DNA from: Spiroplasma alleghenense
Lineage (GTDB): Bacteria; Bacillota_I; Bacilli_A; Mycoplasmatales; Mycoplasmataceae
Direction: 5' to 3'
Length of the DNA: 64,000 nucleotides
NCBI RefSeq assembly: GCF_003363775.1
Contig: NZ_CP031376.1
Coordinates: 1-64,000 of the forward strand
How positions within the stretch are numbered: position 1 is the first letter of the stretch; every line of letters begins with the position of its first letter. Below the pieces are notes generated by a model that did not search any database, was not told the origin of the DNA, and saw only the letters and a program-made list of their open reading frames with translations. The translations under genes and the position numbers were made by a program. This document shows, in pieces, positions 1 to 64,000 of the stretch.

Positions 1-1332
1 ATGCGCGAAGAAGAACTATGACGAAAATTAAAGGAATGGTTAATATCAAGCGACTTAATCGATCACACATCTTATCAAGAATATGTAAAAACAGCAAGAT
101 TTTATATTAAAGAAGATAATGATTATTGAATAGTATTAACCTCTGGAATGGGTAAAATCGTTATTGAAAACATTAGCGAAAATTTACTAGCTAAAATTAG
201 AGAATTAACTAAAGAAATGGCTACATTGAGATTGCTTACTCCAGACGAATTCAATATTGAAGAAGAGGTTAGAAAAATTCAGGACCAGTCTGCTGATAGT
301 GAAAATTATGAATATTCATTTGATAACTTTGTTAAAGGAGACTCAAACATCCAAGCTTTCATGGCCTCTAAAGCAGTTGCCAGTGATTTAGGAAGAAAAT
401 GAAACCCACTTTTCATTTACGGGGATTCTGGTCTTGGTAAAACTCATTTGATTAAAGGGATTGAATACTTTGTAAAAACTGAGAAAAATTCAAAGGATTA
501 TAAAGTGAAATATACAACCAGTGAGGAGTTTGGTAAATTAGTCGTTGATATTATTTCTCAAGGACATAATTCAATTGAACAATTTGAAAAAAATTATGAA
601 GAATATGACGTCTTATTAATTGATGACATTCAGTTCTTGGCGAACCGTGGTAAAACTAACGAGATATTTTTCAGGATTTTTAACAGCTTTATTAATAATA
701 AAAAACAAATCGTGTTTACTTCCGATAAGTATCCAGAGGAATTAAATGGGTTTGACCAGAGAATGATTACCAGATTTACTTCAGGATTAAGCGTTGGTAT
801 TACTACACCAGACTTTGAAACCGCAATTGGTATTATTAACAAGGAATTGGATTTACAACATATTTCAATTACTGATGAAGCTAAAGGATACATTGCAACT
901 TACTTTAGTTCAGATGTAAGAAAAATTAAAGGAACTATTAATAAGATTTTATTTTGAACAATTCAAAATAATTCTGGAGAATTAATTACTTTAGATCACG
1001 TAACCAACATTTTCAAAGATATTCCTGTAATATCAATCGGTAAAATGAATACCAGAAAAATTAAAGAAGTGGTTGCTGAAAAATTCGGGGTTACAGTAAA
1101 AATGATTGATGGTAAATCTAGAATAGCTAACTTAGTTAACGCAAGACACTTGGCAATGTATTTGACAAAGATACTTTTAAACCACAACTTAAGCGTTATT
1201 GGAAGTGAGTTTGGAGGAAAAGACCACACAACTGTAATAAACGCGGTACAAAATGTAGAATCTAAGATAGCAAAAGATAAAGATTACAAAAGAATGGTTG
1301 AGCAAATTAAGAAAAGTTTAACTCTGAAATAG
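1..1332 (+). CDS. dnaA: Chromosomal replication initiator DnaA
   Basis: ATP-dependent initiator that binds DnaA boxes at oriC, melts the duplex and loads the replicative helicase. The reading frame is open for 443 residues with UGA read as Trp and ends at TAG. The AAA+ domain shows Walker A (GDSGLGKTH, about residues 139-148) and Walker B (LLIDDIQFL, about 205-213). The C-terminal DNA-binding domain carries the DnaA signature GGKDHTTV (about 405-412). The ATG at base 1 is taken as the start; the upstream sequence is outside the window, so it cannot be checked. dnaN follows after an origin-like spacer. Length is normal for the family. Confidence 0.97.
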
Positions 1333-1466
1333 GGTGTTGATAACTATAAATGCTTGTGTATTAACAAATAGATATAGTGCTTGGGGCGTTGTTTTAAACG
1401 ATGTTTTCCACATATCCGCAGCATAATAATAACAATAAATAATATTTTAAATAGGGGGTAAAAAAT
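1333..1466. other. dnaA-dnaN spacer, candidate part of oriC
   Basis: This AT-rich spacer holds two near-consensus DnaA boxes, each one base off TTATCCACA or its complement: TGTTGATAA at 1335-1343 and TTTTCCACA at 1404-1412. A weaker TGTGTATTA lies at 1355-1363. The AT-rich run at 1424-1456 could serve as an unwinding element, and it also precedes the dnaN ribosome site (AGGGGGT). In many Firmicutes and mollicutes the origin flanks dnaA; the upstream half is not visible here. The call as origin is inference. Confidence 0.5.
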
Positions 1467-2588
1467 ATGAATTTTAAAATTAAGAAAAATGTTTTATTGG
1501 ACGAATTGGTTAAAGTTGCTAAGATAATCGATTATAAAACTTTGAATCCTGTTCTTTTAGGAACTTTAATTGAAGTTGGAGTAGATGATGTTAGTTTGAT
1601 TACAAGTGATGGTTCTATTTCAATTAAATCGGTTATTAGTAAAAAGGATTCTGGCTTAGATATTACTGAAGCTGGTTCAATCTTAATTAAAGGAAGATAC
1701 TTAATTGAAATTTTAAGAAGATCTGATGATAAGTTTGTTGAAATTATTTTAGTTGAAAACAATATCATTAAAGTAAGTGGTGAGAAAGCTGAATTTCAAC
1801 TAAATATTTTAAATCGTGATGATTATCCATTATTAGGATTTAGAGAAAAAGGTAATGAATTCGAAATCAAGGGAAGTGTCTTGAAAAAAGCCATGATGCA
1901 AACAATGATTTCAATTGATGAATTCAACAAGAAAATTTCTTTAACAGGACTAAACTTTAATTTTAAAAAGAATGAACTTTTTATATCAGGAACTGATTCC
2001 TACAGACTTTCTCAGAAAAAAATAATTTTTGAAAAAGAAGTAAGTAATTTAGATATTAATATTCCAATTAAAACTGTTAGTGAATTTATAAAAATAGTTA
2101 CTGATAAGGATATAGTTCGATTTATTCAATCTGAGGGTTATGTGACTTTTATTTTTGGAAATACAATTTTTCAGTCAACAATTTTGGAAGGACAATTCCC
2201 AGATATTAACGCTGCCTTTCCAAGAGACTTTAATTCAATTGTTACTTTAGGTAATAGAGAATTTAGTAAAGTTATCAGTCGTGCAGATATTCCTAATGAA
2301 GAAAATACTTCAGCTGTTGTTAACTTTAAATTAGTGGGAGACACAATTTGAGTTAAATCAAATATTCACCAGATTGGTAATTTTGAAGAAAAATTTCAAG
2401 AATTTGATTTAAAAGGACTTGATGAGCAAAACATAAGTTTCAACTCAAAATTTTTCATGGACGCGGTAAAAACTTTTGATACAAAAGTATTAGAATTGAA
2501 AATTATTGATAATAAAAAGCCGATCGTAATTACTTCACCAGAGGAACCTGAACTAGTACAATTAGTTTTACCAATGTTCATAAATTAA
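1467..2588 (+). CDS. dnaN: DNA polymerase III beta subunit (sliding clamp)
   Basis: Ring-shaped processivity clamp that tethers the replicative polymerase to DNA. The product is 373 residues, the usual size for three-domain clamps, reading one UGA Trp (about residue 295). It starts at ATG 1467 behind a strong AGGGGGT ribosome site and ends with TAA. The N-terminal pattern (LLDELVKVAKIIDYKTLNPVL) and the C-terminal LVLPMFIN, which matches the family's usual L-P-(M/V)-R-type ending, support the call. It lies directly after dnaA as in most bacteria. recF, which often follows dnaN, is absent; gyrB comes next. Confidence 0.95.
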
Positions 2589-2711
2589 ATAATTAAAAAA
2601 ATAATCGTTTTATGTGCTTTTAATAGGCTTTTTAGAGATTTTTTTGGTTAAATCGGGGAGATATATTATTTATTGGACAAATGACTATCACAGAGGTTAT
2701 TTTAGGGATAA

Positions 2712-4652
<1,941 letters not shown>

Positions 4653-4685
4653 TTATTAAGTAAAAAAAAGATAAGAGGTTAGAAT

Positions 4686-7121
4686 ATGAGTGGAAAAAAC
4701 CTTGACGGTAAAGTTATAGGGATGGACATAAAAACGGAGATGCAAAAAGACTTTCTTGAGTACGCTATGAGCGTAATCGTAAGTCGAGCACTTCCTGATT
4801 TAAAAGATGGTCTAAAACCAGTTCACAGAAGAATTATTTATGCAATGAACGACTTGGGAATTACTCATGATAAACCGCATAAAAAATCAGCTAGAATTGT
4901 TGGGGAAGTTATTGGTAAGTATCACCCTCATGGTGATAGTTCGGTTTATGAAGCAATGGTTAGAATGGCCCAAGATTTTTCCTATCGTTATCCCTTAGTG
5001 GACGGTCATGGTAACTTTGGTTCAATCGATGGAGATGGAGCCGCAGCGATGCGTTATACTGAAGCTCGTCTGTCAAAAGTTTCAAGTTTAGTAATTAAAG
5101 ATATTGATATGGATACAATTCCATTTGTTGATAACTATGATGCTAGTGAAGTTGAACCTGGATATTTACCTGGATATTTACCAAACCTATTGGCAAATGG
5201 GGCAACTGGGATTGCGGTTGGGATGGCAACAAATATCCCTCCACATAATTTAAGAGAATTAATTTCAGCTGTAATTGCTTATATTAACAACAACGACATC
5301 ACAATTGATGGAATGTTAGAACATATTAAGGGACCTGATTTTCCAACAGGAGCTTTAATGACGAATGGTAAATCAATGGTTGATGGATACAAAACTGGAA
5401 GAGGAAGTTTAACTGTTCGTTCTAAAATTGAGATCGACGAAGATGCTAAAAATAAACGTTTAATAATTACAGAAATTCCATACCAAACCAACAAGGCTAG
5501 AATAATCGAAAGAATTGCTGAATTGGCTAAAAATAAAATTATTCAAGGGATATCGGATTTAAGAGACGAATCAAACTACGAAGGAATTCGTGTTGTGATT
5601 GAACTAAAACGAGATGCAAATGCCGAAATGGTTATTAATAAACTTTATAAAATGACTAATTTGCAAATTAATTTCTCAATTAACATGGTAGCTTTAAATA
5701 ACGGAGTTCCATTGTTAATGGACTTGAAAAAAATTATTAGTAATTATGTGAAATACCAAATCCAAATTATTTTAAGAAGAACAATTTTTGAAAAAAATAA
5801 GTTGCAAAAAAAATTGCATATTTTAACTGCTTTAGGAATTGCTCTTGATAATATTGATAAAATTATTGAAATTATCAGAAATTCAAAAACAAATGAAATT
5901 GCAAAAGAAAAAATGACAGATGCTTTTGGATTTGATGAGGAACAAAATAAAGCGATTTTAGAAATGCGTCTGCAAAGATTAGTTGGTCTAGAACGTGACA
6001 AAATTAATAACGAAATAATTGAAATTAAAAATCGTATTACTGTACTTGAAAAAATTATTGCAAGTAAAGAAGAACAAGATTTAGTGTTAATTAATCAACT
6101 AACAGAAATCGCTCAAAAATATGGTGATGATAGAAGAACTGAAATCATTGATGAAATTTCAACAGAAATTGATAATGAAGAATTAATTATAGATTCGCAA
6201 ATGATTATTACCCTTTCTCAAGAAGGCTACATTCGCCGAATTGAACCAAACGATTTCAAAATTCAAAAACGTGGTGGAAGAGGAATTATTGTAAACGATC
6301 GTGAAACTGATCCAATTACTGTTGCTACTATGGGTAAAACCAAAGATAATTTGATGTTCTTCACTGACACCGGAAAAGTTTATAAAATTAAAGCTTATAA
6401 TGTGGCACAATTTTCAAGAACAGCCCGAGGTTTACCAATTATAAATTATATAAATATAACTAAGGATGAAAAAGTTACCTCAATTCTAGCATTCAGAGAT
6501 AAAAAACGTAAACACGAATTTTTAACCTTTGTAACTAAAAATGGAATTGTCAAGAAAACCCCAATTGATGAATTTGATTCAATTAACCAATCAGGTAAAA
6601 TTGCGATTAAGTTAAAAGATGGAGATGAGTTAATTTCAGTAATTCCATCAAATGGTAAAAATGATTTAATCATCGGAACTAGCAGAGGTAAGGTAACTAG
6701 AATTAGTGAAGAAAATGTTAACACGCTTTCAAGAAATTCATTTGGGGTAAAAGGTATTAGCTTAGACAAACAAGACTTTGTAATTGGATCATGTTCAAAC
6801 TTTGGAAGTGATTTAATTTCAACAATTTCTGAAAAAGGTAGTGCCAAAAAAACTAAGGTTGAAGAATACAAAATTTTAGGCCGAAATTCAAAAGGTGTTA
6901 AAGCTATGAATCTTGGTGAAAAAACCGGAGGATTGCGATCAATAATTTCGATTCGTGAAAGCGATACAATCGTCATGATTTCTTCAAAAGGAAACTTAAT
7001 TAAAATACCAGTTACTGAATTACCACTGCTATCAAGAAATACTCAAGGAGTAAAGGGTTTCAGATTAAATGATGATGAAATCATAACCGCTGTAACTTTA
7101 GAGTGAACTAAAAACAATTAG
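4686..7121 (+). CDS. gyrA: DNA gyrase subunit A
   Basis: Breakage-reunion subunit of gyrase. The 811-residue product starts at ATG 4686 behind AAGAGG. The catalytic tyrosine lies in [11 protein letters not shown] (Tyr about 124). The quinolone-resistance region reads [12 protein letters not shown], with Ser about 85 at the position equivalent to E. coli Ser83, so this site is wild type for quinolone binding. The C-terminal half carries the beta-pinwheel repeats, including the GyrA-box-like QKRGGRG. The true end is TAG 7119, four codons past an in-frame UGA. It pairs with gyrB upstream; the ATG of serS is 13 bases downstream. Confidence 0.97.
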
Positions 7122-7133
7122 GGAGAAAAAATA

Positions 7134-8393
<1,260 letters not shown>

Positions 8394-8418
8394 AAAACTA
8401 GCTTTGCTAGTTTTTTTA
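8394..8418 (+). terminator. Rho-independent terminator after serS
   Basis: Stem AACTAGC (8396-8402) and GCTAGTT (8406-8412) with a TTT loop, followed by a run of T to 8417. It closes the dnaA-serS group. Confidence 0.85.
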
Positions 8419-8434
8419 CGTTTCACGTGAAACA
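8419..8434. other. parS-like centromere site 1
   Basis: CGTTTCACGTGAAACA contains the 14-base perfect palindrome GTTTCACGTGAAAC (8420-8433). It matches the Bacillus-type ParB/Spo0J binding site TGTTTCACGTGAAACA at 15 of 16 positions. Its place about 8.4 kb from dnaA fits origin-proximal parS. No parA or parB gene is in the window. Confidence 0.85.
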
Positions 8435-8481
8435 TATTTAACTGAAAAACAGGATTAAAAATTAATTATAATAAAGCCTTT

Positions 8482-8497
8482 GGTTTCACGTGAAACA
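8482..8497. other. parS-like centromere site 2
   Basis: GGTTTCACGTGAAACA repeats the same 14-base palindrome (8483-8496), again 15 of 16 to the consensus. The two site centres are 63 bases apart, and both lie in the non-coding spacer between the serS terminator and the SRP RNA gene. Confidence 0.85.
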
Positions 8498-8555
8498 AAA
8501 AAAACAAAATATAAATCTACATAAAGGTGTAAAAAGCCAATAAATATGGTATTAT

Positions 8556-8641
8556 AAAGTTGCCATCGTAAGGGTAACGTTTGAACCTGGTCAGGACCGG
8601 AAGGTAGCAGCCATAAGAATCTGTGCCTTGTACTTTGGCTT
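8556..8641 (+). ncRNA. ffs: Signal recognition particle RNA (small, 4.5S type)
   Basis: The conserved SRP helix-8 core GGTCAGGACCGGAAGGTAGC is at 8589-8608, with GTGCCTTGTAC downstream as in other mollicute SRP RNAs. Ends are approximate: AAAGT (8556-8560) can pair with ACTTT (8632-8636). TATGGT (8545-8550) or TATAAA (8510-8515) could be the -10. A 10-base inverted repeat flanks the gene (8531-8540 with 8635-8644). The RNA binds Ffh and targets membrane proteins. The neighbours tadA and dnaX match the Bacillus order around scr. Confidence 0.9.
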
Positions 8642-8658
8642 TTTTATTGGAGACAAAA

Positions 8659-9132
8659 ATGAATAATGAATTATTTGAAATTTTAAAGAAATTAACAAAT
8701 CAATCACTTAAGTCTGATGATATACCCGTAGCCGCAATTATAGTTGATAAAGACAACAATATAATTGGTACTGGTAATAACACTAGAATTAAAAACAATT
8801 CTTTAGTTGAGCACGCAGAAATCAACGCGGTTTTGTCTGCAATAAAAAAAGTAAATAGTTTTCACCTAGAAGACTATAAGTTAATTACAACTCTAGAACC
8901 ATGCTTAATGTGTATCGGAGCAATCGAACAAGCATATATAAGTGAGGTTCAATATATTGTCGAAAGTCATAAGTTTGGTTCAATCACAAGCCGGGGAGTT
9001 AGTAGATCTAAAACCAAATTAAAAACTACTAAAATAAATGATAAAGAATCTGATAATTATTTTAAAAATCAACTTCAAGAATTCTTTAAGCAACTAAGAA
9101 AAAGGGGAGCAAAAGCCGATGTCTGAAATTAA
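8659..9132 (+). CDS. tadA: tRNA adenosine(34) deaminase TadA
   Basis: Converts A34 of tRNA-Arg(ACG) to inosine so that one tRNA can read several Arg codons. The 157-residue product has the zinc deaminase motifs HAEINA (with catalytic Glu) and PCLMCIGA. Start ATG 8659 follows GGAGA; the upstream in-frame ATG at 8623 is inside the SRP RNA and is rejected. Because UGA is Trp, the protein reads ..ADVWN to TAA 9130-9132 and overlaps the start of dnaX by 14 bases. The order SRP RNA, tadA and dnaX is conserved in Firmicutes. Confidence 0.93.
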
Positions 9133-10948
9133 AAAATCACTTTACAGAATTTATAGACCAACTAATTTTTCAGAAGTTGCTTGTCATGAAAACTTAAAAA
9201 CAATTCTGACTAATGAAATTAAAAACAACTCATTTCCTCATGCTTTAATGTTTTCAGGACAAAGGGGAACAGGGAAAACTTCGGTTGCTAAAATTTTTGC
9301 TAAGACAATAAACTGTAAAAATAAAGTTGGTTTTGAACCATGTAACAATTGTGAAAGTTGTTCATTAGCAAATAACAATTCTCATCCTGATATTTTTGAA
9401 ATCGATGCTGCTTCTAATAATGGAGTTGATGAAATCAGAAATATTAAAAACAATGTTTCTACTTTACCAACAATTGCTGAATTCAAAGTTTATATAATTG
9501 ATGAATTTCATATGCTTACAAATTCGGCTTTCAACGCACTGCTTAAAACTTTAGAAGAACCACCAAAACATATTATCTTTATTTTAGCTACAACTGAATT
9601 GAATAAAATACCAGCAACAATAATTTCAAGATGTCAGGGATTTAACTTTCAAAAGATTTCAAAATCAGCAATGAAAAATAAACTTAATGAAATAAGCACA
9701 AAGGAAAATATTAAAATTGACAGCGATGCTTTGGATGAAATATTTTATCTTTCAGATGGATCACTTAGAGACGCATTAAATGTTTTAGAACAGCTAATGG
9801 TATTTGAAAAAGACGAAATAAAACTGGCTGATTTAAAATTGGTTTTCAATGTTGCTAGTAAAAAAGAAAAGATAGATTTACTGCTAGACATATTTAAAGG
9901 TCAGGTTGAAAAAATTATTAAGTACTTTGAAGTTGCAACAAATAGTGGAGTTGACTTTAATTCGCTAGCATTATCGCTTTTAGAAATCTTGAAAGAAATC
10001 ATTGAATATAAGTTGACAAACAATCTTGAGTTTAAAAATGTTTTAGAAGATGAAGAACTAGAGCACTTCAAAATCGAATCCTTGGAAAACTTATTTTTAG
10101 TTTCTGATATTCTAAGCGAAGTTTATGCTAAGACAAAAACCACAACAATTAATCAAGATTTTATGCTGGTTAATATCTTAAAAGTAATTTATAAATTAGG
10201 TAAAGATAATATAAAAAATATAAATAAAAAAGATGTTGAAAATAAGACAGAAGAGAACAAAGCTATTGAAATCGAAACAAACCAAACTGCTCATGAGGAA
10301 ATTGAAGTTGATTTGGTCAAACCAGAAAACGAACCTCAACCTAAGGTTGAGGTTATCGATGGTTTAAATGAGGTCGGTCTACAAAAAATAATTCTTGAGC
10401 AAATTGTTGAATACGTACCAAGCTCAGTTAAAAAAATTGTGGTAAGTGATAAGAAAATCTTTAATGTAATTTTGGGAGCCAACAAAGAGCAAAGAAATTT
10501 TGTTAATGAAAAAATCGATGAAATTTTTGTTAGATCAAATGATGGATATTTTGCGAACGAAGAAATTGTTAAAAAGTTCAGTTTATTTTGAAATGGCAAA
10601 ATTGTTGCTGCTTGTGAAAATGGATTTATTTTGGTTTGTGATCACGATGAAGTTGCAGAAATTTTAAACTTTAAATTACAAGAAGATTCTTTCCAAAATG
10701 ACATTTTCTCAATACTACAAAGTCCTCAAGCAATAATTGCTATCTCAAAAGAGAGTTGGAAAAATATTAAAGAAGATTTTATAAAAATGAAAAATGATAA
10801 CGAATTATGAGATCATGAACAAATTAATGTTGCTGAATTTTATCAGAGTATAATTAAAAAAATAAATAAAGTGGAAGAAAAAGAATTAACTTCTCTTGAA
10901 GAAATGAAAAATATTTTTGGAGAAGATAATATTGAGGTAATAGATTAG
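9119..10948 (+). CDS. dnaX: DNA polymerase III gamma/tau subunit
   Basis: Clamp-loader ATPase that loads the beta clamp and links polymerase to helicase. The 609-residue product has P-loop GQRGTGKTS (about residues 43-51), a four-cysteine zinc module (C-x8-C-x2-C-x2-C type, about 63-80), Walker B YIIDEFHML and the SRC sensor motif (IISRCQGF). ATG 9119 lies inside tadA, and AAAAGGGGAG upstream serves as the ribosome site. The C-terminal half (after about 360) is acidic and poorly conserved, as usual. No frameshift signal for a short gamma form was noticed. recR follows. Confidence 0.94.
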
Positions 10949-10958
10949 GAGCGTTATT

Positions 10959-11546
10959 GTGGAAAATAAAATTGATGAGTTAATCGCGCAACTAAATAAG
11001 ACTAAGGGATTTAGTAGAAAAAATGCCGAAAGATTTATTTTTGATTTAATTGGCAATAAAGCCAAAATCAAGGATTTTAAAGATATAATAAATTACATAG
11101 ATAATAATTTTGCTGAGTGTGAAATTTGCTTCTACCTATCTGAAAATAATGTCTGCCCGATTTGCTCGGATAATTCTAGAAATAAAAACAAAATTTTAGT
11201 TGTTTCTTCCATACCGGATGCTCACACAATTGAGAGGTCAAACTTATATAATGGTCTATACCATGTTTTAAAAGGTGAAATAAATATTAACAAAAACCAA
11301 ACACCTGATAAGCTAACGCTTGAAAATTTATTACAAAGAATTGATAAAGAAAAAGAAGTGATTCTTGCTTTGAATAGCACTTTTGAAGGAGAGGTTACAG
11401 CGAACTTTGTAGCTCAACTTGTAAAAAACCAAACCGATAAAGTTTCAAGAATTGCTAAGGGAATGCCTGTGGGTGGAATGCTTGACTACATTGATAACTT
11501 AACTTTAAAGAGCGCAATTAATAATAGAGAAAAATACGAGGACTAA
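10959..11546 (+). CDS. recR: Recombination mediator protein RecR
   Basis: Ring-forming protein of the RecFOR gap-repair pathway that helps RecA onto SSB-coated DNA. The 195-residue product has an N-terminal helix-hairpin-helix, a C4 zinc finger (CEICFY...CPIC, about residues 55-70) and a TOPRIM domain (ILVVSSIPDAHTIE to the end). It starts at GTG 10959 behind TAGGAG. The position after dnaX is the conserved Firmicutes order (the small yaaK gene is missing). recF and recO are not in the window. Confidence 0.94.
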   Translation: MENKIDELIAQLNKTKGFSRKNAERFIFDLIGNKAKIKDFKDIINYIDNNFAECEICFYLSENNVCPICSDNSRNKNKILVVSSIPDAHTIERSNLYNGLYHVLKGEININKNQTPDKLTLENLLQRIDKEKEVILALNSTFEGEVTANFVAQLVKNQTDKVSRIAKGMPVGGMLDYIDNLTLKSAINNREKYED

Positions 11547-11549
11547 AAA

Positions 11550-12188
11550 ATGATTTTTATTACACTTGAGGGAATAGATGGTTCGGGTAAAACCACCATC
11601 GCAAAAATTGTTAAAGAAAAAATTTTAGAAAAAGGTTTTGATGTTATTTTAACCAGAGAACCTGGAGGAGAAGAAATTTCAGAGGCCATCAGAAATTTAA
11701 TTTTAGATAAAAATAATACAGAAATGACGCACTGAACAGAGGCCTTGCTTTACATAGCTTCAAGAAAGCAGCACATTGATAAAAAAATAATCCCTGCTTT
11801 AAAAAGCGGAAAAATAGTTATTTGCGATCGCTTCATGGACTCTACAACCGTTTATCAAGGTTATGCAAGGGGAATTGGGATGGCAGAGATTGATCAAGTT
11901 CAAAATGTTGTTATTGGAAGTGCAAAACCTGATTTAACAATCTTTTTTGACATAACACCAAAAGAAGCGCAAATTAGATTAACATCAAGAACTCGCTCAC
12001 CTGATCGTTTAGATTTAGAAGACTCAAACTTTCACCAAACCGTTTATGAAGGTTATCAACTACTAATAAGTGATAATACCGAAAGAATAAAAGTTGTTGA
12101 TGCTCGCAAATCTGTTAATGAAGTGGTTCAACAAGTTGAGTTCTTAATTAATGAAGTTATTGTAGAAAGACTTAATTCTAAAAAATAA
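11550..12188 (+). CDS. tmk: Thymidylate kinase
   Basis: Phosphorylates dTMP to dTDP. The 212-residue product has P-loop GIDGSGKTT near the N-terminus, the DR(Y/F) motif CDRFMDST and the LID-like region RTRSPDRLD. UGA encodes Trp in MTHWTEALLY, the conserved substrate-site region. It starts 3 bases after recR and its TAA overlaps the ATG of holB by one base. This marks one operon, dnaX-recR-tmk-holB. Confidence 0.95.
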
Positions 12189-12931
12189 TGCTTGCAAAAA
12201 ATTTTTTAAGTGATTTAATAAAAAAAGTTAATCTTCAAGAAATTCATCATGCCTTCTTAGTTCATTCTCAAGATCAAGAACTTCTAGATAAAACTGTAGA
12301 GGAAATGGTACGATTAATTTATTGTCCGCAAAACTCTTTACCAAGTGATGAATGCAGCACATGTAAGAGGGTTGTTAACAAAACGATCGTTGATATTCTT
12401 GAGATTGGCGACTCGATTGGTACAATTTCAAAAGACGAAATAAAAAATCTTATTAAAAAAATATCTTTAACTTCTCTAGAAAATCGCGGCATTAAGATTT
12501 ATATTTTAACAAATGCTGAAAATATGACTAATGAGGCTGCCAACTCTTTGCTAAAAATACTTGAAGAACCACCAAAAAATACTTTTGCAATTTTAAAGAC
12601 CAAGAAGGAAGCGAATGTGATTTCAACAATTAAATCTCGATGTCAAAGGGTGACGCTTGAGTCGCAAATATTAAAATTAGAAGAAAATAAATTAATAGAT
12701 CTTGTTAAATCAAAGGATCTTGTTGAAATAATGTTGTACGGAAACTCGCTTGCAAAACTTAAAAAAAATGAATTAATTGAAATTGTGAGAGATTTTTATC
12801 ATAATTTCGCAATAAGGGAAAAAGCAGAATTAGGAATTTTCGCTTTGGATTTAATTCAGGATTTAGAGGGCAGAAAACCGGCAAATATTTGTATTGAAAA
12901 CTTCTTAATAAAAATAACTGAGGCCATATAG
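12188..12931 (+). CDS. holB: DNA polymerase III delta' subunit
   Basis: Clamp-loader partner of DnaX. The 247-residue product resembles the DnaX AAA+ region but lacks an ATP-binding P-loop, as delta' does. It keeps a cysteine cluster (CPQNSLPSDECSTCK), the helical NEAANSLLKILEEPP motif and SRCQRV (SRC motif). It is shorter than E. coli delta' (334), in line with reduced genomes. ATG overlaps the tmk stop (TAATG). Confidence 0.9.
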   Translation: MLAKNFLSDLIKKVNLQEIHHAFLVHSQDQELLDKTVEEMVRLIYCPQNSLPSDECSTCKRVVNKTIVDILEIGDSIGTISKDEIKNLIKKISLTSLENRGIKIYILTNAENMTNEAANSLLKILEEPPKNTFAILKTKKEANVISTIKSRCQRVTLESQILKLEENKLIDLVKSKDLVEIMLYGNSLAKLKKNELIEIVRDFYHNFAIREKAELGIFALDLIQDLEGRKPANICIENFLIKITEAI

Positions 12932-13654
12932 ATGAAAATTTTAAATACAATACTTGGTTACAAAGATTTAGAAATCTATCAAGATACTGAAATGTTTAGA
13001 TTTTCTCTTGATTCAATTCTGCTTGCCAGATTTGTTAAGTTTAGTTCAAAGATAAGAACAGTAGTTGATTTTGGAACAAACAACGCTGTTATTCCATTGA
13101 TAATATCAAGATACACAAAAGCTAAAATAATTGGTGTGGAAATTCAAAAAGAGGCCTGCCAATTGGCTGATGAAAATATAATTCTTAATAAACTAGAAAA
13201 TCAAATAGAAATTGAAAATATTAATATTAAAGATTTTTCTAAATTACATAATCATAATTTCGATTTAGTTCTTTGTAATCCTCCATTCTTCAAAGTGGAA
13301 GAAAAATCTAATTTAACCAAAAAGAGCGAACTTTTGACACCAGCCCGTCATGAGATTGAAATCAATTTAGAGGAAATAGTTGCCTCAGGATCAAGGGTTC
13401 TCAAGCAAGGGGGAAGATTTGCAATAGTTCATAGGGCTGAACGTTTCTCTGAAATCTTAGACTATTTTAAAAAATACGAATTAAGTCCAAAAAACATTCA
13501 ATTCATTTATTCTAAGGCTGGCAAAAAAGCTAAAACTGTTCTTATAGACGGAATTTACAAAGGTAATAATGGGATAGAAATTAAGCCTCCATTAATCACT
13601 CATAATGAAAACGGCGATTATTCAAAAGATGTTTTAAAATTATTTGAGGACTAA
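12932..13654 (+). CDS. tRNA1(Val) A37 N6-methyltransferase-like protein (YabB/TrmN6 family)
   Basis: Class I SAM-dependent methyltransferase. The 240-residue product opens with the family start (ILGYKDLEIYQDTEMFRFSLDSILLA). It then shows a SAM motif I region (VVDFGTNNAVIP, with the usual second Gly replaced) and the amino-methylating motif NPPF (about residue 115), typical for base N-methylation. In Bacillus the ortholog yabB lies downstream of holB, as here, which supports the YabB/TrmN6 assignment. The tRNA substrate is inferred from family. ATG directly follows the holB stop. Confidence 0.85.
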   Translation: MKILNTILGYKDLEIYQDTEMFRFSLDSILLARFVKFSSKIRTVVDFGTNNAVIPLIISRYTKAKIIGVEIQKEACQLADENIILNKLENQIEIENINIKDFSKLHNHNFDLVLCNPPFFKVEEKSNLTKKSELLTPARHEIEINLEEIVASGSRVLKQGGRFAIVHRAERFSEILDYFKKYELSPKNIQFIYSKAGKKAKTVLIDGIYKGNNGIEIKPPLITHNENGDYSKDVLKLFED

Positions 13655-13657
13655 AAA

Positions 13658-14839
13658 ATGCAAAAAATTGACTGAGAAAAAAAGTACTTAGTAGCTGTTT
13701 CTGGAGGTCCAGACAGCATTTTTCTTTTGTCCTCGCTAATTTCCGACAAAAACTTTAAGCATGACAATTTTATTGTTTGTCATGTTAACTATAATTATCG
13801 CGAAGATTCTCGTATTGACCAAAAAATTGTTGAAGAAATCTGTGAGTCAAATAAAATCAAACTGGAAATTAGAATTTTGAATGAAGACTATTCTAATCTT
13901 GGTGATAATTTTGAAAATTTTGCTCGGGTTAAAAGATATGATTTTTTCTTAGAAATTAGTAAAAAATATAAAAATTTTAACACCGTTTTAATAGCTCACA
14001 ATTTTAACGATTTAATCGAAACCTTTTTAATTCAAAAACAAAGAAAAAATATTGTTGATTTTTGGGGATTAAAAGAAACAACTTTTTATAAAGAACTTAT
14101 TGTTTTTAGACCAATATTGGATCTTAAAAAATCTGAAATAATGAAGTTTCTAGAAGTTAATAAAATTGATTACGCAATTGATTCAACAAATTTTGATGAA
14201 AAATTTCTCAGAAATAAAATCAGAAAAGAAATAAATGAAAAAGACTTCGGACAAATTCTAAAACAAATAATAAGTGAAAATGAAGAATTGACCAAAAATA
14301 ATGATATTGCACAAAACTATTTAAAAAATCATTCTAGTGATTTTCATATTTATATAAAAGATATTGGTAAGTTATCAGAAAAAACACAACAAATTGTAAT
14401 TGCTAAATTCCTATTAAAATCAGAAATTGGTAGAAATTTAGCAAAATCAAAAAAAGCAATTTTTAAAGAAATAGTTAAAATCTGCCAAAGCAAAAAGCCT
14501 TATGTAATTATGAAAAAAAATGACGTAGTTGTTTTAAAAGACTTTGAAAAGGTAATAATTTCTGATTTAAAAACCTTAAGTCCGGCCACTTATTCAGTTA
14601 AAAACAATAAAGCAATTTTAGAAAAATGAGGACCTGAAGCTTCAGAAAGAATTAAAAACCTTGATTTGAACCCTGATTGCTATATAACAAACGACTATTG
14701 GCAAATTAAAAGTAAACTTTATTATAAGGGTAAAAAACTAACTAAATATTATTCTGAAAAAAAAGTTGGTTATTTTGAAAGAATGAAGAATCTTTATATT
14801 TTGGATAAATATAAGACAATTATTCTATACATTGTTTAA
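13658..14839 (+). CDS. tilS: tRNA(Ile) lysidine synthetase TilS
   Basis: Attaches lysine to C34 of tRNA-Ile(CAU) so that it reads AUA; essential in AT-rich genomes. The 393-residue product has the PP-loop SGGPDS (about residues 15-20) and the downstream IAHNFNDLIETFLIQ region equivalent to the HH.DD.AET motif, here with H-N-F-N-D. Start ATG 13658 lies 3 bases after the previous stop, so the first 23 residues precede the first non-UGA stretch. The C-terminal domain is short. Bacillus order places hprT next; it is missing here and ftsH follows. Confidence 0.92.
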
Positions 14840-14903
14840 TTTGCTTTTATTCAGTTAATTAAAATGTTATTATATTATTGATTTTTAGAAAATGGTGAAT
14901 TTA

Positions 14904-16826
14904 GTGAAAAATAAGAAAAAGAGCTATTGATGATGACTAATTTTAGCGTTTGCAGTTATGATTCTGACTTTATGAATAATTTCAGCTGTTAATGGAGCGC
15001 CACAAGAGTTATCTGCAAACAGTTTGATGAATTACTTAAACAGTGGAGAGTACGTATTTTTTAACGTTAGTGTATCTTACGGCGAAAATGGAGTAGTTAC
15101 AATATCTGGAACATTACAGAATATAGCGGACTCAAAGAGTATGCGTTTCTTTACAAACATGGGATCATCAACATACGATGATTTCTATAATAATCAGCCA
15201 GCATTTGCGCAACTTATAACACATGCGAAAGTTGTTGTCCCAAGCGGAGTTACTTTCTTGAGTGTATTTATTTCATTATTGCCAATCATAATTTTAGTTG
15301 TACTTTATGTTGTTATCTTTAGATCTATGTCAAAAGGTGCCGGCGGAGGAGCTGGTGGAGTATTTGGAATGGGTAAAAACCGTGCCAGAGAAACAAAGTC
15401 AGATATTAAATTCTCAGATATTGCTGGAATTTCAGAAGAAAAGCAAGAACTTGTAGAATTGGTTGACTACTTAAAAAATCCTAAGAAATACTCAGAGCAA
15501 GGCGCAAGAGCTCCTAAAGGGGTATTAATGGAAGGTCCTCCAGGAACTGGTAAAACTCTTCTTGCAAAAGCTGTGGCTGGAGAAGCTGGCGTTGCCTTCT
15601 TCTCAATCTCGGGTTCAGAATTTGAAGAAATGTTTGTTGGGGTTGGTGCCAGCCGTGTTAGAGAAATGTTTACTGAGGCAAAAAAAGCAGCACCATGTAT
15701 AATATTTATTGATGAAATTGATGCAGTTGGAAGAAAAAGAAGTCAATCTGTTGGTATGAGTGGTTCAGAACAAACACTTAACCAACTATTGGTTGAAATG
15801 GATGGTTTTGGTACAAATTCGGGTGTTATTGTAATGGCTGCAACAAACCGTGTTGACGTTCTTGATGCTGCGCTTTTAAGACCGGGTCGTTTTGATAGAA
15901 CTATCCAAATATCATTGCCAGACATTAGAGAGCGTGAAGCTATTTTAAAACTTCATGCAAGAAACAAAATTGTTTCACCTTCAATTGATTGAAAACGAAT
16001 TGCTGAAAGAACTCCTGGTTTCTCTGGGGCTCAATTAGAAAACGTTTTAAATGAGGCAGCAATTCTTGTTGTTAGAGAAGGTAAAAAATTAATTGGTTTA
16101 GCAGAAATTGATGAAGCGATTGATAGAGTTGTTGGTGGTCCGGCAAAAAGATCGCGAGCAATGACACTATTGGATAAAGATATTGTTTCATATCATGAAG
16201 CAGGACATGCACTAATTGGGTTAAAACTTGAAAGTGCAAATAAAGTTCAAAAAGTGACAATAATTCCAAGGGGAAATGCTGGTGGTTACACAATCATGAC
16301 TCCAAAAGATGAAAGTGTCTTTTCTTCAAAAGAAGACCTATTCGCATCAATTACAGGATATCTTGGAGGTCGTGCAGCTGAAGAATTTATTTTTGGTAAA
16401 AATAAAATTACAACAGGGGCACACGATGACTTAGATAAGGCCACAAATATAGCGCGAAGAATGGTTACACAATTTGGAATGTCTAGCTTGGGATTGACAA
16501 AGTTCTTAACAATGTCAGAGGAGGCATATGGACAAACAAAAGGTGTTTATTCAGACGAAACAGCATTAAAAATTGATTTAGAGGTACAAAAAATTCTTGA
16601 GGCATGTTATAAATCTTCACTTGAGATTATTAAAGGCCACAAGAAAACTCTAGAATTAATTGCTGAGTCACTAAGAATTCTTGAGACAATTACTGCTGAA
16701 CAAATCGACTACATCAACGAAAAAAATAAACTACCAGTTGAAGTAGAAGAAGAAAAAGCTCGTCAAAAAGAAAATAAAAGAAAAGAAGAAAATGGGGAAA
16801 TTTTAGAATTCACTCCAGACGAATAA
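14904..16826 (+). CDS. ftsH: ATP-dependent zinc metalloprotease FtsH
   Basis: Membrane-anchored AAA+ protease that degrades misfolded membrane and short-lived proteins. The product (640 residues from GTG 14904) has two membrane segments (about residues 7-27 and 119-139). It has Walker A GPPGTGKT, Walker [11 protein letters not shown], the second region of homology (LLRPGRFDR) and zinc site HEAGH. GTG 14904 is chosen because GGTGA stands 5 bases upstream; an in-frame ATG at 14892 has no ribosome site. The first membrane segment contains three UGA Trp codons in a row (14928-14936). A strong terminator follows. Confidence 0.95.
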
Positions 16827-16829
16827 AAA

Positions 16830-16853
16830 AGTCTGTCTTTACAGACTTTTTTA
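16830..16853 (+). terminator. Rho-independent terminator after ftsH
   Basis: Stem AGTCTGT (16830-16836) with ACAGACT (16841-16847), loop CTTT, then a T run. hslO starts 26 bases later. Confidence 0.9.
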
Positions 16854-16878
16854 TTAAAAAATTAGAAATGAGAAAAAA

Positions 16879-17736
16879 ATGGATTTAGAAGTAAGGGCTC
16901 TCAGTGAGAAGCATAATTTAAAAATAAGCATTGTGGATTTAACAGAATCTATCCAAGAAATCATTACTTTGCAAAACACAAATACTCATGCAAGTATAGC
17001 TTTAGGTAAATTTTTGATTGCCAATTGTCTAATTGGGGCGGATTTAAAAAGTGGCCAAAAAATTATTTCAGATATAAACGGTACTGGATTAGCTGGAACT
17101 ATGATTGCTGAATTTCAAGACAAAACGGTAAGGGGTTATATTCAAGTTCCGGACTTTAGTTTAGATGAAATTAAAGAAAATGAAGGAAGTCCGCTTTCTC
17201 AAACAGTTGGTAAAATTGGTTTTTTACAGGTTTCAAAAGATATTGGTTTGAAGGAACCTTATTCTTCAAAAGTTCAAATTGTTAACGGGGAAATTAATAT
17301 TGATTTTATGTACTTGTTGAGTCAAAGCGATCAGGTTAACTCTCTAATTTCAAGTTTGGTTGATATTAACGAGTCTGGGCGAGTTATAAAGGCTGTTGGT
17401 ATTATGATTCAACTATTACCCGGACACAGCGAAGAGGATATTGAATTTTTAGAAGGAAAACTAGGGTCTTTAGAACACCTTTTAGACACTTTGAAAAAAA
17501 CAACAGTTTATGAATCATTGATTAAAGATATCGCAGAAGATTCTAAAATTTTAGAAGTTAATGAATTAAAATATAAATGTACTTGTAATAAAGAAAAAGT
17601 AATGTCATCAGTAAAGTTGATTGGTGAGGAAGAACTACAAAAAATTGTAGATAAAAAAGAAGAGGTTGAAGTAATTTGCGACTTCTGTAAATTAAAATAT
17701 AATATTACGTCAGAAGAAATTAAAAAAATAATTTAA
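16879..17736 (+). CDS. hslO: Redox-regulated chaperone Hsp33
   Basis: Holdase chaperone switched on by oxidation. The 285-residue product has the family start (VRALSEKHNLKI), the conserved GLAGTM/GY(I/V)xxP region and the C-terminal zinc switch CTC (about residue 236) with CDFC (about 270), giving the CXC...CXXC redox center. All four cysteines are present, so redox regulation should be intact. The position after ftsH matches the Bacillus order (coaX missing). ATG 16879 follows a weak ribosome site, GAGAAAA. Confidence 0.94.
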   Translation: MDLEVRALSEKHNLKISIVDLTESIQEIITLQNTNTHASIALGKFLIANCLIGADLKSGQKIISDINGTGLAGTMIAEFQDKTVRGYIQVPDFSLDEIKENEGSPLSQTVGKIGFLQVSKDIGLKEPYSSKVQIVNGEINIDFMYLLSQSDQVNSLISSLVDINESGRVIKAVGIMIQLLPGHSEEDIEFLEGKLGSLEHLLDTLKKTTVYESLIKDIAEDSKILEVNELKYKCTCNKEKVMSSVKLIGEEELQKIVDKKEEVEVICDFCKLKYNITSEEIKKII

Positions 17737-17748
17737 GTGTAAATATGA

Positions 17749-17754
17749 TATTAT
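17749..17754 (+). promoter_or_regulatory. Promoter -10 of the ABC ATPase gene
   Basis: TATTAT with TGA immediately upstream forms an extended -10 element, 29 bases before the ATG at 17783. Confidence 0.5.
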
Positions 17755-17782
17755 CTTTAAAAGAATAAACAAGGAGAAAATA

Positions 17783-18721
17783 ATGGCTAAAAAAGATGAA
17801 AAAAACCTAATTCAAGATGATGCAGTAGTTAAAGAAAATAGTTCTGAGGCTGAATTTGTTGTCGTGGAACCGTTTACGGTTACCGAAGAAGGTGTAAAAG
17901 CTGTTAAGGCTAAAAACAAATATCAAAAGCAATTAACAAACAAATATTCAAAAGAAATTTTAGAAGGTAAAATTGTTTCAACAACAGGGGTAAAGCCTGA
18001 AGTTGATAAAAACGTAATTGAGCTTGTTAATGTTAGAAAATCTTATGTAACAGGAGATGTGGAAACACCAGTACTAAAGGGTGTTGACATTAAATTTAAA
18101 AAGGGTAATTTCATTGTAATTCTTGGTCCTTCAGGTTCGGGTAAAACAACTCTCTTGAATTTAATATCTGGACTAGATAAAACTAGTGAAGGGGACGTAT
18201 TTGTTCTTGGATCAAACCTTTCTTTATTAAAGGATTCTCATTTAACAAAATTTAGAAGAGATAACGTTGGGTTTATTTTCCAACAATATAATCTACTTGC
18301 TAATTTAACAGCCAAAGAAAATGCTGAAGTTGGAGAAAACTTGAGTAGAAACAAAAATAAAGATATGACAATTGAAGATATTTTTGAAACAATTGGGATG
18401 AAAGAGCAAATGAATAAATATCCTCACCAAATGTCTGGGGGTCAACAACAAAGGGTTTCAATCGCCAGAGCTCTTGCTAAAAATCCAGACATTCTTTTTG
18501 GAGACGAACCAACTGGGGCGCTTGATGAAGAAATGGGTAGAAAAGTTTTAGAAATTTTGATTCAAGTAAATCAAAAATACAAAACTACTGTAATCATTGT
18601 TACTCACAACCCTAATATTGCTGATATTGCAAATACTGTTGTTCATGTTCGTAATGGATTAATTGACGATATTAAACAAAATGCAAAACCAAAAAAACCA
18701 TCAGAAATTGATTGATCATAA
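17783..18721 (+). CDS. ABC transporter ATP-binding protein (MacB/LolD-like), orphan
   Basis: Nucleotide-binding subunit of an ABC transporter, peripheral to the membrane. The 312-residue product has a 75-residue charged N-terminal extension. A standard ABC domain follows: Walker A GPSGSGKTT (about residues 113-121), signature MSGGQQQR, Walker B DILFGDEPTGALDE and the switch His in VTHN. The spacing and LNLISGLDKTSEGDVF resemble the MacB/LolD/FtsE group. No permease gene is nearby, so the partner and substrate are unknown. The frame ends WS-TAA past one UGA. Its own promoter suggests it is a separate unit. Confidence 0.88.
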
Positions 18722-18808
18722 TAATAGATAAAAAACTTAAATCTAGTAACGGATTTATTTTTTTTTGCAAATAAGACCGATTTAGGTTTATTCAAAAAAA
18801 TAAAGAGA

Positions 18809-18814
18809 TATAAT
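18809..18814 (+). promoter_or_regulatory. Promoter -10 upstream of the DUF1904-like gene and dus
   Basis: A TATAAT hexamer 22 bases before the ATG at 18837, in a 115-base spacer. The spacer also holds a weak AAATC/GATTT hairpin with a T run (about 18738-18765) that could end the ABC ATPase transcript. Confidence 0.55.
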
Positions 18815-18836
18815 AATTTAAAGGATGGATAAAAAA

Positions 18837-19148
18837 ATGCCAATATTTAATTTTTACGGAACAAGTAAAGAACATGTTCAAAATTTTGCCAATAGAATAG
18901 ATGAGATTTCAGAAGCTTTAAAAGCACCAAATTCAGCTTTTTCATTTTGAAACATTGACTCTGATTCTATAGGTCAAGAAAATTTAATTAAAATAGAAAT
19001 AAAATGAAAAAAACGTAGTGAGGATATGAAGTCTTGAATTGCTAATTTTTCTCAACAATTTTTTTCAAAAATTAACAAAGATTACCAAACAATAATTCTT
19101 TTTACTGAAATTGATGACAATTACTATAAAACAGGTATTAAGTCTTAA
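18837..19148 (+). CDS. Small conserved protein, possibly DUF1904 family
   Basis: A 103-residue protein that starts at ATG 18837 behind AAGGATGG and contains three UGA Trp codons, so a standard-code scan would miss it. The start Met-Pro followed by a short beta strand (MPIFNFYG) and an alternating helix/strand layout resemble the DUF1904 proteins of Firmicutes and mollicutes, which look tautomerase-like. I assign this by pattern only. Its stop overlaps the ATG of dus by one base (TAATG), so it is translationally coupled to a tRNA-modifying enzyme. No function is known. Confidence 0.75.
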
Positions 19149-20113
19149 TGAAAATAGGTAATATTGAAATTCCTGGGAATCTTGTCTTAGGGCCAATGGC
19201 GGGAACAACAAATGCCGCTTTTAGAATTATTTGCAAAGAAAATGGAGCAGATTTAGTCTATGCTGAAATGGTAAGTTCTGAGGGCCTTGTCCACGGTAAT
19301 AAGAAATCGTTTGAAATGATAAAAGTTGAAAATATTGAGCACCCAATTACTTTGCAAATTTTTGGTTTTGATTTGGATTCGTTTATAAAAGCGGCTAAGC
19401 TTGTTAATGAAGAATCAAATTGCGATATCATTGATATAAATATGGGTTGTCCTGCTCCAAAAGTGGCAGTAAAAAGTCAGGCTGGCGCTAATTTGCTGAA
19501 ATATCCAGACAAAATTTATGAAATAGTAAAGGCTGTTGTTGAAGTTGTTGATAAACCCGTCTCTGTTAAATTAAGAATCGGATGAGATGATAATTCTAAG
19601 AATGTTGTAGAAATTGCTAAGTTATGTGAAAAGGCTGGCGCAAGCGCACTAACAATTCACGGCCGAACAAGGTCGCAATTTTTTACAGGTAAGGCGGATT
19701 GGAGTTACATTAAGAAAGTTAAAGAATCAGTAAGTATTCCAGTCATTGGCAATGGTGATGTTGTTGATGGACCCTCTGCTTTAAAAATGCTAAACGAGAC
19801 AGGTTGTGATGCTGTAATGATCGCTAGAGCCGCTCAAGGTAACCCGTGAATTTTTAAACAAATTAAGGATTTTTTAGAAACCGGAAAGCAGAGCGAAGCT
19901 CCAACATTTGATGAATGAAAAAAAGTAGTTATGCGCCATACAGAGCTAATTGTTGAAATGAAGGGTGAATCTTTAGGAGTTAGAGAAATGCGTAAACAAA
20001 TCCTTTGATATCTTGCCGTTTTACCTAAAAATGATAAAATAATTGAAATGAAGAAAAAATGCATAAGCGTGGAAACGGTTCAAGAAATTTTGGATTTATT
20101 TGAGTCATATTAA
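19148..20113 (+). CDS. dus: tRNA-dihydrouridine synthase (DusB-like)
   Basis: FMN enzyme that reduces specific uridines in the tRNA D-loop. The 321-residue product has an N-terminal TIM barrel with LGPMAGTTNAAFR and the catalytic cysteine in NMGCPAPKV (about residue 101). Also visible are the tRNA and FMN-binding HGRTRSQFFTG, GNGDV and ARAAQGNPW. The lysS start is 13 bases on; the dus-lysS pair is the Bacillus order. Confidence 0.94.
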
Positions 20114-20126
20114 TAAGGAGAAATTT

Positions 20127-21635
<1,509 letters not shown>

Positions 21636-21637
21636 TT

Positions 21638-22642
21638 ATGAAATTTGAAATAGCTTTAGGTTACAACTCAAAATTAGACAAGTTAGAAACTCTAAAAGCA
21701 ATTAATATTATTAAAAATAACTTAAAGCAAAAAATAATGGAACGTAATCTTTTAATTGAAATTAATCCAGCATTAGTAACAAATAAAGAATTATGATTAA
21801 ATGACGATTTCCAAGGGACCCAGCGAGCATTAGATTTCGACTTAGTAAATAACAACTTTTACGGAGAAATCCTACAATCTAACAATAAGTACCGCAGACA
21901 TTTTTTAATGAAGAATGGTTTACAAAATGTTGGTGACGGTGTAATTTCTGATTTTTCATGTCTGAGAAGAGATGAAAAAATAGGAAATACAACTTCAAAT
22001 ATTTACGATGAAATAGGTTTTGAAATTGTTGTCAATAAATATGAGACCGATTATTTAAATGACTTTATAGTTGCTCTATATGGACAGTTAATTTCTGTCG
22101 ATGAAATGGTTAAAGATGAATTTGATCAACTTGAGAAAGAACATCTAAGTACTCAAATAACTTTCATCAGCTTTTCTAAACTAAAAGCACTTTACCCTTT
22201 TATTTCCTTTAAGGAAAGACTGAATCGCTTTGCTAAAGAAAATGGTAGCTTTGTTCTAACAAACTTTGTTAAAAAATTGTTTAACACAAAAGATTTAAAT
22301 AATTTTTCAGAGGATGTTTTTGATTTTAATTCATATTCAATAATTTATACATATAATCCAGTTACTGAGTCAGCGGTTGAAATAGCTTATTTAAGTTACT
22401 CTGTTGATAGAGAAATCTTGCAAGAACAGAATCTGTTGTTAAAGGAAAACTTTAAAACCAAAACCGGTTATGATCATCTTGTTACTACTGGAAAATTGCC
22501 ACTGACAATTAGCGGGGGAGTTTATACATCAAAATTCACAATGCTGGTTTTGGAAAAAAACCATATTGCTGAGGTTCAAAATTCTATTTGATCAAAAGAT
22601 TTTGAAGATTTCTGTGATAAAAACGAAATTAATATTCTTTAA
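21638..22642 (+). CDS. asnA: Aspartate-ammonia ligase (asparagine synthetase A)
   Basis: Makes asparagine from aspartate, ammonia and ATP; structurally a class II synthetase relative. The 334-residue product aligns by eye with AsnA landmarks: LIEINPALV near the N-terminus, the LRRDE motif with downstream IYDEIGFE, and the C-terminal PLTISGGVYTSKFTMLVLEK-type motif 3. It starts 2 bases after lysS. It fits a synthetase paralog neighbour and suggests this organism can make its own Asn, unlike many mollicutes. A terminator follows. Confidence 0.88.
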
Positions 22643-22666
22643 AAAGCTGCAAGGCTTTTTTTATTT
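22641..22666 (+). terminator. Rho-independent terminator after asnA
   Basis: Stem AAAAAGC (22641-22647) with GCTTTTT (22654-22660), loop TGCAAG, followed by more T. It begins inside the stop codon. Confidence 0.7.
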
Positions 22667-22690
22667 TAATTTTAGAAAGTGATTTGAGTA

Positions 22691-22696
22691 TATAAT
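22691..22696 (+). promoter_or_regulatory. Promoter -10 of ispD
   Basis: TATAAT 18 bases before the ATG. No convincing -35 box. Confidence 0.55.
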
Positions 22697-22714
22697 AAAT
22701 TAAAGGGTGATTTT

Positions 22715-23359
22715 ATGTTTTCTGTAATTATTGTAGCGGCCGGTGATAGCACGAGGTTTTCTGGTGGTAATAAAATGGTTGTTAAATTAGAAAATCAAGA
22801 GTTGGTTATTAATGAAACCTGTAAGTTATTTTTAGAAAATAATAAAATTTCAAAAGTGATTTTAGTTTCAAAAGATCAGATAAAAGAAATTGTTTTTAAA
22901 AGATTTGTTAATAATAGCAAAATGGTTTTTACTCAAGGAGGTTCAACCCGTTTTTTATCAGTTAAGAATGGCTTGGAAATTTGTGATACAGAAAAAGTTT
23001 TAATTCATGATGGGGCAAGGCCTTTCTTGTCGCAAAAGCTTTTAGACAAAATTTTATATGAAATAGAATCTTCTGAATATGACGCTGTAATTCCTTGAAT
23101 ACCTGTAACAAATACTTTAAAAAAAATTAAACCTAAAATTAAAACAGTCAAAAGAGAAGAGTTTGTTCAAACCCAAACACCTCAAGCTTTTAATACAAAA
23201 ATGTTGAAAAAAATTTATGAAAATTTGGATGATGGTGAATTTTATGATGATTGTCAGGTTTTGGAAGAACACAAAAAAGATGCCAAAATTAAACTAGTTG
23301 AAGGGGAAATAACTAATAAAAAAATCACTTTTATTCAAGATTTATCAATAAACACTTAA
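22715..23359 (+). CDS. ispD: 2-C-methyl-D-erythritol 4-phosphate cytidylyltransferase-like (IspD/TarI family)
   Basis: CTP-dependent cytidylyltransferase with the nucleotide-binding start VIIVAAGDSTRF and NKM (usually G-x-G-x-R...K). It also shows GG.TR.LSVKNGL, HDGARPF (metal and substrate site) and QTQTPQAF, the pattern shared by IspD and the ribitol-phosphate enzyme TarI. Length 214 is normal or slightly short for IspD. The C-terminal YDDCQVLEE replaces the usual TDD motif. IspD acts in the MEP route to isoprenoids; TarI in teichoic acid synthesis, which has no role in a wall-less cell. It stands alone with its own promoter. Confidence 0.82.
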
Positions 23360-23378
23360 ATTTTGTCTCAAAATAATA

Positions 23379-23384
23379 TATAAT
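23379..23384 (+). promoter_or_regulatory. Promoter -10 of the rpsF operon
   Basis: TATAAT ends 4 bases before the structured rpsF leader at 23389, so the transcript should begin at or just before the hairpin. Confidence 0.65.
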
Positions 23385-23388
23385 TTTT

Positions 23389-23420
23389 AGGCGAGTTAAT
23401 AAATCATTAACTCCTTGCCT
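23389..23420 (+). promoter_or_regulatory. Hairpin leader of rpsF-ssb-rpsR, candidate S6:S18 binding site
   Basis: Two stacked stems: AGGC (23389-23392) with GCCT (23417-23420), and GAGTTAA (23393-23399) with TTAACTC (23407-23413). A 7-base loop closes them, and an unpaired CTT (23414-23416) bulges on the 3' side. Bacterial rpsF leaders often fold into a stem with a 3' bulge bound by the S6:S18 dimer (usually with CCG). The shape matches; the bulge sequence does not fully. Regulation by S6:S18 is inference. Confidence 0.6.
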
Positions 23421-23454
23421 TAAATTAGGCCATAGACCATAAGGAGAATAAAAC

Positions 23455-23910
23455 ATGGTAAGAAAATATGAAATCATGTATATCCTAGACCAAGATACAA
23501 CTGAGGTAAAGGAAGTACAAAAGAAATTGCATGCAATTTTAGAAACTAACGGAGGGAAAATTATTGAGTCAGCAGATTGAGGTCTTAAAAATTTTGCTTA
23601 TCCAATCAATCGTAAGGAAAAGGGATATTACACAGTTGTAATTTCAGATACAACATCAGAAAATATCAACGAATTCCAACGTGTTGCTAAAATTGATAAA
23701 AATGTAGTACGTGTAATGGTAATTAACACAGAATCAGAAAAAAGATATGAACAAACAACAAAATTATCAAAAACTGATATGTCAAAATTCAAGGAAGAAA
23801 AACGTGCTCCAAAACCATTTGAAAAACGTTTTAACCGTGAAGGTTTTAATAAAAATAACAATCCAGCAAATAACAATTCAGAAAACAAAACTGAAAAGCC
23901 AGCAGAATAA
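23455..23910 (+). CDS. rpsF: 30S ribosomal protein S6
   Basis: Small-subunit protein that binds S18 on the platform. The first 95 or so residues carry the S6 fold (RKYEIMYILDQDTTEV..., then GLKNFAYPINRKEKGYY). Residues beyond about 100 form a charged, asparagine-rich tail without clear homology, making the protein 151 residues instead of about 95. It begins at ATG 23455 behind AAGGAG. ssb follows 16 bases on, as in nearly all bacteria. Confidence 0.95.
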
Positions 23911-23926
23911 TTGGAGGTATTAATTA

Positions 23927-24403
23927 ATGAATCAAGTTCAACTAATTGGAAGAATCACTAAGGATTTAGAATTAAGAACCTCTTCAGCTGGTAAATCATT
24001 TGTTGCGTTTACTTTAGCTGTCAGTTCATTTGGAGGAGGTAAGGAGTATACAAACTTTATTCCTTGCTTTGCCTGAGAAAGAAGTGCAGAAAACATGGCT
24101 AAATTTTTAAAAAAAGGAAGTCTGATAGCTGTTGAAGGTTCATTGAGTGCAAGAAGCGAAAACAAAGATGGAGTTTACCAAACAATTGTTAACGTTACTG
24201 CCCAAAGAGTTGAATTTTTAGAATCAAGAGGTTCGGGGCAATCATTTGATCGCGAACCGGTTCAAGCTTTTAATACAGAGCCAAACTCAAATTTTGACTT
24301 AGACGTTGTTAACAACTTCTCTGCTAAAAATGAAGAAAAAAAATATGAAGCTCCAAAACAATCATTTTCAGATGATGACGATGATTCGATTTTATGAGAT
24401 TAA
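23927..24403 (+). CDS. ssb: Single-stranded DNA-binding protein
   Basis: Coats single-stranded DNA in replication and repair. The N-terminal OB fold (NQVQLIGRITKDLELR to about residue 105) is typical. A flexible linker leads to an acidic tip. With UGA as Trp the protein ends DSILWD (158 residues) rather than the usual DDDIPF-type tip, which docks partner proteins. Start ATG 23927 follows TGGAGG. Sits between rpsF and rpsR, and is probably controlled with them. Confidence 0.95.
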
Positions 24404-24418
24404 CAGAAGAGGAAAAAA

Positions 24419-24643
24419 ATGAAAAAATTTAACGTAAGAAGAAAAAAAGTAAACTTTTTTGCTAAAAATGAAATAAACTACATTGATTACAAAGATGTTG
24501 ATTTATTGAAAAAATTCATTTCAGGAAATGGACAAATTTTACCAAAAAGAGTTACAGGTACATCACCAAAACACCAAAGAATGCTGTCAACAGCAATTAA
24601 AAGAGCAAGAATTATGGGATTATTGCCTTTCGTAGTTCAATAA
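24419..24643 (+). CDS. rpsR: 30S ribosomal protein S18
   Basis: S6 partner on the 30S platform. The 74-residue product shows the family core [14 protein letters not shown], then [10 protein letters not shown] and the closing [14 protein letters not shown]-like end. It has no cysteines in the N-terminal part, so it is the zinc-free form. A terminator follows the TAA. Confidence 0.95.
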
Positions 24644-24650
24644 AAAATTA

Positions 24651-24684
24651 ACCACCAAATGTAATTGGTGGTTTTTATTTTTTT
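24651..24684 (+). terminator. Rho-independent terminator after rpsR
   Basis: Stem ACCACCAA (24651-24658) with TTGGTGGT (24665-24672), loop ATGTAA, then a T-rich tail. Confidence 0.92.
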
Positions 24685-24714
24685 GACCCCCTAATTAAAT
24701 TTATATAGTATAAT
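24683..24714 (+). promoter_or_regulatory. Promoter of the mgtA leader
   Basis: TTGACC (24683-24688) lies upstream of overlapping -10 candidates. TATAAT at 24709-24714 gives a 20-base spacer; TAGTAT at 24706-24711 gives 17. Transcription would start near 24720, just before the leader ORF. Confidence 0.6.
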
Positions 24715-24738
24715 AGAAAAAGTGAAAGAGGTGGTTGT

Positions 24739-24819
24739 ATGAGTCCGTTATCCAGTTTTAATGACGAAGTGCCAATAGATACCAAAAAAATAGATAAATA
24801 TAGCCACAATACTAATTAG
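24739..24819 (+). CDS. Predicted mgtA leader peptide (26 codons)
   Basis: A short ORF starting at ATG 24739 behind a strong ribosome site (AAAGAGGTGG, 24725-24734) and ending at TAG, between the promoter and mgtA. It begins MSPLSSFNDEVPID, a run of acidic residues and prolines, then turns basic and hydrophilic. E. coli mgtL, upstream of mgtA, encodes a short peptide with an acidic/proline run that makes ribosomes unstable at low Mg2+. The position and composition match; the sequence itself is unrelated. It might act as a cis-regulatory peptide. I do not recognise a product family. Confidence 0.6.
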   Translation: MSPLSSFNDEVPIDTKKIDKYSHNTN

Positions 24820-24837
24820 GAGTATTTTTTAATTGTG
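24805..24837 (+). promoter_or_regulatory. Alternative hairpins in the mgtA leader, possible attenuator
   Basis: AATACT (24808-24813) can pair with AGTATT (24821-24826), followed by TTTTTT (24825-24830): a weak terminator shape that straddles the leader ORF stop. CACAAT (24805-24810) can instead pair with ATTGTG (24832-24837), and the two overlap. The stems are short and AT-rich, so the call is tentative. Confidence 0.4.
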
Positions 24838-24870
24838 TTTGTGTGCTTATTTTAAGGAAAAGGAGGCAAC

Positions 24871-27552
24871 ATGCACAAAGTAGTTAAAAAAAGCAAACCA
24901 AGCAAAATCGTCTATAAAAATGATGCTCAGCTTGAAAAGTTTGCTAACCTAAATCAAGGCGAGCTATTGCAAGAATTAGAAATAGCTGGCTTTGGTTTGA
25001 GCAGAAATGAAGTCGAAGAAAAGACTGATAAATATGGTAAAAATAATTTAAAAGACATGAAATATAATTATTTTGCTGAGTTCATTAAAAACTATTTTGG
25101 ACCTTTCAATTTAATTCTTATGGGAATATGCACATATAATTTTATTGAATATGCAAGTACAAAAAGTGTTTTTGATTTAGTTGGAGCAATAATAATTACA
25201 GTTATGGTTTTGATCAGTGGAACAGTGGGTTTCGCTCAGTCAACAAAATCATTTCTTATTTCTAAAAGGCTGAGCTCTGTTGTAACAAATACCGCAACTG
25301 TGATTAGAATGGATGAAGATAGAGAACAAATTGTTAATAAGGCAAACTATCTGAAACTAGTAAAAAAATCTCGAGAAATTGATATTCAAGACTTGCTTCC
25401 AGGGGATGTTATTTATCTTTCGAGTGGTGATATGATTCCCGCAGATGTTAGAATTTTATGAAGTAAGGATTTATTCATTAATCAGTCATCTCTGACAGGA
25501 GAATCAATTCCCGTAGAGAAAAATGCTGATAATAAAGGTGAAACAATGTTGGAGTTCAACAACATATGTTTATCTGGAACAAGTGTAGTTTCAGGAACTG
25601 CGATTGCCGTCGTAATTTTTACAGGTAGCCAAACTTACTTTTCTGCAATTCATCAAATTGTAAGAGAGAAAAAAAGTTTAAATAGTTTTGAAAAAGGGAT
25701 TCGTAAAGTAACAATTATGTTGATGTGCTTTATGCTAATAATGGTACCAATTGTTATCCTAGTTATGGGTGTAAGTAAAGGTCAGTGAACCGAAGGTTCT
25801 TTATTAGCGATTGCGGTTGCGGTTGGACTAACTCCAGAAATGCTCCCGGTAATTGTAAACGCCAATCTATCTCGAGGAGCCAATCAACTAAGTAAACATA
25901 AAGTTGTTATTAAAAATACCAGTTCAGTTCAGAACTTGGGTGCGATGGATGTTTTGTGTACTGATAAGACCGGTACATTAACAAATGATAAAATTGAGTT
26001 AACAAAAATTCATACTCTGGATAACAAATCAAGTGACGATGTTTTAAAACTCTTGTACCTAAATAGTTATTTTCAAACAGGTTTAAAAAATCCAATGGAC
26101 AATGCTGTTTTGGATTATGTTATGGAAGGTAACAAAATTTCGATTAAGAATAAATTTCAAAAATATGATGAAATTCCTTTTGACTTTAACCGAAGAAAAT
26201 TGACAATAATTGTTAACGATGAAAAAAATAATAAAAAAATAATTTGTAAAGGTGCAGTAGAAGAAATTGTTAAAGTTTGTACTAAGGTATATTACCAAGG
26301 AAAAGTTGTCGATTTAGATGAAGAAAAATTAAGACAAATTTTAGGAACTGCAAGCAAAGCGAATAAAGAAGGATTGAGAACAATTGGTGTAGCTTATCGT
26401 GATGAACAAGATCTTCAAAAAGAAAGTTATACTGAGAAAGACGAGAAAGATTTAATCTTTTATGGATTTGCGAGTTTCTTGGATGCTCCAAAACCTTCGG
26501 CATCAAAAATGATTAAATTACTAAAAGATAACGGAGTAGATTTAAAAATTCTAACCGGAGACAATGAAGAAATTACCAAAACAATTTGTAAAAGAGTAGG
26601 TTTGAAAATCAAAGGGATTCTATCCGGAGCAGAAATGGAAAAAATGACCGAATTACAATTAAAAACAGCGGTTGAAAGAACGAATGTTTTTGTTAAATTA
26701 AACCCATTGCAAAAAGTTAAAATCATTGAGGTTTTAAAAAGCAATGATCACATTGTTGGTTTCATGGGTGATGGAATTAATGATGCACCAGTTTTAAGAC
26801 AAAGTGATGTGGCAATATCAGTTCACAATGCAACTGATATTGCAAAAGAAGCTAGTGATATTATTCTTTTAGAAAAATCACTTTTAGTTTTAGAAAAAGG
26901 AATTATCCAAGGACGTAAAATTTTTGGTAATATTTTGAAATATATCAAAATTACCGCATCATCAAACTTTGGTAATGCAGCCAGTGTTGTTATTGGAGCT
27001 GCTTGACTTCCTTTTCAACCAATGATGCCAGTACAAATTTTATTCCAAAATTTAATTTACGATTTTTCACAATTTGCTCTAGCATATGACAAAGTAGATA
27101 AGGAATTCTTGCGAACGCCGCAAAGATGAAATGCCAAGGACATGGTTCCGTTTATCTTGTTTAATGGTCCTGTAAGTAGTATTTTTGACTTAATAACTTT
27201 TGCTATTTTAGCATATGGATATAACTACAATGATACTTCAAAAATGCAAATGTTTAACGCTGGATGATTCATGGTTGGATTAGCAACACAATCATTGGTA
27301 GTTCAAATTATGAGAACTGAAAAATTACCTTTTGTTCAATCAAAAGCAGTTTGACAATTGAACGCCTTCACGGTTTTCACTTGCATTACAGCGATAGCAA
27401 TTCCTTACATTCCTCATGTAAATACAGGATTAGGAATGGTGCACCCAGGCTACACATTTATACCAATAGTAATTGGATTATTAATTATGTACCTAGTTGT
27501 TGCTCAGCTGGTAAAAATGCTTTATATCAAATTATTCAAAAAATGGTTATAA
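24871..27552 (+). CDS. mgtA: Magnesium-translocating P-type ATPase
   Basis: Membrane pump that imports Mg2+ using ATP. The 893-residue product (starting behind AAAAGGAGG) has the MgtA/MgtB-specific TM4 motif LTPEMLPVIVNANLSRGA. The phosphorylation loop CTDKTGTLTN (Asp about 374), the ATP-binding and hinge motifs (TGDNEE, GDGINDAP) and about ten membrane segments are also present. Six or more UGA Trp codons split the frame under the standard code. It stands alone, after a 150-base leader that holds a short ORF. A terminator follows. Confidence 0.94.
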
Positions 27553-27578
27553 AAAACCGGTTTCAAACCGGTTTTTTT
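27551..27578 (+). terminator. Rho-independent terminator after mgtA
   Basis: AAAACCGG and CCGGTTTT around a TTTCAAA loop, then a T run. Confidence 0.9.
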
Positions 27579-27581
27579 GTT

Positions 27582-27587
27582 TATAAT
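27582..27587 (+). promoter_or_regulatory. Promoter -10 of rplI-dnaB
   Basis: TATAAT 21 bases before the rplI ATG, right after the mgtA terminator; no obvious -35. Confidence 0.5.
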
Positions 27588-27608
27588 ATAAGGTAATGGA
27601 GGTGGATT

Positions 27609-28055
27609 ATGAAAGTTATTTTACTAAAAGATGTTAAAAATTATGGTAAAAAAGATGAGATCGTTGATGTCTCGGATGGTTATGCAACCAACTATTTAAT
27701 CCCGAAAAAACTAGCAATTAAAGCCAGCCAAGATAGTGTTAACTATTTAAAAGGAAAAATTGATAAAAGAAATGTAGAAACCGAATCACAACGTCAAGAG
27801 ACTTTATATTTAAAATCCCAAATTGAAAAAATTACTTTGAACTTCAAGTTAGCAGTAAAAGATGGTAAAGCGTTTGGTTCTGTATCTCAGGCACAAATTG
27901 AAGAAAAAATGTTAAAAGAATATAATATTAAAATAGATAAAAGAAAATTTTTAAAACACGAGAATTTGAACCAAATTGGGCTTTTCTACATTAAAACAAA
28001 ACTGGATTTTAATATTGAAGCTACAATTAATGTAAAAATAGAAAGTAAAGAATAA
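27609..28055 (+). CDS. rplI: 50S ribosomal protein L9
   Basis: Large-subunit protein near the L1 stalk. The 148-residue product shows the L9 signature (MKVILLKDVKNYGKKDEIVDVSDGYATNYLIPKKLA region; N-terminal domain), a long connecting helix, and a C-terminal domain with DGKAFGSVSQAQI. The ribosome site GGAGGTGG is strong. TAATG overlap couples it to dnaB. rplI-dnaB is the order in many Firmicutes. Confidence 0.96.
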   Translation: MKVILLKDVKNYGKKDEIVDVSDGYATNYLIPKKLAIKASQDSVNYLKGKIDKRNVETESQRQETLYLKSQIEKITLNFKLAVKDGKAFGSVSQAQIEEKMLKEYNIKIDKRKFLKHENLNQIGLFYIKTKLDFNIEATINVKIESKE

Positions 28056-29389
28056 TGAGCACTAACTTAAAAAATCAGAAAAATATAATCGAAGATGCTG
28101 AAAGAATGGTCTTAGCAATCGCAATTCATTCTGCCAAGGCGAGCTATGAAGTTGTAAGTAAACTTAGATCTGAGGACTTTTCTTTACAATCGCACCAATT
28201 AATTTATGATGTTATTTTAAAACAACAAGCAAGCGCTGCAGAAATTTCAGTAACCAAAATTGCTCATGACTTAGTTAAGGATAAAAATTTAGAGCGTGCT
28301 GGAGGTTTAGAATACTTAACTGAAATTTCGGGATATTTTTATACTGATGAAGGTGTCGAAGAATATATAGACATTGTTTTTAAAAACAGTATTGGTCGTC
28401 AGTTGGATTCTGCTTTAAAATATATAAAAGATTTAAGAGATCAAAATCACGGAATCGAAGAAATATTTGCAGAAGCTCAAAGCAAGATTTTAGAAATTAA
28501 AACTGACACAACTCATGATGATATCGTTCACATTTCTAGAACTATTCAAGATGTTGTTGAAAAAATTCACTTACTTGAGCAACAAGGTGAAGCCTTAACT
28601 GGTGTAACCACGGGTTTTCAAAAATTAGATAAAATCACCAACGGTTTACAACCAGGGGATTTTATTATTTTAGCAGCTCGTCCATCAATGGGAAAAACGG
28701 CTTTTGCTTTGAATATGGCTTTTAACGCCGCTCAGCGCCAAAAAGGGGTAGCGTTCTTTTCTTTGGAGATGCCAAAAGAACAACTAGTACAAAGAATTCT
28801 TGGGAGTACCACAAAAATTGAATCTTCTAAAATTAGATCTGGTTCGGGACTTACCACAGAATCTTGAAAATCAATTACAGCAGCATCTGATAAAATTAAG
28901 AAAATGAATATTGTAATTGACGACTCTCCAGGGATTAATATTTTACAAATTCAATCAAAATTAAGAAAAATGAAACGCGACTTTGATATTGATTTATGTG
29001 TTATTGATTACCTGCAATTGATTTCAACAATTGGTAACGGAGACAACCGCCAAAATGAAATTGCCACAATTTCTAGACAATTGAAAAAAATTGCCCGTGA
29101 AATTGAAATACCGATTGTGTGTTTATCTCAGCTTTCTCGTTCTGTTGAAAAAAGAGAAGACAGAACCCCAATTATGTCTGACTTAAGGGATTCAGGAGCT
29201 ATTGAACAAGATGCTGATGTTATTATGTTTTTATATCGCGAGGCATATTATGAGAAAAAATCTGGTTATGATGAAATACTAGACAATACCGAAGAAACTG
29301 ACTTAATAATTTCAAAACATCGTAATGGGGCTACAGGAGTTGTAAAACTTAATTTCCATAAAAGTTTTGGTAAATTTACTGATGTATAA
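28055..29389 (+). CDS. dnaB: Replicative DNA helicase
   Basis: Hexameric 5'-3' helicase that unwinds the fork (called DnaC in Bacillus). The 444-residue product has an N-terminal helical domain (residues about 10-120) and a RecA-like motor with Walker A ARPSMGKTAF. H2/H3 motifs follow: FFSLEMP, CVIDYLQLIS and ISRQLKKIARE...SQLSR. One UGA Trp (about residue 271). It overlaps rplI by one base. No intein was seen. Confidence 0.96.
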
Positions 29390-29405
29390 TTAATGTTTAA
29401 GTGTG

Positions 29406-29411
29406 TATAAT
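29406..29411 (+). promoter_or_regulatory. Promoter -10 of the lipoprotein gene
   Basis: TATAAT 25 bases before the ATG at 29436, and 17 bases after the dnaB stop. Confidence 0.6.
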
Positions 29412-29435
29412 AATAAAAGTAAAAGGGAGATATAT

Positions 29436-30518
29436 ATGAAAAAATTACTATCAATATTGGGTGCAGTAACACTGACGGCATCAACTAGCTTAAGTGTAAT
29501 ATCTTGTTCAATTCCTACTCAAAGAGTTGATATTTTTGTTGGTAAAAATGCGGAGTCTGATAATTTTAAAAAATTTGATGGTCCTAATCGCGCAATAAGC
29601 GCTTTAAGTGCTGACATTTTAAATGTTTTAAACTTTAAAAAGGAAATGTATCCTGACGAAGCTAAATACCAAGAACAAAAAAAATTAAGACAAAATAAAG
29701 ACGGGAAATTATTTTCTTTTGAAGAACTATTTGCTAACAACGATGCAATTTTAACCGGAGAAGCTAAAGAAGATTTTTGAAGAGAATATAACGAGCCGTT
29801 TAATACTAGTTTTTCTCAAGTAACATATGATAAAAATGAAGAAGATAGCAATTTCCAACTACTGGACTTAACTGTAATTCGTTCAATTGTTCCTGAAGGA
29901 AAAACAGATGGTGAAAAAATTAAATTTTTAAGAGCCGAAACTCCAAAAGATGATAAAGAGTTAAAAGACTTTGAAAAACACAAAGCTAATACTGCTAAAA
30001 TACTTAAATCAAGTGATTTGCCTACAGGAATAAATGACAAAATCGACCAAATGACAGGAATTGGAGCTGATCCAAAACCAGAATTAAAGTATGTTAAAAA
30101 AGAAAAAGACGACGAAGGTAAAGAACATGACATTCTTTTATATCGCTTGAAGGACGAAGAAGTTTTAACACCTTATGTTCGCGAAGTTGAAAGTAAGGAA
30201 ATTAAATTTACAACAGTTGCTGCTGATGTTGTTTATTCATTTGATGTAGACGATTTTGATTTTGAAATTATTTTTCAAGGACATGAAAATAAATATAAAA
30301 TAACTTCAAGCATTTCTGGTCTTTCAGGAGTTTTGGGTCTTACAGGGGCTCTTGCAAATAAGGAAGACAATACAGAAGGTATTAATACAAACTTCTATTG
30401 ATATTTACGTCAATACCAGTTTAATAACAACAAAATTATCGGTACTGGTTCACCAGATAAAATGGAAGGTAAATTCGACAACCTAAATATTTCAAAAATA
30501 GAATTTACAAAAATATAA
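29436..30518 (+). CDS. Lipoprotein of unknown function
   Basis: A 360-residue surface lipoprotein: basic start (KK), hydrophobic stretch, then lipobox VISC with Cys24 as the lipid anchor. The mature part is hydrophilic and acidic, rich in K/E/D, with no further membrane segment until a mildly hydrophobic glycine-rich patch near residues 290-310 (GLSGVLGLTGALANK). I do not recognise a domain. ATG 29436 follows AGGGAGA; the in-frame upstream start is ignored because it would place the promoter inside the gene. A monocistronic unit with its own promoter and terminator. Confidence 0.85.
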
Positions 30519-30530
30519 ACTATATTGACT

Positions 30531-30558
30531 AACCCCCTTTAAATCTAGGGGTTTTTTT
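30531..30558 (+). terminator. Rho-independent terminator after the lipoprotein gene
   Basis: AACCCC (30531-30536) pairs with GGGGTT (30548-30553), and TTTTTTT follows. Confidence 0.85.
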
Positions 30559-30560
30559 GA

Positions 30561-30566
30561 TATAAT
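30561..30566 (+). promoter_or_regulatory. Promoter -10 of the proline-rich repeat protein gene
   Basis: TATAAT directly after the T run of the preceding terminator, 40 bases before the start codon. Confidence 0.55.
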
Positions 30567-30605
30567 AAATATGATTTTTATTTAGTGTTAGATGAGGAGA
30601 AAAAG

Positions 30606-32405
30606 ATGAAAAAATTGCAATTAAGACAATTTAATAATTTATTTCAAGTATACGATCCAAGTCAAGAAAAAGTGATTGCTATTTTTGATTCTGAGCAAGC
30701 TGCTAGAAATTTCATTATTAATGAAATTGAAGATCAAAATCTAATTTTAAGCTCTTCAAACCCCCAAATGGGACCTAACAACTTTATGACTCCACCACCA
30801 ATGGGACCTAACAACTTTATGACTCCACCACCAATGGGACCTAACAACTTTATGACTCCACCACCAATGATGCCTTGAAATGGTGCTCAACCATCGATAG
30901 GTCAACCATTAGGTCAAAACTGTCAACAGCATCAAGTTCAACAATGTTCAACGTGTTCGCAAAGTTCTCATGTGGTAAACAATTTGAGTCAAAACGATGG
31001 CAACTCTTTAAATATGATTTCTGGACTAAGCAACATGATGAACTCAATGATTACTGGATTTGGTTCAATGATGACAACAATGTCAAAAAATAATAGCACA
31101 GATAATAGTCCAAAAAAAGAGGAAAAAAGTCTTGACCCTGATGAGTTGATTAGAAAATTAGATGAAAGAGAAAGAATGAAAAAACTTGATATTCATCTTT
31201 ATGAGGCTGAAAAAAGACGTCAATATGATGACAATTTTTATCATTCAAGAAGAGAAAACAGATATTTTGATTATGAACAACCTCAATATGAAAAACGTCG
31301 TGAAGATAAAATTAAACCTATTTTAGAAGAAATAGTTGCTGAACCAAAAATAGCTGAAAAAATACAAGAACCTCAACAACCACCTGTATATCAATCTGTA
31401 CAAGTTGTCCAACCAAATCAACCAGTCCAACCAACACCAATAATTCAACAACCAATAATTCAACCAACACCAATAATTCAACAACAACCAATAGTTGAAG
31501 AAATAACACCAATAGTTGAAGAAATAACACCAATAGTTGAAGAAATAACCGATGAATTTGATGGTTTAGATGAGATTGAAGAAATTGTTGAAGAAAAGCA
31601 GAATTTAGTAAACGATTCACAACAAGATATTTTGATTGCAGAAGAAACCAGTTCGGGAGCTAGATTGAGAAATAAATCCGATCATGATAACACAAGTCAT
31701 GTCGATGAAGACATTTATAAACTATCTGATATGGAAGACTCTCAAGAGGTTGACTTTAATGACTACACATCTTCATTTAACTTTGAAATTTCAGAGTTTA
31801 AAGATAATGGCGGAGCCTTCATTAAGAAAAGTGGTAAAAAGGGTAAATTGGCCAATATTGATGATAAGAGTCTTGGAGAAACCAGCGCCTATGAAAATCT
31901 TGAGATTTTAAATACTCCAAGCAAAAGAGTAATTGCAGATGATCAGTTGGTTAAAGTTGATTATACAAAAACAATTAAAAACGATAATTTCGGTAAAAAC
32001 TTAAGAAAAGTTTTATCAGAACCTATAATAATTGAACCAACAGTTGAATTAGACAACACAATGGATAATTTAAATGGTGCTCTAGCTTTTGAGTTACAAA
32101 GAAGCCTGGACAAAAATAAAGCTATCGATAACAACCAAACTGTGGAAGTAACTTCTATGTTGGTTGGAGAAAAATTAAATGAATCTAATTATAAAGATGA
32201 TGGTTCAGTGCTAGATTTAGGACCAGAGGCTGATTCGATTGAATTTGTTGAGGACGCAACAATTGAACAAGAAGAGGCTTCGAAAGACAAAAAAGCTGAT
32301 CAACCAAAACTATCAAAAGTTGAACAAAAATTAGCAAAAAAAGAAGCGGCACAAGAAAAAAAAGATGAAAAACGTCGATTAAAATTAGAAAAAAAATGAA
32401 AATAA
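30606..32405 (+). CDS. Proline-rich tandem-repeat protein of unknown function
   Basis: A 599-residue hydrophilic protein without signal peptide or membrane segment. Order: a compact N-terminal module (about residues 1-45, KLQLRQFNNLFQVYDPSQEK); three identical 11-residue repeats MGPNNFMTPPP (55-87); a Cys/Gln patch (CQQHQVQQCSTC); a charged region; a Pro/Gln stretch with PTPIIQQ units; three PIVEEIT repeats (295-315); a long acidic region; and a lysine-rich end. Proline-rich plus acidic layout recalls cytoskeletal or attachment-organelle proteins of other mollicutes, but I see no homolog. ATG 30606 follows GAGGAGA. Two UGA Trp codons (about residue 91 and near the end). Confidence 0.85.
30768..30866 (+). 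repeat. Three perfect 33-base tandem repeats
   Basis: Units 30768-30800, 30801-30833 and 30834-30866 are identical and encode MGPNNFMTPPP three times. In-phase (33 is a multiple of 3), so copy number can change without breaking the frame. Confidence 0.97.
31488..31550 (+). repeat. Three 21-base tandem repeats
   Basis: Units at 31488, 31509 and 31530 encode PIVEEIT three times; only the last base of the third unit differs. Preceded by less regular PTPIIQQ-coding repeats (about 31433-31487). Confidence 0.9.
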
Positions 32406-32427
32406 TCATTCAAGATTATTTTTTTTA
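32399..32427 (+). terminator. Rho-independent terminator after the proline-rich gene
   Basis: AAAATAATC (32399-32407) with GATTATTTT (32414-32422), loop ATTCAA, followed by T. It overlaps the TAA stop. Confidence 0.8.
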
Positions 32428-32441
32428 TTTAAGGAGTAATT

Positions 32442-33119
32442 ATGTATCCAATAAAATACATGGACGGATGAAGTGATTTCTTTGAAGAAATTCAGAAGAA
32501 ACCATTTTTCATAGAATTAATTAAATTTTTACAAACAGAGTATGAAAATGAAACAGTTTTTCCGCCAAAAGAAGATGTCTTTAGGATTTTTACTCTTGTG
32601 CAACCTTGAGATATTAGTGTAATAATAATCGGACAAGACCCCTATCATAAAGCCGGACTTGCAAACGGAATTGCCTTTAGTTGCAAAAATAACCAAAAAA
32701 TTCCTGCCAGTTTGAGAAATATTTTTAAAGAGCTAAAAAGCGATTTAGATATTGATCATTTTGCCAACCTAGATTTAGAAAATTGAGTTAAACAAGGTGT
32801 TTTTTTAATAAATTCAATAATGACGGTTAGAGAGAAAAAACCAGCCAGCCACAAAAACATTGGCTGAGAGGAATTTACTGAAGAGGTTCTTTATTTTATA
32901 AATAAAAAAAGCGAAAAAATTATTTATTGTTTATGAGGAAATTTCGCTAAAAGAATATATAATAAAATAAGGTATAATTTTACAAATAAAGCAATAGCAA
33001 TTCATTCTGGTCATCCGTCACCATTTAGTTATCATTTATTCAAAAACACTAATCCCTTTAGCAAAATAAATGAAAAATTATCTGAAATTGGCAAAAATCC
33101 AATAGCTTGGGATAAGTAA
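32442..33119 (+). CDS. ung: Uracil-DNA glycosylase
   Basis: Removes uracil from DNA as the first step of base-excision repair. The 225-residue product has the family-1 catalytic motif GQDPYH (about residues 64-69) and the DNA-minor-groove loop HPSPFS (about 193-198). UGA Trp codons are frequent (seven or more), which hides the gene from standard-code scans. ATG 32442 follows AAGGAG. It lies just after the previous gene's terminator and 21 bases before the ECF gene. Confidence 0.94.
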
Positions 33120-33140
33120 AATTATGAGAGGAAAAGACAG

Positions 33141-34049
33141 ATGAAAGAAATAAGCACTTGATTATTAACTGGTAATAACCTTGCTATCGTTGCATCGATT
33201 GGTTTGGGAATTATTTCTTCGTTATACATAATTTATAATGTTTGTTCGTTTTATATTCTAAAAGAGCGATATCACGGAATCAGATTTACTACAAAAAACA
33301 TTGCTTACATTACAATGTTTACGGCAGTAAGTGTTAGTGTAACGGTTGTAATTTCGTTGACAATTCCAGTAACGGTTTTCCCACCAATTAGGATTGCGAT
33401 TGAAGGGGTAATGGTAAAAATAGTTGGATTAATTTTTGGCCCAATTGTAGGATTAATTGTGGGTCTAATTACTGAAATACTAGTAATGCTAATGGTGCCA
33501 TCTTTTATTCACCCGGCTTTTATTATTGTTATTTGTGCTTATGGTTTTATTTCTGGAGTTGGATTAAGCTTTAAAAGACTTTCTGAAAAAAATAATTGAG
33601 TAATTATGATGCTAATCACAGTATTTTTATCAATTTTACTTTTATTTTTTATAACAATAATTTCTTTTTATCCAGATAAAATTCCTTTCTTAAGTATGCA
33701 ATTAAGCAGTTTTAGTTTTAACTTAATATTTGGAGTTGGGATCGGAATCACACTAATCGGTATATGGGCGTTTTATGTCACGCTAAGTGTAAAAAAGAAA
33801 CATAAGTTGCTCAATCAAATATTACCAGTGATTTTAATTGCAATCGCATGTGAATATATTTCAACTACAATAATTTCTGCTTGAGGAGATACAGGATTTT
33901 TAATTTTAGACAAATCACCTGAATCGGGAGGTTATATTTTAAACGTAATCCTTAGATTAATTCAAGCCCCACTTAAAATAATAATTAACACAGCGATATT
34001 GTACTTCACTTATATGGCGGTGTCCCCATTAATTAAAAATGACCGCTAA
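33141..34049 (+). CDS. ECF transporter S component (FolT-like)
   Basis: Substrate-binding membrane subunit of an energy-coupling factor vitamin transporter. The 302-residue product has an extra N-terminal membrane segment (about residues 12-35) and then the S-component core with IRIAIEGVMVKIVGLIFGPI and VGLITEIL, a pattern typical of folate-type (FolT) S components. It has about six to eight membrane segments in all. The EcfA/EcfT energizing genes are not in the window. The substrate is not certain. Start ATG 33141 follows GAGAGG, and UGA Trp codons are used. Confidence 0.85.
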
Positions 34050-34076
34050 AATTTAGATTTAAAGCGAGGGATAATA

Positions 34077-35405
34077 ATGAAAATTTTTAATTCTTTATTT
34101 GATAATTATTCAATATTTGATAATAAAAAAGCTAAAGTATATTGTTGTGGACCAACTGTTTATGACAATATCCATATTGGAAACGCTCGCCCGATCATCA
34201 CAACAGATGTTTTGGTGAGATTTTTAGAATTCCTAGAAGTTGAGGTTGACTATCTTCAAAACATAACAGATATTGATGATAAGATTATTTCTAAGGCAAA
34301 AGCAGAAAATAAAAAAGAAAGCGAAATAACTGATAGATATATCGATGATTATCTAAGAGATTTAAAAAATCTTAATATCAGAAAACCAAATAAAATAATT
34401 CCAATCAGTGAGAAAATGAATTCAATAATTGATTATATTGAGGAAATGGTAGATAAAGGCATTGCATATGAAAGCAACGGTGATGTTTATTTTGATGTTC
34501 AAGGAATAAAAAAATATGGAGAACTATCAAATCGTAAAATAGAAGAGTTAATTTCTGGAGCTCGAGTAGAAATTAATCAAAATAAGAAAAATCCTTTAGA
34601 TTTCACTTTGTGAAAAAAAACTAGTGAAGGTCAATTCTGGGTAACAACATGAAGTTCTGGGAGACCGGGATGGCATACAGAATGTGTAGCTTTAATAAAA
34701 GAATATTTTAACAGTCAAATTGATTTTCATATCGGGGGAATTGATTTAAAATTTCCTCATCACGAAAATGAAAGAGCTCAGTTTCTGGGAACAGATCGCA
34801 AGGAACTTTCTAAAATTTGAGTACATAATGGTCACTTAGAGTTCAATAAGCAAAAAATGTCTAAATCAATTGGTAATATGATTTTGGTGAATGATTTTAT
34901 CAATCAAAATGATGCCAATACTTTAAGATATTTGCTTTTGACAACACATTACAAGCAACCATTAGATTTTAGCGAGGATCTAGTTGGTCAATCTAAAAAA
35001 GCAATTTTAAAAATTGATAATTTAATTAAAAAGGTTCAGCTAAAAATTGCTTTAAAAGAAATTACAAAGACAACCGAACGTGAACTTGATGAAAATTATA
35101 ATATCATAAATTATTTGAAAAAATTTACAGAGATAATGGAAGATGATTTAAACACACCAGTGGTAATCACTTTGATTGAAAGTATGGTTAAAGAAATAAA
35201 TAAACAAGCTGATAGCAAAAAAGTTAATGGTGTAATTGATGATTTAATCACTATTTTACAAGTTCTAGGCTTTGACTTTGAAATGAAGGAATTTGATAAT
35301 GAAACAATTAAGCAAATTCATAACTGAAAAGAACTTTTGGAACAAAAAAAATATGAAGAAGCTGATAAAATTCGTGAAGCATTAGTCAAGAAAAAGATAA
35401 TCTAG
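34077..35405 (+). CDS. cysS: Cysteinyl-tRNA synthetase
   Basis: Class I synthetase that charges tRNA-Cys. The 442-residue product has CCGPTVYD with the zinc-binding Cys, the HIGNARP signature (about residues 37-43), WHTECVAL and HHENERAQ zinc ligands and the KMSKSIGN loop. Starts 27 bases after the ECF gene; ribosome site GCGAGGG. The next genes (rlmB, sigH-like, rpmG, secE, nusG) continue the Bacillus order. Confidence 0.97.
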
Positions 35406-35414
35406 GAGGTCAAG

Positions 35415-36143
35415 ATGAACAATAACTATATTTATGGCAAAAATGCTGTTACAGAATTTGTTGAAAATTTTCCTGATCGAGTAGTTAGGGTATTTGTTAC
35501 CAGTTCTGAAAATGCCAGCAATTTGAAGGGCAAGGTTAAAGAAATTAAAATTGTAGAAAAAGAGTATTTGGATAAAATTTTAAACACAAAAAATCTCACT
35601 CATCAAAATATCGTGTTAGAATACAAACAGTTTAATTACAGGCCCTTCAAAGAATTGTCTACTAAGAACAAGGACAACTCTAGAGCGTTTTATTTAATTT
35701 TGGACCAGATTCACGACCCATATAATTTCGGAGCAATAATTCGTTCCGCGGTATTAATGGGAGTTGACGCAATTATAATTTTAGACCATCGACAGGTTGA
35801 GGTCACCCCAACAGTAATAAAGGCTTCGGGGGGCACCGCCTTTTATATTGATATTTGTAGAGTAACAAATTTAGCAAATGCAATAAAACTTTTGAAGGAA
35901 GAAGGATTTTGAATTTACTCTTCAAATTTAAATGAGGAGTCTCAAGAATTCTCAAAGGTTTCTTTTGATACAAAAACCACGTTAATTTTAGGAAATGAAA
36001 ATAAAGGAGTGGGTGACAAAATTACTAAAATTAGTGATGTAAATATTCATATCCCAACATTAAAGGTGATTGATTCACTTAATGTTTCGGTCGCCGCAGG
36101 AATTTTAATATTTAATATTGCAAGACAATTGCAAAAAATTTAA
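35415..36143 (+). CDS. rlmB: 23S rRNA 2'-O-methyltransferase RlmB/TrmH family
   Basis: SPOUT methyltransferase that modifies rRNA at a ribose (G2251 in E. coli). The 242-residue product has an N-terminal substrate-binding domain starting YIYGKNAVTEFV. The SPOUT motifs follow: motif 1 DQIHDPYNFGAIIRSA, motif 2 ILGNENKGVG, and motif 3 IPTLKVIDSLNVSVAAGI. These are the knot-forming residues of the family. One UGA Trp (about residue 166). ATG 35415 follows GGAGGTC. The Mini-RNase III gene that lies between cysS and rlmB in Bacillus is absent. Confidence 0.93.
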
Positions 36144-36157
36144 GTCTTTAAGAAATT

Positions 36158-36844
36158 GTGGAAAACCAAGAAATATTAGTAAGCAAATTATTAGCAAGTA
36201 GCAGAGGTATTAAAATAATAAAAAGCAGATATAAAAATCAAATCACAAAATTTCCCAACTCTTTTGATTGAAATGGTTATAGTGATTTAGAAAAAAAGTT
36301 GAATGAATATGAAAAAAATTCAAATGCTCAAATATTTCAAATCCTAAAGCCTGAAATTAAAATGGCCGCTAATAAGGCTCAAATGAAATTCCCTAGCATT
36401 CCTTTAGAACTAAATGACTTTTTAACTGAAGGATGGATTTCATTAAATGAGGCAATTATTAAATACGATTGCAAAAGAAGTGATAGGGGATTTTCGAAGT
36501 ACTATCTTGATGTCGTTTATTGAAGATCAATGGATTATATAAGAAAATTTTTAACTAATAAACATAAGGCTGTTAATTTGGCTCTCACTAGATCGATTGT
36601 AAATGCAAGTTTTGATTTTGACACTCTGGATTTGGTTGAATCGGACCCATGAAAACACAATAATATCATGTCAATAATAAAAGATTTTGCGAAAAACGCT
36701 AATAATTTAGATCGCGAAATATTAGGCAATTATTTATATGGAGATGATTTGGACACCATAGCTCAAAAGGTTAATTGCGAAAAACGCTCAACCCAAAGAA
36801 AACTCCACATTGTCTTAGGTAATTTAAAAAGAAAACTTGCTTAA
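36158..36844 (+). CDS. Sigma-70-family RNA polymerase sigma factor, SigH-like by synteny
   Basis: A 228-residue protein with region 2 features (DFLTEGWISLNEAIIKYD, then SKYYLDVVYWRSMDYIRKF) that align by pattern with the core-binding helix of sigma factors. A C-terminal helix-turn-helix (LDREILGNYLYGDDLDTIAQ...RSTQRKL) looks like region 4. It lies between rlmB and rpmG-secE-nusG, exactly where sigH sits in Bacillus. GTG 36158 is the likely start; a TTG two bases earlier is out of frame. The N-terminus is divergent, so promoter specificity cannot be inferred. UGA Trp codons are present. Confidence 0.75.
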
Positions 36845-36858
36845 AATCTCGAATTATA

Positions 36859-36864
36859 TATAAT
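36859..36864 (+). promoter_or_regulatory. Promoter -10 of rpmG-secE-nusG
   Basis: TATAAT 25 bases before the rpmG TTG start and 15 bases after the sigma factor stop. Confidence 0.6.
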
Positions 36865-36888
36865 ATTTAGAGATAGAGGGTATAGATT

Positions 36889-37047
36889 TTGGGAAGTAAT
36901 AAGAGAAAAATTATTTTAGTTTGCGAAACTTGCTTGTCTCGAAATTATTCTTTAACTAAAAGTATGATGACTCAAAAAGACCGTTTGGAAATTAAGAAAT
37001 TTTGCAAAATGTGTAATTTACATACAGTGCATAAAGAAACTAGATAA
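36889..37047 (+). CDS. rpmG: 50S ribosomal protein L33
   Basis: A 52-residue ribosomal protein too short for many gene lists. It has two CxxC pairs (CETC about residue 13 and CKMC about 41), the zinc-binding form of L33, and the ending HTVHKETR. It starts at TTG 36889 behind AGAGGG; no ATG is suitable. The position between the sigma factor and secE matches the Bacillus order. Confidence 0.93.
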
Positions 37048-37059
37048 GGAAAAAAACTT

Positions 37060-37461
37060 ATGGCTAAAGATAAAAACGAAAAATTAAAGATGTCAAAAGA
37101 GCAAAAGGCCGAATTAAAGTTTGAGAAGAAAAAACTTAAAGAAAACGCAAAGCAAGAACGCAAAAAAATATACGAACAACTAAATACACCATTGGCATCA
37201 GAGACAGATCCAACAAACATAGCTAAAAAAGCAAAAATGAAAAAAATCAAAAAGGAAAAAGAAAAAGGCGATTGAAAAACTAGCTTTAGAGAATTCCCGG
37301 TTAAAATGGTAAAAGAAGTTAACAAAATTAGATGAACATCTGGTAACACCTTAGGTAGAAAATTTGTCTACACACTAATTTTTGTATTTATATTTGCTGT
37401 ATTTTTCTTTTTAGTTGATTTAGGACTGCAAAAATTGTTCGAAGCATTATTTATTATTTAA
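37060..37461 (+). CDS. secE: Preprotein translocase subunit SecE
   Basis: Small membrane subunit of the SecYEG channel. The 133-residue product has an unusual, highly charged, lysine-rich N-terminal half (about residues 1-75). The conserved SecE core follows (EFPVKMVKEVNKIRWTS, then one membrane segment, about 108-128). The TGG-to-TGA Trp in KIRW is typical of the family (VxWPT region). Followed by nusG in the standard order. Confidence 0.92.
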
Positions 37462-37477
37462 GAAAGAGGAAAAATCA

Positions 37478-38098
37478 ATGACAGATACAGATATTTTAGA
37501 AAATTTAGAAGATGAATTAAGTTTATATAAGGGACAGTGGTTTGTTATAAACTGTAATAGCGGTCACGAAGAAAGAGTAAAGTCAGATTTGCTTCAAAAA
37601 ATAGAGACAAACTCATTACAAAATTTAATTTTTGATATCAGAATTTCAAAAACTCCAGTTGCTAGCAAGACTGGTAAAAAATTGGAGAAAAATAAATTCC
37701 CTGGTTACATTTTTATTAACATGGAAATGACAGATGCAGCTTGATTTACAGTCCGAAACACTCCCGGAGTCACAGGATTTATTGGATCATCAGGTAAGGG
37801 CGCAAAGCCGCTTCCTCTAACATTTATGGAAGTTGCAAAAATGCTTGCCCCTGAACCAGAAGAATCTAAAAAATCAGTTTCAGGAACTGGTCCTAAAAAA
37901 GAGAAAAAAGTTTATGTAGCTTCTTTCAAAGTTAAGGACATCGTTTTAATAAAAGAAGGTCCATTCAATGGACGTGAGGGTCAAGTTGTTGAAATGGATC
38001 CAGACAAAGGTGTTGCAATAGTAAACATAGAAATGTTTGGAAGACACACTCCAACAGAAGTTTCCTATGAAAATGCAGAATTAGCATACAAACTTTAG
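37478..38098 (+). CDS. nusG: Transcription termination/antitermination protein NusG
   Basis: Binds RNA polymerase and couples it to Rho or ribosomes. The 206-residue product has the N-terminal NGN domain (QWFVINCNSGHEERVKSDL, later FPGYIFINMEM) and a C-terminal KOW domain (VKDIVLIKEGPFNGREGQV). One UGA Trp in AAWFTVRNTPG (about residue 89). Directly follows secE behind AAAGAGG. Confidence 0.96.
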
Positions 38099-38107
38099 GA
38101 GAATAAA

Positions 38108-38614
38108 ATGAGTAAAATTAATATAAAAATAATTCTAAAAGATAATCGCGAAATGAATGCTGAGCTATTTCCTGAGAAAGCTCCAGAATCAGTTAATAAA
38201 TTTCTAGAGTTGGTTAAGCAAAATTACTACGAAGACATAATTTTTCACAGAGTAATTGAGGGTTTTATGATTCAAACGGGAGGTTTTAAATCAGATTTTT
38301 CAGAATCTGATGAAACAAGTCCAATTTTTGGTGAGTTCAGTTCAAACGGATTCAAGGGAAATGATATTAAGCACTCTTTAGGGGTTTTATCAATGGCTAG
38401 AACTATGGATCCAAACAGCGCTTCGTCTCAATTTTTTATTGTTACTAAGTCATCGAACTTTCTTGATGGCGAATATGCCGCTTTTGGTAAGCTCTCTGAT
38501 AGAGAAAGTGAAGCTGTGGCAATCGAAATTTCTAGAGTTAAAACGGAGTCAAAAAATTATCACGATGATGTTCCGGTTGAACCTGTAATTATTAAAGAAA
38601 TAAAAATTTTATAA
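38108..38614 (+). CDS. Peptidyl-prolyl cis-trans isomerase, cyclophilin type
   Basis: Folding catalyst that isomerizes proline bonds. The 168-residue product has the cyclophilin motifs FHRVIEGFMIQTGG (catalytic Arg), SMARTMDPNSASSQFFI and AAFGKL. No signal peptide, so cytoplasmic. It is inserted between nusG and rplK, which are neighbours in most Firmicutes. A long terminator hairpin follows and overlaps the next promoter. Confidence 0.93.
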   Translation: MSKINIKIILKDNREMNAELFPEKAPESVNKFLELVKQNYYEDIIFHRVIEGFMIQTGGFKSDFSESDETSPIFGEFSSNGFKGNDIKHSLGVLSMARTMDPNSASSQFFIVTKSSNFLDGEYAAFGKLSDRESEAVAIEISRVKTESKNYHDDVPVEPVIIKEIKIL

Positions 38615-38620
38615 TACATA

Positions 38621-38648
38621 TTGAAAAATCAGCTCTTATTATGATAAT
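38621..38648 (+). promoter_or_regulatory. Promoter of rplK-rplA
   Basis: TTGAAA (38621-38626) and GATAAT (38643-38648) with a 16-base spacer. The -10 lies inside the loop of the preceding terminator hairpin. Confidence 0.6.
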
Positions 38649-38668
38649 ATTAATAAGGCTGATTTTTA
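38626..38668 (+). terminator. Long terminator hairpin after the cyclophilin gene
   Basis: AAATCAGC (38626-38633) and CTTATTA (38635-38641) pair with TAATAAG (38651-38657) and GCTGATTT (38658-38665), one base bulged, then T. About 15 pairs. Confidence 0.85.
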
Positions 38669-38670
38669 TT

Positions 38671-38704
38671 GTGGAAGAATGACATAGTCATTTGTTTGGA
38701 CCAC
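38671..38704 (+). promoter_or_regulatory. Hairpin in the rplK leader, candidate L1-binding operator
   Basis: GTGG (38671-38674) can pair with CCAC (38701-38704), enclosing AATGAC-ATA-GTCATT (38678-38692). The L1 protein represses rplK-rplA in many bacteria by binding the leader RNA. The fold here is in the right place; the specific L1 motif is not certain. Confidence 0.45.
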
Positions 38705-38731
38705 AGCGAGAAACATAAGGAGGTGTTGCCC

Positions 38732-39160
38732 GTGGCTAAAAAAGTTACACGTATAGCAAAATTAGAATTTATGGCAATGCAAGCAAAACCAGGTGCAGAA
38801 TTAGCTTCACTTGGTATCAACATGCCTCAATTCACACAACAATTTAATGACGCTACAAAAGATCGCGCAGGAGATGTAGTTCCTGTTGTGATTACCGCAT
38901 ATGATGATAAATCATTTGATTTTATTTTAAAAACTACACCAGCAGCAATTTTATTAAAAAAAGCTGCTAAATTACAAAAGGGTGCAAAATTATCAGGTTC
39001 TGAAATTGTTGCAACAATTTCAGCAGAAGAGGTAAGAAAAATTGCTGAATATAAAATGGTTGATTTGAGTGCTAATTCAGTTGAAGCAGCAATGAGAACT
39101 ATCGAGGGAACAGCAAGACAAATGGGTATTAAAGTAGAAGGAATGCCTAACAAGGCTTAG
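38732..39160 (+). CDS. rplK: 50S ribosomal protein L11
   Basis: Large-subunit protein of the GTPase-associated center. The 142-residue product starts at GTG 38732, 6 bases after AAGGAGGTG. The reading frame extends upstream through the leader RNA but is not coding there. It shows the typical KLEFMAMQAKPG, GINMPQF and the C-terminal rRNA-binding domain (TPAAILLKKAAKLQKG). Followed by rplA after 10 bases. Confidence 0.95.
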   Translation: MAKKVTRIAKLEFMAMQAKPGAELASLGINMPQFTQQFNDATKDRAGDVVPVVITAYDDKSFDFILKTTPAAILLKKAAKLQKGAKLSGSEIVATISAEEVRKIAEYKMVDLSANSVEAAMRTIEGTARQMGIKVEGMPNKA

Positions 39161-39170
39161 GTAAGATAAA

Positions 39171-39857
39171 ATGGCAAAATTTGGTAAAAAATACAATGCT
39201 GTTGTATCGAAAATTGACAAAAATACAGCTTACCCTATTTCTGAAGCAGCAAAACTAGCTAAAGAAACTTCTACAACTAAATTTGATTCAACAGTTGAAG
39301 TTGCTTTTAATTTAAATGTTGACCCAAGACATGCTGATCAACAAATCCGAGGTGCTTTAGTTTTACCAGCAGGTACTGGAAAAACCCAAAAAGTTTTAGT
39401 TTTAACTAACACTAAAACAAAAGAAGCTGAAGAGGGCGGAGCAGATTTCGTTGGTGGAGTTGACTTGATTCAAAAAATTCAAAAAGAAAATTGATTTGAT
39501 TTTGATGTAATTATTGCAACACCAGAAATGATGGCTGAACTTGGTAAAATAGGTAAAGTTCTTGGGCCAAAAGGTTTAATGCCAAACCCAAAAACTGGTA
39601 CAGTAACAGTAGATGTAAAAAAAGCATTAGATGATGTTAAAAAAGGAAAAATTGAATACAGAACTGACAAAGAAGGAAATGTTCATGCAATTCTTGGTAA
39701 GGCATCATTTAAAGAAGAACAAATTGTTCAAAACTATAACGCAATCTTTGATGCAATTAAAAAAGCTAAACCAAATGCAGTTAAAGGAAATTACATAAAA
39801 AATATCGTAATTTCGACTACAATGGGGCCGGGTATTAAAGTTGCAATTGAAGTATAA
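39171..39857 (+). CDS. rplA: 50S ribosomal protein L1
   Basis: Protein of the L1 stalk and probable repressor of its own operon. The 228-residue product has the L1 signature ([14 protein letters not shown], about residues 126-139) and the [12 protein letters not shown] region; one UGA Trp (about residue 108). The ribosome site is weak (AGGTAAG). A terminator follows. Confidence 0.96.
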
Positions 39858-39895
39858 AAATATTAATTTTAAAATTAAACAGAAAACCATTCAAT

Positions 39896-39924
39896 AAAAA
39901 AGCCTCATGTTTTGAGGCTTTTTT
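39896..39924 (+). terminator. Rho-independent terminator after rplA
   Basis: AGCCTCA (39901-39907) with TGAGGCT (39913-39919), flanked by A and T runs. Confidence 0.95.
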
Positions 39925-39943
39925 ACTTAAAGAGGAAATTAAC

Positions 39944-40378
39944 ATGATAAGAAAATTTATTAAAAATGATATAGATCAAGTGATGTCCATTTGGCTTCAA
40001 ACAAATTTAAAAACCCATAGTTACATTGAAGAGAAATATTGAAATCAAAATTACGATATTGTCAAAAAATTAATTCCAAAAGCTAAGGTGTTTGTATTTA
40101 TTGATAAATCTGAAATAGTCGGATTTATTGGAGTTGCTAAAAATTATGTTGCTGGAATTTTTGTAAAAAAACAATTTCAGTCAATTGGGGTTGGAAGTCA
40201 ACTTTTAGATTACGTATTTAAAAAATATAATAACTTAAAACTGAAAGTCTACAATAAAAATCAGAAGGCAATCAATTTTTATTTAAGACATGGTTTTGAA
40301 ATAATTGAGGAATATGTTGATGAAGAGACCTTGGAAAAGGAAATCGAGATGCAGTGAAAGAAGAAAAAATCTAAATAA
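39944..40378 (+). CDS. GNAT-family N-acetyltransferase
   Basis: A 144-residue acetyl-CoA-dependent transferase. Motif A (VKKQFQSIGVGSQLL, about residues 72-87) has the Q-x-x-G-x-G/A acetyl-CoA loop, and motif B (NQKAINFYLRHGF) completes the fold. The layout resembles small YjaB-like enzymes. The substrate is unknown. The gene is absent from the standard rplA-rplJ interval, so it is a local insertion together with the following HAD gene. Ends ..KSK-TAA after one UGA near the end. Confidence 0.85.
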
Positions 40379-40394
40379 TTTCATTGCTAAAAGG

Positions 40395-40400
40395 TATAAT
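40395..40400 (+). promoter_or_regulatory. Promoter -10 of the HAD phosphatase gene
   Basis: TATAAT 20 bases before the ATG at 40421. Confidence 0.5.
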
Positions 40401-40420
40401 AATTTTAAGAGGTAAAAAAT

Positions 40421-41218
40421 ATGAAATGATGATTTTCTGATTATGATGGGACAATTAATCTAAACCATGATGACTCAATTGATAAAAGAGATTTAAAGTT
40501 TATTAATGAATTTATAGACGCAGGGAACCAATTTGCTATTGCAAGTGGTCGATTACACAAAGAAATTAAAAACGTATTATCAAAATCAAACTTAAATTAT
40601 GATTACATTGTAGCTTGCAACGGAGCTGCGCTTTATGACAGTGATGATAATTTAATTCAGAATTTGCCAATTAAATTAGATGAACGTAAGGAAATTTTAG
40701 AGATTCTTGAAAGTAACAAGCACTTAATAACTGGCTACTGCGACTTGGATATAAGAAAAGATTTTAACGCAGTTTACATTAAAGAAATAAATGAAAACCC
40801 CTTTTTCATCGGTACGATCCCTTTAGAAAATAATCATGAACAGGGAACTAACGAAATACTTAACTCACCAGACATAAATATTATTTATTTTTACGGTTTA
40901 GAAGCTGAACTAATAAAAATCCAAGAAGAAGTAAATGGCACAAAACACAACTTCAAGGCAATAAAAACCCACACAAATGTATTGGAAATAGTTAACAAAA
41001 ATGTATCTAAGGCTTTTGGTATTGAGTATATTATGCAAAATCATAATATCAATATTAAAGATGTAATAACTTCAGGAGATGGAGAAAACGATATAGAAAT
41101 GTTGAGATTTACTAATAATTCGTTTGCTATGAAAAATTCAAAACCAAATGTATTAAAAGAGGCAAATCATGTTATTTCGAACGTTTTTGAAATTGGTGAC
41201 TTCATAAAAATAAAGTAA
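40421..41218 (+). CDS. Cof-type HAD-IIB family phosphatase
   Basis: Hydrolase that removes phosphate from a small phosphorylated metabolite (sugar phosphate or flavin/pyridoxal type; the substrate is unknown). The 265-residue product has the nucleophile motif DYDGT (about residues 7-11), a type IIB cap domain, and motif IV GDGENDIEML (about 225-234). Two UGA Trp are near the start (MKWWFSD). Start ATG 40421 follows AAGAGG. Confidence 0.9.
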
Positions 41219-41256
41219 AGTTATTTTGTTAAAAATTGCTATTTAGATTTAAATTG

Positions 41257-41265
41257 TGTTAAAAT
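41257..41265 (+). promoter_or_regulatory. Extended -10 promoter of rplJ-rplL
   Basis: TG-T-TAAAAT (41257-41265) puts the transcription start near 41272, at the 5' edge of the L10-type leader. Confidence 0.55.
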
Positions 41266-41270
41266 ATAAA

Positions 41271-41376
41271 TGCTATTCGTACCAAAGAAAGCAACTGGGT
41301 TTTACCCTTAATTCGTTGCCGAGGAATGAAAACATAAATTATGTTTTATTTTGCCTCGGTTTACCGAGGTTTTTTA
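41271..41376 (+). promoter_or_regulatory. L10-type leader with attenuator upstream of rplJ
   Basis: GCAAC (41291-41295) pairs with GTTGC (41315-41319), enclosing GGGT (41297-41300) with ACCC (41304-41307): a plausible L10(L12)4-binding stem. CCGAGG (41319-41324) can pair with CCTCGG (41354-41359), with AAAACAT/ATGTTTT inside it, as an antiterminator. CCTCGG can instead pair with CCGAGG (41364-41369), followed by T, as a terminator. The two folds exclude each other. Matches the L10_leader class in concept. Confidence 0.8.
41354..41376 (+). terminator. Attenuator terminator in the rplJ leader
   Basis: CCTCGG-TTTA-CCGAGG (41354-41369) followed by TTTTTT. Confidence 0.9.
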
Positions 41377-41401
41377 TTTAAATATTAAGGAGGAATATAC
41401 A

Positions 41402-41905
41402 TTGGAAAAACAATCACGTCCGGCTCATGCTAAAAAGAATGAAGTAGTACAAGAAATCGTTGGAAAAATTAAAAGTCAACAAGGTATGGTAATTGCTGAA
41501 TACAAAAAAATCAGCGTTGCTGAAATTACAGAACTTAGAAAAGCTGCTTTAGAAAAAAATATCTTTATTAAAGTATATAAAGACTCATTATTCACAAGAG
41601 CGGTTGAAGAGTTGAAAATCGAAGGACTTGCAACATTCTTAACAGGTCAAAATATTTATATTTTTTCAGATGAAGAATCAATTGCACCAGCAAAACTAGT
41701 TGACGAATTTAGTAAAAAATTCCCTAACTTAAAACTAAAAGCAGGAATCTATGAAGGCCAAGTTTTAGACACAGCGGCTGTAAATGAACTTGCTTCACTA
41801 CCATCAAAAGAAGAATTATACTCAATGTTTGCATCTTCACTGATCTACCCATTGCGTCAATTCATGTTATTAACAAAAGAAATCGCAAAAACCAAAGCAG
41901 AATAA
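41402..41905 (+). CDS. rplJ: 50S ribosomal protein L10
   Basis: Base of the L7/L12 stalk. The 167-residue product starts at TTG 41402, 7 bases after AAGGAGGA. Earlier in-frame ATG at 41351 lies inside the attenuator and is rejected. Family features: KNEVVQEIVGKIK, then ISVAEITELRKAALE and VYKDSLFTRAVEE. Followed by rplL; 54 bases between. Confidence 0.94.
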   Translation: MEKQSRPAHAKKNEVVQEIVGKIKSQQGMVIAEYKKISVAEITELRKAALEKNIFIKVYKDSLFTRAVEELKIEGLATFLTGQNIYIFSDEESIAPAKLVDEFSKKFPNLKLKAGIYEGQVLDTAAVNELASLPSKEELYSMFASSLIYPLRQFMLLTKEIAKTKAE

Positions 41906-41959
41906 AACAAACCAAAAGTACAATAGCTTATTAATTAAAAGAAACAGGAGAACAAAAAA

Positions 41960-42328
41960 ATGGCAATCACAAAAGATGATATTATTAAAGCTTTAGAAGA
42001 AATGAAGCTAGCTGAATTAAATGATTTAGTTAAAGCAATCGAAGACCACTTCGGGGTAGTAGCTGCAGCAGCAGTAGCAGCACCAGCAGCAGGAGCAGCA
42101 GGAGCAGCAGCGCCAACAGAAGTAAACGTTTTATTAACAAATGCAGGAGCACAAAAAGTTCAAGTAATTAAAGTAGTTAAAGAATTAACTGGTTTAGGAC
42201 TAATGGATGCTAAAAAATTAGTTGATGGAGAATTACCAGTAACTATTAAAGAAAACGTAAAAGTTGAAGATGCAGAAAAAATGAAAGAAGAATTAATGGC
42301 CGCAGGAGCGTCTGTTGATCTAAAATAA
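41960..42328 (+). CDS. rplL: 50S ribosomal protein L7/L12
   Basis: Stalk protein that recruits translational GTPases. The 122-residue product has the N-terminal dimerization helix ([18 protein letters not shown]), the Ala-rich hinge ([11 protein letters not shown]) and the conserved C-terminal domain ([16 protein letters not shown]). Ribosome site ACAGGAG. A terminator follows. Confidence 0.97.
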
Positions 42329-42330
42329 TA

Positions 42331-42362
42331 AAAACTCGCCTTTTTACATTGGTGAGTTTTTT
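42331..42362 (+). terminator. Rho-independent terminator after rplL
   Basis: AAAACTCGCC (42331-42340) with GGTGAGTTTT (42351-42360), one G-T pair. Confidence 0.85.
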
Positions 42363-42380
42363 AATAAAAGAGGTTATTTT

Positions 42381-43019
42381 ATGAGTAAAAATAAAACCGG
42401 ACCCGATCCGAATAAAAAATTGAACAAGTATTTAGCAACCGATTTTTTAAAGAACTATATTAGCAACCAAAATATTGAAATCGGAGATTACACCTATTAT
42501 GCTTCCCTTGATGATCCCCAAGATTTAGTAGACTTTCAAAATAAAAATATTTTATACCACTTCCCATTTATTGGTGATAAATTGATAATTGGCAAATTTT
42601 GCCAGATTGGTTATAAGACTAAATTTATTATGAATGGAGCAAATCATGACACCGATAGAATCTCTACTTATCCATTCTTTATTATGTGAAATGGATGAGA
42701 AGAACAACCAGGATTTAAAACCAATAAGGGTGATACTGTTGTGGGAAATGACGTTTGATTTGGTTACAATTGCACGATTTTGCCAGGAGTTAAAATTGGA
42801 AATGGAGCTGTAATTGGAGCCGAGGCTTTGGTTACCAAAGATGTTCCTGACTACGCTGTGGTCGGAGGAAATCCCGCTAAAATAATTTCATTTAGATTTA
42901 ATGAAGAAGAAATTAAACAGTTAAATCAAATTTCATGATGAGACTGGGATTCACAAAAAATTACTGATAACCTAGAAAATTTATCAAAAAGAGACTTTAG
43001 AATATTAAAGGAGAAATAA
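42381..43019 (+). CDS. Vat/CatB-type xenobiotic O-acetyltransferase
   Basis: Left-handed beta-helix hexapeptide transferase that uses acetyl-CoA. The 212-residue product shows the Vat/XAT signature [18 protein letters not shown], then [18 protein letters not shown] with the catalytic His (about residue 91). Hexapeptide turns follow ([35 protein letters not shown]). The family includes streptogramin A (Vat) and chloramphenicol (CatB) acetyltransferases, but many members have other or unknown substrates; a resistance role is not shown. It lies between rplL and rpoB, where it is unusual. The following gene starts 5 bases after its stop. Confidence 0.88.
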
Positions 43020-43024
43020 AATCT

Positions 43025-43864
43025 ATGAAACAGTTTATAAATGATTTCAATAAAATCATTAAAACAGAGTGAAAAATATTATTAAGCAGATTTGGAATTT
43101 TTGTTCTGGGCTGATTTTTATTTACACTATCAATCGCGCTATATACCCCAACCTCGGTTGGAGCAAGCCAAATCGATTTTACCATTTTTAACTTTTTGGG
43201 AGCCTTCAGTGACGGAGGGATTCGCCCTAATGGAGAAATTGACTTAACATCTTATTCAACATATTTATTATTATTTTATGTAATAATGATGGTTATTACT
43301 GTTATTATGGGATCTATCAATGTAGCAATTGATTATAAAAAAAATCGTAACGTACAAAAAATTTATTGATATATTTTATTTGTGATTGGGGATATCATCT
43401 CGTTATTCATTATTCCATTAGGGGTTAAAATGCAGATGTTGTATATAGATGAATCTATGTTTGCTGGTTACTCAGAAAACGCAGTGAAGATATTGAGATT
43501 TGTGGTATTCATAAGTGCATTCTTAATTTACTGTCTATCAATTGCCTTAATGGTGTATTGTGGAATAATGCCAGGAGTTTATAACTCAATTGCAGAAGAA
43601 TTCAGAAAGTTAACAAAAATGTCATACCAAGCTTCAAGAATTCTATGGGACTTCTTACTAATAGTTCCTGGATTAATCTTGTTAATTTTCATAAACTGAA
43701 GCAGTGATTTAAAATTAGCTTTCTTAGGGAATTATCTATACTTTGGAACCGTATTCTTTATTTTCTTAACTGGTCCTCTGGTCGGAGTTCTATTAAAACA
43801 ATTTAACAAAATTTATAATATTAAGGATAAAACTGCGGCTCTTTACCAAGAACCAAAAAATTAA
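43025..43864 (+). CDS. Membrane protein of unknown function
   Basis: A 279-residue integral membrane protein with about six hydrophobic segments (about residues 20-42, 77-98, 118-136, 150-175, 207-230, 240-262). No family was recognised. The cytosolic-looking N-terminal KQFINDFNKIIKTEWKILL resembles the start of many ABC-type or YckC-like membrane proteins but is not diagnostic. Its ribosome site (AAGGAG) lies inside the end of the acetyltransferase gene, so the two are coupled. Followed by two terminators. Confidence 0.75.
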
Positions 43865-43889
43865 AAAAACGCTTTGAAAAATTCAAGTG

Positions 43890-43924
43890 AACTTATTCTG
43901 TCAAGTAATAGAATAAGTTTTTTT
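43890..43924 (+). terminator. First of two tandem terminators
   Basis: AACTTATTCT (43890-43899) with AGAATAAGTT (43910-43919), then T. Confidence 0.88.
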
Positions 43925-43936
43925 ATTCTATTACAC

Positions 43937-43963
43937 ACTCCATGCTTGTCATGGAGTTTTTTA
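43937..43963 (+). terminator. Second of two tandem terminators
   Basis: ACTCCATG (43937-43944) with CATGGAGT (43950-43957), then T. It insulates the lipoprotein pair from the upstream ribosomal genes. The stretch up to 44161 is AT-rich with only a promoter visible. Confidence 0.92.
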
Positions 43964-44042
43964 TTTATTTTTTCTAAATTATTTTAAATATTTTTAACAT
44001 TAGTCAATTTATAAAAAATAAATTAAAGAAAATAATCATTTT

Positions 44043-44070
44043 TTGAAAATCTGTGCAATAATGCTATTGA
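44043..44070 (+). promoter_or_regulatory. Promoter of the exported-protein pair
   Basis: TTGAAA (44043-44048), 16-base spacer, TATTGA (44065-44070) with TGC in front (extended -10). It gives an 85-base leader before the ATG at 44162, of unknown role; it holds a small GATTT/AAATC hairpin near 44126. Confidence 0.5.
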
Positions 44071-44161
44071 AGTGGAAAGCGAAGAACTGAGACAAAAAGT
44101 TAACTGACTTCATTATGAATTTAGATTTTTATAAATCACTAAAAATCAGGAAGGAGTTAAA

Positions 44162-46570
44162 ATGAAAAAATTACTGATTTTACTTAGTTCATTTTTTGTA
44201 GTTTCAACCAGTGTTAGCACAGTTGTTGCTTGCCAAAAAGATGAAAAATTTTATTACAATGGTAGTTTTTATGATTCTAGAGAAGATGTCTTCAATCAGG
44301 TTTGAAAGGATACTGAGATTTATGATGACAACGAATCAAGCTTTTCAACATATAAAGATGTTTTATACAGCGACTTAGAAATTGATAAAATGTATAACGA
44401 AATTATCAAGGAATTTCCTATTACCAAAAAATTTACTTTAAAAAATTTGGATAGTGCCCAAACTCTTGAGGATAACGAAATTATCTCCCATTTACCAATT
44501 GGGGATGATGCAAGAATAGTTACAGTTTATAAAGACGCCTTAGGAAGAGCTGTTCAAGATAAGAAGCAAGCTATCGAGAGCTACTTAAGCGGGACAACGT
44601 GATTTGTTTCTGAAGACAGTATAAATAATAAGAATTATTTTAAACATGAATATGAAATAAAAAATTATTTATATAATGAAAAGATTCAAAAATTAAAGGT
44701 TGATACTAAAACCCAGTGTTATGATGGGGGACTTGGAAAATGCCTCGTCAAAGAAAGGATCATGCAAAAAATTAGAAACAATACTTTTAGACAATTTAAT
44801 TTTGATGGGTTTGAGTGAGATGATGGTATTGCGTCTAATATGGAAGGGCTGCCGGACTACAAAATTCAAAAATATATTGACTCAATGATAAGACAAAGTC
44901 AAAACTCTAAAAACGCTTTTTTACTAGAAATAAATCAAGATTATGACAATTTTTATGGAGACACTTTAATTTGAAAAGATGCTTCTTTGGAAACTATGAA
45001 AGACAAGCTCAAAGAATGAAGGGTGATTGATCAACAATCAATAAGTCCTGTTTTTTGAAATACATTGGCGTTAAGCAAATTCTTCAAAACAATTATCGAC
45101 GTTTTTTCAAGTAAGAAACCGGAATCTTGAAATATTAAAAATGATTTATTTCAAAATAACGAAAGTAAGTACGAAGAATTTAGAGAAGTTTTTGACTCTG
45201 TGTCTGACCTACCATTAGAATCACCGGAATTTGATGCTAACTTTAGTATTAAAAAAAATGAGGAAATGCTTTCGAAAATTAAGGGCGTTAAAAATGAATT
45301 AAAATCTTTAATCTTCTTAAAAAAAATTTTGGAAGAAGTGGCGGTTACAAGAAATTATGATAAGGAAGAAGAATTGGAAAAATTCAACAATCTTATCAAC
45401 GAAATAATTGGCAACATTTTTACAAAAAATATGAACTATGATTCTGCTAAAGCATTTAAGGAAATTAGTGTTAATAATAAATTCTTTAGTTTTGATTTTA
45501 TTAATTTAATTTTGCAGCCCGGAGTTTTGAGAAAGAAAGAAGATGAGTCGGAAATAGATTTTGTAAATAATTTACAAAAATCAGTTGACAGTTTTGCTGA
45601 AACCGTTGGGGGTGTTGGTTCAGTTGCCAAAATTCCTGAATTGAGTTTCTTAAGTGATGTATGGAAATTGACAAGCGTATTGTCGCCTGTAGAAAATAAA
45701 TTATTACAATTAGATTTTGGTGACAATCAAATACTTTATTACAAAGCAACGGGATTTAAAATTCCTATAATAAATATCTCCCTTGGTAACCAGGTTGCTT
45801 CAAATTTTATTAATCCAATAAAAGTAATTGACAGTAATGAAATTAGAGGACCTCAAGGAGGCTGATTATTTTTAAACACAATTTACGATACAAAGCAAAG
45901 AGCAATTGAGGCGCTAAAAATATATATGGTAAAATATCCTGAAAAATTTAAGGAGATAAAAGTTAAATTGGTTAACGGGCAGTCAGACTTTCCTAGCAGG
46001 GATATAGAAAATAAGGGTAAGGACTATTCAGATAAACAAATTGAGAGTTACATTAACGATACTTTTGATTATAAATATAAAAATAACCCGATGGAAACCT
46101 TTACTGATGGATTTGGTCGCTATTTTAATACAAAAAAATCAGCTCTTGAAAGTTTAAATAATAATCTTGAAAAGTCGAATTTCGAAACCGTTTATGTTCC
46201 TTATAATGAAAATCTTAAAAAAATACCCTTGGGCGAAAAGCGGGATCTTTTAGAAGCCAACAAATATTATATTGAAAAAATACTTTGTGAATCAAAAGAA
46301 GTTTTATCAACAGACCTGATAGCTAATCCTGTTTATGATGAATCAGAAAACAACATCAGTGTCAGTTCGGATTTTTATCAAGTTTTCTTTAAGGGCAAAC
46401 TGAGAAACTTTAGAACCTATGAAGATGCTAAATACTTTATAATTAGGAATTCAAAAATAGATTCAGGAATTTATAACTCTGAAAAAAATTTTGTCACATA
46501 CAAAGGTAATATTTTTAAAGATATTAGTAATTTAGAAAGCTATATTTCAAAACAAATAATCAAAGTTTAA
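44162..46570 (+). CDS. Large lipoprotein with a divergent repeated module
   Basis: An 802-residue surface lipoprotein: signal peptide with Lys-Lys start and lipobox VVAC (Cys24). The mature part is hydrophilic. A loose unit of about 20-25 residues recurs: aromatic residue, short turn with G or D, F/Y, then a helix ending in Y/L-I/L. Examples start near residues 29 (FYYNGSFYDSREDVFNQV), 120 (VTVYKDALGRAV), 569, 650, 741 (YQVFFKGKLRNFRTYEDAKY) and 777 (VTYKGNIFKDISNLESYI). No known domain recognised. Ribosome site AAGGAG. The frame is intact over eight or so UGA Trp codons. Sits just upstream of a second protein with the same module. Confidence 0.85.
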
Positions 46571-46581
46571 AGGAGGTAAGT

Positions 46582-48459
46582 ATGAAAAATATATTATTAA
46601 GAATGGTGATTTCTTCTTTGCCTATTTTGGTCGTAAGTGCTCCGATAGTTAGAACAATTCCTGCCCCAAAAATCCAAGCCGAGGACATATTTAACAAATC
46701 TCACCTAGTGGATTCTCGCGAAGCAATTGAATTTAATGGCATGAAGTTTGACTCAGAACCCGCTTTTGATAATTATCTAATTGAAAATAATTATATATTT
46801 CAAATGCAAGCTACAGATAAGTACAAGTATTCACATGGGGGACCAATCAACAATGACAGTTTGAAAAATGCAGACGGTAAAATCGAAAATTACAAAGAGC
46901 TATATAAAAATATTGATGGAAGTTATGACGCTAAGTACAGGGAGGCCATGAAAAGTTACACATCCAATTTAACTTGAAAAGAAAACTATAGTATTGATTC
47001 TAAAAAGTGGCATAAAACAAGGGAGTTGGCATTAGAAGATTTTTTCAATGAAAACATCCACCCGCATGAAGTTAAATTTTATAAATATAAGGACAGATAT
47101 TATAATGCTAATAGCGCTACTGACAATAAATTATTAAAATCTTTGGGTATGGAAGGTTATGTCATATTTAATTCTCCTTTAATCGAGTTGGACCAACCTT
47201 ATATTTGGGGTACCAAAGATAGTTTAAAACCAGCAATTAAAGAGGCTGTTAAAAAAAATTTTCTTGTAAAAAAAGAAAATCTACCAGAGTGAATGAAAAA
47301 ATTTGAGCTAAACTATTTTAATTGTATTTTAAATGGCGAGAAGAACAGATTTGTTTATTTGTTCAATCAAGACAAAAGAAATAATTCGTCGTTTGCAAGT
47401 TACGAAAATAGTGAATTAGAGGGTAAATCTATATTTAAGTGAACTTCGGATGTAGAAAGCGACTTTGATAAAATTTTTGAAGACTTTTATAACAATTTCC
47501 TATTTCAAAAACTTAAGACATCGTGATATAAACCAGATTGAGATATTGTCGGAATAAAGACAAAACTTTTACCTAAAAATGATAATAATGAAAATGATGA
47601 ATTTCATTATTACAACTACCTACCATTATTGGAAAAAAAGTACATAGAAAAAAATGGTTTAGATGTTTCTTTAAAATCAGCTTCATTTAGAAATTCGCAA
47701 GAACAAGAGGATTTTTCTTCAAATATGTTAATTGCCATTCTGCTTCTTCAAATTTCTGAATTTTTATCATCAGAGCAAAAAAATGTAATACAAAACAACT
47801 CAATTGATGATTTTGAAATTTATGACGGTCTACTAGCTTTGAGTAAAAATAATTATAAATATTTAGATAAATATTTTGAAATCTTAGGACCAGAGAACCC
47901 ATTATTTGACTATGTCGGATTTGATGATTTCAAAAAATACTATTTCGCAAGTGATAATCCAATTGCCTCTGATTTTAAGGGCGAGCTACTATCTGAAAGT
48001 GAAATTGAATTAAAAAATAAATACTTTGAACAAAATCCACCTCTTGTTTTAAATTACCAAAATATAAATATTTACGGCTATGATAACCTTGTAAAAGAAT
48101 CTAATGATCTTTTAGTTGATAGACTTTTTGGTTATCTGAATCCTGAGTTTGGTTACTACAGTAAAAATGAAATTCAAGAAAATGCACATGCCAGATTTAT
48201 TCAATCCAAACCCACAAAGCAAGTTAGCTTCGGTTATGTTTATGGGTTTAAAAATCCAAATGATAATAAAGATGTCTACTATGGCGATATCAAAGATGCA
48301 CTAGATGCTATAAAGACTAGTCTTTTTGCTACAAATCAAGCAACAAAGAAAACCGAGTACAGTAGAGTATATTTTTATAAAGTGAATGACAAGATTAAAT
48401 CATTTGTATTTAGCAGTGAGGATGAAATTTTAGATTTCCTAGAAAGCAAAAGAATATAG
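46582..48459 (+). CDS. Large exported protein sharing the repeat module of its neighbour
   Basis: A 625-residue protein with an N-terminal hydrophobic stretch (about residues 4-20) that looks like a signal peptide or anchor, but no lipobox Cys. The same module as in the upstream lipoprotein is seen near residues 48 (IEFNGMKFDSEPAFDNYL), 165 (FYKYKDRYYNANSATDNKLL), 564 (DVYYGDIKDALDAIKTSL) and 595-624. The two proteins are not simple duplicates and share only the module. Starts 11 bases after the upstream stop behind AGGAGG, so coexpressed. No function known; they may form a surface complex. Confidence 0.82.
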
Positions 48460-48493
48460 TTTAATAATTATTTCAAATTATCAAATCAATCAT

Positions 48494-48530
48494 AAAACCG
48501 CTAAAAGCAATTAAGCCGCTAGCGGTTTTT
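48494..48530 (+). terminator. Terminator after the exported-protein pair
   Basis: AAAACCGCT (48494-48502) with AGCGGTTTT (48521-48529), an 18-base loop and T after it. Confidence 0.75.
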
Positions 48531-48630
48531 GTTATTGAATAAATTAAAAAATAAAAAATAACTTAGTTATTATTTGTTTAATTTCACATAAAAATTATAT
48601 TGAATATTTTACAAAAAAGACTTTTTACTA

Positions 48631-48659
48631 TTGACTTTTGACTGAATATAACTTAAAAT
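48631..48659 (+). promoter_or_regulatory. Promoter of rpoB-rpoC
   Basis: TTGACT (48631-48636) and TAAAAT (48654-48659) with a 17-base spacer, 41 bases before the rpoB ATG. The spacer from 48530 is AT-rich and otherwise empty. Confidence 0.75.
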
Positions 48660-48700
48660 TGTTATTGCGTAGATTTTGCTTTAAATTGGAGGAATATTGA

Positions 48701-52540
<3,840 letters not shown>

Positions 52541-52557
52541 TAAGGAGAAGTTAATAA

Positions 52558-56322
<3,765 letters not shown>

Positions 56323-56333
56323 AATAATAAATA

Positions 56334-56366
56334 AAAATACTCAACCAGTTTGGTTGAGTATTTTTA
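56334..56366 (+). terminator. Rho-independent terminator after rpoC
   Basis: TACTCAACCA (56338-56347) with TGGTTGAGTA (56351-56360), GTT loop, then T. Confidence 0.93.
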
Positions 56367-56421
56367 TTTACTGCTTACTTTGATACTACATTTCAAAAAT
56401 AATTTATATTTTAAAAATCAG

Positions 56422-56449
56422 TTGCAAAAAAATAATTTGAAAATATAAT
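56422..56449 (+). promoter_or_regulatory. Promoter of the 56494 membrane protein gene
   Basis: TTGCAA (56422-56427), 16-base spacer, TATAAT (56444-56449), 44 bases before the start. Confidence 0.65.
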
Positions 56450-56493
56450 AAGAGCGATACTAACTTTATAAAAATTTTAGAGGGGTTTTGCAA

Positions 56494-57063
56494 GTGAAAA
56501 ATAAGTTAGTGCCAAGTATCATTGTATCAGCAGAAATTACGGTTTTAATTATGGTCATATTAGTACCATTTACGAGCTTAAGTGATGATTATGATTTTAC
56601 CAATTATTTATTACTAGCTTTTGATATATCAACTCTTTGCTTACTTATTGCTATTTATTTTTTTAGAAATTATTTAGATTCACCACCTGAAATGCTTGAA
56701 AATATTTTTAAAATTTTCTTTTTAAATTTTGGCAGTTTTAAAATTAACAAAAAAATATACTTCTACATAATTTTACTTTTGTTTGCCGCAATAGTTTTGG
56801 TAGGCAGTATTTTTTCAATCCCATTAATGAATTTAATGATTAACAAAGGTGAGACAGTTGAAAATACAGCTATAAATTTTTTAGTTATAATAAACATAAT
56901 TAATTTACTATGCCTTATTTTAGTTTTATTAATATTGTCTTTGCTTGCAATTTTTTCCAAAAATTTTTATAATCAATCAAGATTCGTCTTATTGTTGCTA
57001 CCATTTTTTGGTTGAGTTTATTTTTTTACAATTCAGAAAAATAAAAGAATAAATGAAATGTAG
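56494..57063 (+). CDS. Membrane protein of unknown function
   Basis: A 189-residue protein made almost wholly of hydrophobic segments (about four: residues 8-26, 43-62, 88-110, 126-152, with more hydrophobic sequence to the end). GTG 56494 is preferred (8 bases after AGAGGGG); a TTG at 56488 is too close to it. One UGA Trp near the end (about residue 175). No family recognised. It converges with the minus-strand gene below; a shared terminator separates them. Confidence 0.7.
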
Positions 57064-57073
57064 ATTTAAAATA

Positions 57074-57119
57074 AAAACTAGTTCTCAAAGTTAAAACCTT
57101 AAGAACTAGTTTTGTTTTT
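57074..57119. terminator. Bidirectional terminator between convergent genes
   Basis: AAAACTAGTTCT (57074-57085) with AGAACTAGTTTT (57102-57113), T run on the plus side and A-rich flank on the other, so it can end both transcripts. Confidence 0.85.
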
Positions 57120-57120
57120 T

Positions 57121-58296
57121 CTAAGAATTAATCTGAGTTTTATTTTCTGATTGAGTTTCTTTCTTAATATTTCTTGAGTAAAAATCTCAGAAAAATAAGG
57201 CTAAAACGATAGAACCTAAACCATAAAATAATACAGTTGCTGACCCAATAACCATCAAGATTGTGCTAATCGAACCCTTAAGTTTTGGAAATCTTAATGA
57301 AAGTAATAGAAGTATAAATAAAGCCAGCGCAGAAACTATTAGTAAAATAAGTAATAGCAATCAAGAAAGATAATTTATCGCATTATATTTAAAATCATCT
57401 GGGGTTACTGACTGATAAAATTTTTTAACAGTTGTAATAAAGTAAATTGATAAACCTAATGTTACAAGGCTTGTGATTATTGACATTCCTCACCACACTC
57501 ACGAAGCCTGCTTATTAGTTTTAATGGTTGGAATCACAAAATTTAACTTAATTAATTCTGTAACCTGTTTCTTATTTGCTATAGCGTTGTTTATTTTGAA
57601 ATAACCAGCTAATATTAGTATCACAACCAAAACAATCGTTGTAATGCTTATTGATAGCATTGAGAATCCTTTTTCAATAGTTATAGCAAAGAAGAAATAG
57701 GGAAACGAGGTATAAATATCTTTGTCGTTATTAGTTCTTATAATTCCTCTTGTTAATACAAATATCATATAAATAACTAAAAATGCTATTGCTGCAAAGA
57801 GATAAAATCTCTGAAATTCATATTTATCAAGTTTTTGATGACCACACTTAGTAATTCAAATTCCTATAATAACTCCCGGTGAAACCAAGTGTAGAATAAG
57901 CGTATAGATTAATCTGGTTGGATCGGAATAATCATTGACAAATTTTGTTTGAAATCCCTCACCAACCGCTTTGATCCCTGCTAGACCCATTCAAAATAGT
58001 ATCATTGTTAATGTCATAAACCCAGTCATTACTGTTCATCAATTAAAATTTATTACTTTGTTTGGTTTTGACAAGACAATGGTAAAGAAAATCGCTAATA
58101 AATAGTTACTTCAAATAGTTCAAAAACTAAAGCTGGCTAGAATTCTTTCCCCGTAATTCATCACTTCAAAAATTCCGCTTTCAGTCGCAGCAAATCTTGG
58201 TGCTGGCCGTAATGCTGATAAAACTGTGTCTGAAATTAAAAATAGTCAAAAACAAATCAAAAAAAATCAACTTATATAATATGTGTATTTTTTCAT
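57121..58296 (-). CDS. Multi-pass membrane protein of unknown function
   Basis: The only convincing minus-strand gene. Reading from ATG at 58296 to TAG at 57121 gives 391 residues with UGA as Trp and about ten hydrophobic segments. The N-terminal half has FWTIWSNYLLAIFF, LILHLVSPGVIIGIW and YPYFFF-like stretches. Their order and spacing resemble Pr6Pr/FAR-17a-type or DUF1600 mollicute membrane proteins; this is a weak resemblance. The ribosome site is AGGTG, 6 bases before the ATG. Divergent from rpiB. No function can be given. Confidence 0.8.
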
Positions 58297-58348
58297 AAGG
58301 CACCTACTTAATTTGTAATTTGATTAATTTTATCACATCTATATGGTG

Positions 58349-58354
58349 TATTAT
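58349..58354 (+). promoter_or_regulatory. Promoter -10 of rpiB
   Basis: TATTAT, 22 bases before the rpiB ATG. A divergent promoter for the minus-strand gene must lie in the same 79-base spacer but was not resolved. Confidence 0.4.
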
Positions 58355-58375
58355 AAAAAAGAGGAGGAATTGTTT

Positions 58376-58813
58376 ATGAAAATATTTATAGGAAGCGATC
58401 ATACAGCTTTAGAAATGAAATCAGCCATTAATGATTTTTTGAAAAATTTAGGCCACGAGGTGGTGGACTTGGGACCGGAAAACGAAACTGCAGTGGACTA
58501 TCCAGATTTTGGTTTTATGGTTGGTGAGGCTGTTGATAAAAATAAAGACAGTTTAGGAATTGTAATTTGTGGGAGCGGTATAGGAATCTCTATAGCAGCT
58601 AACAAAGTAAAAAATATCCGTGCTGCCTTGTGCTATGAGAAAGAAGCGGCTGAACTTGCTAGAAAACATAATAATGCCAATGTTTTAGCATTGGGAGCAA
58701 GATTTATAGCTGTTCATAAAGCCTTAACCTTGGTTGATACTTTTATCAACACCGAATTTGAGGGCGACAGACATGAAGAAAGAGTAAGAAAGTTGTGTGA
58801 CTATAGTGGATAA
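58376..58813 (+). CDS. rpiB: Ribose-5-phosphate isomerase B
   Basis: Interconverts ribose-5-phosphate and ribulose-5-phosphate. The 145-residue product has the N-terminal substrate-binding [10 protein letters not shown] with His9, the catalytic cysteine in IVICGSGIG (about residue 66-73), and [12 protein letters not shown]. Start ATG 58376 follows GAGGAGG; an in-frame ATG at 58343 precedes the ribosome site and is rejected. The order rpiB-glyA-upp-atp matches Bacillus (ywlF-glyA-upp-atp). Confidence 0.95.
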
Positions 58814-60038
58814 AAATTTAAGAGAGTTTTTAAACGAGGAATTAAAGCGTCAACAAACTCATATAGAGTTAATTGCTTCAGAAAACTATGTTTCTGAAGC
58901 TGTTTTAGAAGTAATGGGAAGTATTGCAACAAACAAGTATGCTGAAGGGTATCCCGGTAAGCGTTATTATGGGGGTTGTGAATCAATTGATAAAATTGAA
59001 AATTTAGCTATTGAAAGCGCTAAAAAACTTTTTAATTCAAAGTTTGCTAATGTTCAACCACATTCAGGTAGCCAAGCAAATGCGGCTGCCTACATGGCTT
59101 TGCTAGAACATGGAGACAATGTTTTGGGTATGAGCCTTGATGCTGGAGGGCACTTGACCCACGGTTACCCTTTAAACTTTTCTGGCCAAACTTATAATTT
59201 TAATTTTTATGGAGTTGATAAAAAAACTGAAAGACTTGATTATGATGAAATTGAAAAATTAGCAATAAAATATAAGCCTAAATTAATTGTGGCAGGAGCT
59301 AGTGCCTATTCTAGGGAAATAGATTTTTCAAAATTTAGAGAAATCGCAGACAAAGTTGGAGCTAAATTAATGGTTGACATGGCTCATATTGCCGGTTTGG
59401 TTGCCGCAGGTGTTCATCAAAGCCCAATTCCTTATTCTGATGTAGTAACTTCAACCACTCACAAAACTTTGAGAGGGGCTCGAGGTGGACTAATTTTAAC
59501 AAATGATCAAGAAATAGCTAAAAAAGTTAACTCGGCCTTATTTCCTGGAATTCAGGGTGGGCCTTTAGAAAACATGATTGCTGGAAAAGCCCAAGCTTTT
59601 ATTGAAGCTGATAGTTCAGATTTTAAAAACTACGCAAAGGCGGTCGTGCAAAATTCTATCACTCTTGGAGAAGAGTTAAAAAAGGGCGGAGTTAGGCTTG
59701 TAGCAGGAGGAACTGATAACCACCTGATAAATATTGATGTAATAAGTCAATTCCAGCTAACAGGAAAACAAGCTGAAGATATTTTGGGTAAAATTGGTAT
59801 CATTGTAAATAAAAATATGATTCCGTTTGACACTCAAAAAGCTTTCCATACTAGTGGAATAAGAATTGGAACTGCAGCTATGACTACAAGGGGTTTTATG
59901 GGTGAAGAATTTAAAGAAGTTGGTCAAATTATGATTTCAGCACTTAATGACCATTCTGAAGCAAATTTAGATAATTTAAAAACAAAAGTGCAAAAACTAT
60001 GTGAAAAGTACCCAATTTATAATAAAATTAAATATTAG
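58797..60038 (+). CDS. glyA: Serine hydroxymethyltransferase
   Basis: PLP enzyme converting serine and tetrahydrofolate to glycine and methylene-THF. The 413-residue product has the family start ([12 protein letters not shown]), the PLP-lysine motif [15 protein letters not shown] (Lys about 225) and [13 protein letters not shown]. The start is uncertain: GTG 58797 overlaps the rpiB end by 17 bases and follows AAGAAAG; GTG 58806 is possible but has no ribosome site. Followed by upp after 12 bases. Confidence 0.95.
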
Positions 60039-60050
60039 GGGGTAATTAAA

Positions 60051-60674
60051 ATGTCATTTACAGTAATTAAACATCCGTTAATTTTAGATAAGTTAACTAG
60101 AATGAGAAGAGAAGAAACAAGTTCGAAAGATTTTCGCGAAAATCTGAACGAAATTGCCCAACTAATGGTTTATGAAATTTTTAGAGATATTCCAGTTAAG
60201 GAGTTGGAAATTAAGACACCAGTTAAAAAAGCTGTCGGATATACAGTTGATATTCCAGTTGTTTTAGTTCCGATTATTAGAGCTGGTTTGGGTATGACCG
60301 AAGGAATTCAAAAATTAATTCCAACAGCGAGAATAGCTCATGTTGGTTTATATCGTGATGAGGAAACTTTAGAACCGGTTCAATATTACGCAAAAACAAC
60401 CGAAAACATCGCCGAGAGTTATGTAATAGTTGTTGATCCAATGCTGGCAACCGGGGGAAGTGCTTGCAAGGCTATTGAAATTGCAAAGGAATGAGGAGCT
60501 AAAAACGTAAAGTTCGTCTGTTTGGTTTCGGTTCCCGAAGGAGTTAAAAAACTCCAAGAGGCTCACCCAGATGTTGAAATTTATGCAGCTTCTTTGGATG
60601 ATAAATTGAATAAACAAGGATACATTGAACCAGGACTTGGAGATGCTGGGGATAGAATTTTCGGTACAAAATAG
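60051..60674 (+). CDS. upp: Uracil phosphoribosyltransferase
   Basis: Salvages uracil with PRPP to make UMP. The 207-residue product has the PRPP loop [12 protein letters not shown] (about residues 127-138), the [10 protein letters not shown] motif and the C-terminal uracil-binding [13 protein letters not shown]. Start ATG 60051 follows AGGGGG. One UGA Trp (about residue 148). Followed by a 150-base spacer before the ATP synthase genes. Confidence 0.96.
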
Positions 60675-60777
60675 GTTTTATATCGATTGGAAAAAAATAT
60701 ATATTAATTCTCAAATAAATGGAATAGGATTATTTTCGTAAAAAAATAGTTAAATTTCATTTTTTTTATTTTCAAAG

Positions 60778-60810
60778 TGCTAATATTAATAGGATGGAAT
60801 ATAAATTCCA
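60778..60810 (+). promoter_or_regulatory. Candidate atp operon promoter and leader hairpin
   Basis: Extended -10 TGC-TAATAT (60778-60786). The TGGAAT-ATAA-ATTCCA hairpin (60795-60810) then precedes the ribosome site GAGGTGA of the first gene by 5 bases. The rest of the 60675-60824 spacer shows nothing else I can name. Confidence 0.4.
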
Positions 60811-60824
60811 CCATGAGGTGAGTT

Positions 60825-61199
60825 TTGCAAACTTTTAAAAAATGATTTATTAAAAACAAATTATTACTAATTGTTTTTACTAGTTTCTTTATATTCACTA
60901 TGACAACATTAATTACTTTAGTATCTCTAAGTATTATAAATTGAAACTGAATAACAGGTTTTTTAATTGGATCATTCACCTCTTACTTATCCATTTATTT
61001 TATAAAAATATCAGCAGACTTATTAGTAAAGACTGAAAATCACTACTTTTTCGTTTTCTTATTTTTATCAAGAGTTGGATTTTATATGCTAGTAACCTTA
61101 TTGGTTCTCATACTCCCAGACTTATTTTCGATTGAAGCTTTTTTAATCGGAATAGTTAATAGCATTTTTTATCCATTTTTTAATCATAAGAATGTTTAA
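60825..61199 (+). CDS. atpI: ATP synthase accessory membrane protein (AtpI-like)
   Basis: A 124-residue protein with four hydrophobic segments (about residues 11-31, 37-58, 75-96, 101-117), in the place of AtpI/UncI, a small membrane protein that precedes atpB and may help c-ring assembly. The sequence is poorly conserved, and assignment is by position and membrane layout. TTG 60825 follows GAGGTGA at 6 bases; an in-frame ATG at 60813 overlaps the ribosome site. UGA Trp codons present. Confidence 0.75.
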
Positions 61200-61241
61200 A
61201 AAATTTAATTAACACTAGGTCACAGAAAGGAAGTGAGTTAG

Positions 61242-62150
61242 ATGTTGCTTGCTGGAGATAGTTCTAAGAGTCCACTTCAAGACTCCTTATATGCTTTTAC
61301 ACCACAGCTAGTTTCCATTTTATTAACTTTTATAGTAATATCAATATTCTGCATTGTTTACAATGTAAAGATTAGAAACCATCAGAACCGGGAGAAGATG
61401 AGTGGATTTCTAGTTATCACCGAAATGTTTATCACAGGAGTGGAAGATTTGGTTGTCAGCATTATGGGTAAAAAATACCGTAAACTGACACCATATGCAA
61501 TGTATATAATTTTATACATCTTTGTTGGTTGTTTGCTTTCATTACTTGGATTCGAATCAGCAATGACCTCACTGACAGTAACGTTTTCAATGGCGTTTGT
61601 TACATTTATAGGAATATACTATTTTGGAATAAAATATCAAAAACTAAGTTTTTTTAAAAAATACTTAAACCCTTTAGAGTTAATTACTCAATTTGTACCG
61701 CTACTTTCTATGGCTTTCCGTTTATTTGGGAACCTACTAGCGGGAAGTATTATTTTGGGGCTTTTCTACTCTTTCTTTATCGGTTTACAAGCTGGATTTA
61801 GTGGAGATAAATCAGCCTTATTAGGAATTACCAATGGAGTTAAACACGGTTGACTTAATAATGATATTTGGAACACAGATCCAGAACATTACGATTTAAC
61901 TTGAAATGCTCAATACACATATTTTTGGGCTGGGATAAATATATTTACCACAGCTTTCGGGCCATTCTTACATATGTATTTTGACCTTTTTGATGGTATG
62001 ATTCAATCAGCGGTTTTCGTTATCCTTACCTTATCTTATTGAGGTGAAGCTATGGGAGAAGAACACGAAGAACCTGAACCAGAACGAAGAAATTCTGTAA
62101 GAACAGAAAATCAAAAAAATAACAACAAACAAAAATTAATTAAAATTTAA
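61242..62150 (+). CDS. atpB: ATP synthase F0 subunit a
   Basis: Proton channel half of F0. The 302-residue product has the conserved membrane segments with PLELITQFVPLLSMAFRLFGNLLAG (essential Arg in FRLFGN) and the C-terminal membrane segments. The end is a hydrophilic tail of about 30 residues. Start ATG 61242 follows AAGGAAGTGAG. UGA Trp codons at 61849 and later. Start of the atpB-E-F-H-A run. Confidence 0.94.
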
Positions 62151-62172
62151 TTTAGATTAGGAGAATAAAAAA

Positions 62173-62484
62173 ATGCATACAGAATTTATGACTATTTTTA
62201 CAAATTACGCACTAACACTTTCAGTAATTTTGCCAAATTTCTTTTTGGCTGATGCAGATAGCATTGGGGCTGGATTAAAATCTTTAGGAGCCGGAGTCGC
62301 TGCTGTGGGAGTTCTAGGAGCCGGAATCGGGCAAGGAATTACAGGTCAAGGTGCTTGTTTAGCAATCGGTAGAAATCCAGAGATGTCTGGTCAGATAACA
62401 AAAACAATGATTCTTGCAGCAGGTATTGCAGAGTCGGGAGCTATTTATGCTCTAATTATTTCACTTCTATTAATCTTTGTTTAG
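62173..62484 (+). CDS. atpE: ATP synthase F0 subunit c
   Basis: Rotor ring subunit. The 103-residue product has a leader-like N-terminal hydrophobic stretch (about residues 7-27, longer than the usual 70-80 residue subunit). Two transmembrane helices follow, with the GLGAG-like [23 protein letters not shown] loop region and the ion-binding Glu in [15 protein letters not shown] (about residue 89). Ribosome site TAGGAGA. Confidence 0.93.
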
Positions 62485-62487
62485 AAA

Positions 62488-63024
62488 ATGATGATTAATT
62501 TATTAGCAACACCAGGGATTCCAGAAATTACCCACGGGCTATTTCCGAATCTTCCAAATTTTATTGCCCACGTCTTATCAACAATAGTTTTAATTTTATT
62601 ACTAGCAAAACTGGTTTACAAACCTTTTCGTAATTCTATTGATGAACGTCGTAAAAAAATTAATTCATTATTAGATGAAGCGGCCGATAAGACAACTAAG
62701 GCAAACAGAGACAAAAAAGAAGCTGAAATATTATTAAAAAATGCTAAAAATGATTCTTTAAATATTATTAAATCAGCATATACAGAAGCTGATACAAATA
62801 AAATGGCAATTTTAGATCGTGCTCGAAGAGAGGCGAATAACATTCAAAACCATGCGAAAATTTCAATCGAACATGAACGCGATGCTTTAAAAGAAGAAAT
62901 TCGACAAAACGTTATTGGAGTTGCTTTTTCAGCTGCCGAAAAAGTTTTAGAGAAAAATATTACAAAAGAAGATAACCAAAAAATTATTGAAAGTTTTATT
63001 GACGACTTAGATAGGGTTGATTAA
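62488..63024 (+). CDS. atpF: ATP synthase F0 subunit b
   Basis: Stator stalk. The 178-residue product has one membrane segment (about residues 25-45), then a long charged helix (EAADKTTKANRDKKEAEILLKN...). No lipobox Cys, unlike the lipoprotein form in some Mycoplasma. Starts 3 bases after the atpE stop; ribosome site is weak. The next gene starts 2 bases after its stop. Confidence 0.9.
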   Translation: MMINLLATPGIPEITHGLFPNLPNFIAHVLSTIVLILLLAKLVYKPFRNSIDERRKKINSLLDEAADKTTKANRDKKEAEILLKNAKNDSLNIIKSAYTEADTNKMAILDRARREANNIQNHAKISIEHERDALKEEIRQNVIGVAFSAAEKVLEKNITKEDNQKIIESFIDDLDRVD

Positions 63025-63026
63025 TC

Positions 63027-63578
63027 ATGATTTTAAATGAGTCAATTATAAGTAACTGAGGCCACGCACTTTTTAGCATAGCCAAAAAAGAAAATAAAAT
63101 TGAATCTTATATGGAGCAATCAAATATTATTATTGAAATTTTGAAAAAAAATCAAGGAATTACTAAAATCCTAACAACTCCAAATATTGATTTAGATAAA
63201 AAATTAGTTATCGTAGATGAAGTTTTTTCAAAATTTAAGTTTGAAAATTACATTATTAATGCCATAAAAATTTTAGTTAGACAAAAATCTTTTATTTACT
63301 GTCGGGCTATTTTTAAAAAACTCCGTAAAAATTTATTGGAGGAAAAACATATTTTATATGGAACAATTTGATCAACTGTTGAATTAAGTGATGATCAAAT
63401 TAAAAAAATTGAAGAAAAAATAAGTAAAAAATTGCAAGAGAATGTGATTTTAATAAATAAAATTGATCCCAAATTAATTGGTGGTTTACAAGTTATTGTC
63501 AAAGGAAACACTTTTGACGGTTCTTTGCGAGGAAAATTAGAAGCGATCAAGAAATCTTCAATAAGCAATAGAGAGTAA
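63027..63578 (+). CDS. atpH: ATP synthase F1 subunit delta
   Basis: Connects the F1 head to the b stalk. The 183-residue product has the N-terminal helical domain and the C-terminal signature IDPKLIGGLQVIVKGNTFDGSLRGKL. Start ATG 63027 two bases after atpF; UGA Trp codons in ISNWGHALF and GTIWSTVEL. Followed by atpA. Confidence 0.93.
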
Positions 63579-63588
63579 GGTGATTATT

Positions 63589-64000
63589 TTGGCGATTAAC
63601 ATTAAAGATATTTTCGAAGTAATCGAACAACAAATAAAAAATTACGGTAAAGATATTGTTCATACCGAAGACGGAACTGTTGTAACTGTTGGGGATGGAG
63701 TTGCAATGCTTTATGGTTTGGAAAATGCCATGATGGGGGAACTGCTTATTTTCCCAAACAATGTTTATGGAATGGTTTTAAATCTTGAAGAAGGAGCAAT
63801 TGGTGCTGTTTTAATGGGAGATGACTCGCTTGTAAAAGAAGGAGACATTGTTAAGCGTTCGGGTAAGGTTGTTGAAACTCCAGTTGGGGATGCTTTATTG
63901 GGAAGAGTTGTAAATGCAATCGGTGTACCAATTGATGGTAAAGGACCAATTGATTCAAAACAATTTCGCCCAGTAGAAAAAATGGCTTCAGGAGTAATGG
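63589..64000 (+). CDS. atpA: ATP synthase F1 subunit alpha (partial, cut by the window end)
   Basis: Catalytic-head subunit; the first 137 residues are present. The N-terminal beta-barrel (VVTVGDGVAMLYGLENAMMGELL) and GRVVNAIGVPIDGKGPI are family features. TTG 63589 is the start, behind AAGGTGAT at 5-6 bases. The P-loop lies outside the window. Confidence 0.95.
   Translation, partial: MAINIKDIFEVIEQQIKNYGKDIVHTEDGTVVTVGDGVAMLYGLENAMMGELLIFPNNVYGMVLNLEEGAIGAVLMGDDSLVKEGDIVKRSGKVVETPVGDALLGRVVNAIGVPIDGKGPIDSKQFRPVEKMASGVM

Follow-up and report, generated by a model that had tools for sequence, protein, structure and literature searches.

How is the Mg2+ pump gene mgtA controlled in a wall-less bacterium, and does the short reading frame in front of it take part? 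We addressed this question at the mgtA locus of Spiroplasma alleghenense, in a window of 64,000 nucleotides (positions 1 to 64,000 of contig NZ_CP031376.1). In this window, mgtA (24871-27552, + strand, code 4) encodes a P-type Mg2+ ATPase of 893 aa that scores far over the cutoff of the TIGR01524 equivalog model (1006 bits, cutoff 611). The initial annotation had described a 26-codon ORF with a strong ribosome site ahead of mgtA, and both are present: the ORF lies at 24739-24819 (+), encodes MSPLSSFNDEVPIDTKKIDKYSHNTN, follows the strong ribosome site AGAGGUGG, with a Shine-Dalgarno region AAGAGGUGG at 24725-24733 (+), and ends 51 nt before the mgtA start. Computation revealed, besides the ORF, conservation of its peptide, competing helices that covary and an opening of the mgtA site that depends on the codon occupied by the ribosome. 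We propose, with a probability of roughly 0.68, that the leader is a translational attenuator laid out like that of ermC, in which an early ribosome pause, probably at low Mg2+, turns mgtA on.

A TATAAT -10 box is found at 24709-24714 (+), and comparably placed -10-like hexamers occur in 52 of 53 leaders; a weak -35 element, TTGACC, lies at 24683 (+). A consensus promoter scan of the region, taken alone, did not exceed chance (5 matches, 6.1 expected in shuffles). The same genome carries a second MgtA-like ATPase (35% identical; G000:C1:639114-641711, - strand) without a recognisable leader ORF of the mgtA type. Elsewhere in the window are a ribosomal protein L10 leader (RF00557, 41264-41384, +) and the bacterial small SRP RNA (RF00169, 8555-8651, +).

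We searched family and order genomes for MgtA and then compared the upstream regions. Conservation of the ORF in relatives, on which the initial annotation had staked its proposal, is extensive: a leader ORF precedes mgtA at a similar position in almost every clade of the family, with 23-44 codons and a ribosome site mostly near AAAGAGGUGRU. Leader peptides start with MSPLSSFND(E/D)VPI in the window genus and with MSIPS in the Mesoplasma and Mycoplasma mycoides types (these labels, like "Spiroplasma" for leaders, are inferred, partly via kinship). One other clade has MASSPLPVSDSPESR, MATSPLPLEDSPESG and MAKINVLDDNPESV, and further peptides of the family are MTNAITPEPEPGEL, MAEQVNSMSDNPEPY, MTIVNAVVGDFPDPES and MTLVNVVSGEGPESES. 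In genus g8, which has larger Spiroplasma-like genomes, leaders read MLGQQEQSGT, MVVSGYSERK and MSEQMCQL. The ORF is missing at some g8 mgtA copies and at the mgtA of one small genome (G012).

We tested the leader motif in two groups, the window genus and the MSIPS type; in both, each genome has a single copy, located at mgtA in every case. One genome (G001) has a different upstream neighbour gene from that of the window and keeps the leader intact, so the leader belongs to mgtA and not to the rpsR operon. Some upstream regions are of another kind: six g8 leaders (L007, L008, L011, L012, L037 and L038) form a different type in which GAUUUAGGAAUUUU can pair with AAAAGUCCUAAAUU, and some of these hold an 8-codon MDLGILLL frame. 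More distant mgtA homologues also have short leader frames, namely MIELPESKGIK in L078 (G007), where a PES motif appears again, and MEVQSSDRSWIYNVFSISTFK in L083 (G042). No mollicute mgtA leader was described in the subscription-free literature searched, and control of mgtA by a leader ORF in mollicutes appears to be undescribed.

The leader frame is open in all 53 leaders, as follows from their selection as ORFs; in the other two frames, stops number 2.1 and 3.2 on average. A check of synonymous substitutions had been suggested, and in the window genus pN/pS is 0.09 for codons 2-13 and 1.66 for later codons. Two further clades show early values of 0.31 and 0.30 against 1.80 and 1.28 later; in the other clades, substitutions are too scarce or mainly nonsynonymous, and a low early pN/pS is thus not universal. 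Judging from these substitutions, purifying selection acts on the early leader peptide in the window genus; together with the frame kept open in 53 leaders this indicates that the ORF is more than chance. Given its strong ribosome site, the early pN/pS of 0.09-0.31 in three clades and the closure of the other frames, the leader ORF is presumably translated in cells.

We further investigated the RNA around this ORF. Overlapping alternative hairpins had been noted around the leader stop, and they are indeed present (24808-24813 with 24821-24826, and CCACAAU... with ...AUUGUG). The relevant structure, at about 24731-24878, is larger than initially stated. Since the window leader alone folds only mildly better than shuffles (z -1.7), the case for the leader RNA rests on the comparison of species. 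Four regions are involved, all on the + strand. Region 1 (GUGGUUGUAU, 24731-24740) comprises the leader ribosome site and start codon; its pairing appears in the minimum free energy (MFE) fold of the free state and in the covariation of helix 1:2. Region 2 (24796-24821) covers the late leader ORF and its stop codon and can pair with region 1, through 24798-24807, or with region 3. Region 3 (24827-24853), in the spacer, can pair with region 2 or with region 4 (24859-24878), which holds the mgtA Shine-Dalgarno sequence AGGAGG (24861-24866) and the first codons. In the fold predicted with a ribosome at the leader stop, region 4 is sequestered by 24833-24853.

Three helices compete: 1:2 (leader ribosome site with late ORF), 2:3 (late ORF with spacer) and 3:4 (spacer with the mgtA ribosome site and start). 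They were first spotted by eye and tested afterwards, by comparing the pairing energy of each leader's own partners with that of partners swapped between species. Helix 1:2 gave a covariation z of -11.7, and helix 2:3 gave -10.4 (-12.9 with fixed, non-overlapping windows). When each clade was represented by a single leader, the values were -8.7 for 1:2 and -11.1 for 2:3, and none of 20000 permutations was as good for either. Helix 3:4, which would hide the mgtA ribosome site, is found in MFE folds and covaries more weakly (z -1.9 and -3.6). Within the window genus (L001-L003), helix 1:2 differs only by compatible substitutions, G-U to A-U and U-G to U-A.

In the reading we propose, the resting RNA would form 1:2 and 3:4, closing mgtA. 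A ribosome paused on the first codons would cover region 1 and leave region 2 free to take up region 3, which would release the mgtA start; a ribosome that reaches the stop would instead cover region 2, and region 3 would then close region 4. With a ribosome footprint placed on each leader codon in turn, we computed how much energy it takes to open the mgtA start region (ribosome site plus start codon), in a folding model that leaves aside pseudoknots, Mg2+ and kinetics. Averaged over leaders, the mgtA site opens in the model for P-site codons 1-6 (median -1.3 to -3.2 kcal/mol), or up to codon 7, and does not for P-site codons 8-23; in some leaders a ribosome near the very end of the ORF opens it too. 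The mean opening by an early ribosome was -2.54 kcal/mol, against -0.22±0.17 kcal/mol when the spacer and late ORF were shuffled. An explicit exchange of 1:2/3:4 for 2:3 is seen in the folds of L052, L061, L006, L017 and L030, while L016, L018, L021, L022, L025 and L028 switch little or not at all in the model. In the window itself (L001) the switch is modest, from 5.8 to 4.2-4.6 kcal/mol, with 3 of 40 shuffles as good; of its congeners, L003 opens by -3.1 (6 of 40 shuffles as good) and L002 shows no opening by energy. An early paused ribosome is thus predicted to open the mgtA site across the family, more weakly so in the window genus.

The decision could also be made during transcription, with the region 2 helix and a U run, or the AU hairpin of the window genus, acting as a terminator subject to leader translation. 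Many leaders do have a U run after region 2 (L006, L009, L017 and the Mesoplasma type), and both the window genus and L020 have a short hairpin with a U run where the leader ORF stops. We nevertheless find such termination decidedly improbable: the hairpin in the window (AAUACU/AGUAUU, 24808-24826, +, followed by a U run) is weak, built of AU pairs only and was not scored as a terminator, and the covarying region 3 abuts the mgtA start site, 3' of the U run. A role of helix 2:3 as antiterminator was rejected, since region 3 follows the U run and would come too late.

In the attenuator reading, the sensor would be the early leader codons, through acidic and proline residues, a UCC codon decoded by a U34 tRNA, or both; low Mg2+ would slow the ribosome there and adequate Mg2+ would let it pass. 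At codon 5 of the window leader is a rare, conserved UCC serine codon (24751-24753, +), a candidate pausing codon. Of 40 non-redundant leaders, 36 have an in-frame UCC among their first 15 codons, and many of the 40 share it by descent (MSIPS); its position varies by clade from codon 2 to codon 14, and unrelated leader peptides are included. The background is the same, 1.6 UCC per 1000 codons, in window genes and in the later leader codons. Out of frame, UCC arises in one frame via NNU-CCN proline codons and never in the other. A structural role of UCC found no support: its bases and other pyrimidines are paired at equal frequency (0.56 vs 0.56), and it has no consistent partner.

The acidic/proline composition to which sensing had been attributed persists within the window genus and in a number of clades (SPLPxxDSPES, PEPEPGE, GPESES, DFPDPES). 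MSIPS-type leaders and several from Spiroplasma lack it: their first 15 residues include 0-2 acidic residues and 0-1 proline. By this comparison, the early UCC, being near-universal, is a more general feature than acidic/proline runs. The ribosome may pause at UCC, at the acidic and proline residues or at both. Some clades carry the PES/UCC motif at codons 12-14, beyond codons 1-7, which are the only positions from which a modelled ribosome opens mgtA in these clades; a second, queued ribosome would be needed there.

The tRNA set offers one way in which UCC could report Mg2+. The window genome has tRNA-Ser genes for UGA, CGA and GCU, and GGA is not among the 30 tRNA genes found, so decoding of UCC depends on a U34 tRNA. 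M. capricolum and M. mycoides read such codon boxes with unmodified U34 (PMC3711424, PMC10853795). The U34:C3 contact of tRNA-Ser(UGA) is a weak pair whose acceptance could be unusually sensitive to Mg2+, and low Mg2+ might then cause a pause at UCC that opens mgtA. We put forward this superwobble version of sensing as a tentative possibility; if true, these cells would have made an ion sensor out of their reduced tRNA set, which would be a novel way of sensing ions.

The initial annotation had instead proposed that ribosome instability alters the hairpin choice. The competing helices agree with that idea, while the folding model favors pausing over pure drop-off. In an mgtL-like scheme, acidic and proline residues would make the ribosome drop off at low Mg2+, and the vacated RNA would refold and allow mgtA expression. 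The NDEVP of the window genus, with its E/D exchange and synonymous changes, fits this scheme, as do PEPEPGE, DNPEPY, GEGPESES, DFPDPES, LEDSPESG and LDDNPES in other clades, and E. coli mgtL uses EPDP (PMC11282234). However, MSIPS-type and several Spiroplasma leaders are poor in such residues, and the empty leader is predicted to be 1:2-folded with mgtA closed (7.0 kcal/mol, against 4.9 with an early ribosome), so that a ribosome that pauses would serve better as the ON signal than one that has left. The mgtL output, Rho-dependent termination (PMC11282234, PMC11552253), also needs Rho, which the family lacks: none of 60 family genomes exceeded the TIGR00767 cutoff, against 8 of 14 controls, and the weak hits in the family are probably ATPase relatives. 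Drop-off alone is thus rather unlikely to explain the leader.

Mg2+ as the signal of the attenuator is inferred from the identity of the gene and from a relative. In Spiroplasma platyhelix (G058), an M-box (RF00380, 134 bits; L081, 343-513) lies directly upstream of an mgtA homologue, which suggests Mg2+ as the signal for mgtA. Of the 298 genomes of the order, 5 had an M-box, and all 5 belong to another family; its covariance model matched neither the mgtA leaders with this kind of ORF nor anything in the window's family. Within the order, genes of the mgtA kind thus seem to be controlled by either of two leaders, M-box or leader ORF. A leader that monitors general translation, or the supply of amino acids and tRNAs (serine, proline) or antibiotics, would also account for the near-universal UCC, the frequent proline codons and a layout shared with antibiotic-inducible ermC. 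We consider it improbable, since the leader occurs once per genome, at mgtA, and an M-box precedes an mgtA homologue in the same order.

A direct Mg2+-binding riboswitch, with the ORF incidental, would be in keeping with the conserved helices, and direct action of Mg2+ on the E. coli mgtA RNA is still open (PMC11552253). It seems scarcely credible here: the early peptide is selected in three clades, the in-frame UCC sits at varying positions, no Rfam family matched any leader of the mgtA leader-ORF type at gathering or relaxed thresholds, and no conserved unpaired core is apparent across clades. If the attenuator reading holds, Mesoplasma, Spiroplasma and the M. mycoides type would control Mg2+ without a protein regulator, through the ribosome, in a family whose genomes yielded no M-box riboswitch. 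In JCVI-syn3A, the minimal cell from the M. mycoides type lineage, the Mg2+ importer is mgtA (PMC6609329).

We finally compared the leader with known systems. The M-box (ykoK, RF00380) likewise occurs in Mg2+ transporter leaders, the S. platyhelix mgtA homologue included, but unlike the mollicute leader ORF it is a direct RNA sensor, and it was not found in the window's family. In ermC, a short leader ORF precedes an RNA that is closed as 1:2 and 3:4 and open as 2:3, and an early-paused ribosome frees the downstream ribosome site. The mgtA leader shares with ermC-type attenuators the leader ORF, the competing helices 1:2 and 2:3 and, as modelled on the mgtA side, the opening by an early pause; a closed form that includes 3:4 is predicted from its folds. 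It differs in controlling a Mg2+ pump with Mg2+ as the presumed signal, in having no known antibiotic-arrest peptide and in a region 1 that includes the leader's own ribosome site. Like enterobacterial mgtL, it is a short ORF before mgtA, with early acidic and proline residues in some clades, and inefficient leader translation presumably turns mgtA on. Unlike mgtL, with which we saw no sequence relation, its general feature is UCC rather than EPDP, and in a family without Rho its output appears translational. The mgtL route and the standard riboswitch do not apply, because Rho is absent and the M-box was not found in the family. The comparison supports the earlier idea of a leader-peptide control unrelated by sequence to mgtL, with a choice of RNA helices, in wall-less bacteria. 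Altogether, with nothing showing descent from either, the mollicute leader resembles mgtL in its logic and ermC in its build; if our reading is true, ribosome-based Mg2+ sensing before mgtA would have had a second origin, with release of the start site as its output instead of Rho.
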